43,703 nt of DNA from Lachnospiraceae bacterium (GTDB taxonomy: Bacteria; Bacillota; Clostridia; Lachnospirales; Lachnospiraceae), in the NCBI GenBank assembly GCA_022788085.1, contig JALEWA010000139.1, positions 1-43,703 of the forward strand, given 5' to 3'. How positions within the stretch are numbered: position 1 is the first letter of the stretch; every line of letters begins with the position of its first letter. A model generated the notes under the pieces. It had not been told where the DNA came from, did not search any database, and saw only the letters and a list, made by a program, of their open reading frames with translations. Made by a program: the position numbers and the translations under genes. Of this stretch, positions 1-43,703 are shown piece after piece.

Positions 1-263
1 CTTTCCTCTGTTTCAGAACTTTCCACGCTGCTCTCTTCACTTTGTGAAGCTTCTGTAGAAGACTGTTCCGCACTGCTTATCTGCTCCGAATTCTCATCTT
101 CGCTGCTTGCCTGCTCCGAAGCATCTCCTACCGAATCTGTGGTTACCATCTCTTCCGTTTCTTCTGCATATACCTTGCTTGCACTTGTTCCCACAAACTG
201 GGATGACATCAATGCTGCTGCCATCACTAATGCCAGAACACGTTTTTTACTCTTACTTCTCAT
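1..263 (-). CDS. Secreted acidic/Ser-rich protein, N-terminal part (runs off the left edge)
   Basis: Reading leftward from an ATG at 261-263 gives an open frame that leaves the window. The first residues are basic (MRSKSKKR), then comes a hydrophobic stretch (VLALVMAAALMSSQFVG) and an AYA-type cleavage region ending KVYAEE, which together form a clear Sec signal peptide of about 33 residues. What follows is a low-complexity linker of Ser, Glu, Gln and Thr. This layout closely resembles the N-terminus of the 2153-residue protein at 17432-23893 (signal peptide, AEET, acidic linker), so this may be another large multidomain surface or secreted protein. The mature domains lie outside the window, so no function can be given. 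An AAGGAG sits 13 nt before the ATG, a rather long spacing. Confidence 0.8.
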   Translation of the reverse strand, partial: MRSKSKKRVLALVMAAALMSSQFVGTSASKVYAEETEEMVTTDSVGDASEQASSEDENSEQISSAEQSSTEASQSEESSVESSETEE

Positions 264-424
264 TACTTATACCATGCTCCTTTTCTATTGCTCCCATTCG
301 CACAGCCATGTACAACAAGTCCTCCCTTTTGCGCAATCGGTTGTTCATTTTTAAAATTTACCATGATACATATTTGTAAACAATTGACATAAAAACGTAA
401 TTTTCCCGTTTATTTCATACAGAA

Positions 425-466
425 TAAACAAAAAATGCGCAACCTGTTTTTATAGATTGCGCACTT
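425..466 (-). terminator. Rho-independent terminator after the alarmone synthetase gene
   Basis: On the minus strand the arms TGCGCAA and TTGCGCA (457-463 and 436-442) flank a 14-nt loop, and a T-run (TTTTTTGTTT) follows. It lies 25 nt past the stop of the gene at 491-1117. Confidence 0.75.
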
Positions 467-490
467 TCTATGCATTTTTACTTATGAGCA

Positions 491-1117
491 CTAACATGCC
501 CGAATCCCTGCGGCTTCCAGTTTTCTTCGAATCTTTAACATCTGCCTGTCGATCTTCTGTATGGATTTTGAGCATTTTAAGAACTCTTTTTCGAATACCT
601 CCATGCCAACTTCCTTGGTCTTATAAATGAAATGATGCTCAATATCCGCCCAAAAATCCATTGCCCTTGTACGAAGCTGTACTTCGACCTTAACCAGTTC
701 TGTTCCTACAGGTACCTTGAGAATCAGATGAAGACTCTGATAGCCACTCGCCTTAGGCTTTTTCACATAATCCTTACGCTTTACAACTTCAAAATCGGAA
801 TAGCCTGCCAATATCTCTGCCAGTTGATACACATCATCCAGAAAATAGCAGACAGCCCTTACTCCGGCTATATCATTCAGTTTTTCCTTTGCAATCTCAA
901 GACTGATCTTATAACCCTTTTTCTGCATTTTGCTCAGACAACTGTTTGGCTCTTTTACCCGAAAGCTTATGTCCTTAATATATTTTCTATCCTTTTGAAG
1001 TGATATTTCTTCATTAATCTTCTTCAGTCTCTCGACCACAAGCTTACATGCTTCTTCATATGTATGCTGAAACTCCTTCTGTTCCATTCCCTGTATAAAC
1101 GCTAACTCTTGATTCAT
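491..1117 (-). CDS. Small alarmone synthetase, RelA/SpoT synthetase domain only
   Basis: This 208-residue protein carries the (p)ppGpp synthetase domain without the HD hydrolase, TGS or ACT domains of long RelA/Spo enzymes, so it belongs with the small alarmone synthetases (RelQ/YjbM or RelP/YwaC type). Visible synthetase motifs are SFRVKEPNS (substrate/Mg side), LNDIAGVRAVCYF, KPKASGYQSLHL (the G-loop-like SGYQSLH) and VEVQLRTRAMDFWADIEH, in family order. The N-terminal 30 residues and the C-terminal 40 residues are charged helices, as in RelQ tetramers. Expected reaction: transfer of pyrophosphate from ATP to GDP or GTP in the cytoplasm. It stands alone between a promoter at 1237-1266 and its own terminator. 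The ATG is preceded by AAAGGGG at 12 nt spacing. I cannot decide between the RelQ and RelP subtypes. Confidence 0.9.
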   Translation of the reverse strand: MNQELAFIQGMEQKEFQHTYEEACKLVVERLKKINEEISLQKDRKYIKDISFRVKEPNSCLSKMQKKGYKISLEIAKEKLNDIAGVRAVCYFLDDVYQLAEILAGYSDFEVVKRKDYVKKPKASGYQSLHLILKVPVGTELVKVEVQLRTRAMDFWADIEHHFIYKTKEVGMEVFEKEFLKCSKSIQKIDRQMLKIRRKLEAAGIRAC

Positions 1118-1236
1118 TTATATATTAATCCCCTTTCAACTATGCATCTGCAATCCGCTCCAACAACTGGTGCTTCTTAAGTGTGTCAGAACTCCATATA
1201 CAATATTCAAATCCACCAATCTTACACAACCATCAA

Positions 1237-1266
1237 ATTATAACATATGTTTCCGATAATTACCAA
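1237..1266 (-). promoter_or_regulatory. Promoter for the alarmone synthetase gene
   Basis: Minus-strand TTGGTA (1261-1266) and TATAAT (1237-1242) are separated by 18 nt, about 120 nt before the start codon. The long leader shows no obvious structure. Confidence 0.5.
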
Positions 1267-1324
1267 ATAAATTATGTAAAATATACATGTATTTTTTGTA
1301 AAACAGTTATTTCTTGTATTTATA

Positions 1325-1374
1325 TTGTATCTGCATAAGACAATTTGATATAATTAATTTGGTAATTTTTACCA
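1325..1374 (+). promoter_or_regulatory. Promoter and adjoining palindrome for the CapA-like gene
   Basis: TTGTAT (1325-1330), an 18-nt spacer and TATAAT (1349-1354) with an upstream TG form an extended -10 promoter. At 1360-1374, near the expected transcription start, lies a 6-3-6 inverted repeat, TGGTAATTTTTACCA, which could be a repressor site. The 297-nt stretch 1118-1414 holds this promoter, the divergent promoter at 1237-1266 and nothing else I can recognise. Confidence 0.55.
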
Positions 1375-1414
1375 TCTATGCTTTAAATAATAAAATGCCG
1401 GAAAGGAACATGAT

Positions 1415-2509
1415 ATGAAAATAAAAAAACTATTTCCCACAACACTCATTAGCCTTAGTCTGGTGCTACTTATTATTATATGTAATGTGAAACCTGCATA
1501 TGCCTCTGATGACAGAATTACAGTAGCCAAAAAAGATGCAGAGCTTCCAACTACACTCACCCTTTGCTTTGCAGGAGACATGAATCTTGATGAAAACTGG
1601 TGCACAACACAAACCTTAGACAAACAGGCAAACGGTATCTATGACTGTATTGCACCTGATCTTATCCAATCTATGCAGCAGGCTGACATCTTTATGCCTA
1701 ATAATGAATTTACCTACAGTGAACGTGGAACAAAGCTTCCTAATAAGGCTTGGACCTTTCGTGCCAATCCTTCCAGAGTGAATATTATGAAGGAGCTTGG
1801 TACTGATATCGTACTTCTTGCCAATAATCACTGCTACGATTATGGCGCCGATTCACTTTATGACACTTTTGACACACTGGAAAATGCAGGAATACCCTAT
1901 GTTGGTGCAGGCAGGACACTCAGTGATGCCATTCAGCCATACTACTTCCAATATGGGGATCTGATTATCGGGTATGTCGCAGCAAGTCAGGCGGAAAAAA
2001 ACAAAATGACACCCCAGGCAACGGATACAACACCTGGAATTCTGCGCTGCTATGATCCTTCTCTCTATCTTGAGGTAATCAAACAGACTGCCAAAGTTGC
2101 TGATATTGTCATTGCCAATATCCACTGGGGTACAGAAGGTTCCAATAAAGTCGAACAATATCAGCGTGAACTTGCTTATGCTATGATTGATGCCGGCGCA
2201 GATGCCGTCATTGGAAGTCATCCACATGTATTGCAGGGTATGGAATATTATAAAGGAAAGCCTATCATGTACAGTCTCGGTAATTTCTGGTTCAATGCAA
2301 AGACCATGTATACCTGCCTATATGAACTTGAAATTGACACTGCCACTAAGGAAATCCGCAATGTACATTTTATCCCTGCCATTCAATCCGGCTGCCACAC
2401 CTCAATCCCCTCAAATGATACCGAAGCGCGTAAGATTTATGAATTTGAACAGGGAATTTCATTTGGAATCTCAATCGATCATGAAGGATATGTGCATCCC
2501 ACACCTTAA
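1415..2509 (+). CDS. CapA-family (PGA_cap) metallophosphatase-like secreted protein
   Basis: A 364-residue protein of the CapA / poly-gamma-glutamate capsule family (calcineurin-like metallophosphatase fold). Residues 1-30 form a signal peptide ending KPAYA. Metal-site motifs are present in order: FAGDMNL (about residue 52), NNEFT, LLANNHCYDYG, IHWGTEG (about 237), AGADAVIGSHPHVLQG (about 262) and YSLGNFWF. In Bacillus, CapA helps make or anchor poly-gamma-glutamate, but no capB, capC or capE is nearby, so the substrate here is unknown; most such stand-alone CapA proteins are uncharacterised. A second CapA-like gene is at 13592-14917. The gene is monocistronic, with a promoter at 1325-1354 and a shared terminator at 2537-2573. 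The ATG follows a GGAAAGGAA ribosome-binding site. Confidence 0.9.
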   Translation: MKIKKLFPTTLISLSLVLLIIICNVKPAYASDDRITVAKKDAELPTTLTLCFAGDMNLDENWCTTQTLDKQANGIYDCIAPDLIQSMQQADIFMPNNEFTYSERGTKLPNKAWTFRANPSRVNIMKELGTDIVLLANNHCYDYGADSLYDTFDTLENAGIPYVGAGRTLSDAIQPYYFQYGDLIIGYVAASQAEKNKMTPQATDTTPGILRCYDPSLYLEVIKQTAKVADIVIANIHWGTEGSNKVEQYQRELAYAMIDAGADAVIGSHPHVLQGMEYYKGKPIMYSLGNFWFNAKTMYTCLYELEIDTATKEIRNVHFIPAIQSGCHTSIPSNDTEARKIYEFEQGISFGISIDHEGYVHPTP

Positions 2510-2536
2510 TTTTACGCCGGGAACAAAGAAGTGAAA

Positions 2537-2573
2537 AACAGCACAAGATCTCCACAGGAAATCTTGTGCTGTT
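2537..2573. terminator. Bidirectional terminator between convergent genes
   Basis: A 13-bp perfect stem (AACAGCACAAGAT / ATCTTGTGCTGTT) with an 11-nt loop. On the minus strand a TTTTT run follows; on the plus strand only TTTC. It separates the CapA-like gene (+) from the DUF4097 gene (-). Confidence 0.75.
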
Positions 2574-2578
2574 TCTTA

Positions 2579-3316
2579 CTAATCTTCTACTTTTACATCT
2601 CCGACATCTGCTCTTACTGTTATGCTTCCGGATTCTCCATAGACTTTACACTTACGCCCGTATTCTTCGCCGTTTAACTTAACTTCTCCTACATCTGTTT
2701 CCAAATCAAAGTTGTAATCGGTAAGCTTCTGACGACTTTCGATTTTGACATCGCCAACATTGGATGTCAAATCAAGGTTGGTAAAAATGCTGTCGAGTAC
2801 CTTAATATCACCGGTATCACTACTCCATACCATTTCCTTAATATCTGCATTTTCTGCCGTAAAATCACCAACACTTGTTTCTCCATTACAGGTATCCACA
2901 GTAATTCGATTCAATGTTACGTCTCCAACATCAGAATTGATATCAATGCTTTTCAAGGAAGTACCGGACGGTATGATTACAGCTACAGAGCAATTATGAA
3001 TGCCAAAAAAGTAATTCTTTTTCTGTCTCTGCTGAATTGTCAGCTTTCCATCTACTACACTGTGCTCCGGTATCAAATCTTCGGTACAGTTATATTGCAG
3101 TCCAAATTCTGTTCCCTGCTTAATTTCAAGCTCCATCACATCTGCATCAACTAAAATAGTATCAAAAGCTTCCAATTCATAACTATTTGTATATTCTTCA
3201 GCTTCCACTCCAAATTGGATGAATCCATAGTGCCCTCCTGTATGCATTGCTGTTCCCCAGACAACACAGATAACTGTGACAACCGTTATTGCCAACAAAT
3301 ATATTGATTTTTTCAT
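2579..3316 (-). CDS. DUF4097-type membrane-anchored beta-repeat protein
   Basis: This 245-residue protein has one N-terminal membrane segment or signal anchor (YLLAITVVTVICVVWG) and then a repetitive beta-rich region. Recurring units such as SDVGDVTLNRI, TSVGDFTAENA, SDTGDIKVLDS, SNVGDVKIES and TDVGEVKLNGE are the stacked-strand repeats of the DUF4097 (putative adhesin/bactofilin-like) family. It is the third gene of a padR-DUF1700-DUF4097 operon, a widespread Firmicutes arrangement in which the PadR regulator is thought to control the membrane proteins. It starts 10 nt after the stop of the DUF1700 gene. The biochemical role is not known; an envelope-stress or surface role is an inference. 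Confidence 0.85.
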   Translation of the reverse strand: MKKSIYLLAITVVTVICVVWGTAMHTGGHYGFIQFGVEAEEYTNSYELEAFDTILVDADVMELEIKQGTEFGLQYNCTEDLIPEHSVVDGKLTIQQRQKKNYFFGIHNCSVAVIIPSGTSLKSIDINSDVGDVTLNRITVDTCNGETSVGDFTAENADIKEMVWSSDTGDIKVLDSIFTNLDLTSNVGDVKIESRQKLTDYNFDLETDVGEVKLNGEEYGRKCKVYGESGSITVRADVGDVKVED

Positions 3317-3326
3317 GCTCTCTCTC

Positions 3327-4283
3327 CTAACTTCTGTACATATTCTTAATAAACGTTTCTATTACACTTGCAATTACCCATACAATCCATGTAATATGCC
3401 AATCAAAGCTTAAGAAGCTCCATACAAGGTAAATACAGGTTACTGTAGGCCAGTATACAGACATGATTGCTGCCACTGTCTTATTATTATAACGTACCTG
3501 ACCACTTTGTGATGATACAAATCTGCCGCCCATCGTATTGACATCATTTAACTTTAAAAGCGTATCATAGGCACCGCTTCTCACACCTGCAACAATAAAA
3601 AGAAGTACGCCAATGGCAACAAATGCTAATAAAATAACAACACCAAAATTGCTTCTTGCAATACCCCAGCTTAATTCCTCCATGACAACTAGCGGAACAA
3701 AGCACAAAATACAGAACATAACGCCCACTGCATACAGTAGTGCATTTGTCATACGATAATTTTCTCTTTCATTGTGTACAAATTCTGCTGTTGCAAAATC
3801 AATACTGCAAGGCTGCTGTTTTAAGAAATCCCATTTTCCCATAATGGCACCTGAAAAGATGAAAATACCTACAGCTACCGCAATAGAAACAAACAGGTAC
3901 AATAATCCAAGTATACTTTCTTCACTGAGTATCACGCCACTGGGTGAAGTGATGCATAAAAAGGTACCAAGTCCAATCAGGAATCCTGACTTTAGCTTAT
4001 CCTTGATGAAGTCCTTTCCTTCCTGCATGGATAACATTCTTGTCTGACTGAAATCCTGTTCTTTCACAAAGCTGCCAATTCCTAAGTCCTCTGCAATGTC
4101 GTCCAGATTGCCGAATTCAGAAATGACAATTCCAATTGCTTCATTTTCTGTCTTTCCTTCTTTTTTCAGCTCTGTGTACTTATCCTCCATCATTTGTCCC
4201 AGCTCATGCTTTGCCTTCTGCACCTGCGGTGTATTTGGCAGACTCTGAAACATTGTCTCCAGATAATTTTTAATCGTTTCCAT
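3327..4283 (-). CDS. DUF1700-type membrane protein with permease-prefix domain
   Basis: A 318-residue membrane protein. The first 75 residues (METIKNYLETMF, then LPNTPQVQKAKHELGQMMEDKYTELKKEG and AIGIVISEFGNLDDIAEDLG, shown here as the pattern only) form the helical prefix domain typical of DUF1700 and permease-prefix proteins. About five or six hydrophobic helices follow. The start was placed at the ATG at 4281-4283, because a GGAGGAGATTTGAG ribosome-binding site sits immediately before it; a longer frame starting at 4301 would overlap padR. The padR stop codon is 1 nt upstream, so translation is probably coupled. Together with padR and DUF4097 it forms a conserved module of unknown mechanism. 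Confidence 0.85.
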   Translation of the reverse strand: METIKNYLETMFQSLPNTPQVQKAKHELGQMMEDKYTELKKEGKTENEAIGIVISEFGNLDDIAEDLGIGSFVKEQDFSQTRMLSMQEGKDFIKDKLKSGFLIGLGTFLCITSPSGVILSEESILGLLYLFVSIAVAVGIFIFSGAIMGKWDFLKQQPCSIDFATAEFVHNERENYRMTNALLYAVGVMFCILCFVPLVVMEELSWGIARSNFGVVILLAFVAIGVLLFIVAGVRSGAYDTLLKLNDVNTMGGRFVSSQSGQVRYNNKTVAAIMSVYWPTVTCIYLVWSFLSFDWHITWIVWVIASVIETFIKNMYRS

Positions 4284-4284
4284 C

Positions 4285-4623
4285 TCAAATCTCCTCCTCA
4301 ATAAACTTTTCTACTACTTCTTTTGTTAATTTCCATTCCGCACATTTATCCTTGTAGTACTGTCTTCCCGCCTCTGTAATGCGATAATAGGTTCTTCGCT
4401 TACCATTACTCATATCTTCATCATTAAAGGATTCTATATAACCGTTTTTCTCCATTCTTGTAAAAGCCGAATAGAGCGTTGTTTCCTTTATCACATATTT
4501 TTCTTCAGACAGATTCTTAATCTGCTTGGATATTTCATATCCATAAGATGGGGCATCTAACAGCAGATATAGAATAATGGTGTCGTTATAACCTCTGATT
4601 ACATCACTACTGATACTAACCAT
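4285..4623 (-). CDS. PadR-family transcriptional regulator
   Basis: A 112-residue regulator made almost entirely of the PadR winged-helix domain. Diagnostic segments are IILYLLLDAPSYGYEISKQI, ETTLYSAFTRMEKNGYI (recognition helix) and GKRRTYYRITEAG (wing). It has the short C-terminal dimerisation helix of PadR subfamily 2. The start is taken as the ATG at 4621-4623, with AAGGAGG 7 nt upstream; a TTG two codons earlier is less likely. It is the first gene of an operon with the DUF1700 and DUF4097 genes, and such regulators usually repress their own operon. The palindromes at 4664-4736 are candidate operators. Confidence 0.9.
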   Translation of the reverse strand: MVSISSDVIRGYNDTIILYLLLDAPSYGYEISKQIKNLSEEKYVIKETTLYSAFTRMEKNGYIESFNDEDMSNGKRRTYYRITEAGRQYYKDKCAEWKLTKEVVEKFIEEEI

Positions 4624-4654
4624 ATGCAAGCCTCCTTACTCTATGATTTTACTT

Positions 4655-4736
4655 TTATACGATAGGCGTTGCAACGCCTGATAATGCAACGTCTGTCGTT
4701 GCTATGCTAGTCGTAGTACGTCTGTCGTAGTAAAAG
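4655..4736 (-). promoter_or_regulatory. padR promoter region with a cluster of palindromes
   Basis: The region holds a perfect 16-bp palindrome AGGCGTTGCAACGCCT (4664-4679), then GCAACG-TCTGT-CGTTGC (4686-4702), then a related unit around 4711-4732 with the same 5-nt loop (ACAGA on the minus strand). A TATAAA-like -10 lies just downstream on the minus strand. Operator function is inferred from position; the -35 is not clear. Confidence 0.45.
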
Positions 4737-4775
4737 AATATCACGCCAGGATTATATATGTCAATAGGTTTTTAG

Positions 4776-4808
4776 GAAAAAATGAGTCTCTGCATTATGC
4801 AAAGACTC
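4776..4808 (-). terminator. Minus-strand terminator downstream of the 5.1 kb hairpin array
   Basis: Arms GAGTCT (4784-4789) and AGACTC (4803-4808) enclose an inner TGCA/TGCA stem, and on the minus strand ATTTTTT follows. No protein gene lies within 650 nt upstream on that strand, so it must end either a long untranslated tail of the deacetylase mRNA or a separate non-coding RNA covering the array. Confidence 0.7.
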
Positions 4809-5027
4809 CATGCGTGCCAGTCAGAATTATACTATACCTATCAATACTCGTTGCAATGCGTCATATTACTCAAATCCAGTGTATTGACCAATTGGTACTT
4901 AGACTAATTATGCCGGACAAATTTTTCAAATGTAAGGAAGAAGAAAGAGGTGTAGTAGGCTACGACGAAGATTGTAGAATGATACACTTGGAAAAACAGA
5001 CAAGTTATTGGGGTAGATATATAGAAA

Positions 5028-5096
5028 AGTATGCTGTAACTGTTCAGCAGATATTCGTATCTACTACGTAGATTTACTGAACAGTTACCACATACT
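5028..5096. repeat. Large inverted repeat next to hairpin array 1
   Basis: Arms 5028-5047 and 5077-5096 pair over 20 bp with two mismatches; the inner 12 bp (GTAACTGTTCAG / CTGAACAGTTAC) are perfect. The 29-nt interior can form either AGATA-TTCG-TATCT or ATCTAC-TAC-GTAGAT, which overlap and exclude each other. A related inverted repeat is found beside array 2 (36800-36931). Confidence 0.8.
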
Positions 5097-5144
5097 AATT
5101 ATAGAAAGTAGATATACCTTGTAAAATATCCCACAAAAATGGAA

Positions 5145-5333
5145 ATTACGTGCCTAATTATTAAAAAGGCTACATTCGCACGTAATATACTAAGTAACTT
5201 AATCCCACAAGCATGAATTTACGTGTCTAGCTATTAAAAAGACTGCATTCGCACGTAATATACCAGGTATCTCTATTCCACAAACATGAAATTTACGTGC
5301 CTAGCTATTAAAAAGACTACATTCGCACGTAAA
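5145..5333. repeat. Tandem hairpin array 1, three 42-nt palindromic units at 73-74 bp spacing
   Basis: Units at 5145-5186, 5218-5259 and 5292-5333. Each starts (A/T)TTACGTG, ends GCACGTAA(T/A) and is exactly 42 nt long, separated by 31-32 nt linkers that share CCACAA(G/A)CATGAA. Nine terminal base pairs form a stem. Unit 1 ends A...T and unit 3 ends T...A, so the outermost pair is swapped but kept. The same core length, terminal sequence and period occur in array 2 at 36995-37328. The rest of the gene-free region 4810-5485 shows nothing else that I can name. Confidence 0.9.
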
Positions 5334-5385
5334 AAGGTATATTAGTCACTTTACACCCCTTTGAGCAGTTACAATATGCTTACAT

Positions 5386-5415
5386 TTTATATGAAAAGAA
5401 TATATTATCTTGCAA
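5386..5415 (-). promoter_or_regulatory. Promoter-like sequence upstream of array 1
   Basis: On the minus strand TTGCAA (5410-5415), an 18-nt spacer and TATAAA (5386-5391). Transcription from here would run through array 1 and the inverted repeat to the terminator at 4776-4808, a transcript of about 600 nt without a convincing reading frame. Confidence 0.4.
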
Positions 5416-5488
5416 GCCACATTACAATTGTATAGATTCATTTGCATTCGTCATAACAGAACCCAAAATAATATACATCTTATGACAT

Positions 5489-6286
5489 TCAATTTCCACC
5501 GTCTGCGATCTGCCTGCCCTCGTGATTCATATGATAATTATCTTTATAAATCAGTTCAGACAGAGGTACAAAGGTGTATCCTTTCTCTTTTAATGTCGTA
5601 ATCAGAGTATCCAGTGCCTGTGCTGTGTACTTGGCTCCATTGTGACAAAGAATGATGGAACCATTTCCAAGATGCTTATGTTCTGTTACTGTCTTAATGA
5701 TGGAATCCACACCATAGTCCTTCCAATCAAGAGAATCCACATCCCATTGAATGGTATAATAGCCACACTTCTTTGCTGTTTTTACAACTGCATTATTATA
5801 GTCACCATACGGCGGTCTGAATAAGGACATTTCATAGCCTGTCAGGTTCTTTACCTTCTCATGTACCTTCATCAGCTCTGACTCCTTTTCACTGTCAGAA
5901 ATCTGGCTCATGTTCTTATGGTTCTCGCTGTGATTTCCAAGGTCATGTCCTTCAGCAAGTATCATTTTCACATCATCGGGATATTTCTCTACCCAGCCAC
6001 CTGTCATGAAGAAGGTTACTTTTATATTATGCTTCCTGAGTATTTCCATGATTTGCTTCGTATCTTCATTGCCCCAAGCGGCGTCGAAGGTCAGGGCAAT
6101 CTTCTTCTCATCCGTTTCCACACAATAGATTGGAAGCTCCCTGTTCCCTACTGTGGAGCTTGTCGGGACAGCCTGCTTTACACCAATTACTCCTGTCAGT
6201 ACCAGAAGTGTCGCTGCCATTGTTACGATTTTCCCTTTTAAATTCCTCTCTTTAATTTCATATATCACATCATCCCAGATACGCAT
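5489..6286 (-). CDS. Polysaccharide deacetylase (NodB domain), PdaA/PdaB-like
   Basis: A 265-residue protein with a short cytoplasmic N-terminus, one membrane segment at about residues 20-37 (IVTMAATLLVLTGVIGV) and an extracellular NodB carbohydrate-esterase family 4 domain. Motif 1 is LTFDAAWGNED (catalytic base and metal Asp), motif 2 NHSENH (two metal His), motif 3 RPPYGDYN, then WDVDSLDWK and ILCHNGAKYT (motif 5 His), so the active site looks complete. Such enzymes remove acetyl groups from peptidoglycan amino sugars; the WGNE motif and size resemble the sporulation-linked PdaB group, but that assignment is tentative. The start is the ATG at 6284-6286, preceded by GGTGGGG; a GTG four codons upstream is possible. 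Its ribosome-binding site lies inside the hairpin at 6287-6338. Confidence 0.88.
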   Translation of the reverse strand: MRIWDDVIYEIKERNLKGKIVTMAATLLVLTGVIGVKQAVPTSSTVGNRELPIYCVETDEKKIALTFDAAWGNEDTKQIMEILRKHNIKVTFFMTGGWVEKYPDDVKMILAEGHDLGNHSENHKNMSQISDSEKESELMKVHEKVKNLTGYEMSLFRPPYGDYNNAVVKTAKKCGYYTIQWDVDSLDWKDYGVDSIIKTVTEHKHLGNGSIILCHNGAKYTAQALDTLITTLKEKGYTFVPLSELIYKDNYHMNHEGRQIADGGN

Positions 6287-6338
6287 AAAAATCCCCACCT
6301 ACGTCTTTATCTTAATATATTGACGCAGATGGGGTTTT
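6287..6338 (-). promoter_or_regulatory. Hairpin between the M14-like gene and the deacetylase gene, covering the ribosome-binding site
   Basis: On the minus strand AAAACCCCATCTGCGTC (6322-6338) can pair with GACGTAGGTGGGGATTTT (6287-6304), with one bulge and two G-U pairs. The 3' arm contains the GGTGGGG ribosome-binding site, and ATTTTTAT follows, so the structure could act as a partial terminator or hide the start of translation. Confidence 0.5.
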
Positions 6339-6354
6339 ATAACTAATTTTATAA

Positions 6355-7293
6355 TTAATCCACCTTATGAACAATTTTCATCACTGCTGTATTCGCATAA
6401 ACAAGAGGCGCATTATGGAGAAAGAAGATGGTTCCATCTGTTGGTGCCAGAAGACTTTCCTTGATTGCTCCTTCAAAAGAATCTGTGACTTCTGCCAAAA
6501 GCTGTCCTTGTGTTACCTTTTCTCCTACTGCGACTTTATTGGTATAGATTCCTGCCTCCCTGCATCTTACTGTTACCAGATTATCATCACTTAACACCAC
6601 AGACGCCTCTTCTGCATCATACTCTGGCTCTTCTTTTAGGATATTCCTTTGATGGAACATTCTTATAATTCCCATGACAGCATCCGATGCACTCTTTTTA
6701 TCAATTTCTTCCGTAGATGTTGTATATACGCTGAATGCTTTTGTTTCCCATATCTGCCAATTGTAATTCAAGGTTGTTGTATCAAAAGGTCTTGGCCGTC
6801 TTGTCACAACAAAAGGGAAACCAAATTCCTTTGCGGTTTCTATATCCTCAAAGCCTGTCTGCATCATTCTGATATGTGGCAAAAAATAACCCGGCATATA
6901 GAAGGATGCAAACTGAATTCCATATTCATAGTCCTTGATTTCTTCAAAAACACCTGCTGCGATTCTTTGTGTCGTCTCTCCGGCATCATACCCCGGAAAC
7001 ATTCTGTTGATATCTATGTTATCCGTTGGCCAGAATCGCTTTCCGATATTCATGGAATAAGAATTCAGACAAGGGATGACTAATATCTTTTTCTTTGGAA
7101 CGAGTGCTCCCTTTTCCTCAAGCTCCTTTAACTTTTGAATCAACAGACCGCAAGTATAAAGCTGCTGGATTTCATTTCCCCGCATACTGCCTACTACACA
7201 GACTGCCTTTTCGCCCTCGCCAAATTCATATCCTGTAATCCGCATCGCATCTCTGTACAATGCGTTCAATTCATATACAACTGTTTTATTCAT
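6355..7293 (-). CDS. M14-like (AstE/AspA-type) protein lacking canonical zinc ligands
   Basis: This 312-residue protein matches the succinylglutamate desuccinylase / aspartoacylase branch of the M14 peptidase fold: VCVVGSMRGNEIQQLY near residue 33, NSYSMN, DINRMFPGYD (the conserved substrate-binding Asn-Arg) and GYFLPHIRMM, followed by a C-terminal beta domain resembling a lipoyl/barrel-hybrid fold (KVAVGEKVTQGQLLAEV). Canonical members have HGNE and DLH. Here the first His is Arg (MRGNE) and the DLH position reads QFASF, so two of three zinc ligands are missing. It may be a non-catalytic or altered-metal subfamily. It lies 43 nt after a decayed ATP-grasp gene, with a good AGGAAGGA site before its ATG. 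Confidence 0.75.
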   Translation of the reverse strand: MNKTVVYELNALYRDAMRITGYEFGEGEKAVCVVGSMRGNEIQQLYTCGLLIQKLKELEEKGALVPKKKILVIPCLNSYSMNIGKRFWPTDNIDINRMFPGYDAGETTQRIAAGVFEEIKDYEYGIQFASFYMPGYFLPHIRMMQTGFEDIETAKEFGFPFVVTRRPRPFDTTTLNYNWQIWETKAFSVYTTSTEEIDKKSASDAVMGIIRMFHQRNILKEEPEYDAEEASVVLSDDNLVTVRCREAGIYTNKVAVGEKVTQGQLLAEVTDSFEGAIKESLLAPTDGTIFFLHNAPLVYANTAVMKIVHKVD

Positions 7294-7336
7294 AATGTTC
7301 CTTCCTGTTCATCGCATTGCTTTAAGAGTCTTCCAA

Positions 7337-8208
7337 TCAAAGATTGGTCATGCTACTGCCAAAGACTACACCATATCCTCCTGCTTCCGCAACATCCTTT
7401 AATACGAGATCATCAAAATGATTCAAAACAAAGTCCATATCCTCCTTGTAAAATGGCAGATATGTCGGCGCATTCGACAGAATCGGTTCCTCATTCAGAT
7501 AGTAACGTATCATTTTAGGAACGAAATAATAAATTCCTTTATCATCTGCTATGCCGTTTCCGGGTTCATTCAACAGTGCAACATTACCCTTACGGTATAC
7601 ATCAAAAATATGAGGGATTCCAATAACTGACTCCGGATTAAAGTTCATAGGATCCAGATATTCATCTGAAATTCTGCGGTAAACTGCTCCAATTCTTTCC
7701 TTATGGCCTTTATAATCCACATAGTACAGCTTATCATCCTCTACCATCAGTTCATTTCCATTTACAAGATGTGCTCCTGTCTTTTCCGCAAGATAAGAAT
7801 GTTCAAAATATGCCGCATTGTATCTTCCCGGAGTGAGAATTACGGTATGCCCCTCTACATTAACATGATCCATGGTCTGCCTTAACAGCTTTGCATAATT
7901 ACGGTTATCCTCAAGCTGGTTATCACGAAAGGTCTTTGGACTGCTTCTTCTACAAGAATGAACTTGTCCTTAACAATCTTTTTATCATGGTAGATATCAT
8001 ACATGAACATATTCAAAGCAACCACTCTTTGCTTTAACCCTCGCTCCAGATATGAGAATTCGTCCTTCTGAACCACTCTTGAAATGGCATCAAAAGGGAA
8101 TAACTGCTCCTTAAACTCATTATTCTTGTAAATTCCAAATTTTATGCCATATCTGGCAAGCAGCCTGTTCACATTTTCCGTGTTTTCTAATAGATCCTCT
8201 TTATACAT
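7337..8208 (-). pseudogene. Circularly permuted ATP-grasp protein, decayed
   Basis: Two adjacent frames together match one circularly permuted type 2 ATP-grasp protein (usually about 470 residues). The first (8208 to about 7945) contains YGIKFGIYK, FPFDAISRVV and LERGLKQRVVALNMFMYDIYHD. The second, shifted by one base, resumes at SPKTFRDNQLEDNRNYAK and runs through VILTPGRYNAAYFEHSYLAE, VYRRISDEYLDP, GNGIADDKGIYYFVP and DVAEAGGYGVVFG before a stop. Compared with the family pattern, roughly 65 residues are missing at the junction, including the LEDNLRxPSG nucleotide-binding segment, and the C-terminal third after GGYGVVFG is gone. The N-terminus also seems short. The protein cannot be functional as an ATP-grasp ligase. 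An M14-like gene follows, a pairing that suggests a former amide-forming/hydrolysing pair. Confidence 0.85.
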
Positions 8209-8240
8209 ATCTACCACCGACCTTTCTAAATATATACTGT

Positions 8241-8271
8241 AAAAAGGCGCTCTGCATAAGCAGAACGCCTT
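8241..8271 (-). terminator. Terminator of the epimerase-sbcD-sbcC operon
   Basis: A 12-bp stem with one mismatch (AAGGCGTTCTGC / GCAGAGCGCCTT on the minus strand), a 4-nt loop and a following TTTTT run, 83 nt after the sbcC stop. Confidence 0.85.
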
Positions 8272-8353
8272 CGTCCAAACAACAATATTTATAGTTCTAT
8301 CACACTCTGATTTTTCTTTTTGTCAAGAAAAAGAGTGCACATATTTTGCAATA

Positions 8354-11101
8354 TCACGCCTGTACCCATTCTACCTTGCTTCCAAGCTCATCTTTTGTAA
8401 CCATGAGCTTGCAGTCAATCTGCTCCTTCAGCTCTGTCACATGGGAAATGATGCCCACAAGTCTTCTGTTTCCTGCAAGCTCCTGCAAAATTCTAATGGC
8501 CTCTCCTCTTGCTTCATCATCCAGCGAGCCAAAGCCTTCGTCCACGAACATGGTATCAATTTTCACTCTTCCGGCTGTATTCTGAATCACATCCGACATG
8601 CCTAGTGCCATGGCAAGTGCTGCCATAAAGGATTCACCACCGGATAAGGTCTTAACATCTCTTGTTCTGTCATTCACAAGGCTATATACATCAAGATCAA
8701 GTCCTACTGCTCCCTGGCTACTCAGTTTATCAATGCTTCTGCATTGTAAAATAAACTGATTTGAGGTCATATGAATCAGGCGTTTATTTGCTTCTTTGAT
8801 AATCATTTCAAAGAAGCGACGCTGAATATAAGTCTGGAAATCAAGCTTTGCCGTTCCTGAAAGATTACCGTTCGCAGTCTTATCCAGGCTGCTATAAAGC
8901 TGATACTGCTGCTTTAGTTCTTCTCGCTTGGTAAAAGCTTTTTTCAGCTTAACATATGCCTCCTCATTTCTTTGATTAATGCCATAAAGTTCCTTATTTT
9001 CTGTTTCATATTGCTTTCGTTCCTGCTGTAATCGAAGAATCTCTTCCGAAAGGGTTTTTGTATCCATACGCTCTTTTTTCGCTGTTTGCTTCTCAAGCTG
9101 AAGAACAGCTTCTTCATTTCTGACACATCTGTCATGATATGAGGACTTTTGCTGTTCCAATGCTTTTATCTGTGCATCCTCGCAGATAGCAGCCTGAAAA
9201 GCTTCCCTGGAAGAAAAGCCTTGCTGAACCAATTCTTTTTCAAAGGACTTCAAAAGTTCTGCTTCCTCCTGTATCAAGCGTTTCTCCTGTTCTTCTTCAG
9301 CATCGATTTTACCGGAAAACGTCGCTTTCTCCTGTGTTGCCTTTTGCCATTTTACTTCTGCCATGTCTACAGCATTTATGATTTCCTGCAGGCTTACTTC
9401 GATTGCATTAAGCTCTCTTTGTGCCTCCTGCTTACTTGCAAATACCAGTTGTTGTCGAAGCTGCGCATACTGTTTCTTTGTGTTCTCCAAACCGGCAGCT
9501 TTCTCCTGCTGTGCCATTCTGACAGCCTGCACTTCTTCCCTCAATTGTGTAATCTGATCACTACAAAGTCTTTCTTCCTCTTCTGCCTTCTGCCAAATTT
9601 TCTTTGTCTCATTTACCTGCTGCTGTGTAACAGCACTCTCAGACAATTCTGCTTTATGTGGATGAGAGGTCGAACCACATACAGGACAAGGCATATTTTC
9701 CCGTAAAGCTGCTGCCATAATTCCTGCCTGCTCCGCGATAAAGGAATCATTTGCCTGCTGATAGAAGTGCATTGCTTCTACAGCCTTTTCGTGTTTTTGA
9801 ATTAATTCTGCCTGCGCCTGGCTTAAAAGCTCCTGCTTTAAGGCTGCATCCTTTTCGAAAATCCGAAGCTGTTTTTCAATAGCTTTCAGCTCCTTCTCCA
9901 GCTCCTGTGCCTGTTCATAAAGAGGAAGTGAATCTTTGATACGATGAATCTGCTGCTGGTATTCCGGCTCCTTCTCCAGCCTTATCTGCTGTACAAGATT
10001 TTTACTTTCCTCCAGTTCCTGAATATCTCTTATGAGAGCTTCCATCGTATTTCTATAAGAAGCCAGACGTTTCTGACACTCCTGTCGTAAAATAATACCT
10101 GCCTGATATTTGTCTTCTTCCATTTTCACGACTGCTGCCTTTTTTGCCTGCTCCAGACTGGTTTCCTTAGCTGCCATTTCCTCACGTAAGGCTTCCAGTC
10201 TTTGCTTTTCTTCCTGTGCTTCTTCCAGATGATCGAACAGTTCATTTATTTGTTTTGCCTCTACAAGTCTGCTGCTTTTTTCATCTATTTGTTTCTGCCA
10301 TTTTTCAAGCCTGTCCTTTTGTTCCAGCTCTCTTTTTCTGCCTACTTCAAGAAGCTCACACAGTTTCCGGAGAATTCCATCCATATCATGTTCTAAAAAG
10401 GAAAAATCAGGCTCTTCCTCCTGTTCCTGCATCAAAGGATTCACACGAATGCTGCCAAGCTCCTGCTCACAAAACTTTCTATTATCCTCCAGCTCTCCAA
10501 ATATACTCTTTGTTCTCCTTCGAAGCTCTTCCTGTAGCTGCCAGTATATCTTCGTATCGAATATCTTAGCAAAGATTTCCTTTCGCTTATTGGATGAGGC
10601 TTGTAAGAGCTTCATAAACTCACCTTGTGCGATCATGGCAATCTGTGTGAACTGATCTGCATCAAGCCCAATGATTTCCATGATTTTCTCATTTGTTTCC
10701 TTGAGCTTTCCCGCAAAGACCTTTCCATCCGGCATGGTAAGCTCTACACCCGGCTGTTCCACGGTTTCCTTATAATTACCATCCTTGTCCTTACGCTTGC
10801 TTAAACGGCTGTATTTTGGATTTCTCTTAATTACATAAATCTCTTCACCATAAGTAAAGGTGTACTCTACAAAGGTAGGTGTATCAGCACCTGCGTACTG
10901 ACTGCGCATATCAGAAGCCTCTCTTGCTCCTCCGCTTGTCCTGTCATACAACGCATAGCAGATAGCATCAAATATCGTTGTTTTCCCTGAGCCCGTATCA
11001 CCTGTAATCAAAAAGATTCCATGACTTATGTTTGAGAAGTCTATCACCACTTCCCCTGCATAGGAACCAAATGCTGACATAATAAGCTTTTGCGGTTTCA
11101 T
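8354..11101 (-). CDS. sbcC: Exonuclease subunit SbcC (Rad50-like SMC ATPase)
   Basis: A 915-residue SMC-type ATPase. Walker A GDTGSGKTT is at residues 34-42. Two long coiled-coil arms rich in Gln, Glu and Lys flank a zinc-hook motif CPVC at about residue 470 (CPVCGSTSHPHK). The ABC signature LSGGESFMAALAMALG is at about 815, and Walker B with the following D-loop (MFVDEGFGSLDDEAR) is at about 852. SbcC pairs with the SbcD nuclease to open and degrade hairpin or protein-blocked DNA ends during repair and replication. Its ATG overlaps the sbcD stop codon as ATGA, so the two are translationally coupled. The length is usual for Firmicutes SbcC. Hairpin DNA is its substrate, which is notable given the many palindromes in this window. 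Confidence 0.97.
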   Translation of the reverse strand: MKPQKLIMSAFGSYAGEVVIDFSNISHGIFLITGDTGSGKTTIFDAICYALYDRTSGGAREASDMRSQYAGADTPTFVEYTFTYGEEIYVIKRNPKYSRLSKRKDKDGNYKETVEQPGVELTMPDGKVFAGKLKETNEKIMEIIGLDADQFTQIAMIAQGEFMKLLQASSNKRKEIFAKIFDTKIYWQLQEELRRRTKSIFGELEDNRKFCEQELGSIRVNPLMQEQEEEPDFSFLEHDMDGILRKLCELLEVGRKRELEQKDRLEKWQKQIDEKSSRLVEAKQINELFDHLEEAQEEKQRLEALREEMAAKETSLEQAKKAAVVKMEEDKYQAGIILRQECQKRLASYRNTMEALIRDIQELEESKNLVQQIRLEKEPEYQQQIHRIKDSLPLYEQAQELEKELKAIEKQLRIFEKDAALKQELLSQAQAELIQKHEKAVEAMHFYQQANDSFIAEQAGIMAAALRENMPCPVCGSTSHPHKAELSESAVTQQQVNETKKIWQKAEEEERLCSDQITQLREEVQAVRMAQQEKAAGLENTKKQYAQLRQQLVFASKQEAQRELNAIEVSLQEIINAVDMAEVKWQKATQEKATFSGKIDAEEEQEKRLIQEEAELLKSFEKELVQQGFSSREAFQAAICEDAQIKALEQQKSSYHDRCVRNEEAVLQLEKQTAKKERMDTKTLSEEILRLQQERKQYETENKELYGINQRNEEAYVKLKKAFTKREELKQQYQLYSSLDKTANGNLSGTAKLDFQTYIQRRFFEMIIKEANKRLIHMTSNQFILQCRSIDKLSSQGAVGLDLDVYSLVNDRTRDVKTLSGGESFMAALAMALGMSDVIQNTAGRVKIDTMFVDEGFGSLDDEARGEAIRILQELAGNRRLVGIISHVTELKEQIDCKLMVTKDELGSKVEWVQA

Positions 11102-12288
11102 TCAGCTTCTCCCCCCATTTCGTCAAGAATTTCTGCAATCACTGTTTCCTCTGACTCCGATAGAGGTTGCTGCTGCATCAACTGATAAAATTCCCTGAAT
11201 GCCTCTATGGGGCTTTGCAGCTTCTCCATTCCTTTCTCTGCATCCATGTTTTCTCCCTGTAAACCTGCATAGATATTCCTCGTTCTGCTATTGTCTACCG
11301 TTATCTCCAGGATATGTGGATAGACCTCACTTAAAACATCCTTTGGCCGATACAGCTCCTTCTCATCAGTGAGAATAACACTGATATAGTCCTCACGGAA
11401 AGTATCTTCTTTTTTCTCAAGCAGTTCTTCAAGTTTTCCTTTTATCCTTCTTACATCATGTAATGCTGTAAGTGGAATCGTCTCGATTGCCGGTTCCTGT
11501 CCCTTTTCCTTCAAAGTAACAAGCGTAATAGACTTGTTATGATGCTCCTCACTCACAGAATATTTTAATGGTGTTCCACAATAACGCACTCTGCCATTTC
11601 CCAGGGACTGCGGACCATGGATATGTCCTGCCGCCACATAATCAAAATCAGAAATGACACGAATGTCAATGGAATCCAAACCGCCAACATTGATATTCAT
11701 CTGCTCGGAGTCACAGACTTGTGGCTTCTGGCCCTGATTCACGAAAAACTGATGGGCAATCAATACATTTCTCCGGCTAACATCAATTGCCTCCCGTTCC
11801 AACATCTTCTCATAGACCTGTTCATAATTTGTAAGCTCATCCTGCGGGAAGAGATGCCTTACATACCCCGGCTTTATAAAAGGAAACAGATAAAAGTCTA
11901 CTTCACCATAAGAATCTGTGAGCGTAACCTTTTTCAGATGCTCCTCCTCTTCCTGCGGTGGTTTTGCTGCAATATAGATTTTGTGGCGCTCTAAAAAAGA
12001 AGAAGCATACTGCAGGCGTTCCTGACTATCATGATTTCCTGCTATCAGAAATACCGGTATCGCCGGAGTAATATCTGCAAGGCTGTTTAGAAATCCATCA
12101 AAAAGCTGATATGCCTCTCCTGACGGAACTGACTTGTCATAAATATCTCCTGCAATCACAATCGCATCCGGTCTGTACTCCTTTGCCTTTTCTACAATCT
12201 GCGCCAAAATATACCTCTGATCCTCAGCCAGATTATACAAATGCAGATGCTTTCCAATATGCAGATCCGATAAATGAAAAAATTTCAT
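11098..12288 (-). CDS. sbcD: Exonuclease subunit SbcD (Mre11-like nuclease)
   Basis: A 396-residue metallophosphoesterase of the Mre11/SbcD family. Manganese-site motifs appear in order: LSDLHIGK (residues 6-13), AGDIYDKSVPS, IAGNHDSQERL, IAHQFFVNQG and AAGHIHGPQS. The C-terminal half is the SbcD capping domain that meets SbcC. The complex makes ATP-regulated 3'-5' exonuclease and hairpin endonuclease cuts. It is the middle gene of an epimerase-sbcD-sbcC run, starting 30 nt after the epimerase stop with AAGGGAG before the ATG. All expected catalytic residues are visible. Confidence 0.97.
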   Translation of the reverse strand: MKFFHLSDLHIGKHLHLYNLAEDQRYILAQIVEKAKEYRPDAIVIAGDIYDKSVPSGEAYQLFDGFLNSLADITPAIPVFLIAGNHDSQERLQYASSFLERHKIYIAAKPPQEEEEHLKKVTLTDSYGEVDFYLFPFIKPGYVRHLFPQDELTNYEQVYEKMLEREAIDVSRRNVLIAHQFFVNQGQKPQVCDSEQMNINVGGLDSIDIRVISDFDYVAAGHIHGPQSLGNGRVRYCGTPLKYSVSEEHHNKSITLVTLKEKGQEPAIETIPLTALHDVRRIKGKLEELLEKKEDTFREDYISVILTDEKELYRPKDVLSEVYPHILEITVDNSRTRNIYAGLQGENMDAEKGMEKLQSPIEAFREFYQLMQQQPLSESEETVIAEILDEMGGEAE

Positions 12289-12317
12289 GCGTATGCTCTC
12301 CCTTTTCTTATTTTAGT

Positions 12318-13388
12318 TTAGCCGTAAAATTCCTTATACCATTTTGCAAAGGCATGGAGTCCTTCTCTTAAGCTTGTAGAAGGTTTAAAGCCGAAGTCCT
12401 TCTGAAGCTGTGTTACGTCCGCATAGGTAATCTCTACATCTCCGGGCTGCATGCCGACCAGCTCCTTATGTGCTTCAAAATCATAATCTTTTGGCAATAC
12501 CTCTGCCTTCTTAAGTTCATCCTGCAGGATATCAACAAAATCCAACAGATTTTCCGGCTGATTATTTCCAATATTATAGACCATGTATTTCACACCATCT
12601 TCATTTGGAAGCGGACTACACTGCATAACGGCTTTCACACCCGTTACAATATCATCGATATAAGTGAAATCTCTCTTACAGTTTCCATAATTAAAGATTT
12701 TAATTATTTCATTCTTTACCAGCTTATTCGTAAATCCGAAATATGCCATATCAGGTCTTCCTGCCGGTCCATACACCGTAAAGAACCGTAAGCCCGTAGA
12801 TGGAATACCATAAAGCTTGGAATAGGCATGTGCTAAAAGTTCGTTTGACTTCTTCGTTGCTGCATACAAAGAAACCGGGTTATCTACCTTATCCTCTGTT
12901 GCATATGGAATCTTCTTATTGCTTCCGTAAACAGATGAAGAGCTTGCATATACCAGATGTTCTACACCTTTTTCTCCATGATCATAGCTATGACGGCATG
13001 CCTCTAAAATATTGTAGAAACCGATCAGATTAGACTCAATATATGCATCCGGATTCTCAATACTGTAACGTACACCCGCCTGTGCCGCAAGATTTACAAC
13101 AATCTGTGGTTTATATTGATCAAACAGCTTTGTAATTGTTTCTTTATCTGCAATATTTCCCTTAATAAAGGTAAAGCTTCCCGTTACTTCCTTTGTCAGT
13201 TCTTCTATCTGCTTTAAACGGAACTCCTTTAAAGAAACATCATAATAATCATTCATGTTGTCAATACCGATGATTTGAACCTCATTGACGCTTTTTAACA
13301 ATTCCATTGTCAGATTAGAACCAATAAAACCGGCTGCTCCGGTCACTAAAATACGTTTCCCATCTAACACAACATTCTTTTCCAGCAT
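12318..13388 (-). CDS. NAD-dependent sugar epimerase, probably UDP-glucuronate 4-epimerase
   Basis: A 356-residue extended short-chain dehydrogenase/epimerase. The Rossmann motif TGAAGFIGSNL starts at about residue 16, the catalytic Ser/Thr region is YASSSSVYG and the YxxxK pair is in LYAATKKSNEL. AAQAGVRYSIENPDAYI and FFTVYGPAGRPDMA are typical of the UDP-glucuronate 4-epimerase group, which makes UDP-galacturonate for surface polysaccharides. Its product would feed cell-envelope glycans rather than the SbcCD repair complex encoded after it, so the shared operon looks fortuitous. The promoter is at 13453-13482, and GGGAGG precedes the ATG. Close relatives include other UDP-hexose epimerases, so substrate specificity is an inference. 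Confidence 0.85.
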   Translation of the reverse strand: MLEKNVVLDGKRILVTGAAGFIGSNLTMELLKSVNEVQIIGIDNMNDYYDVSLKEFRLKQIEELTKEVTGSFTFIKGNIADKETITKLFDQYKPQIVVNLAAQAGVRYSIENPDAYIESNLIGFYNILEACRHSYDHGEKGVEHLVYASSSSVYGSNKKIPYATEDKVDNPVSLYAATKKSNELLAHAYSKLYGIPSTGLRFFTVYGPAGRPDMAYFGFTNKLVKNEIIKIFNYGNCKRDFTYIDDIVTGVKAVMQCSPLPNEDGVKYMVYNIGNNQPENLLDFVDILQDELKKAEVLPKDYDFEAHKELVGMQPGDVEITYADVTQLQKDFGFKPSTSLREGLHAFAKWYKEFYG

Positions 13389-13452
13389 TACGCTTTCCTC
13401 CCATTTTCCTCACTTAATTTCATTTTTCCTGTGGAATATTAAATTCATATAG

Positions 13453-13482
13453 ATTATACACTAGTATAACACTTACAGGCAA
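13453..13482 (-). promoter_or_regulatory. Promoter for epimerase-sbcDC
   Basis: Minus-strand TTGCCT (13477-13482), 18 nt, TATAAT (13453-13458), 65 nt before the epimerase start. Confidence 0.6.
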
Positions 13483-13518
13483 TGTGGTTACAGCAATTTC
13501 CTATCACATAAAAAATCA

Positions 13519-13547
13519 TTGTGCAATACCTGTTATCCATTTATAAT
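13519..13547 (+). promoter_or_regulatory. Promoter for the CapA lipoprotein gene
   Basis: TTGTGC (13519-13524), 17 nt, TATAAT (13542-13547), 44 nt before the start codon. It is divergent from the epimerase promoter. Confidence 0.55.
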
Positions 13548-13591
13548 AAATTTGAAATATAATACTTATTTTAAAATAAACGAAAGAAGAC

Positions 13592-14917
13592 ATGAAAATG
13601 CATAAGAGAAAAAGATTATTATTTTTATTACTTTCCCTATTTATCATGCTATATGGTTGCGGTAAGACAGCTTCTGTCAGCACAGAGCTTGTTGATATGA
13701 ATTCTGCAACAGGAGATGCAACCTTCGTTCCCCTTACCGCAGAAGCCCCTTCTGAGACCGCCATGATAGAATCCTGGGAAGAACTACAACCTTCTGAACC
13801 CATATCAACAGAGCCTGCTTTTGAGGAATATGACATCCATCTTATGGCACTTGGTGACAATCTGATTCATATGGGCGTTGTTTATACCGGTAAGCAAAAT
13901 GATGGAAGCTTAAACTATTCCTTCTTATTTGAAGGCATTTCCGACTTTCTGGAGAAAGCAGACATTAAGATCATCAATCAGGAGACTCCTTTAGCCGGCA
14001 ATAACCTTGGTTTTTCGGGTTATCCCCTTTTTAACTCTCCTACAGAGGTTGGTGATGCCATTGCAGAAGCAGGCTTTAATGTCGTATTGCATGCATCAAA
14101 CCACTCTGCCGATCAGGGAATTAACGGTATTGACAGCTGCGTTTCCTTCTGGCAGACTCATCCGGAAGTCCTGCTTACAGGCATTCACGAGCCTGCCGAC
14201 TCTCCTGAGATTCCGGTACTCACCATAAAGGATAAGACTTTTGCTATCCTGAACTATACTTATGGTCCAAATTACGGTACTGCTCCGGATAATCTGGCAA
14301 GCCGTATGAATATATTATGTGATGTCAATGAGGAAACAAAGGCTATTGATTTTACCACTCTTAATCCTCAAGTCCTTGAAGATATCAAAAAAGCAGAAGA
14401 AATAGCCGATATTGTGATTGTCTGCCCACATTGGGGAACGGAATATGCTACAACACCTTCCGGCTATCAGGAAACCTTTGCACTGCAAATGACAGAGGCC
14501 GGTGCCGATGTTATTATTGGTACACACCCACATGTTGTGGAACCGGTTGAACTGATTGAAGCTGATAATGGCAACACTGCTCTTTGTTATTATTCCCTTG
14601 GCAACTATGTATCAACCCAGAAAAACGGACCAAGCATGTTAGAGGCCATGGCGTGGATTACCTTTCATGTAACAGAAAACGGTATCTCCCTTTCCCTGGA
14701 AGATACCGGTGCGATTCCTCTGGTCTGCCACTATTCAAGCGGACCTGTCCGTATTAAAAATATCTATTTATTAGAAAATTATACCGAGGAGCTTGCCACA
14801 AGTCATGGCATTATCAATTATGGTGGTATTTCCTTCCACCTGGATGACTTAACGACCTGGAGTCAGGAGATTCTTGGTGACTGGGTCATTCCTGCCAGCA
14901 AAGCTCTTGGTGATTAG
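13592..14917 (+). CDS. CapA-family lipoprotein
   Basis: A 441-residue protein. The N-terminus is a lipoprotein signal with lipobox LYGC (Cys at about residue 24), followed by a Ser/Thr/Glu linker to about residue 85. The CapA/PGA_cap metallophosphatase domain then shows LMALGDNLIH, INQETPL, LHASNHSADQG, VCPHWGTEY, AGADVIIGTHPHVVEPVE and YYSLGNYVS. It is therefore a membrane-tethered extracellular relative of the protein at 1415-2509. Canonical CapA has NNE where this has NQE, still compatible with metal binding. Its stop codon overlaps the stop of the convergent NlpC/P60 gene by three bases, with no terminator between them. The substrate is unknown. Confidence 0.9.
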   Translation: MKMHKRKRLLFLLLSLFIMLYGCGKTASVSTELVDMNSATGDATFVPLTAEAPSETAMIESWEELQPSEPISTEPAFEEYDIHLMALGDNLIHMGVVYTGKQNDGSLNYSFLFEGISDFLEKADIKIINQETPLAGNNLGFSGYPLFNSPTEVGDAIAEAGFNVVLHASNHSADQGINGIDSCVSFWQTHPEVLLTGIHEPADSPEIPVLTIKDKTFAILNYTYGPNYGTAPDNLASRMNILCDVNEETKAIDFTTLNPQVLEDIKKAEEIADIVIVCPHWGTEYATTPSGYQETFALQMTEAGADVIIGTHPHVVEPVELIEADNGNTALCYYSLGNYVSTQKNGPSMLEAMAWITFHVTENGISLSLEDTGAIPLVCHYSSGPVRIKNIYLLENYTEELATSHGIINYGGISFHLDDLTTWSQEILGDWVIPASKALGD

Positions 14918-16122
14918 TCAATTACATTCTTGATTCCGACAAAGGTGTTATCATAGTAAATGTTACTAATGATAACGCCTTTTCTTGAATTAGCTGAATG
15001 AATAATCTGTCCGTTACCAATATAAATACCTACGTGTGTACACTTTCCGCCGCCTGCTGCATAACATACAATATCACCCGGCTGTGCTTCCTCTACGGAA
15101 ACCTTTCTGCCGTTGGAGCCCCATTGTCCTTGTGGAGTACGGCTTAAGGAATAGCCAAAAGCAGCATACGTGTAACAGGTAAATCCGGAACAGTCTGTTC
15201 CTCCCGCAAGGCTTTGTCCTCCTGAGATATAACGGTTTCCTAAATACTGCATCGCATAATTTACAATAGCAGAACGAAGTTCCGAAACATTCGAATAGTC
15301 AGTAGGCGGCGGTGTTACCTGTATCGTTGTATTTTCAGGGGCTGCCTCCTCCGATTCCTGTGCTCTTTGTGCAAGCAATAGCTGTGCTTCTAATTCCTTC
15401 TGCTCTTCCTCTATGGATTTTGCATAGACAAATTCTTCTTCAATGACAACATACGGCGTTGCAACATATCCTTCTTTTCCCTCTGCATACAACACCTTCA
15501 TCCAATCTTCGCCGAATTCCAGAAGCTTACCTTTCTCTCCATTATCCATGTATCCGATTCGTTTTGCATTAATATCCGGCTCTTCCCTGACATTTAATCT
15601 GTCGGCTTTTACTACTACATATTTTGTAACATAATCATCAATAACTGCAGCAGCTTCATCACCATAAATAAAGTACTCCGACTTAATGTAGCCTTCTACA
15701 CTTCCTGAAATAACCTGAAACCACTCATCATCGCCTTCTCCGACGACAGAAAGAATCTGTGCTACCGAATTATCGTACATCTTTCCAACAATTTCTCCAT
15801 TAGTGTCCGGCGTACTTCTGACATTCACGTAATTTGTCACATTTGCAATCGCAAAATTACTGTATTCACTCTCTTCTGTATCGTCGATGCTTCTTGCCTG
15901 TATTCCGGCATCTTCCAGTTCTATCTCCTCTAAAATTTCTGCAAAGCCTGCTGTAAGCTTTATTTCTTCATCTGCTGTATTCTCCGTCTGTGTTATCTGT
16001 TCCTCGTCTATCTCATCTTTCTGTCCACCTGATTCCTGCACATTCACAGAAGAAATCACCATTCCGCATACAAGAATGGCTGGTATACTTGCCATAATCA
16101 AATTGATATATCTTTTGTTCAT
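14914..16122 (-). CDS. NlpC/P60 cell-wall peptidase with two SH3b domains
   Basis: A 402-residue exported protein. An N-terminal membrane/signal segment (LIMASIPAILVCGMVISSV) leads to an acidic linker, then two bacterial SH3 domains at about 90-155 (YVNVRSTPDTNGEIVGKM...) and 165-225 (RLNVREEPDINAKRIGYM...). A Glu/Gln helix linker with a Pro-Thr segment follows, and residues about 285-402 are the NlpC/P60 domain. The catalytic Cys is in TDCSGFTCY, the His in CTHVGIYIGNG and the third polar residue in IIHSAN. The layout fits a gamma-D-glutamyl-diamino-acid endopeptidase that trims peptidoglycan stem peptides. The start ATG has GGAAG at a normal distance. Confidence 0.93.
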   Translation of the reverse strand: MNKRYINLIMASIPAILVCGMVISSVNVQESGGQKDEIDEEQITQTENTADEEIKLTAGFAEILEEIELEDAGIQARSIDDTEESEYSNFAIANVTNYVNVRSTPDTNGEIVGKMYDNSVAQILSVVGEGDDEWFQVISGSVEGYIKSEYFIYGDEAAAVIDDYVTKYVVVKADRLNVREEPDINAKRIGYMDNGEKGKLLEFGEDWMKVLYAEGKEGYVATPYVVIEEEFVYAKSIEEEQKELEAQLLLAQRAQESEEAAPENTTIQVTPPPTDYSNVSELRSAIVNYAMQYLGNRYISGGQSLAGGTDCSGFTCYTYAAFGYSLSRTPQGQWGSNGRKVSVEEAQPGDIVCYAAGGGKCTHVGIYIGNGQIIHSANSRKGVIISNIYYDNTFVGIKNVID

Positions 16123-16193
16123 ACTGTACTTCCTATTTCTTATCCTTTGATTTTTTCAGTATACACCTTTTTTTCCAATTCGTATAGAAAAGA

Positions 16194-17336
16194 TTATATC
16201 TTTTGATGATATGCTGCTGCACTGATTGCTGCAACAAAAGGTACCGTTAATACAATTCCCATGCTGCCTGCTACTGCGCGAATCACCTCAATTGCAACAA
16301 AATCAGTATTCATTAATTGAATAAAACTCACTCCGTAGGAATAGATCAGAATCATCATATTCAGTGATGTTCCGGCAAAAGCCAGCACTAATGTATTAGC
16401 CATAGTTCCCATCGCATCCTTACCAATATTCATACCGGAACGAAACAGCTCTTTAAAAGACAGCTCCGGCTTATGTATATGAAGTTCTTCCATGGCTGAT
16501 GCAATTGACATGGCAATATCCATAACTGCTCCCATCGAAGCAATTAGTATCCCACTGATAAAAAGTCCCCTCATTTTCAAAGGATGCTCTGCCTTGAGCA
16601 ATAAAAGCGCCTCTGCTTCGTCCATCTGAAAGGTTGTGATTCCTGTAAGCTTCTCTGCGATATATGCAAGTATTGCCGCAATCAGCACACCGCACATGCT
16701 TCCGGCACATGCAGTCACAGTCTTAGTCTGCACCCCCCCGATAAGTGCATAACAGGCAATATTCGTAATCAATATCACAAGGCAGGTGACAGGAACCGGA
16801 GAATAGCCCTTTAAGCAAAAAGGTATCAAAACAAATACAATACACAGAATCGTGAAAATAAGACCCACGACTGCCTTAATTCCCTGCTTTCCACCTATCA
16901 ATATCAATGTAAACAGAAACAGACCCATCATACCAATAATGATATAGGTTCTATGGTAGTTATAAATATTAACCTGATATTTTCCCACATCTGTTGTATC
17001 AATACGAACTGTCAGTTTGTCTCCTACACCTACAATCACATTATTAACTGCACCAAAGTAATTCGTAGTCGTTACAATATCACCTTTATATCTCCCACTT
17101 AGTATCTCTATCTGCAGCTTCATGCTTCCCCGTACAATATTTTCATTACTTTCATCTATTACCGTATTGTCCTCGAGAATCTTACGTACTCTCGCATTCT
17201 CATATTCTGTACCGGAATCCTCTGTAATAGTATATCTTGGTCTGTCATAATTAGCATAATACAGAATTCCCGCAAACAGCAACAGACTGACAATACACAA
17301 AATGCCTTTTACTAAATTACTTCGATTCATCTTCAT
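16194..17336 (-). CDS. YibE/F-family membrane protein
   Basis: A 380-residue polytopic membrane protein of the YibE/F family (PF07907). After one N-terminal membrane helix, an extracytoplasmic domain of about 110 residues is rich in beta-strand (VGDKLTVRIDTTDVGKYQV). It is followed by seven or eight hydrophobic helices, with the family pattern ISGILIASMGAVMDIAMSIASAM and the SGMNIGKDAMGTMANTLVLAFAG segment. The function is not established; family members are thought to be transporters or regulators. The start was set at the ATG 17334-17336, since GAGGAAAGGCG precedes it; a GTG six codons upstream also exists. It follows the giant gene on the same strand but is separated from it by a terminator. 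Confidence 0.85.
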   Translation of the reverse strand: MKMNRSNLVKGILCIVSLLLFAGILYYANYDRPRYTITEDSGTEYENARVRKILEDNTVIDESNENIVRGSMKLQIEILSGRYKGDIVTTTNYFGAVNNVIVGVGDKLTVRIDTTDVGKYQVNIYNYHRTYIIIGMMGLFLFTLILIGGKQGIKAVVGLIFTILCIVFVLIPFCLKGYSPVPVTCLVILITNIACYALIGGVQTKTVTACAGSMCGVLIAAILAYIAEKLTGITTFQMDEAEALLLLKAEHPLKMRGLFISGILIASMGAVMDIAMSIASAMEELHIHKPELSFKELFRSGMNIGKDAMGTMANTLVLAFAGTSLNMMILIYSYGVSFIQLMNTDFVAIEVIRAVAGSMGIVLTVPFVAAISAAAYHQKI

Positions 17337-17374
17337 AAAATCGCCTTTCCTCACTCATGTACAAAACAATATAG

Positions 17375-17403
17375 AAAAAGCGTGGCATTTACTAATACCA
17401 CGC
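17375..17403 (-). terminator. Terminator of the giant PHP-domain gene
   Basis: A 10-bp minus-strand stem (GCGTGGTATT / AATGCCACGC, one G-U pair) followed by TTTTTCT, 29 nt past the stop codon. Confidence 0.8.
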
Positions 17404-17431
17404 CATCTTCTATATTTTAGTAAATCGGAAG

Positions 17432-20400
17432 CTATTGTGCAATCAGAACAAGAATATCTGTCAATTCATTTGTCTGAACTGCCACGTTACCAATCTCACT
17501 TACTGTTGCTATGTTGACAAGTTCAAAACTGCCTGTTATAGAACTCTTTGTAAACAGATAAGCTTTTTTACCTGCGTATTCTATACCAAGATTCATATGA
17601 ATACCTACTGTATAAGGTAGTTTCAATGCATTAACAGGCTGCATATAGAATACCTTGAAGCCGCCCTGCTCGTCAGGAAGCTGTGTTAACTTAGAATCAA
17701 AGTCATACTCTGTCTGAACATCCTGAATATCGGATGCTAAAATACTAAAGCCGACTCCGTTTCCAAGATGCGCCATCAGGTACAAATTGCGTCCATAATA
17801 TTTCTGAAGAAGTTCTAACTTAAGTTTTCCCTTTGACTGGTTAAGTGCAACATCCACATAAGGAAGACCTGTTTCTGTAACGTATTCTGCAAGCGGGATC
17901 TGCTGCCGGTCAATTCTAGTCAATGCCTTAGCTGTATTGGTCGATAATGTACCTGCTGTACTACTGCTTTCTGTAGTGTCATTACCTGATGAATTACTGT
18001 TTCCTTCTGAAGTGTTGCTTTCTTCCTCCAGTCTGATTTCATCACAGTCACGTACACGCAATACGGGAACGGATTCGTCACTGTCCCCTTCCGGATGTTT
18101 ATACAGGAATCCTACAGCTGTTATCTTTTTACCTTTTTCTACAAAAGTACCAAGTGTGTTCGCACCTGCTGTTCCGGATGTAATATAGCCGTCAATGAAG
18201 ATAGCTGCCTGATTGCCATTGTCATCTGTAAGCCAGAACTCAGATACAGCGTCACCATCCTTCTCTACCTTACTTACGGTACCTGTTACCTGAATCAGCT
18301 TACCGCCATTCTTGTCATAATCCATAGAATCTGTAACTGACATCTGTGTAGGCATGACCGGAACCAGATTCTGATCATCCAGAACAGAATAGCTTACAAG
18401 CTGTAATTCTTTATCACCCTGATACTGGTCAACATAACCTACCACACGGATCTTAGTACCTTTCTTAAGTCCTGCTGTTGCAAACGGGAATACGGTAATT
18501 CCTCCAGTCTTATCCTGTACATAAATCGTATCAAAGAAAGTTGTATCTTCATTCTCTGTACCATTAGCCACATAGCCTTCAATGGCGAATACGTCTCCAG
18601 GCTCAGCTTTACGAACTGTAGCAATATCGGTTGCCTCCAGTTCTACTTTCCTGCCTTCGAGAATGTTGTTAATAATTGTGTAATTTGCATAAGGAAGAGA
18701 ATCGTTGTTGTCAATCTCAGCATCTACTTCGAAATCTGACATAAATACAGAACCTGCTACAAAGATTTCCCCTCCAAATTTTGTCTTCTGGGAAGCAAGT
18801 GCTACTACCTTGCCTTTTTCTACATAAGCTTCGGCATCATCATTTGCAATACCGGTACTCTGTCCTGCATCTGTCTTGCAGTCAATAGAATAAGTAGTAT
18901 CAAAGCCTTTTACAAGCCACTGCGCAGGATATACACTGTTTGTCTCCTTTGTAGCACCAGTAATATCTACTGTACAGCCGCTGTATGCGGAATATGTCTG
19001 TCCATTCCTGAAACCATCCAGATAAGCACTATCTTCATTTACGTTGGTATAATACAGTCTGTATGCCTGTCCACCGTTATTATCCTTGTCATATGCTTCA
19101 TCACTGTTCATACGAATCGTAGAACCGATTGCTTCAAGAAGCTTATTCGTCTCTGTTGATGTCTGGCAGCTGGTACTGTCCTGATAGTCAGCAATACCAC
19201 ATACAATCACACTGCCGCCATTTGCTACATAATCCTTAACCAATTCAATGAAGGAATCCTCATAATGTGACACCACATAATCTCCTGCGTTTGCTGTGCC
19301 GTTCTTCTTAGCTGGAGCAGATACGATAAGCAGGGATGCCTCATCCAGCATTTCCTTTGTAATCTTATCCGTTACAATCTTAGCTTTTATATTTTTATCT
19401 GCACAGATTCCTACGAAGCTGTTCATATTGCCGCCATAGTAACCTGTTACATAATCATTAAAATGTGTACCGTCAATGATCACATGAGATACCATGCTAT
19501 TATCCACATAAGTAAGCTTTAATACATCCTTATATACTTTCTCAACACCATTTAAATCTGCCTTAACGGTTACACCCATTTCCATGGCTCCAACCTTGTT
19601 ATGAGTATAGCTAAAAGTATATTCAGCTGTGCTTTCAGAAGCTACAGAAGTTAATCCTTCTTTATCCAGGTCAACACTCTTTACTGTCTTACCATCTAGA
19701 GAAAACTCGATTGACCGGATATTCATGGCAGTCTGCTCATTATTATACAGATCTAATGTAACATCCAGTGCCTCACCTGCTACAGGAAGTGCTTCCTCAG
19801 TAGAAATGGCATTAATTCCTGCAGCTTCCACTTCACCTACCCATACAGGTGCTGTTACTGCAATATCTCCATCTGCTTCTGTAACTTTAATATAGTAATA
19901 AGAATAGCTTGACGGAACCTGAAAAGTAACTGTCTCTTCATTGCCGCTTACTGACTTATTGGCAATACTTAAACCACCGTTTACGATAACTTCAACTTTA
20001 CCAATCCTGCTATCTGTAGGATCTGTCAAATCAACCTTAAGTGTAACCTCATCACCTACTAAATCCTTGTCCAGGGAGGTACCCATAATATAGGAATCCA
20101 GTGTGTAATAAATACTTAAATCATTATCCTCTGTTGCATAGATACGATAGTTTCTCATTGCATCATAGATGCTTTCTTCTGTCAGGGAATCAGCTAAAAC
20201 AACGCTTCGTGCTGTATTCGCATCACCCCATCTTCCCTTATGGTTATCCTGATTATTGGTAGGAGCTACATGCCATCCCTTATCCAATGCTCTTGTATAA
20301 TACTCATAGGAAGGGAAGTAGCCTGAGCTTCCTATTGCACCTTCACCGTTACCTACCTCAACCATAGTGATCAATGCGTCATTTGTCTCAGAATAATATG

Positions 20401-23400
20401 CAAAATCGCTGAAGTCACCGAAGGTTGTACCCGGATGGTTAAACTGGCAGATGGAGTCAGGCGCAGTTGCCAGTGTTGCATAGTAATTCTGTAATGCTGT
20501 TGAATACGTCTTATACTCTGTCTGTGTACGGCTCTGGAAACCATCTGTGTTAAAGGTATTCATATGACCAAGACCATTAGACCAGGTCATCTCATAACCA
20601 TAGATTCCTACAAAATCATCTGTTGTATACTTCTTTGCCAGCTCATGTCCTTCTGTCCATTCGCTGCTGACGGAACCATCCTTAATGCTTGCATTATCTG
20701 CATTATCAAAAGAATTGGAGTGGTCTGTTACTGCAAGGAAATCAAGATTGTCAACATCCTGTGCATACTTAAATGCTTCTTCACATGTACCTGCACCGTC
20801 AGAATAGCTGGTGTGCGCATGAAGCTGTCCAAAATAAATATTATATTTCTCGTTTGCTCTTTCTGTAAAGCTTAACGTTTTAACAGCACTTTCCTGATAT
20901 CCGTCTTTTGTGGCTTTTATGACAATCGTGCATGGCAGCTTGTCCAGAGAAAGTGGTTCTGTATAAATCTTCCAGTCGTATACTTCCTCTTTAGAAGAAT
21001 CTTCTTCTGTCTTTGTTGTTACTTCTCCTGCATCATCCTGCTTAGCTGTATCTTCTGTAACAACGTCCTCCTCTGCATCTTTTACTGCATAAAGGATTGT
21101 TGCACCTTCTGTATCGCAGGTCAGCTTTACTTTACTGTGTAATGCAACAGCACCACCATTCGGAGATGCTTTTACGGTATCTACCTTAGCCTGTGTAAAT
21201 CGGTAGATTACCTTAAGGCTATTATCCAATCCGTCCTTTGCAGCATATACAGTAATTGCTGTAGGAAGCTCCTTCAATACCGGCTTGGAGTCAGCATTAT
21301 AAACCTTAAATTCGCTCTCACCCTTAAAGGCATAGTAAATGGTCGCTCCCTCTGTATCTGTTGTTAAGGTCAGCTGCTGATTCTGTGCTGCCTCTCCTTC
21401 TTCCGGAGATACTGTAACCAGCTTGCATGCCTTGCTTGAATTAATAGGATTGGCTTTTACTGTAATTTCATTAAAATAGTTCGTTCCACCACTACCAATG
21501 GTATCACCTTTAATAGAAGTCGGACTTGCAACTCTTACACGTACATAAAGCTTCTCTACGTTGTTAGCATCCTGCGGTAAGGAAACACTGATATCATGGA
21601 ATGTACCATCTGCTACTAATGAAAAGGCACCGTCCTTAATTTCCTTCTCTACCTCAACAGGTGTTCCTCCAGATGCATAATCCGTGTAACTTGCTTTTAA
21701 TACACCACTTCCTGCTGTAGTAAAGTTTTCTCCATCCTTACTGTACTCAACTGCAAAATCCCTTGCTCCTGTCTTAGAACCTCTCATACGGAAGGATAAG
21801 TCCAGATTTGCATACAGTTTACCATTCAGTTCAAGCAGATAATATTCATTCTCCAGAAGTCCCTTGCTGCCTGTACTGGTATCTGTTACAAAAGGCACCT
21901 TTCCATTAGAGAGCGTTAATTTGGCATCCTTATTCAGAAAATCATTTTCCTCATATAAGTCACCATACACAAAGGTATCCTCTGTCTTAAGTGTACCTGC
22001 AAAGGAAGCTGCTGTCAGTTCAATGGAATCATCAATTTCGTATTTTTCTTCTTCCTGTGCACCCTTTACCTTGTAATCTGCACTTACACCATTTCTTAAC
22101 TGATAACTTGTCTTGTATGCAGAGCATGCTGCATATACATCTACTACGCTTCCTTCCGTTACGCCATCAGGATATGCTGCACCTTTAAAAATCACTGCAC
22201 TGCCTGCAGCATCCGTAATGGTAGTACTGCCTGTTTCCTTATAAGCCCCAAGTGTTACGTCTTCCATGCAGACATACTCAGATAAATAATCTGCACCAAG
22301 CTGTGCTGTGGTTACTTTCTGTGCTTCTATTGGCTCTGCATCTGTCTTGAGAACCACAGGAGCACCCGACAGCGTAATTTCAGGTACACCATTATACACG
22401 GAAGCTGTACCGGTTACTGCTACGATATCACCTGTCACAAACTTGTCATAGTTAGCATATGACTTATCAAAAACGAGATAACCGTATATCTCATTGTCAA
22501 TGACATCTTCCAGAACAATGTTATTCAGATCACCGCCAGCCTTGGAAGCATACGCATATACGACCTGTCCGACAACTGTGATTTCACCGGAAGTTGCTGC
22601 TGCCGCTTCTTTTACATTAACAGCACCTTCTACAGAAGCAATCAGTTCGTCACTTACAGGGTCATAAAGTGTCTCCTCTTCTTCCTGTTCGCCTGCTGCT
22701 TTTGTTACTGTGATGTCATCAGCTGAAGCGACACGGAGCTGATAGCCATTAAAATCCCCAACAATCGCATACAGGTTGATGGTATCTCCTACCTTACAGG
22801 TAACATCAGATGGTATTTTAAAAATATTAATACTGTTACCATCTGCATCTGTAAGCTGTGTATTCTTAGAATCAATGGTACCAACAGTCAGATTCTCCAG
22901 ATATACTCTGGTGGCCTCATAATCTCCTGTTTCATAGTCATCCAGTAATTCCTTTAAAGAAATTGTCTTGGAAGGGAGTACTGTTTCACCTTCAGCTTTC
23001 TCTAATTCTACAGTCTCTGCATTTTTCAGTTCTTCCAGACCATTATAAGCAGTTTTGATACCCTTTACGGTCAGGGTATCACCAACTGCAATATCTTTCT
23101 GTGCCTTAGAATAATGTGCATCAAGACCTGCTGTCGCATCCTGCAGATAAACATTCTTGCCATCAATAAAGGTAACGATACCTTTCACGGTAAGCTCTGT
23201 ATTCTCTGATGCCTTTCTTGCATCAGCCACAGAGGAGATTTCTGAAGATTCTTCCTGCTTTACCTGATAAGCAAAACTACATACTTTACTATCCTCAAGA
23301 CTCATATCCTCCATCATTGCAATCGCATAGATGGTAACATCTTCAGTAATTTCAAGTTCTCCTTTATAGGAGGTGTAGTTATCGGAACCGTCTGTATTAT

Positions 23401-23893
23401 ATTTAATCACAGCACCTTTTGTTGCTGTGGATAATGCTACTTTAGTACCCTTATCTACTGTTCCGGGTTCAACAGAAGCCGTAACTTCTGCACACTGCCT
23501 TTCTTCCTGTGCTTCTGATGTCTGCTCTTCTTTTGTAGCATCTTCTTTAGCATCTTCTTCCAGCAGCGTTATCAGAGACTCGTCCTCCGCTGAATCCTCC
23601 TCAGAAGATTCTTTCATCAGATTATGCTCCTGTGATAAGCCTTGTTCTTCCGACGGAGATTCCTGCTCTGAATCCTTCTCTTCCCCGCTCTGTGTTTCTT
23701 CACTCTCTGCTCCTGTGCCTGACTCCGCAGAGTTTTTCTCCTCGCCCTGCTCCTGCAGATCAACATCCACAGCCAGAGACTGTTCTGCCATCGTTTCTTC
23801 TGCATGCACCGTTGTTACGCTACTAAACGCAGAGCTTGCTACCATAACAGCAGCCAACAGGCCTGCAATGAACTTGCGTCCACTTCTTCTCAT
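17432..23893 (-). CDS. Giant secreted multidomain protein with PHP metallohydrolase domain
   Basis: This 2153-residue protein starts with a signal peptide (residues 1-31, ending TVHAEE) and an acidic Ser/Glu linker to about 135. About 137-212 is a chitobiase C-terminal-like beta domain (KGAVIKYNTDGSDNYTSYKG). About 217-620 holds several OB-fold-like modules (LTVKGIVTFIDGKNVYLQDA and similar). Two more chitobiase-like modules follow near 890-1010. Residues about 1017-1310 form a CehA/McbA-type PHP domain: QLHAHTSYSDG, LAVTDHSNSFDN, YGYEMTW, FNHPGTTFGDF and NNQDNHKGRW supply the expected metal ligands. A CARDB-like module (about 1365-1450), a Rossmann-like segment (about 1470-1680, LLIVSAPAKK and GGSVIVCGIADY) and further OB folds to about 1960 come next, then a Ser/Thr linker and a terminal beta domain. 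No LPXTG or C-terminal helix is present. Likely an extracellular phosphoesterase or nuclease; the substrate is unknown. Confidence 0.85.
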   Translation of the reverse strand: MRRSGRKFIAGLLAAVMVASSAFSSVTTVHAEETMAEQSLAVDVDLQEQGEEKNSAESGTGAESEETQSGEEKDSEQESPSEEQGLSQEHNLMKESSEEDSAEDESLITLLEEDAKEDATKEEQTSEAQEERQCAEVTASVEPGTVDKGTKVALSTATKGAVIKYNTDGSDNYTSYKGELEITEDVTIYAIAMMEDMSLEDSKVCSFAYQVKQEESSEISSVADARKASENTELTVKGIVTFIDGKNVYLQDATAGLDAHYSKAQKDIAVGDTLTVKGIKTAYNGLEELKNAETVELEKAEGETVLPSKTISLKELLDDYETGDYEATRVYLENLTVGTIDSKNTQLTDADGNSINIFKIPSDVTCKVGDTINLYAIVGDFNGYQLRVASADDITVTKAAGEQEEEETLYDPVSDELIASVEGAVNVKEAAAATSGEITVVGQVVYAYASKAGGDLNNIVLEDVIDNEIYGYLVFDKSYANYDKFVTGDIVAVTGTASVYNGVPEITLSGAPVVLKTDAEPIEAQKVTTAQLGADYLSEYVCMEDVTLGAYKETGSTTITDAAGSAVIFKGAAYPDGVTEGSVVDVYAACSAYKTSYQLRNGVSADYKVKGAQEEEKYEIDDSIELTAASFAGTLKTEDTFVYGDLYEENDFLNKDAKLTLSNGKVPFVTDTSTGSKGLLENEYYLLELNGKLYANLDLSFRMRGSKTGARDFAVEYSKDGENFTTAGSGVLKASYTDYASGGTPVEVEKEIKDGAFSLVADGTFHDISVSLPQDANNVEKLYVRVRVASPTSIKGDTIGSGGTNYFNEITVKANPINSSKACKLVTVSPEEGEAAQNQQLTLTTDTEGATIYYAFKGESEFKVYNADSKPVLKELPTAITVYAAKDGLDNSLKVIYRFTQAKVDTVKASPNGGAVALHSKVKLTCDTEGATILYAVKDAEEDVVTEDTAKQDDAGEVTTKTEEDSSKEEVYDWKIYTEPLSLDKLPCTIVIKATKDGYQESAVKTLSFTERANEKYNIYFGQLHAHTSYSDGAGTCEEAFKYAQDVDNLDFLAVTDHSNSFDNADNASIKDGSVSSEWTEGHELAKKYTTDDFVGIYGYEMTWSNGLGHMNTFNTDGFQSRTQTEYKTYSTALQNYYATLATAPDSICQFNHPGTTFGDFSDFAYYSETNDALITMVEVGNGEGAIGSSGYFPSYEYYTRALDKGWHVAPTNNQDNHKGRWGDANTARSVVLADSLTEESIYDAMRNYRIYATEDNDLSIYYTLDSYIMGTSLDKDLVGDEVTLKVDLTDPTDSRIGKVEVIVNGGLSIANKSVSGNEETVTFQVPSSYSYYYIKVTEADGDIAVTAPVWVGEVEAAGINAISTEEALPVAGEALDVTLDLYNNEQTAMNIRSIEFSLDGKTVKSVDLDKEGLTSVASESTAEYTFSYTHNKVGAMEMGVTVKADLNGVEKVYKDVLKLTYVDNSMVSHVIIDGTHFNDYVTGYYGGNMNSFVGICADKNIKAKIVTDKITKEMLDEASLLIVSAPAKKNGTANAGDYVVSHYEDSFIELVKDYVANGGSVIVCGIADYQDSTSCQTSTETNKLLEAIGSTIRMNSDEAYDKDNNGGQAYRLYYTNVNEDSAYLDGFRNGQTYSAYSGCTVDITGATKETNSVYPAQWLVKGFDTTYSIDCKTDAGQSTGIANDDAEAYVEKGKVVALASQKTKFGGEIFVAGSVFMSDFEVDAEIDNNDSLPYANYTIINNILEGRKVELEATDIATVRKAEPGDVFAIEGYVANGTENEDTTFFDTIYVQDKTGGITVFPFATAGLKKGTKIRVVGYVDQYQGDKELQLVSYSVLDDQNLVPVMPTQMSVTDSMDYDKNGGKLIQVTGTVSKVEKDGDAVSEFWLTDDNGNQAAIFIDGYITSGTAGANTLGTFVEKGKKITAVGFLYKHPEGDSDESVPVLRVRDCDEIRLEEESNTSEGNSNSSGNDTTESSSTAGTLSTNTAKALTRIDRQQIPLAEYVTETGLPYVDVALNQSKGKLKLELLQKYYGRNLYLMAHLGNGVGFSILASDIQDVQTEYDFDSKLTQLPDEQGGFKVFYMQPVNALKLPYTVGIHMNLGIEYAGKKAYLFTKSSITGSFELVNIATVSEIGNVAVQTNELTDILVLIAQ

Positions 23894-23923
23894 TTCTTAT
23901 ACTCCTCCTATCATAGATAATGA

Positions 23924-24001
23924 CTGCCGCTCCTTCCTCCGGCAGAAACACTACCCTATAAAACACATAAAAGCAACGTTGTTGTAGACTCCGTTGCCTT
24001 T
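23924..24001 (-). promoter_or_regulatory. Structured leader of the giant PHP-domain gene
   Basis: Two hairpins lie in the leader. The first has arms 23992-24001 and 23969-23978 (AAAGGCAACG / CGTTGCTTTT on the minus strand). The second is CTGCCG / CGGCAG (23940-23945 and 23924-23929) with the loop GAGGAAGGAG, which resembles a ribosome-binding site. The true site, GGAGG, is 10 nt before the ATG and outside both hairpins. No known riboswitch consensus was recognised. Confidence 0.45.
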
Positions 24002-24016
24002 ATTGCTGTAATAATG

Positions 24017-24045
24017 GTTATACAGCTAATAAGCATTATAGTCAA
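24017..24045 (-). promoter_or_regulatory. Promoter for the giant PHP-domain gene
   Basis: Minus-strand TTGACT (24040-24045), 17 nt, TATAAC (24017-24022). This predicts a leader of about 115 nt before the start codon at 23893. Confidence 0.65.
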
Positions 24046-24134
24046 GATATTATTTTAACCTTCTCTTTCAATCACATTAAATAAAATAGGAGATCCTCGT
24101 AAAAACTGCTATCATAATACTGTAAATTCCATGT

Positions 24135-24168
24135 AAAAAAGGCAAACCGCACATGCGATTTGCCTTTT
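24135..24168. terminator. Terminator at the end of the galactan operon
   Basis: Minus-strand hairpin AAAAGGCAAATCGCA / TGCGGTTTGCCTTTT with a T-run, just after the zinc-ribbon gene stop at 24173. The A-rich left side makes it potentially active on both strands. Confidence 0.85.
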
Positions 24169-24172
24169 CATT

Positions 24173-24391
24173 TTAATCAAAATCAAACTTTGTAAATCTC
24201 TTTGCCCTATCGAGATAACGGAATCTTACCATCTCGTTTTTCTCAAGTACATCAGCTTCTGTTCCTCTGTACTGGCAACGGATACAGCTATAGATTCCTG
24301 TATCCTTATTATAGAACATATCGATGTCGAGGTCTCGCATAAAGCAGGATGGACATCTGTAATTTAGTTTGCCTTTTCCAAGTTGAGCCAT
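24173..24391 (-). CDS. Small zinc-ribbon protein
   Basis: A 72-residue protein with two Cys pairs, CPSC (residues 13-16) and CIRC (36-39), spaced as in a zinc ribbon, and a basic/aromatic C-terminus (FRYLDRAKRFTKFDFD). I do not recognise a named family. It is the last gene of the galactan operon. Its start overlaps the end of the upstream gene by 28 nt, and its excellent AAGGAGG ribosome-binding site lies inside that upstream coding sequence, so translation is probably coupled. A nucleic-acid or protein-binding role is plausible from the fold only; nothing in the sequence links it to sugar use apart from its position. Confidence 0.75.
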   Translation of the reverse strand: MAQLGKGKLNYRCPSCFMRDLDIDMFYNKDTGIYSCIRCQYRGTEADVLEKNEMVRFRYLDRAKRFTKFDFD

Positions 24392-26223
24392 GTTGCAAAT
24401 ACCTCCTTATCTGAAATTGTCTTCTTGTAACCAAGCTTGAACATAGGTGAAAATGCATATCCCTCTTCGATATATCCAAGAGCCTTGGCAGACGGTGTCA
24501 GAGAAACCTTTGTCTGGATAGCCGGAACTACTGCACTTACTGCTGTTGCTCCATCAAGCTTAGCATCACGACATTTATATTCATAATTAATTGTTTTACC
24601 ATTTTCGCCTTCACAGGCAAGAACGATACCTGTCATATCCTCCGGATACTCAGTTGTACCATAACATGCTGTAATGTACTCATCCAAAGTAATCTCAGCG
24701 GTTGGATCACTGATTTCAAGAATGTTTCTTTCAATCTTAATGTTGGAAGAACCTTCCTCAAAGTATTCCTTGGTCTGAAGCTTCACAGTAACATCACGGA
24801 ACTGGATTTCTACAGGATCAAGTGTTAAGATACGTGTCTTCTTGCCATCGATTACTTCCTCTGAGAAGTGGCAGTGTGTAGGGCAAAGGCAAAGGTCAAC
24901 CTCTTCTCCCTTATAAGAAAGCTTTGCACTTCTTACAGTACCTGCTCCTGCATAATGTGTGAAGTAACCTGCACGATACTTCTCCTGAATCAGGAATGGA
25001 TAAGAAGCATCCTGTACATGCTTTGTGCCTATACCTACAGGCCACTCAAGCTTAGCTACATAAGGACGAAGGTCAACAATAGCTCCACCCTGGTCCATAT
25101 TTACACAGGCTCTCATATATGGATCGCAGTACCAGAACAGCTGCTTGTCTGAACCATAAAGAATATCTCTCCAAGGTGCACATTCAGGCTCGTTGTAGTT
25201 TCCTGCATTAACACCCTTCTTTTCTCTATAATAGTCAGCAAACTCAGACATAGTCATATCGACAAGCTTGCCTTCCTTCTTCAGATCGCCGTAATACTTA
25301 CATCCATCGCTGTATGACTTATAAAGAAGCTCATATGGTTGCTCCCAACGTCCCATCTTATTCATCCAGCCTGGTCCAACGAACATCATATTGTAAGAGT
25401 ATCCGTTATTGTACTTTGCTAAATCTCTATACTGGTCAATTAAATTATAAAGATATGGATATTCCCATGTCTTGGTATCATAAATCATACCACGAAGTAC
25501 GTTCTGTGGATGTGTACCAAAGTTGGAACCATTTCCGTCATAACATGCAATAAGGTCTCTTGATAAATGAGGAATTGCTACGATACCGGAGTCCTCTGCT
25601 GCATTTGCTGCAGGTGCATGTGTGTTCTGCTTGGAAGGAATCCATGGTGCCCATGGGCCGCCATCAAATAAGGTATACCATGAGTTGTTACAGGTATGAT
25701 ATGCCTTTGGTCCTTCTTCCCAGCATGTTGCAACAGCACACTTAACAGATGGATATTTTTCCTTAATATAGTTGGTAAGGTCTGCATCCATGTAATAAGA
25801 GCCTGTTGACTCAGGATAGAAGCCAAATCTGTCATGGAACTTCTCGAAAACATCATTCACGATAGCCTTCTTATCCTCCATAGAGAACATCCAGATACAG
25901 AAATCCTTTGTCTTATACTTCTCACGGAACTCTTCACAAGGAAGTCCCAATAAGGAAAGTGCAATTTCATCACCGTAAACTTCATGGTCATGCTTTGCAA
26001 TTTCAACTGCTTCATCATTGAATAAAGAAGCATAGGTCATCTGAATTGTAACCTTCAGACCGTTTTCATGTGCCAATCTCTGCTGTGTCTTGAAAATATC
26101 AAGAGATTCTGTAAGCAACGCCTTATCTCCGATATCCTCCTCTTTTCCCTGTCCTGTGACAGTTGCAGAATACTCCGGAACCATCTCCGGACGATGGATA
26201 ATGTTCACTACAAATTTATCCAC
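24364..26223 (-). CDS. Uncharacterised carbohydrate-active-like protein (possibly DUF3863/DUF3864 type)
   Basis: A 619-residue cytoplasmic-looking protein starting at a GTG with AAGGAGG 7 nt upstream. The first 350 residues look like a (beta/alpha) barrel of the deacetylase or glycoside-hydrolase kind: VVNIIHRPEMVPEY, IQMTYASLFND, FGFYPESTGSYYMDADL, CAVATCWEEGPKAYH, FDGGPWAPWIPSK and MMFVGPGWMNKMGRWEQ. From about residue 370 the chain becomes beta-rich, like an accessory domain. It most resembles, from memory, proteins annotated DUF3863/DUF3864 that are suspected glycosidases. No signal peptide is seen. It sits 30 nt after lacZ and ahead of the zinc-ribbon gene, so it probably acts on an imported galactose-containing sugar. 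Catalytic residues cannot be named. Confidence 0.55.
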   Translation of the reverse strand: MDKFVVNIIHRPEMVPEYSATVTGQGKEEDIGDKALLTESLDIFKTQQRLAHENGLKVTIQMTYASLFNDEAVEIAKHDHEVYGDEIALSLLGLPCEEFREKYKTKDFCIWMFSMEDKKAIVNDVFEKFHDRFGFYPESTGSYYMDADLTNYIKEKYPSVKCAVATCWEEGPKAYHTCNNSWYTLFDGGPWAPWIPSKQNTHAPAANAAEDSGIVAIPHLSRDLIACYDGNGSNFGTHPQNVLRGMIYDTKTWEYPYLYNLIDQYRDLAKYNNGYSYNMMFVGPGWMNKMGRWEQPYELLYKSYSDGCKYYGDLKKEGKLVDMTMSEFADYYREKKGVNAGNYNEPECAPWRDILYGSDKQLFWYCDPYMRACVNMDQGGAIVDLRPYVAKLEWPVGIGTKHVQDASYPFLIQEKYRAGYFTHYAGAGTVRSAKLSYKGEEVDLCLCPTHCHFSEEVIDGKKTRILTLDPVEIQFRDVTVKLQTKEYFEEGSSNIKIERNILEISDPTAEITLDEYITACYGTTEYPEDMTGIVLACEGENGKTINYEYKCRDAKLDGATAVSAVVPAIQTKVSLTPSAKALGYIEEGYAFSPMFKLGYKKTISDKEVFATWLNLEKAN

Positions 26224-26253
26224 TGTTCTTCCTCCTTATCTTTGGGGTAATCA

Positions 26254-29200
26254 TTAAATCCCCTTGAAATAAAATGATAATGTTAATTTCTTTGTTACAT
26301 CCAGCAAATACTCTTCATGCGTTCTGGAACCCCAGCTGTCATCTCCTGCTACACCCATCTGCATAAACGCTACCCTTACAACGGTGTAATAGATAGGTGG
26401 AAGCTCATAGGCATGCATTGCATTTTCCAGCTCATGTGGTGTATATGGCAGTGCAGAAAAGCTTAAATCCTTTCCACCAAATTCCATGCCTCTTCCTTTG
26501 TTGTCTGTAATGCGTGCAACACGTACATGTGTATGGTTGCCACACTCCTGAGGAACCAGATACTCTGCCAGATTATCTGCTACTTTATTCTGAAAGATAC
26601 CAAGTCTGCCACCTCTCTCACGGTCGCAGTATGTATCTGCCGGACCAAGTCCATACCATGCAAGATTTTCATAATCTGCATCAAATTTAAATATCATGCC
26701 AAACTCAGGCATATCCTGTATACCCTTCGGCGGTTCATAGGAAAGTGTTGTCCATACCCTTCCATCTCCTGTCACCGTATAGGCTACCTCACAGGAAGAC
26801 TCCGGTGTTGTTGGAAGTTCATAGGTATAAGTCACAGTAATGCTCTTGTCACCATTTTCGCTGACAACAGGTGCTTTTGTTCTCTGGTACATGCTTGCCA
26901 TTTTCCATTGTGCATAGCGCAATGGCATCTGATTACCATTGTCATTATCTGTCGGCGCACGCCAGAAATTCGGCTTTGGAATCGCCTTTATCATTTCCCT
27001 GCCACCATACACATAAGACACAAGACCTTTTCCACCCTTATCAAATAAGGCTTCAAAATGCATACCCCTGACACCAATGTTATAGGTTCCATGAGTGACT
27101 CTGATTGTTTCAGTACAAGGTATTTCCTTTGCTGCGACTTCGTAGATTCCCTGACCAAATGCGACCTCATGACCACGTTTTGCCCAAAGGGTGTCTTCCT
27201 TTAACACAAAGGAAACCGTTACTACATATTCACCAGGAACTGTTGCACTCCACGGTGTTTCCTTGCACCAGGGTGTCTGATACTTCCATTTTGGAAGTTT
27301 ATAGACTCCTTTTTCCAATGGTTCCACTGCTGTCTCTACGCTTGCTTCTGCCACCGGCTCACCGTCTCTTTCAAGACTTACTATGCAGATATATTCTGAT
27401 GTATTCGTAAAAAGATTCTTGTTGCGAACCTCAAAGGTATCATCCTTTACCGTAATCTGAAGTCCCTGATAATTGAACTTCACCTCCTGCATTTTCGGAG
27501 AAGGCTTTCTCTCGCCGCCATAAGCTATGCCATTTCCGCTGAAATTGTAATCACACGGTCTGTCATCAAAATCACCGCCGTAGCCTAATACCTCATTGCC
27601 ATATCGATCCTTATGATAAATGGACTGGTCAATGTAGTCCCATATAAAGCCGCCCTGATATAACGGTTCTTCATCAGCCAAATCCGTATATTTGTGCATA
27701 CCGCCACAGGAATTTCCCATGGCATGTGTGTATTCACACAGGATAAATGGCTTTGATCTGTCTTTTTTCAGAAAATCTCTAATGAAAGCTGCACTTGGAT
27801 ACATACGGCTTTCCATATCCGAAGTATCGTTATAGCGTCTGTCATTTGCCACTCCCTCGTAATGTACGAGTCTTGTATCATCCAGCTCATGGAAACGCTT
27901 TGACATTTCATAGATAACGGATCCTCCAAAGGATTCATTCCCACATGACCAGATTAATATTGAAGGATGATTCTTATCACGCTGATACATGGATTCCACC
28001 CTGTCTAACAGCAGTGGCTGCCAGTCCTTTCGGTCTCCGGGAAGAGCCTTTTCCAGCGGCCACACACCACGTCCAACCATATCCCACGCGCCATGTGTTT
28101 CCATATTACACTCATCTATGAGATAAATTCCGTATTCATCACAAAGCTCATACAGCTTGGAATCATTCGGGTAATGACTGGTACGAATCGCATTGATATT
28201 GTTACGTTTCATCGTAATAATATCTTTTAGCATATCTTCCAGTCTTGGAACACGTCCCCATCTTGAACTGAACTCATGTCTGTCCACGCCCTTAAACACA
28301 ATACGTTTACCATTGATGGTCATAATGCCATCATCCATGGCAAATCTTCGAAAGCCTATTCTTTGTGGTATAATCTCCTGCTGTTTTCCATCCTCATCAA
28401 AAACAACAATCGTTAAATCATATAGATTTGGGTGTTCTGCGCTCCAAAGAACCGGGTTCTTTACAGCAATCGTCTTCTTTTCCTCTGCCGATAAAGCAAG
28501 TTCTTCTCTTGCCACCTCTTCGCCATGATAAGATAAAAGAAGCCTGGCCATTCCTGCCTGCGTTGCTTTGAAGAAAAGTTCTAAAATTGCCTCGGTATAA
28601 CTCTCATTCAGTAAGGTCTTTACCTTCATATCACAGATATGAACCTGCGGAATTGCATATAAGTATACATCCCTAAAAATGCCTGAGAAACGGAAGAAAT
28701 CCTGATCCTCACACCAGCTTCCCGATGTCCACTTAAATACCTGTACTGCAAGCTTATTCTCACCCTCCGTCAGAAAATCTGTTAATTCAAATTCAGACGG
28801 AGTAAAGGTATCTTCACTATAACCTACATATTGACCATTACACCAAAGAGCAAATCCACTCTCTACGCCCTGAAAGGAGATAAAGATTCTCTTATCCTTA
28901 TAGTTTTCCGGTACCGTAAGATACTTCACATAGCTTGCAACCGGATTAAACTGTGTTGGAATCTCACCCGGCTCTATCGCCTCATGACCATCCCAGGGAT
29001 ACTGCACATTGACATATTGTGGTTTATCATATCCCTCCATCTGGATATGCGCAGGAACCATAATATCATCCCATGTCCTGCAGTCATAATCCATCTGCTC
29101 AAAGCCTTGTGGTGCTTCCTTAAGGTTTCTTGCATAACAGAACTTCCACAGACCATTCAAATCCTGCTTAAAACTCTCCTTGCCTTCTACCAGGTCACAC

Positions 29201-29295
29201 TCGTTGGCATAAAATTTATGATCCGAATGTGCCCCAACTCGATTTTGCGCAAAAAATGCCGGATCCTTTATCCTATTATAATCAAACTTCTGCAT
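26254..29295 (-). CDS. lacZ: Beta-galactosidase, glycoside hydrolase family 2
   Basis: A 1013-residue LacZ-type enzyme with the full five-domain length of E. coli LacZ. The sugar-binding domain begins FDYNRIKDPAFFAQNRVGAHSD; the acid/base Glu lies in IWSCGNESFGGS and the nucleophile Glu in FILCEYTHAMGNS. The metal- and substrate-binding patterns RHEF, RTSHYPND and GGDFDDRPCD are present, and the C-terminal domain has WYGLGPADTYCDRERGG. It hydrolyses terminal beta-galactosides to galactose. The start is taken at the ATG 29293-29295, since GGAGG lies 5 nt before it; a longer frame to 29355 has no ribosome-binding site. No signal peptide is present, so the enzyme is cytoplasmic. It may have its own activator-dependent promoter. 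Confidence 0.97.
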   Translation of the reverse strand: MQKFDYNRIKDPAFFAQNRVGAHSDHKFYANECDLVEGKESFKQDLNGLWKFCYARNLKEAPQGFEQMDYDCRTWDDIMVPAHIQMEGYDKPQYVNVQYPWDGHEAIEPGEIPTQFNPVASYVKYLTVPENYKDKRIFISFQGVESGFALWCNGQYVGYSEDTFTPSEFELTDFLTEGENKLAVQVFKWTSGSWCEDQDFFRFSGIFRDVYLYAIPQVHICDMKVKTLLNESYTEAILELFFKATQAGMARLLLSYHGEEVAREELALSAEEKKTIAVKNPVLWSAEHPNLYDLTIVVFDEDGKQQEIIPQRIGFRRFAMDDGIMTINGKRIVFKGVDRHEFSSRWGRVPRLEDMLKDIITMKRNNINAIRTSHYPNDSKLYELCDEYGIYLIDECNMETHGAWDMVGRGVWPLEKALPGDRKDWQPLLLDRVESMYQRDKNHPSILIWSCGNESFGGSVIYEMSKRFHELDDTRLVHYEGVANDRRYNDTSDMESRMYPSAAFIRDFLKKDRSKPFILCEYTHAMGNSCGGMHKYTDLADEEPLYQGGFIWDYIDQSIYHKDRYGNEVLGYGGDFDDRPCDYNFSGNGIAYGGERKPSPKMQEVKFNYQGLQITVKDDTFEVRNKNLFTNTSEYICIVSLERDGEPVAEASVETAVEPLEKGVYKLPKWKYQTPWCKETPWSATVPGEYVVTVSFVLKEDTLWAKRGHEVAFGQGIYEVAAKEIPCTETIRVTHGTYNIGVRGMHFEALFDKGGKGLVSYVYGGREMIKAIPKPNFWRAPTDNDNGNQMPLRYAQWKMASMYQRTKAPVVSENGDKSITVTYTYELPTTPESSCEVAYTVTGDGRVWTTLSYEPPKGIQDMPEFGMIFKFDADYENLAWYGLGPADTYCDRERGGRLGIFQNKVADNLAEYLVPQECGNHTHVRVARITDNKGRGMEFGGKDLSFSALPYTPHELENAMHAYELPPIYYTVVRVAFMQMGVAGDDSWGSRTHEEYLLDVTKKLTLSFYFKGI

Positions 29296-29341
29296 AACAC
29301 CCTCCATCGTTTTGTCACGCAATGTCTTACGACATATTGTG

Positions 29342-29399
29342 ATTATAACATTCATACATTATTTTTTGTTTATAAATACACTTCTAAAATGCGCATTTT
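29342..29399 (-). promoter_or_regulatory. Possible AraC-controlled promoter before lacZ
   Basis: The minus strand has a consensus TATAAT (29342-29347) but no recognisable -35. A perfect 14-bp palindrome, AAAATGCGCATTTT (29386-29399), lies about 40 nt upstream, where an activator would bind. The 165-nt gap before lacZ is by far the longest inside the operon. Confidence 0.45.
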
Positions 29400-29460
29400 C
29401 AACCATAGTATTTTGCTTCTTTTAGTACTGATTTTTTATATTCGCCCATATGTTTTTCTG

Positions 29461-30390
29461 CTACCAACCCTTTAATGCTGAAATATTATAATCCAGCAAT
29501 TTTCCTTCATGGTTATCAGGTCTCTTCTTCCATTGATAAGGCGAGGTTCCAATAATCCTTCTAAAATTCCTGTTAAAAGTGGACGGTGTAACAAAACCTA
29601 CCCTCTCTGCCACATCCTCCATGCTGATATCAGTCTTATCAATCAACTCACACGCTTTCTTCACACGAACAAAATTCACGTATTCCACCGGTGTCATATT
29701 CATCTTCTGCTGGAATACCCGGCGAAAATGTGTTTCGCTCATGTGACATTCATTTGCCAAATCCAGAATTTTAAAGGACTCTGCATAATGTGCTTCCACA
29801 TATTCTATCGCTTTTTCAAGCTGTATCACATTACTCTTATTTCCTAACGCCATTCCTCTTCTGCCATTATATCTGGCTATTTCAAACAGCAAGGTATACA
29901 CAAGTCCCTTTACACATTCCTGATGATACTCAGATTTATGCTGCATTTCTTCAAAGATGGCACGTACCAAAGTAACAATCATCGGATTATGCTCTGCCTT
30001 GATAAAAAAAGCATTTTGATTGATTGCTTCCAATAAATCCTTTGCCTCTGCGGCACTTTGTCTTCCAAGCCCACGAAAAATTGCTTCCGGATCTATATAC
30101 AGATATTCCCAAAAAGCAGGAACATTGGTATCGCTTCTCGTAACGTGTAGAAAATTTGCAGGGATACAGGATACCATGCCCGGACCAAACCGGTAAAACT
30201 CTTCATCCAGCACCAAATCTCCATCCCCATAATGACAATAGCCTATTTCCAACAGATTATGAAAATGCTGATTATCAATATTTTCCCCATATATCTGAAT
30301 CCATTTACTTCCCATCAATGCCAGTACCGGCTCGTCCTGTGGAAGTTCATAAAAACGAAACTCTGCGGCTTGTTTTTTCTTCTTTGACAT
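29461..30390 (-). CDS. AraC-family regulator with cupin sensor domain
   Basis: A 309-residue regulator. The N-terminal half is an AraC-type cupin (NQHFHNLLEIGYCHYGDGDLV, FGPGMVSCIPANFLHV), the usual sugar-sensing part. The C-terminal 100 residues carry two helix-turn-helix units: FKILDLANECHMSETHFRRVF and MEDVAERVGFVTPSTFNRNF, followed by IGTSPYQWKKR. The start is taken as the ATG at 30388-30390, with AAAGGA upstream; the longer frame lacks a ribosome-binding site. It lies between the LacI-type gene and lacZ in the same operon. It probably activates lacZ and the downstream gene in response to a galactoside; the ligand is not known. Confidence 0.9.
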   Translation of the reverse strand: MSKKKKQAAEFRFYELPQDEPVLALMGSKWIQIYGENIDNQHFHNLLEIGYCHYGDGDLVLDEEFYRFGPGMVSCIPANFLHVTRSDTNVPAFWEYLYIDPEAIFRGLGRQSAAEAKDLLEAINQNAFFIKAEHNPMIVTLVRAIFEEMQHKSEYHQECVKGLVYTLLFEIARYNGRRGMALGNKSNVIQLEKAIEYVEAHYAESFKILDLANECHMSETHFRRVFQQKMNMTPVEYVNFVRVKKACELIDKTDISMEDVAERVGFVTPSTFNRNFRRIIGTSPYQWKKRPDNHEGKLLDYNISALKGW

Positions 30391-30420
30391 ATCCGTCCTT
30401 TCTATCTGAATACACATTGG

Positions 30421-31449
30421 TTATATGATACCTGTTGATTCTCTTAAGACAATCTCATATCCTAATAAATTTCTTCCTTTTACTTCATCACCCTGAATGT
30501 AGGAAAGCAATACACTACAGGTAAGTGCTCCAAGACCCTTATCATCAAAAAGAAGTGAAGTCACAGCAGGCTCATGATTCATCAGCAATGTACTGTCATA
30601 GAAGGATGCCACCTTCATCTGCTGCGGAACCTTTATGTGTTCTCTTGCAAGCACCTGCAATACCTGTGAACAAATCATATCATCCATACAGATCATGCAC
30701 TGCGCATCTCTTCCCAGCAGGTTCTTTACTGCCTGTTCTATCTGTTCGAAGGATTCACAATTGTTATAAATCAATGCTTCATCAAGTGTATACTTCGCAT
30801 TTCGAAATGCATCCTTATACCCCTGCAATCTTGTGCGGTTTACTACGAGATTCTGGCTTCCTCCAATCAGTCCTATTCTTTTGCACCCGCTTGAAAGAAT
30901 TTTCATGACAAGTTCACAACAACCGGCCTTATGATTATTATCCACCTGTAGGATATCCTCATCCTTCGAGGTTCCCATAAGCACAAACGGAATCTGCTGT
31001 TCCTTTAAAAAACCGGCGGCTTTATCCTTTACCATCGAGCGACTCAAGATAACACCATCCACCTTATGATTGGCTATCATACGTTCCAGGTTTGTATAAT
31101 CCTTTCCCACGGTAGTGACCAGCATGACATCATAATCGTTTCTGGAAGCTTCCTCACAAATTCCCTGCATACTGTTTTGGAAAAAGGGCATATCGACCAG
31201 ATTACAATCGCCCGGTATCACCAATGCAATATTATAAGTCTTCTGCTGTGCCAGCCCCTTGGCTATGACATTTGGTTTATAGTCCTTCTCCTGTATATAG
31301 GCAAGTACTCTCTGCCTTGTCTCCTCGCTGATTCTTCCCTTTCCGGAAATAGCTCTGGACACAGTTGTCTTGGAAACCTGCAAAGCCTCGGCAATATCTG
31401 AAATTGTTATTTTCTTATTCTCCAGTTTGTCATTTCGGAAGGTTTCCAT
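30421..31449 (-). CDS. LacI-family repressor of the galactan operon
   Basis: A 342-residue LacI/GalR-type regulator. The N-terminal DNA-binding domain shows ITISDIAEALQVSKTTVSRAISGKGRISEETRQRV with the hinge NVIAKGLAQ. The rest is a periplasmic-binding-protein-like effector domain (IALVIPGDCNLVDMPFFQ, VDGVILSRSM, GCKRIGLIGG, AVTSLLFDD). It is encoded in the middle of the operon after galT. The canonical LacI-type operator at 35417-35434, just downstream of the operon promoter, makes autoregulated repression likely. AAAGGAA lies 12 nt before the ATG. The inducer is presumably galactose or a galacto-oligosaccharide, which cannot be read from sequence. Confidence 0.92.
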   Translation of the reverse strand: METFRNDKLENKKITISDIAEALQVSKTTVSRAISGKGRISEETRQRVLAYIQEKDYKPNVIAKGLAQQKTYNIALVIPGDCNLVDMPFFQNSMQGICEEASRNDYDVMLVTTVGKDYTNLERMIANHKVDGVILSRSMVKDKAAGFLKEQQIPFVLMGTSKDEDILQVDNNHKAGCCELVMKILSSGCKRIGLIGGSQNLVVNRTRLQGYKDAFRNAKYTLDEALIYNNCESFEQIEQAVKNLLGRDAQCMICMDDMICSQVLQVLAREHIKVPQQMKVASFYDSTLLMNHEPAVTSLLFDDKGLGALTCSVLLSYIQGDEVKGRNLLGYEIVLRESTGII

Positions 31450-31486
31450 ACTAACAACCGTTTCCTTTCTGTGTAACTATTCCGTA

Positions 31487-33007
31487 CTAAAGTGCCTGAA
31501 TAAATCTGTCAAATGCCTTCTGTCCCTCTTCATCTCTCTTATAGACACCGGCATGTTCTAATACTTTACCGAATACAATGCCGACCTCTTTTTCCAGAAT
31601 ATCCATAATCGTATTCTCATTTACGTTACCTGCATATTTAGGCAGGAATTCTTCTACCCAGTCAGCATGCTTTTCAAGCACTTCATCCTTACGGATATCT
31701 GCGCCCTCAACGATTGCCTTTGCTAATGCTTCCAGTTCGCCCTTAAGTCTTGATGGAAGCACTGCAAGTCCCATAACCTCAATCAGACCAATATTCTCCT
31801 TCTTAATATGATGAAGCTCTGCATGAGGATGATATACCCCAAGCGGGTGCTCCTTTGTTGTAATGTTATTACGAAGAACTAAATCAAGTTCATAATTATT
31901 TCCACGTTTTCTTGCAATCGGTGTGATGGTATTATGTGGTTCACCGTCTGTCTCGGCAAAGATGAATGCTGCTTCATCCGTAAACCCGCGCCACTTTGCA
32001 AGAATGACATCAGCAAGCTCAATGATTCTGTTGTAATCAGGATGTGATAAACGGATCACGGACATCGGCCATTTCACAATACCAGCCTTGATATCTTCAA
32101 AGCCCTTTACCTGAAAACTTCTTTCAACAGGTGCCTTTGCCATCGCAAATTCATAATTTCCACCCTGAAAATGGTCATGGCTTAAGATAGAACCTCCTAC
32201 AATTGGTAAATCTGCATTGGAGCCAACAAAGTAATGTGGGAACTGCTCCACAAAGGAAAACAGCTTTACAAAGGTATTGTGTTCAATCTTCATTGGAATG
32301 TGCTGACTGTTAAACACGATGCAATGCTCGTTATAATATACATATGGAGAATACTGGAAGCCCCACTGATTCCCCTGAATCTCAATGGGAATAATTCTGT
32401 GGTTCTGTCTTGCCGGATGATTTACTCTTCCTGCATAGCCCTCATTCTCAATGCAGAGCTGACACTTAGGATAACCGCTCTGTTTTGCATTCTTTGCTGC
32501 TGCAATTGCCTTTGGATCCTTTTCCGGCTTGGAAAGGTTAATGGTAATGTCCATCTCACCGTATTCTGTTGCAGCCTTCCACTTCATATCCTTCTTAATA
32601 CGATATCTCCTGATATAGTCTGTATTTTGGCTGAATGCATAATACCAGTCTGTTGCAGCCTTTGCGCCCTTCTCGTTATAAAGCTTCCTGAAGGTGTAGA
32701 TTACATCCGATGGTCTTGGAACCATACATCCCATAATCTTTGTATCAAATAAATCACGATATACAACCGTATCATCCTGCAGCAATCCATTTGCTGCTGC
32801 GTAGTCAAGCATTTCCTTTAATACTTCTTCCAGCGGAAACTCCTCCGGCTTCACAAATGCAAAATCTTCCGGTGCAAACTCGCCATCATATTCTTCTATA
32901 CCAAACAGCTCTAAAAGCCTGTTTACTGTGTAAATGATATCTGCTTTATCCACAAGACCGCAGGAAACGCCATAACGAACAAGGTCTGTAATGTTCTTTG
33001 TAATCAT
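31487..33007 (-). CDS. galT: UDP-glucose-hexose-1-phosphate uridylyltransferase, class II GalT
   Basis: A 506-residue enzyme of the Firmicutes-specific class II GalT family, about 150 residues longer than E. coli GalT. Recognisable segments are FDTKIMGCMVPRPSDVI, CQLCIENEGYAGRVNHPARQNHRIIPI, NEHCIVFNSQHIPMKI, GGSILSHDHFQGG (the conserved His cluster) and HNTITPIARKRG. It exchanges UMP between UDP-glucose and galactose-1-phosphate in the Leloir pathway. The start is the ATG at 33005-33007 with AGGAAAGAG upstream; the seven-codon longer frame has no site. It follows galK by 26 nt. No galE is visible in the window. Confidence 0.95.
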   Translation of the reverse strand: MITKNITDLVRYGVSCGLVDKADIIYTVNRLLELFGIEEYDGEFAPEDFAFVKPEEFPLEEVLKEMLDYAAANGLLQDDTVVYRDLFDTKIMGCMVPRPSDVIYTFRKLYNEKGAKAATDWYYAFSQNTDYIRRYRIKKDMKWKAATEYGEMDITINLSKPEKDPKAIAAAKNAKQSGYPKCQLCIENEGYAGRVNHPARQNHRIIPIEIQGNQWGFQYSPYVYYNEHCIVFNSQHIPMKIEHNTFVKLFSFVEQFPHYFVGSNADLPIVGGSILSHDHFQGGNYEFAMAKAPVERSFQVKGFEDIKAGIVKWPMSVIRLSHPDYNRIIELADVILAKWRGFTDEAAFIFAETDGEPHNTITPIARKRGNNYELDLVLRNNITTKEHPLGVYHPHAELHHIKKENIGLIEVMGLAVLPSRLKGELEALAKAIVEGADIRKDEVLEKHADWVEEFLPKYAGNVNENTIMDILEKEVGIVFGKVLEHAGVYKRDEEGQKAFDRFIQAL

Positions 33008-33033
33008 ATCTTCTCTTTCCTCTAACATGAAAT

Positions 33034-34197
33034 TTATAATACAGATGGACCATCTCCGATTTCTACTACATAGAAATCAGCCGCATAACCAATCTGCTCC
33101 TTGTATGCCTTTCCTACATTCTCGATAAATGCCGGAACCGCTTCTTCCTTTACAATGCTGACCGCACAGCCACCGAAACCGGCACCTGTCATTCTTGCGC
33201 CAATAACACCATCCTGTTTCAAAGCTTCTGCTACCAAGGTATCAAGCTCCTTACCGGTAACCTCGTAATCATCACGAAGAGAATCGTGGGAAGCAATCAT
33301 CAGCTTTCCAAATAAAGCAAGATCATTGTCCTTTAATGCCTGAACTGCCTTAATGGTTCTCTGGTTCTCGTAAACAGCATGCTTTGCTCTCTTAATCTTA
33401 ACTGCATCACCAATTAATTCCTTATTTGCTTCGAATTCTTCCTCGGTCAACTCACCAAGAGACTTAATGGAAAGCTTTGTCTGAAGGGACGCAAGTGCCG
33501 CTTCACATTCTGCTCTTCTCTCATTATATTTGGAGTCACCAAGTCCGCGTTTTTTATTTGTATTTAAGATAACGATCTTTGCACCTGCAAGAGCTATCGG
33601 AGCATACTCATAGGATAAATCTGCCGTATCAAGGAAAATAGCAGAATCTTTCTTACCCATAGCAATCGCAAACTGATCCATGATACCACAGTTTACACCG
33701 TTGTACTGATTTTCAGAGAACTGACCAATCAGCGCTAAATCCTGATTGGTTACTGCAAATTCAAACAGCTCCTTTAAGATAAAACCTGTTAAAACTTCAA
33801 TCGAAGCAGAAGAGGATAAACCGGAACCATTCGGAATATTACCAAAATACAGAATATCAAGTCCCTTTGTTACCTCAAAGCCCTTCTTGCCGAATGCCCA
33901 AATGATTCCCTTTGGGTAATTTCTCCAGTCACCAGGAGTCTTTTGCTCGATATCTGCTAATCTGCTTTCTCCAATACCGCTTTCTTCAAAATTCATAGAA
34001 TACAGGCAAAGCTTGTCATCCTCACGTAATCTTGCAACGGCATATGTACCAATTGTCAATGCACATGGAAATACATGACCACCATTATAATCTGTATGTT
34101 CACCAATCAGATTTACACGTCCCGGAGCAAAATAAACTGCTGCTCCCTTTGCATCACCAAACACTTCTTCAAATTTCTTTAATAATTCCTGCTTCAT
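33034..34197 (-). CDS. galK: Galactokinase
   Basis: A 387-residue GHMP-family kinase of normal length. The galactokinase signature GRVNLIGEHTDYNGGHVFP is at about residue 25, the ATP-binding GLSSSASIEV motif follows NIPNGS at about 125, and the third motif is GARMTGAGFGGCAVSIV near residue 340. It phosphorylates galactose at C1, feeding GalT. It lies 39 nt downstream of the galactanase gene and 26 nt upstream of galT, with AAGGAGA before its ATG. Confidence 0.97.
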   Translation of the reverse strand: MKQELLKKFEEVFGDAKGAAVYFAPGRVNLIGEHTDYNGGHVFPCALTIGTYAVARLREDDKLCLYSMNFEESGIGESRLADIEQKTPGDWRNYPKGIIWAFGKKGFEVTKGLDILYFGNIPNGSGLSSSASIEVLTGFILKELFEFAVTNQDLALIGQFSENQYNGVNCGIMDQFAIAMGKKDSAIFLDTADLSYEYAPIALAGAKIVILNTNKKRGLGDSKYNERRAECEAALASLQTKLSIKSLGELTEEEFEANKELIGDAVKIKRAKHAVYENQRTIKAVQALKDNDLALFGKLMIASHDSLRDDYEVTGKELDTLVAEALKQDGVIGARMTGAGFGGCAVSIVKEEAVPAFIENVGKAYKEQIGYAADFYVVEIGDGPSVL

Positions 34198-34236
34198 GTC
34201 TCTTCTCCTTATCTTTTAGGTTAATACTCAAATTTT

Positions 34237-35349
34237 CTATTTAGGCTGATAGTCTCTGATAACTTCCAATGCCGGCAAAGCATTTCCATCGTAATCAAAC
34301 AATGCCTGATTTGCCCATTCGTTACCGCAAGGGCCTGCTTCTTTAATATATTTTAAAGCTTCTTCTGTTGCCCATCCACTTCCGGCTACCGGCAGCCATG
34401 CCGGTTCCCAATAGAAAAAGCCTCGTCCCTTATTCTCAGGAACCTGTTCAATGGAAGCTAAGAATGCCTTCATGAACTCACACTGACCTTCTTCTGTCAT
34501 AGCAAATGGTACCTTCTCGCAAAGTGCCGGCTTCGTTGCCATTCCCTTTCTCTCTTCCGGTGCAAGCTTTTCATAGGAAGCATAGTCTTTGGTCGTATGT
34601 CCCATAGACACTTCTGCAATGACAAGCTCCTTTCCATAACGCTTCGAAATGTCGTTCATGTTATTCTCTAAATCCTGCAGGCTTCCATGCCAGAAAGGAT
34701 AATAGGACAATCCGATGATATCGAAGTCCTCCCCTCTTCTGGTATAATTATCGAACCATTCCCTATATAGTTTGTTATTTCCGCCATTATCTAAATGAAT
34801 CATAATCTTGCAAGCCGGAGCTGTTTCCTTAACAGCACGAATGCCTGCACTGACAAAGCGTGCCATATTATCAAAGTTAGGCCACTGACCTTCCGGCCAG
34901 AGCAATCCATTAGACAGCTCATTTCCTACCTGTACCATATCCGGTGTCACACCCTCTGCAATGAACTTCTGCATATGCTCCTTAGTAAAGTCATACACTG
35001 CCTGTTCAAGTTCATCCACGGAATAGCCTTCCCAATCCTTTGGTTTTCTCTGCTTTCCGGGATCTGCCCAAAAATCACTGTAATGAAAATCCAATAAAAA
35101 TTTTAAACCTGCTGCTTTTGTTCTCTTTGCCAGTCTAAGCGCAACTGCATAATCCGTATTTCCTGCCCCGTATGGCTTCCCATCCGGAGACTTTGGATCA
35201 TTCCATAATCTAATCCTGATATAATTCGTTCCATAGCTCTTAAGAATCTCAAGCAGATCCTTTTTCTCACCTTTATCGAAAAAGGCTGCGCCTAATTGTT
35301 CAATCTCATCGAGTGATGATACATCCATTCCCTTGATATAATCCAACAT
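34237..35349 (-). CDS. Endo-beta-1,4-galactanase, glycoside hydrolase family 53, cytoplasmic form
   Basis: A 370-residue single-domain GH53 enzyme (clan GH-A barrel). It begins DYIKGMDVSSLDEIEQLG, typical of GH53. The acid/base Glu is in MVQVGNELSNGLLWPEG and the nucleophile Glu in LVIAEVSMG; other family landmarks are YIRIRLWNDP, KFLLDFHYSDFWADPGKQ, GLSYYPFWHG and GFFYWEPAWLP. GH53 enzymes cut beta-1,4-galactan side chains of pectin. Unlike most GH53 enzymes this one has no signal peptide, so it should act on imported oligosaccharides. It is the first gene of the operon, directly after a strong promoter with LacI-type operators. GGAGG sits 6 nt before the ATG. Confidence 0.95.
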   Translation of the reverse strand: MLDYIKGMDVSSLDEIEQLGAAFFDKGEKKDLLEILKSYGTNYIRIRLWNDPKSPDGKPYGAGNTDYAVALRLAKRTKAAGLKFLLDFHYSDFWADPGKQRKPKDWEGYSVDELEQAVYDFTKEHMQKFIAEGVTPDMVQVGNELSNGLLWPEGQWPNFDNMARFVSAGIRAVKETAPACKIMIHLDNGGNNKLYREWFDNYTRRGEDFDIIGLSYYPFWHGSLQDLENNMNDISKRYGKELVIAEVSMGHTTKDYASYEKLAPEERKGMATKPALCEKVPFAMTEEGQCEFMKAFLASIEQVPENKGRGFFYWEPAWLPVAGSGWATEEALKYIKEAGPCGNEWANQALFDYDGNALPALEVIRDYQPK

Positions 35350-35364
35350 GATATTCCTCCGTTT

Positions 35365-35378
35365 TGAAACGCTTGCTC
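35365..35378 (-). promoter_or_regulatory. Second LacI/CcpA-like site in the operon leader
   Basis: TGAAACGCTTGCTC contains the core half-site GCAAGCG of the main operator, joined to a poorer second half. It lies just before the ribosome-binding site of the galactanase gene. It could be an auxiliary operator or a catabolite (cre-like) site. Confidence 0.4.
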
Positions 35379-35416
35379 TCGAGTAACAAAGAGCTATTAA
35401 TAACTTTTATTGTCTT

Positions 35417-35434
35417 TGCGCAACCGCTTGCGCA
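35417..35434 (-). promoter_or_regulatory. LacI-type operator for the galactan operon
   Basis: TGCGCAACCGCTTGCGCA is an 18-bp inverted repeat (7-4-7, perfect arms) with the central CG and GCAA/TTGC core of LacI/GalR operators. It starts about 6 nt downstream of the expected transcription start, an ideal roadblock position. Confidence 0.8.
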
Positions 35435-35446
35435 CCTCTTGTTTAC

Positions 35447-35475
35447 ATCATAACAAGAGACCTTGGATTAGTCAA
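35447..35475 (-). promoter_or_regulatory. Main promoter of the galactan operon
   Basis: Minus-strand TTGACT (35470-35475), exactly 17 nt, TATGAT (35447-35452): a near-consensus vegetative promoter, about 90 nt before the galactanase start. Confidence 0.8.
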
Positions 35476-35489
35476 TTAACTTTTTTGAA

Positions 35490-35668
35490 TTCATGAGAAC
35501 TTCACAAAATATGCAGCCAATTCTGTGCAAGTTTACTTGCTAAAGAATAGGCTGGGTATTTTGTATAGGGCGATTAGCCCAAGCGAGGATTTGCTTGCAA
35601 ATTCGAGCTTGTAGTTCTCATGAACATATATCATTCCAATTCTGTGCAAGTTTACTTGCTAAGGAATA
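35490..35668. repeat. Multi-hairpin element with a duplicated 33-bp segment
   Basis: A 12-bp perfect inverted repeat (TTCATGAGAACT at 35490-35501, AGTTCTCATGAA at 35613-35624) encloses three hairpins: one around GCAAG-TTTA-CTTGC (35514-35552), GGGC-GATTA-GCCC, and CAAGC...GCTTG with an inner GATTTG/CAAATT stem. The 33-bp segment 35517-35549 recurs with one mismatch at 35636-35668, where it includes the stop codon of the HAD gene. Apart from the promoter region, this is what the 302-nt gap 35350-35651 holds. Confidence 0.75.
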
Positions 35669-36347
35669 ATCGCGGCACTTCCCGCAAATCTTGTATTTCA
35701 TAATCGATTCGAAGCCCTTTGCCGTTTTCGTGTTTCTGTGGATTGTACCAACAGCACAATATTCCTTCATTATTGCCCCCTTGCATATCGCTTGTCAGAG
35801 AATCTCCGACAATCACTACCTCATTCTTTTTATAGGAACCAATTTCTTTCCATACTGCATCAAAAAAACCAATATTAGGTTTCTCGACTCCAATCACATC
35901 TGAGATAAAGACACCATCAAGCAACTGATCCAGACCCGACAGCTTAAGCTTTCTTTCCTGTGCTGTAAGTGTTCCGTTTGTAACTGCATACTGTTTGATT
36001 CCCTTTTTCTTAAGCTGCTCTACAATTTGACCGCCCTCATCATTATAAAAGGCCTTATCTCCAAGCCTTATTTGATATTCACTGTTAAAAGCTTCTGCTT
36101 TTTCTGTCGGTAGTCCCTGCTTATCAAAAAACTCCTTAAATCTTCCAACCAGTACTTCCTGTTTTGTAAGCTCGCCCCGTTCAAGTCCCTCCCAATATTT
36201 TCTGTTTATTTGGGAATATTGTGCCAGCATCTCATCCGTACATTCCCCCAATTCAAAAATTGAAAAACACTTTCTTATTGCATATTTCTCCGACATTTCA
36301 AAATTCAATAATGTTCCGTCAATATCCCATAAAATTACTTTTACCAT
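35652..36347 (-). CDS. HAD-superfamily hydrolase, YjjG-like nucleotidase
   Basis: A 231-residue haloacid dehalogenase-type phosphatase. Motif I is LWDIDGTLLNF (residues 6-16), motif II YAVTNGT, motif III KPNIGFFDAV (Lys) and motif IV VGDSLTSDMQGG. The alpha-helical cap of about 70 residues and the EKPNIGFFD/GDSLTSDMQGG pattern resemble the YjjG family of noncanonical pyrimidine nucleotidases. The start is the ATG at 36345-36347 with GGAG 6 nt upstream; the frame extends to 36389, but that part lies in a hairpin insertion. The last few codons and the stop lie within a copy of the 33-bp repeat at 35636-35668, so the native C-terminus may have been replaced. Confidence 0.85.
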   Translation of the reverse strand: MVKVILWDIDGTLLNFEMSEKYAIRKCFSIFELGECTDEMLAQYSQINRKYWEGLERGELTKQEVLVGRFKEFFDKQGLPTEKAEAFNSEYQIRLGDKAFYNDEGGQIVEQLKKKGIKQYAVTNGTLTAQERKLKLSGLDQLLDGVFISDVIGVEKPNIGFFDAVWKEIGSYKKNEVVIVGDSLTSDMQGGNNEGILCCWYNPQKHENGKGLRIDYEIQDLREVPRLFLSK

Positions 36348-36443
36348 ACTAATCTCCATGCTTTCTTCAAAGCCTGCGAATTTGTGCAAAGCACAAATTT
36401 GCCGTATGCAAAAACTACCATATATGGTTTTTGCATACTAATC
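36345..36443. repeat. Hairpin insertion flanked by 10-bp direct repeats
   Basis: CATACTAATC occurs at 36345-36354 and again at 36434-36443. Between them are two strong hairpins: 36376-36402 (12-bp stem GCGAATTTGTGC / GCACAAATTTGC, one mismatch) and 36404-36438 (12-bp stem GTATGCAAAAAC / GTTTTTGCATAC with an inner CCATATATGG). This looks like a small insertion between the small gene upstream and the HAD gene. Confidence 0.65.
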
Positions 36444-36645
36444 ACTCTCTAATCAGACCATAAATATTATACATAGACAGCATATTCTGATACATCATCT
36501 TATTTCCCATAAGCTGTCTATATGTGGCAGTTTTCTCCTTCCCTTCCTTCTTGAGTTTTTCCATTTTGTCAGCAGTCTCATCATAATTATTTTGTATTGC
36601 CAAAAGCATACTTTCGAATGCTTCTAATCTCTTTTCATTTTCCAT
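36442..36645 (-). CDS. Small hypothetical protein
   Basis: A 67-residue soluble, mostly helical protein starting MENEKRLEAFESMLLAIQNNYD. It has a Lys/Glu-rich middle (MEKLKKEGKEKTATYRQLM) and a Met/Tyr-rich end (MMYQNMLSMYNIYGLIRE). I do not recognise the family. The start is placed at the ATG 36643-36645, preceded by AAGGAAA at long spacing; the frame is open to a GTG at 36714, but that has no ribosome-binding site. It lies directly before the HAD gene on the same strand and may once have overlapped its start, before the hairpin insertion at 36345-36443. Coding status is likely but not certain. Confidence 0.6.
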   Translation of the reverse strand: MENEKRLEAFESMLLAIQNNYDETADKMEKLKKEGKEKTATYRQLMGNKMMYQNMLSMYNIYGLIRE

Positions 36646-36742
36646 AATATTGTACTTTTTCCTTATTCCGACTAATTTACTCGCATCTTTATAAATTTTA
36701 ACATATATTCTCACATTTTACACTTTATTTTATTAAATTCTA

Positions 36743-36767
36743 AACAAAAAATAAGTATTGCTTATTT
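36743..36767 (-). terminator. Terminator-like hairpin downstream of array 2
   Basis: On the minus strand a 7-bp stem (AAATAAG / CTTATTT, 5-nt loop) is followed by TTTTG and TTT. It is AT-only apart from two G-C pairs, so weak, but it is placed 33 nt past the large inverted repeat, as would suit the end of a transcript covering array 2. Confidence 0.45.
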
Positions 36768-36799
36768 AGTAAACTTGTATGTTCCTTTATATTTATTAC

Positions 36800-36931
36800 G
36801 TATCTATTCAGTACCTTCATAGATACGATGCAAAAATGCATATTAAATTGCTTCGTAATGGCATTTTTGCCTTTTGCATCATTTTCTTACGCATAAAACA
36901 GCAAGTGTTTTATGCTGTACTGAACAGATAC
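36800..36931. repeat. Large inverted repeat next to hairpin array 2
   Basis: Arms GTATCTATTCAGTAC (36800-36814) and GTACTGAACAGATAC (36917-36931) pair over 15 bp with one mismatch. Inside are GATGCAAAA...TTTTGCATC (36827-36835 / 36872-36880), an inner AAAAATGC/GCATTTTT pair, and a perfect 10-bp hairpin GCATAAAACA-GCAAG-TGTTTTATGC (36891-36915). The left arm can alternatively pair with ATAGATAC at 36819-36826. It shares CTGAACAG with the repeat at 5028-5096. Confidence 0.8.
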
Positions 36932-36994
36932 CTATTTTCTATATAAATTGCATTTCAACAAGTGGATATTTCCGTTACTTAAGAACGTAATGAT

Positions 36995-37328
36995 ATTACA
37001 TGCCTAATCATGAGATACGTCAATCCGGCACGTAATTGGAGTTTCAAGAAATCATAAAAGCGGGAGAATTACGTGCCTAATCATAAGAAATGTCAATCTG
37101 GCACGTAATTGGAGTTTCAAGTAGTCATGAAAACAGGAGAATTACGTGCTTAATCATAAGAAGCATCAATCCGGCACGTAATTAAAGTTTCAAGAAGTCA
37201 TGAAAATGGGAGAATTACGTGCCTAATCATAAGAAATGTCAATCCGGCACGTAATTGGAGTTTCAAGTAGTCATGAAAACGGGAGAATTACGTGCCTAAT
37301 CATGTGATACATCAATCTGGCACGTAAT
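36995..37328. repeat. Tandem hairpin array 2, five 42-nt palindromic units at exactly 73 bp spacing
   Basis: Units at 36995, 37068, 37141, 37214 and 37287, each 42 nt. The consensus starts ATTACGTGCCTAATCAT and ends CAATCCGGCACGTAAT, giving a 10-bp terminal stem. The 31-nt linkers are nearly identical (TGGAGTTTCAAGTAGTCATG, then AAAACGGGAGA), so this is a tandem repeat rather than a CRISPR array. The first unit has a mutated arm (ATTACATGCC). It matches array 1 in core length, ends and period. Confidence 0.95.
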
Positions 37329-37398
37329 TAGAGTTTCAAGAATAATAAAAAAAAATAAAAACAGAGTCGCGTGCATTAACACATCAACCCTGTCCTGG

Positions 37399-37636
37399 TC
37401 TATATCATGAACACAGCTCATGATTACCCATACTCGCCAAATACTTCGTGCTTGGCGAGTTGTCTATATTATATCACAAGCATAGCTTGTGATCGTCATT
37501 CGCCGCTCGCGATGAACATACTACGCCTGCTCCCGCTCACTAACGCTCATTATATCACGTCGACTGGCGTCTCCGTGTTTTTTTCGCCTTATGTCGATGT
37601 CCGCAAGCGCACATCGCCGCAAGGCTCATTATATCA
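37399..37636 (-). repeat. Hairpin-rich spacer with repeated TGATATAAT motif
   Basis: On the minus strand TGATATAAT occurs at 37628-37636, 37549-37557 and 37468-37476, with a partial copy at 37399-37407: roughly 70-80 bp apart, the first two followed by GAGC. Between them lie hairpins ATCACAAGC/GCTTGTGAT (37473-37493), ACTCGCCAA/TTGGCGAGT (37432-37460), ATCATGA/TCATGAT (37404-37424) and CGATGT/ACATCG (37595-37616). The DNA is more GC-rich than its surroundings. No reading frame is convincing. Confidence 0.6.
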
Positions 37637-37662
37637 TGATCCGCAGCGAAACTGTTACCATA

Positions 37663-38700
37663 TTATCGATTCATCTCTAACTGAGGTTCCGTAGACTGAT
37701 GATTCTTAATAATAGTATCAATTTCCTTCAGATTTGATGATGGTAAGTCACCCGGAATCGTATTCTTAACGGCTGCTGTCGCATTACCATATTCCATAGC
37801 TTTCTGGCAGTCCATATTATGTGCAAGCAATCCATAAAGAGCACCTGAAATATAAGCATCACCGCTACCGATTCTATCAACAACATCAATGTTCTCATAT
37901 GCCGGTTCCTGAACAAAACAATCATTCATGGCATCATAGATGCAGGAACCAAAAGAGTGTACTTTAGGAGAATGAACAATACGCTGTGTTGCTGCAACAA
38001 CACTAATCGGATAATCCTTCGTAAAGCTCTTCATCATTTCCTGTACCGTACCTTCCTTTTTAAAGGTCAGTCTTGCAGTATCCTCAGAGCAGAAGAATAC
38101 ATCTACATAAGGAAGAATCGTTTCGATACAAGCCTTTGCCTCTTCACCGGTCCAGAGATTTCCTCTAAAGTTAACATCAAAAGAAATCAAGGTACCATTC
38201 TCCTTAAAGCGTTTGATCATTTCAATGGCAGTTTCCCTTGTTTTCTGTCCCAATGCAAGGGTAATGCCTGTTGTGTGGAAACACCTTGCTGCCCGGAACA
38301 TTTCCTCCGGGAAATCATCAATATTTATATCTGCAAAGGCAGTATTCTTTCTATCATAGATAACATTCGGCTTTCTTGGATGTGCGCCATATTCATAGTA
38401 ATAAATGCCAAGTCTGGAATCCTTGGTCTTATCATATACCAGATAGTCGTCGCTGACACCACAGAAACGTACCCTGTTCTGGATATAATTGCCTAAATCA
38501 TTTGCAGGTACCTTGGAAATAATACCTGTTCTAAGTCCTAACAGGGAAACACCTGATACTACATTTAATTCAGCGCCGCCAGCCTGCTTCTGGAAGGCAT
38601 CCCCTCTTGTCAAACGTTCATTTACAGGTGGTGACAGACGAAGCAATATTTCGCCAAGTGCCAATAAATCAAATTCTCTTCTTTTCATCATGTTGTTCAT
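37663..38700 (-). CDS. kdgK: 2-keto-3-deoxygluconate kinase, PfkB family
   Basis: A 345-residue ribokinase/PfkB-type sugar kinase. The N-terminal substrate segment is LLALGEILLRLSPPVNERL, with AGGAELNVVSGVSLLG. The PfkB signature 2, with its anion hole and catalytic Asp, is DRIGSGDAYISGALYGLL near residue 280. HTTGITLALG and SFDVNFRGNLW match KDG kinases. It would phosphorylate 2-keto-3-deoxygluconate from pectin uronates, complementing the galactan operon, but no uxa, uxu or aldolase genes are present. The start is either the ATG at 38700 or one three codons later; GAGGAG is very close to the first. A possible operator is at 38807-38823. Other PfkB sugar specificities remain possible. Confidence 0.85.
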   Translation of the reverse strand: MNNMMKRREFDLLALGEILLRLSPPVNERLTRGDAFQKQAGGAELNVVSGVSLLGLRTGIISKVPANDLGNYIQNRVRFCGVSDDYLVYDKTKDSRLGIYYYEYGAHPRKPNVIYDRKNTAFADINIDDFPEEMFRAARCFHTTGITLALGQKTRETAIEMIKRFKENGTLISFDVNFRGNLWTGEEAKACIETILPYVDVFFCSEDTARLTFKKEGTVQEMMKSFTKDYPISVVAATQRIVHSPKVHSFGSCIYDAMNDCFVQEPAYENIDVVDRIGSGDAYISGALYGLLAHNMDCQKAMEYGNATAAVKNTIPGDLPSSNLKEIDTIIKNHQSTEPQLEMNR

Positions 38701-38806
38701 AGCTCCTCAAAAATAAATACTAAACCAAACCGATTTGTCTGTATTTCAGAACTGAAAGCTCTTACATTTTCATCGGCAATGCTATTCTTATTTATTTTAT
38801 CATGCA

Positions 38807-38823
38807 TTGATAATTTTTTCCAC
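38807..38823 (-). promoter_or_regulatory. Palindrome upstream of kdgK
   Basis: TTATCA-TGCAT-TGATAA, a perfect 6-5-6 inverted repeat about 107 nt before kdgK, in an AT-rich region without a clear promoter. In addition AAGCTCTTACA (38756-38766) recurs inverted at 38906-38916. Operator function is a guess. The 357-nt stretch 38701-39057 holds only this and the broken lipoprotein gene. Confidence 0.35.
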
Positions 38824-38921
38824 CTTATTCACAAAATAGTATCAACAAATATACTTTTCTTTATACCTATTTTCTATTGTAAATATGAATCCCATATGTC
38901 ATTTTTGTAAGAGCTTACATA

Positions 38922-39059
38922 TTAATAGACTTTTAAAGTAGAATCTCTAAGCCTTTCTGCTGCTGCACTCACTGTATTGCTGTTTCCACAGCCTGTAAAA
39001 AGTGCACTGCATAAAGCAAGAACTACCATAACTATCACTATTCTATTTTTCTTTTACAT
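38922..39059 (-). pseudogene. Broken lipoprotein gene (stop as second codon)
   Basis: On the minus strand an ATG (39057-39059) with GGAGG at a good distance is followed at once by TAA. The same frame then encodes KKNRIVIVMVVLALCSALF followed by TGCGNS, a perfect lipoprotein signal with lipobox LFTGC, then about 20 more residues (SNTVSAAAERLRDSTLKVY) and another stop. Replacing TAA by a Lys codon would give an ordinary MKKKNRI... lipoprotein start. No downstream domain remains, so the gene seems both nonsense-mutated and truncated. It would be missed by ORF finders because of its size. A GTG seven codons later could start translation, but the signal peptide would lose its basic end. Confidence 0.7.
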
Positions 39060-39117
39060 ACCAAGTCCTCCGATTAAAAAAGCGTTTGCTGGCCTTCATT
39101 TGCTATTATCCTGCTCT

Positions 39118-39411
39118 TTAATCCAGAAGCTCTACTTTTAGGGTTATCAGGGTTTTGGGTATACTCAGGGTTTGGGTTATGCCTGTGTATACAAGCGTGA
39201 ATACGCAAAGAACTGTCATGGAAAATGACAGTACGGGTATGACCTTTAAATGGGAAATCGTCTGTGCCGCCATGGCAAGCTCCATGCAGACAGTACATTC
39301 CTCTCCACTACAATTGTGGTGTGCATTCTGAATAATATATTCATAAGAAAAGAAAACCGTAACAAGTAATATTACCGCTGCCATAAGCGCTAAAATTTTG
39401 CTTCTTTTCAT
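39118..39411 (-). CDS. Small membrane protein with His/Cys motif, next to Fur
   Basis: A 97-residue protein with two hydrophobic helices (ILALMAAVILLVTVFFSYEYI, shown as pattern ILALMAAVILLVTVFF, and VIPVLSFSMTVLCVFTLVYT). The short loop between them, NAHHNCSGEECTVC, offers two His and three Cys and could bind a metal. The start is the ATG at 39409-39411 with GGTGG upstream; the longer frame begins at a GTG. It starts 24 nt after the stop of the Fur-family gene and is very probably co-transcribed with it, suggesting a role in zinc or iron handling. I know of similar small proteins beside Fur genes in Clostridia but no experimental function. Confidence 0.75.
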   Translation of the reverse strand: MKRSKILALMAAVILLVTVFFSYEYIIQNAHHNCSGEECTVCMELAMAAQTISHLKVIPVLSFSMTVLCVFTLVYTGITQTLSIPKTLITLKVELLD

Positions 39412-39434
39412 TCTGCACACCACCTTTCTTATTT

Positions 39435-39854
39435 TTATATTCGCATTTTCCTCGCTCTGCAGGAGTCACAGATTCCAGACAGTGCAGAAGTCTTACAATC
39501 CAGTTCAAAACCATGCTCTTCCAATAAATGCGCTGCTATCTGTTTCATAAAATCACATTCCAGATGCATGATTCTTCCACAGCTCTTACACTGCAGATGT
39601 AAATGTTCATGACAATTTTTATGAGGCTCCACATACTGGTACAGGCTACAATCCTCCTGAGCCGATTTATTCCTAAGAAGAACCCCTTCCTCTGTCAAAC
39701 GCTCCAGATTACGATACACGGTTGCAAGATTAATCTGTTCCTGCTTTCCCTGTAAATACGCAAAGACTGAAGCTGCTGAAAATCTCATATCTTTATTCTC
39801 TTCCAGAAAATCCATAATCATGTTCCTGGTTTTCGTCGTATATGCTTTTCTCAT
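39435..39854 (-). CDS. Fur-family metal-responsive repressor (Fur/Zur-like)
   Basis: A 139-residue Fur-family regulator. The winged helix includes TRNMIMDFLEENKDMRFSAA (first part) and INLATVYRNLERLTEEGVL. The metal-binding and dimer region shows PHKNCHEHLHLQCKSCGRI with the structural CxxC, and the C-terminal GICDSCRAR gives the second CxxC, as in four-Cys zinc-site Fur proteins. Whether it senses zinc, iron or peroxide is not settled; the TGCAAAT-N-ATTTGCA boxes and the neighbouring His/Cys membrane protein favour Zur. The start is the ATG at 39852-39854 with AAGGGG; longer frames run through the promoter. Two boxes around its own promoter imply strong autoregulation. Confidence 0.93.
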   Translation of the reverse strand: MRKAYTTKTRNMIMDFLEENKDMRFSAASVFAYLQGKQEQINLATVYRNLERLTEEGVLLRNKSAQEDCSLYQYVEPHKNCHEHLHLQCKSCGRIMHLECDFMKQIAAHLLEEHGFELDCKTSALSGICDSCRARKMRI

Positions 39855-39876
39855 CTTGTGTTCGCCCCTTTTAAAA

Positions 39877-39949
39877 TGCAAATGATTTGCATTTTGTATT
39901 TTACTTGCCATATACCTGTTTGTCAACCAGTATTTGCAAATCATTTGCA
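39877..39949 (-). promoter_or_regulatory. fur promoter flanked by two Fur/Zur boxes
   Basis: Minus-strand TTGACA (39921-39926), 17 nt, TAAAAT (39898-39903). A 7-1-7 palindrome TGCAAATCATTTGCA lies upstream (39935-39949), and a second, TGCAAATGATTTGCA, covers the expected start of transcription (39877-39891). Both match the Fur-superfamily 7-1-7 layout. Confidence 0.85.
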
Positions 39950-40000
39950 TTTATTTTTTTTACAATCTCAAATTTATACTTTCTTTATAATTTTCACAGA

Positions 40001-40032
40001 TTAAACACAAAAAAGAAAACATTTAAACACAA
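40001..40032 (+). promoter_or_regulatory. Paired direct repeat upstream of the HtrA gene
   Basis: TTAAACACAA occurs at 40001-40010 and 40023-40032, 22 bp apart, i.e. on the same face of the helix, about 80-110 nt before the gene. Such spacing suits a response-regulator dimer, as in CssR- or CiaR-type control of htrA in other Firmicutes. The promoter itself is uncertain. Confidence 0.4.
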
Positions 40033-40112
40033 ATTAGGTCTATAGTAGTACTTGTAAAAAAGAAAAATACAAATTTTTAATAGACGTCAAGAAAAAGAAA
40101 GGAGTCTTATTT

Positions 40113-41633
40113 ATGTACGAGAACAATCATGAAAATGATAACCGGAATACACAAGGCTATCAAAACAACTATTCCTCAAATTCACAGACACAGGAATATT
40201 ACTATACAGCAGGGAATGGCAACAATACTTACCAATATGGTACCCAGCCGGCACCACAGCAAAAAAAGCCCAAAAAGCAAAGACCATTTTTAAAAAAGGC
40301 AGCCTGCTTTGTATGTCTTGGAGCGCTTTTTGGAGTAGCTGCAGGTACCGCTTTTAGTATTCCTACCTATATTTCAAACCAGCAGCTATTGCAGACTAAG
40401 ACGGAATTAGCCCAATTGCAGGCTCAAAATAATACCTCCGGACTTTCCACTACAACCGGTTCCCTTGCAACAACAGGATCTGTGGCAACAGCTTCCTCTT
40501 CTGATGTTACTGCCATTGCAAACAGTTGTCTTCCAAGTGTTGTATCAATTACAAATAAAGGAGTTACGGAAGTACGAACCATGTTTGGTACTTATCAGCA
40601 GGATACACAAAGCAGCGGTTCCGGTATTATCATCGGTTCCAACGATTCTGAACTCTTAATTGTTACAAACTATCACGTTGTATCCGGTAACAACGAATTA
40701 AGCGTTGTATTCAGCTATGATGAAGACAGCGATGAGCCATCTCTTGTCAGTGCAAAGCTGAAAGGTTATGATTCCGATAAAGACTTGGCTGTAATCTCTG
40801 TTCCTATGAGTGAGATAACCGATGAGATGAAATCTAAGATTAAGGTTGCAACCATTGGCGATTCCTCTTCCCTTGAACTTGGACAGGAGGTTATAGCAAT
40901 CGGTAATGCACTTGGTTATGGTCAGTCCGTTACAACAGGTATCATCAGTGCATTAAATCGTGAAGTAACTGTTTCTGATGATGATGGCAATCAGATTACA
41001 AATAAACTGATCCAGACAGATGCAGCAATCAATCCGGGTAATTCCGGCGGCGCATTGTTGAATATGAACGGTGAACTGATTGGTATTAACTCTGTTAAGG
41101 TAGCTTCCAGCTCCGTAGAAGGCATGGGCTACGCAATTCCTATTTCTGACGTGCAGTCCATCATTGAAGAGCTGATGCTTAAGGAAACCAGGGATGTTGT
41201 AGATTCCTCTTCTCAAGGCTACTTAGGTATTGGCGGAACGGATGTAACAAGTGAAATTTCACAGACTTACGGAATGCCTATTGGTATTTTCATCAATACC
41301 ATTTATGATGATTCTCCTGCTATGGCAGCAGGTCTTGCCAAAGGCAATATCATTACCAAATTCGATGGGCAGACCGTTAAGAGCATGAGTGAACTGAAAA
41401 CCTTATTGACTTACTATAAATCAGGTGAGACCGTAGAAGTTATTGCTATGGTTCAGGGCAGTGATGGTTATTCCGAACAGACCTTTACCCTGACCCTGGG
41501 CTCTAAAGATATTTTCGGTGATGATGCTTCAAGTGAAGACAATACCCAGTCAGCCCCATCCCAGAATCAGAACCCTGAAAATGGCTACAGCTCCCAATAT
41601 CCGTTTAATTACTTATGGCCATTTGGAAATTAA
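40113..41633 (+). CDS. HtrA/DegP-type membrane-anchored serine protease
   Basis: A 506-residue protein. Residues 1-60 are a cytoplasmic Asn/Gln/Tyr-rich tail, followed by one membrane helix (about 62-85, AACFVCLGALFGVAAGTAFSI) and a Ser/Thr linker. The trypsin-like domain has the triad His in VTNYHVVSG, Asp in YDSDKDLAVISV and Ser in NPGNSGGALLN. A single PDZ domain covers about 365-465 (YLGIGGTDV, SPAMAAGLAKGNIITKFDG). The C-terminus is a polar tail. It degrades misfolded exported proteins outside the membrane. AAAGGAG precedes the ATG. Paired repeats at 40001-40032 suggest two-component control. All catalytic residues are intact. Confidence 0.95.
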   Translation: MYENNHENDNRNTQGYQNNYSSNSQTQEYYYTAGNGNNTYQYGTQPAPQQKKPKKQRPFLKKAACFVCLGALFGVAAGTAFSIPTYISNQQLLQTKTELAQLQAQNNTSGLSTTTGSLATTGSVATASSSDVTAIANSCLPSVVSITNKGVTEVRTMFGTYQQDTQSSGSGIIIGSNDSELLIVTNYHVVSGNNELSVVFSYDEDSDEPSLVSAKLKGYDSDKDLAVISVPMSEITDEMKSKIKVATIGDSSSLELGQEVIAIGNALGYGQSVTTGIISALNREVTVSDDDGNQITNKLIQTDAAINPGNSGGALLNMNGELIGINSVKVASSSVEGMGYAIPISDVQSIIEELMLKETRDVVDSSSQGYLGIGGTDVTSEISQTYGMPIGIFINTIYDDSPAMAAGLAKGNIITKFDGQTVKSMSELKTLLTYYKSGETVEVIAMVQGSDGYSEQTFTLTLGSKDIFGDDASSEDNTQSAPSQNQNPENGYSSQYPFNYLWPFGN

Positions 41634-41651
41634 CTGGTATACAAAAGAATC

Positions 41652-41666
41652 TGAAAATGGTATAAT
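41652..41666 (+). promoter_or_regulatory. Extended -10 promoter for the carbamate kinase gene
   Basis: TGGTATAAT (41658-41666) is an extended -10; only a poor -35 (TATACA) lies 17 nt upstream. It is 50 nt before the start codon and only a few bases after the HtrA stop. Confidence 0.5.
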
Positions 41667-41716
41667 CAATGTATATTTTCCTAAGACAAAAATCTATACT
41701 AACGGAGGTTTAATAT

Positions 41717-42649
41717 ATGAGCAAGAAGAAGGTTGTTGTCGCATTAGGTCATGATGCATTGGGCTATACGATTATGGAACAGCAAAGTGCTGTAAAAAAT
41801 ACCGCAAAAGCTTTGGCTGATTTAGTGGAAGCAGATTACCAGTTAACCATTACTCATAGCAATGGTCCGCAGGTCAGCATGATTCATAAAGCTATGACTG
41901 AATTAAGACGTATCTATATTGATTATACACCGGCACCTATGTGTGTATGCTCTGCCATGAGTCAGGGTTATGTAGGCTATGATATCCAGAATTCCTTAAA
42001 ATCTGAACTGTTAAGCCGTGGCATCTCCAAGCCTGTGAGCACCATTCTGACACAGGTAACGGTGGATCCTTATGACGATTCTTTTTATGAGCCGAAAAAA
42101 GCAATCGGCAGGTATATGTCTCAGGATGATGCAGACGTTGAGGTTAATAAAGGCAATTATGTCATCAAAGAGGCAGGGGGATACCGAAGAGTGGTTGCTG
42201 CCCCAAAGCCTATCGATATTGTTGAAATCGAAGCAATTAAGGCACTTGCTGATGCAGATCAGGTTGTTATTGCATGCGGTGGCGGCGGAATCCCTGTCAT
42301 TGAGCAGCAGCATATCTTAAAGGGTGCCTCTGCTGTCATTGAAAAGGACAGTATTGCAGGAAAGCTTGCTTCTGACTTGAAAGCAGATGAACTATTAATC
42401 CTTACCAATGTTGACTATGTATATCTTAATTATGATAAGGACAGTAAGGAGCCAATCAGCAGTATGACTGTTGCAGAAGCAAAGAAATACATCGCTGACG
42501 AACAGTTTGGTGAAACCGATATGTTACCTAAGATTCAGGCTGCGATTGCTTATCTTGAAGCAGTACCTGCAGGACGTGTCGTTATCACTTCCCTGAATAA
42601 AACCGCTGACGCAATCAATAATAAAGTCGGCACTGTCATTACTGCATAA
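41717..42649 (+). CDS. arcC: Carbamate kinase, variant-motif subgroup
   Basis: A 310-residue amino-acid-kinase-fold enzyme of the carbamate kinase family with normal length. Signature segments are VVVALGHDALGYT, THSNGPQVSMIHKAM, CSAMSQGYVGYDIQ, GGYRRVVAAPKPIDIVEIEAI, VIACGGGGIPVI and IEKDSIAGKLASDL. Classical enzymes read GGNAL and HGNGPQVG; this one has GHDAL and HSNGPQVS, a pattern shared, as far as I recall, by many Clostridia carbamate kinases, so it is probably still active. It would make ATP from carbamoyl phosphate. No arcA, arcB or other fermentation partner lies in the window. GGAGG precedes the ATG, and a strong terminator follows. Confidence 0.88.
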   Translation: MSKKKVVVALGHDALGYTIMEQQSAVKNTAKALADLVEADYQLTITHSNGPQVSMIHKAMTELRRIYIDYTPAPMCVCSAMSQGYVGYDIQNSLKSELLSRGISKPVSTILTQVTVDPYDDSFYEPKKAIGRYMSQDDADVEVNKGNYVIKEAGGYRRVVAAPKPIDIVEIEAIKALADADQVVIACGGGGIPVIEQQHILKGASAVIEKDSIAGKLASDLKADELLILTNVDYVYLNYDKDSKEPISSMTVAEAKKYIADEQFGETDMLPKIQAAIAYLEAVPAGRVVITSLNKTADAINNKVGTVITA

Positions 42650-42684
42650 GAAGCAGTACTCACTCTTTTCTATATTATAAAATA

Positions 42685-42714
42685 AACCCCGGCAGAATTT
42701 GTCGGGGTTTTCTC
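42685..42714 (+). terminator. Terminator of the carbamate kinase gene
   Basis: AACCCCG / CGGGGTT stem (42685-42691 and 42703-42709) followed by TTTTC. It is close to the end of the convergent lspA gene and may serve both. Confidence 0.9.
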
Positions 42715-42731
42715 TATTTTATATTCTTTTT

Positions 42732-43187
42732 CTATTCTCGAAGCAGCTCTCCTATTACAAGTAAAACTGCCCCAATCATGATTCCAAAGTCAGAAATGTT
42801 AAAGATTACATTTCGAAATCTCTGGTTCTTTACACCAAATGATACATAATCTACGACATACTTTCTTCTTAATCTGTCATACGTGTTACTATAGGCTCCG
42901 CCAAGTAAAAGAGCAAGCCCCGTTTTAAGAGCTGCTGCTCCCTTATAGCCTAAGGTTGCTACAAAAACGCCTGACATGAAGACCGTAAAAATCAAGGAAA
43001 TGAAAGCGGTCAATTTTGGTTTTGTGGCACCAAGATTAAGCATGGCTCCTGTATTATGATATTTCCTAAGCAACAGCTTTCCACCAAGAAGTGGCCGCAC
43101 TGCTCCTTCCTGCCCCTTTTTTTCCACCAAAAGCTTGATGATCCCGTCTGTTATGAACAATACAGCAACAATGATTGTGTATATCAT
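42732..43187 (-). CDS. lspA: Signal peptidase II (lipoprotein signal peptidase)
   Basis: A 151-residue four-helix membrane protease of LspA type and length. Family motifs are KYHNTGAMLNLG, LLLGGAYSNTYDRLRRKYVVDYVSF (first catalytic Asp in NTYDR; VDY conserved) and FNISDFGIMIGAVLL (second catalytic Asp). It cleaves prolipoproteins before the lipidated Cys, as would be needed for the CapA lipoprotein at 13592-14917. The sequence is somewhat divergent (KYHNTGA rather than NxGAAF), so it might be a second LspA-like paralogue rather than the housekeeping copy. GGAGG lies 6 nt before the ATG. Confidence 0.85.
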   Translation of the reverse strand: MIYTIIVAVLFITDGIIKLLVEKKGQEGAVRPLLGGKLLLRKYHNTGAMLNLGATKPKLTAFISLIFTVFMSGVFVATLGYKGAAALKTGLALLLGGAYSNTYDRLRRKYVVDYVSFGVKNQRFRNVIFNISDFGIMIGAVLLVIGELLRE

Positions 43188-43303
43188 AGATATCCTCCAA
43201 ATAAATACTTTGCTTTATTTTCTCTATCTATGATTTTACAGCGAAGCTCCTATTGCGTGCAAGCCTAAAGTTACTGTTTCCCCCGTTTCCAACGACAGCC
43301 TGA

Positions 43304-43703
43304 TTACCTGTTATTTCCGACAGTTCTGCCTGTTGTTGTACCATTGGTTGTTCCATTTCCGGTACCATTTGTTGTTCCGTTCGTCACACCATTTGTTGTT
43401 CCATTCGTTGCACCATTTGTTGCTCCATTGGTCACACCGTTCGTTGTTCCATTCGCTGTGCTATTATTCTCCCCTGCTGTTCCTGTCTGGTTCTGATCAG
43501 AAACATGCTGTAAACGCTGATATAAGCTTTGATAGAAGTTCTCAATATTATCATTGATCTGAAAGTTATTCTCCTGCAGCAAGGTAACGTATTCCTGGAC
43601 AATCTGACCTAATCTGCTGTTGGGATTCGCCTCGGCAAACTGCTGATAATAAGGCAGCGCTTCACGATCAACTACATCTGATGTCTCACCCTGATAGTAA
43701 TGT
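43304..43703 (-). CDS. C-terminal part of a protein ending in Thr-Asn-Gly repeats (runs off the right edge)
   Basis: The frame is open from the right edge and ends at 43304, giving 132 residues. The first 80 are helical, with repeat-like segments (REALPYYQQFAEANPNSRLGQ in part, and DNIENFYQSLYQRLQHVSD) that could belong to a TPR-like or coiled protein. The last 50 residues are a low-complexity tail built of TNG followed by T, V or A (about a dozen TNG/TGNG units). The codons for the repeats vary, so this is not a recent pure DNA expansion, although the DNA repeats at 12-bp intervals. The role is unknown; the start lies outside the window. Confidence 0.75.
   Translation of the reverse strand, partial: HYYQGETSDVVDREALPYYQQFAEANPNSRLGQIVQEYVTLLQENNFQINDNIENFYQSLYQRLQHVSDQNQTGTAGENNSTANGTTNGVTNGATNGATNGTTNGVTNGTTNGTGNGTTNGTTTGRTVGNNR

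Follow-up and report, generated by a model that had tools for sequence, protein, structure and literature searches.

The stretch of DNA analyzed here, hereafter the window, comprises 43,703 nucleotides of a Lachnospiraceae contig and carries, in the gap between a PfkB-like gene and a HAD gene, a tandem array of 73-bp units, each built around an inverted pair of half-sites (array 2; positions 36995..37342, delineated by TRF and by inspection of the units and half-sites). Because the array is palindromic, no strand was assigned to it or to its cores. TRF describes it with a period of 73, 4.8 copies, and 86% matches (36995-37342). The five 42-nt palindromic cores that the first-pass annotation had placed exactly 73 bp apart are present with that spacing (36995-37328), at 36995..37036, where the left half-site has one substitution (TTACATG), 37068..37109, 37141..37182, 37214..37255, and 37287..37328. 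The cores read TTACGTGY-N24-RCACGTAA or close to that, the half-sites TTACGTG...CACGTAA being inverted. With up to one mismatch, ATTACGTGCC has 14 matches in the window compared with 1.57 expected, a count reached in 0/100 shuffles, and mismatches amount to 2/100 over the 20 half-site positions of array 2 versus 21/234 elsewhere (one-sided Fisher p 0.013). No protein frame accounts for the array, as had been noted: zero ORFs of at least 80 aa overlap 36995-37342. The interval that separates array 2 from the PfkB-like gene (37360-37660) is filled by several short, unrelated hairpins together with a TTATATCA-type repeat; as a whole, it looks like accreted intergenic debris. Elsewhere in the window, at 43340-43456, a tandem 12/24/48-bp repeat lies within an ORF and encodes a TNGTTNG-rich C-terminus.

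The repeat architecture was also said to recur at 5.0-5.3 kb, and TRF places it at 5127..5332 (array 1; no strand). Array 1 consists of three cores with the half-sites of array 2, starting at 5146, 5179, 5219, 5252, 5293, and 5326, with a 73/74-bp period and a different interior. It is the cargo of a miniature element, a MITE, at 5036..5372 (no strand), with ends GTAACTGTTCAG / CAGTTAC and flanks AGTATGCT / AATATGCT that match at 7/8 positions; terminal inverted repeats and a target duplication, the features by which MITEs are recognized, are thus both found in the carrier of array 1. Two further copies of this 337-bp element, 90% and 91% identical, are located on C177 (L028 2463-2799) and C223 (L030 3419-3755), with a 7/8 flank match in L030 also and none in L028. 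The three copies of the MITE with its array cargo mean that a site array can be carried along by an element of another kind. The 132-nt nested inverted repeat previously described as the companion of array 2 does exist, at 36800..36931 (no strand), but is a second, separate MITE, a neighbor outside the array system with copies of its own on C70 (93%; L036 3211-3342) and C115 (91%; L039 2911-3039), contigs on which no TTACGTGC cores were found. The reading of the array and the inverted repeat as a single transcription unit was rejected for this reason. The ends of the 132-bp element (GTATCTATTCAGTAC) are related to those of the array-1 MITE, and a 55-bp piece of it is found directly downstream of the nuclease gene described below (L027 4139-4193). 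Its L036 copy is flanked by a perfect 8-bp duplication, GTAGTAGG, which we take to suggest an IS66-like parent; no target duplication was found for the window copy (36800-36931). In a nonsystematic inspection of boundaries, neither MITE ends nor target duplications were apparent at array 2 or at arrays linked to a nuclease.

Pattern search and inspection identified 21 TTACGTG cores in the genome. They form six arrays distributed over five contigs, the window accounting for two of these arrays and C173, C177, C199, and C223 for the others. The interiors vary among these arrays, being purine-rich on C173 and C199, and the half-sites and period are constant. Directly downstream of the C173 array is a gene (C173:8224-9084) that corresponds to a 287-aa ORF (276 aa from the second start), with no Pfam or NCBIfam match of the product at the cut-offs and with a C-terminus matching PADLOC PDC-S68 and related PD-DEXK profiles. 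Two homologs are encoded in the same genome, at C71:37890-38672 and on C86, where the gene is truncated by the contig end. Downstream of the C71 gene is a TAGTTGG array with a period of ~53 bp, and TAGTTGG cores number 14 on 7 contigs, compared with 1 for the reversed-pattern control.

These proteins belong to a family of PD-(D/E)XK-like nucleases of ~265 aa that is found in the window's family and in Treponema. When 24 members were compared with Pfam and NCBIfam, no family matched at the cut-offs; the Pfam search gave hits to six families, always in a single member and at E >= 0.0014, with no transposase among them. In contrast, the C-terminus of PADLOC PDC-S68 was matched by 24/24 members and HEAT_CxxC_PD-DEXK by 12/24. 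A sequence search of the PDB with the family yielded no match at E < 0.01. The C-terminal domain (residues 146-262) is conserved, with a mean pairwise identity of 0.44, and the N-terminal half is variable (0.24). E159, D190, and E205 (L064 numbering), of which D190 lies in a mostly PDF motif, are conserved in 86/86 aligned proteins along with nine other residues and constitute an invariant candidate active site. Both these residues and the profile matches agree with the acidic active site that PD-(D/E)XK nucleases have in their restriction-endonuclease fold. In the tree, all 23 Treponema sequences form one group (support 0.73), to which the C173 protein is weakly supported as sister (0.61).

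Profile A1, made from four array-linked proteins and used for the family searches, matched 40/120 genomes of the window's family, 5/38 of its genus, 5/80 of a Treponema family, and 3/199 of a phylum sample (the own genome, one more of the same family, and one C-terminal match). Of ten array-bearing genomes, eight were matched, one of them by the C-terminal part only, within a longer ORF (G259); the two genomes left, G255 and G256, both have TTACGTG arrays. A pattern-based search of viral_contigs identified no relative of the nuclease, and no TTACGTG array was found there either. Plasmid searches gave two C-terminal matches, both in AAA ATPases, and phage searches two matches, one partial and the other of 91% coverage but located on an unverified fragment. 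A nearly full-length relative with 32% identity is encoded at 3093-3833 of L264 (MT839528.1), an unverified 4.2-kb "Bacteriophage sp." record in which no array was called. A viral origin was considered and rejected, viral_contigs containing neither array nor nuclease relative and the plasmid and phage matches being weak or fragmentary. Broken copies of the nuclease gene (L075 1270-2045; C237, C244, and C367 of G253; C149 of G272) suggest fast turnover.

Of 250 genomes examined in the family, 1 contains the TTACGTG array, namely its own (0/249 others). When GTDB was scanned with the three-part pattern used for the family, 21 contigs were returned, 13 of them from Treponema/Treponemataceae, 3 from Lachnospiraceae, 1 from an uncultured bacterium, and 4 from other bacteria (Psittacicella, Desulfovibrio twice, and Porphyromonas). 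In the 15 contigs inspected, which exclude these last four as well as L065 and L070, the common half-site recurs in steps of ~73 bp, and the interiors are often unrelated. The nuclease gene adjoins the array in six contigs of the scan (L058, L062, L064, L066, L074, and L075).

The association extends beyond this half-site. Arrays were called without reference to any motif, as at least three inverted pairs of a 7-mer (one mismatch allowed) at a fixed distance, with at least two equal steps of 40-95 bp. Protein search alone yielded 130 loci, and an array was called within 1.5 kb in 76 of them. The 130 loci represent 128 genes, L171 being the gene of L062 and L208 and L217 two pieces of one gene, all without arrays; in L172 and L191, only the C-terminus is matched, within a longer ORF. 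By set, arrays were called in 43/68 loci, 23/30 (6 repeats of earlier loci), and 6/16 (2 repeats), and, with caller parameters unchanged, in 17/31 further loci, three of these being from a previously used genome. In the control, 0/78 chunks from 17 nuclease-free genomes contained an array, three of 20 stretches having been too short for use. Other chunks of nuclease-bearing genomes contained arrays in 5/68 cases, and all five, judged by eye, carry the half-site of a nuclease array in their own genome, that is, they are solo arrays. No array was called in 54/130 protein-found loci, some of which end at contig ends. Where the gene was full-length and 600 bp or more of upstream sequence was available, 25/77 loci had no called array. 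The periods and positions were taken from a set of 106 loci (104 genes), 65 of which have arrays: upstream of the gene only in 49, downstream only in 8, and on both sides in 8. The largest called array, in L142 (G103:C28), has 25 units with CCCCAAG half-sites and a 52-bp period and flanks the nuclease gene on either side. The pairing of a nuclease with private arrays recurs in two phyla, among bacteria of the gut and rumen.

The array periods are quantized. Across the 65 loci, they cluster at 51-53, 61-64, 71-75, 81-86, and 91-94 bp (17, 17, 21, 6, and 4 loci, respectively), which corresponds to whole helical turns of 10.5 bp, from five to nine in number (nominal p ~3e-21, Rayleigh R 0.85), and 17 later held-out loci behave likewise (R 0.94, p ~3e-7), although the loci are related by descent, so that these p-values are too small. 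Against a uniform null, the value observed for the first 60 loci was reached in 0/2000 trials. Deviating steps within arrays also shift by whole turns (23 steps, R 0.78), and the tree shows repeated switches of period class that land on helical multiples. Half-site pairs recurring every 5-9 helical turns would present the sites on one side of the helix.

The consensus half-site varies from locus to locus and is shared by close relatives. Half-site agreement, out of 12 positions, is 8.0 for pairs of proteins with at least 60% identity (12 pairs), 5.3 at 50-60% (38 pairs), and 4.15-4.39 at lower identity; a Mantel test of half-site against protein similarity over all pairs was not significant (218/2000 permutations reach the observed value). 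Nearest protein neighbors have a common helical-turn class in 35/59 cases versus 14 +- 3.7 expected (0/2000). The partial correlation with the half-site is 0.28 for the N-terminal half and 0.09 for the C-terminal half, over 132 nonindependent pairs, which is only suggestive of half-site specificity residing in the variable N-terminal half. GGCTAAG cores number 40 on 9 contigs of G073 and 31 on 10 contigs of G089, the two sampled genomes with nucleases linked to GCTAAGA arrays, compared with 0 (36 genomes) or 1 (G034 and G103) in the other 38 nuclease-bearing genomes, like the reversed-pattern control. In G073, each of seven nuclease matches has its own called half-site next to it, all seven half-sites being different and the one at L126 weak. 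For the two half-sites examined by pattern, solo arrays are located at other places in genomes encoding the cognate nuclease.

Arrays away from a nuclease gene are intergenic, 25/26 overlapping no ORF of at least 100 aa. Beyond the half-sites, few solo arrays outside MITEs are alike: L261 and L263 (78% over 225 bp), two neighbors in L253 (88% over 208 bp), and L244 and L249 (68% over 199 bp). The loci around the HAD gene of array 2 in congeners contain an array or TTACGTG in 0/14 cases. The PfkB-HAD neighborhood is kept in congeners, with the kinase within the examined stretch in six of the 14, and the gap between the two genes, measured between alignment ends, is 75-190 bp in four of these six versus 1.3 kb in the window. 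The gaps in the other two are 0.7 kb (L222) and 1.4 kb (L224), so that no clean empty site can be assigned, and neither such a site nor a target duplication was found for array 2.

We also examined the array as a possible RNA. Rfam has no family at gathering score anywhere in the window. The proposed minus-strand extended -10, TGATATAAT, is present at 37468-37476, but a scan of 36700-37700, by rules that exclude A/T-only stems such as 36743-36767, returned no terminator-like site where a terminator-like hairpin and a 720-nt minus-strand transcript had been postulated. The same interval has 3 promoter-like sites compared with 3.9 +- 2.3 in shuffles; with both scans at the shuffle level, the transcript derives no support from them. 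Both strands fold better than 20 shuffles (z -11.4 for the minus and -6.8 for the plus strand), as inverted repeats alone would produce. Single cores fold weakly to moderately, and single-strand stems of 7-12 bp could still form from the half-sites. Selection for a hairpin predicts more pairing at variable positions within units than between them. Over 54 loci and 329 units, leaving out loci with self-palindromic half-sites, within-unit pairing was not above permutation (inner 911 vs. 938 +- 13; outer 525 vs. 540 +- 11), and only 5/164 half-site substitutions are compensated, revealing no hairpin-like covariation.

The association of gene and array, the helical quantization, the half-site and period common to close relatives, the intergenic solo arrays, the invariant candidate active site, and the lack of any sign of covariation are direct observations. 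Array 2 probably represents duplex DNA recognition sites of the chromosomal PD-(D/E)XK-like nuclease encoded at C173:8224-9084. Each nuclease clade would have its own 7-9-bp half-site, arranged in inverted pairs and read by the variable N-terminal half, and the nuclease would bind the array directly, assembling cooperatively along it. An upstream array may also regulate the nuclease gene, resulting in autoregulation, and nicking or cutting at arrays could lead to tandem amplification and to occasional copying to new places. Nuclease and arrays would then make up a selfish chromosomal element, similar to REP/RAYT but assembled from unrelated parts. We see even chances that they represent an undescribed class of elements, in which a one-gene PD-(D/E)XK-like nuclease recognizes, maintains, and spreads private helically phased arrays with an easily changed recognition code (dozens of half-sites, 5-9 turns) and several orthogonal pairs can occupy one genome.

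The main rival is a host-beneficial role of the cognate pair, a possibility that we hold tentatively and consider the less likely one: the nuclease would serve in defense or chromosome maintenance, and the arrays would be a self-marker or a titration or loading platform restraining it until foreign or damaged DNA appears. Such a role would fit the match of the C-terminal domain to the C-terminus of the PADLOC candidate PDC-S68 in all 24 members tested, although that match spans ~115 residues of ~1,220-aa models. Also in its favor are the coexistence of nucleases with different half-sites in one genome (7 matches in G073 and 7 in G207), the patchy distribution (5/38 congeners; 40/120 in the family), the persistence of half-sites beyond that of interiors, and the array upstream of the nuclease gene in 49/65 loci. 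However, the genes beside L027 and L058, the two loci inspected, look like housekeeping genes, viral_contigs yielded no relative in the pattern-based search, the plasmid and phage matches are partial or unverified, and nuclease copies are broken (L075; pieces in G253), as is seen in selfish genes.

It is rather improbable that a different host protein binds the arrays and that the nuclease gene merely inserts beside them. Binding by the nuclease is itself deduced, and 8/65 arrays lie only downstream of its gene; yet half-site and period class follow the nuclease, as the turn classes of nearest neighbors indicate, and in G073 each of several half-sites lies beside a different nuclease. Still harder to sustain is the view of array 2 as a common MITE or cluster of repeats that lacks a cognate protein and is mobilized by some unrelated transposase. 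Array 1 truly is the cargo of a three-copy MITE, and array 2 adjoins another, but half-site and period remain constant in arrays with unrelated interiors, the half-site matches a nuclease in its own genome, and array 2 has no MITE ends in sight. A structured noncoding RNA or transcribed hairpin array, the first-pass reading, is the least credible and was rejected: the minus strand does fold better than shuffles, but there is no Rfam match or within-unit covariation, promoter and terminator scans stay at the shuffle level, and the spacing follows the helical repeat of duplex DNA.

Recognition of the arrays by the nuclease, our preferred reading, can be set against known systems. Unlike in CRISPR, where unique spacers separate the repeats, the interiors within an array are copies of each other that have diverged. 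Plasmid iterons, ParB sites, and Tn7 ends are helically phased binding arrays, with many sites on one helix face and cooperative assembly. The present arrays differ from these in being dispersed over the chromosome, in having one nuclease gene, and in the half-site changing from clade to clade. PDC-S68 (~1,200-1,220 aa) and HEAT_CxxC_PD-DEXK (288 aa) align with the nuclease family only over their C-terminal ~115 residues, and, as far as the match shows, these models include neither the N-terminal half of the nuclease nor arrays; the name PDC-S68 was not found in the open-licence PMC literature.

The closest comparison is with REP palindromes and RAYT, here drawn from PMC2817692, in which REPs are described as having a GT(A/G)G head, with stem mutations complementary to each other. 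The earlier label of a structured RNA or REP-like element comes close in its second half: like REP/BIME-RAYT, the arrays are dispersed intergenic palindromic sites with regular spacing and alternating orientation, extragenic in 25/26 cases away from the nuclease; one nuclease-type gene stands beside cognate sites, with gene and sites coevolving; and sites abound where the cognate gene is present (GGCTAAG 40 + 31 vs. 0 or 1), with G255 and G256 as exceptions. Its first half, the structured RNA, is unsupported. Unlike RAYT, a Y1/HUH tyrosine transposase of the IS200/IS605 type, the nuclease is PD-(D/E)XK-like and matches no transposase family. In place of the 20-40-bp REP hairpin with a GTAG head, the arrays have 7-9-bp half-sites, such as TTACGTG, GCCTACA, and CCAACTA, without that head and with free interiors; complementary mutations are absent (5/164 compensated, no excess pairing). 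Whereas the RAYT gene lies between two inverted REPs, the array is usually on one side of the nuclease gene (both sides in 8/65), and its period, unlike in REP/RAYT, is fixed in helical turns. Because the tests of enzyme, head motif, pairing, and flanking fail, the system is not a member of REP/RAYT, which is nonetheless the nearest precedent for its mode of working. No description of the nuclease-array system was found in the open-licence PMC literature, including PMC2817692 and PMC3733652.

If this interpretation is correct, a class of repeats and nucleases unrelated to REP/RAYT and CRISPR would be present in 40/120 genomes of the family and in 5/80 genomes of a Treponema family, and a type of repeat that has gone unannotated would be explained. 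Dozens of natural protein-site pairs would become available for learning a DNA-recognition code, and the vague question of a structured RNA would turn into a direct one of binding and cutting.
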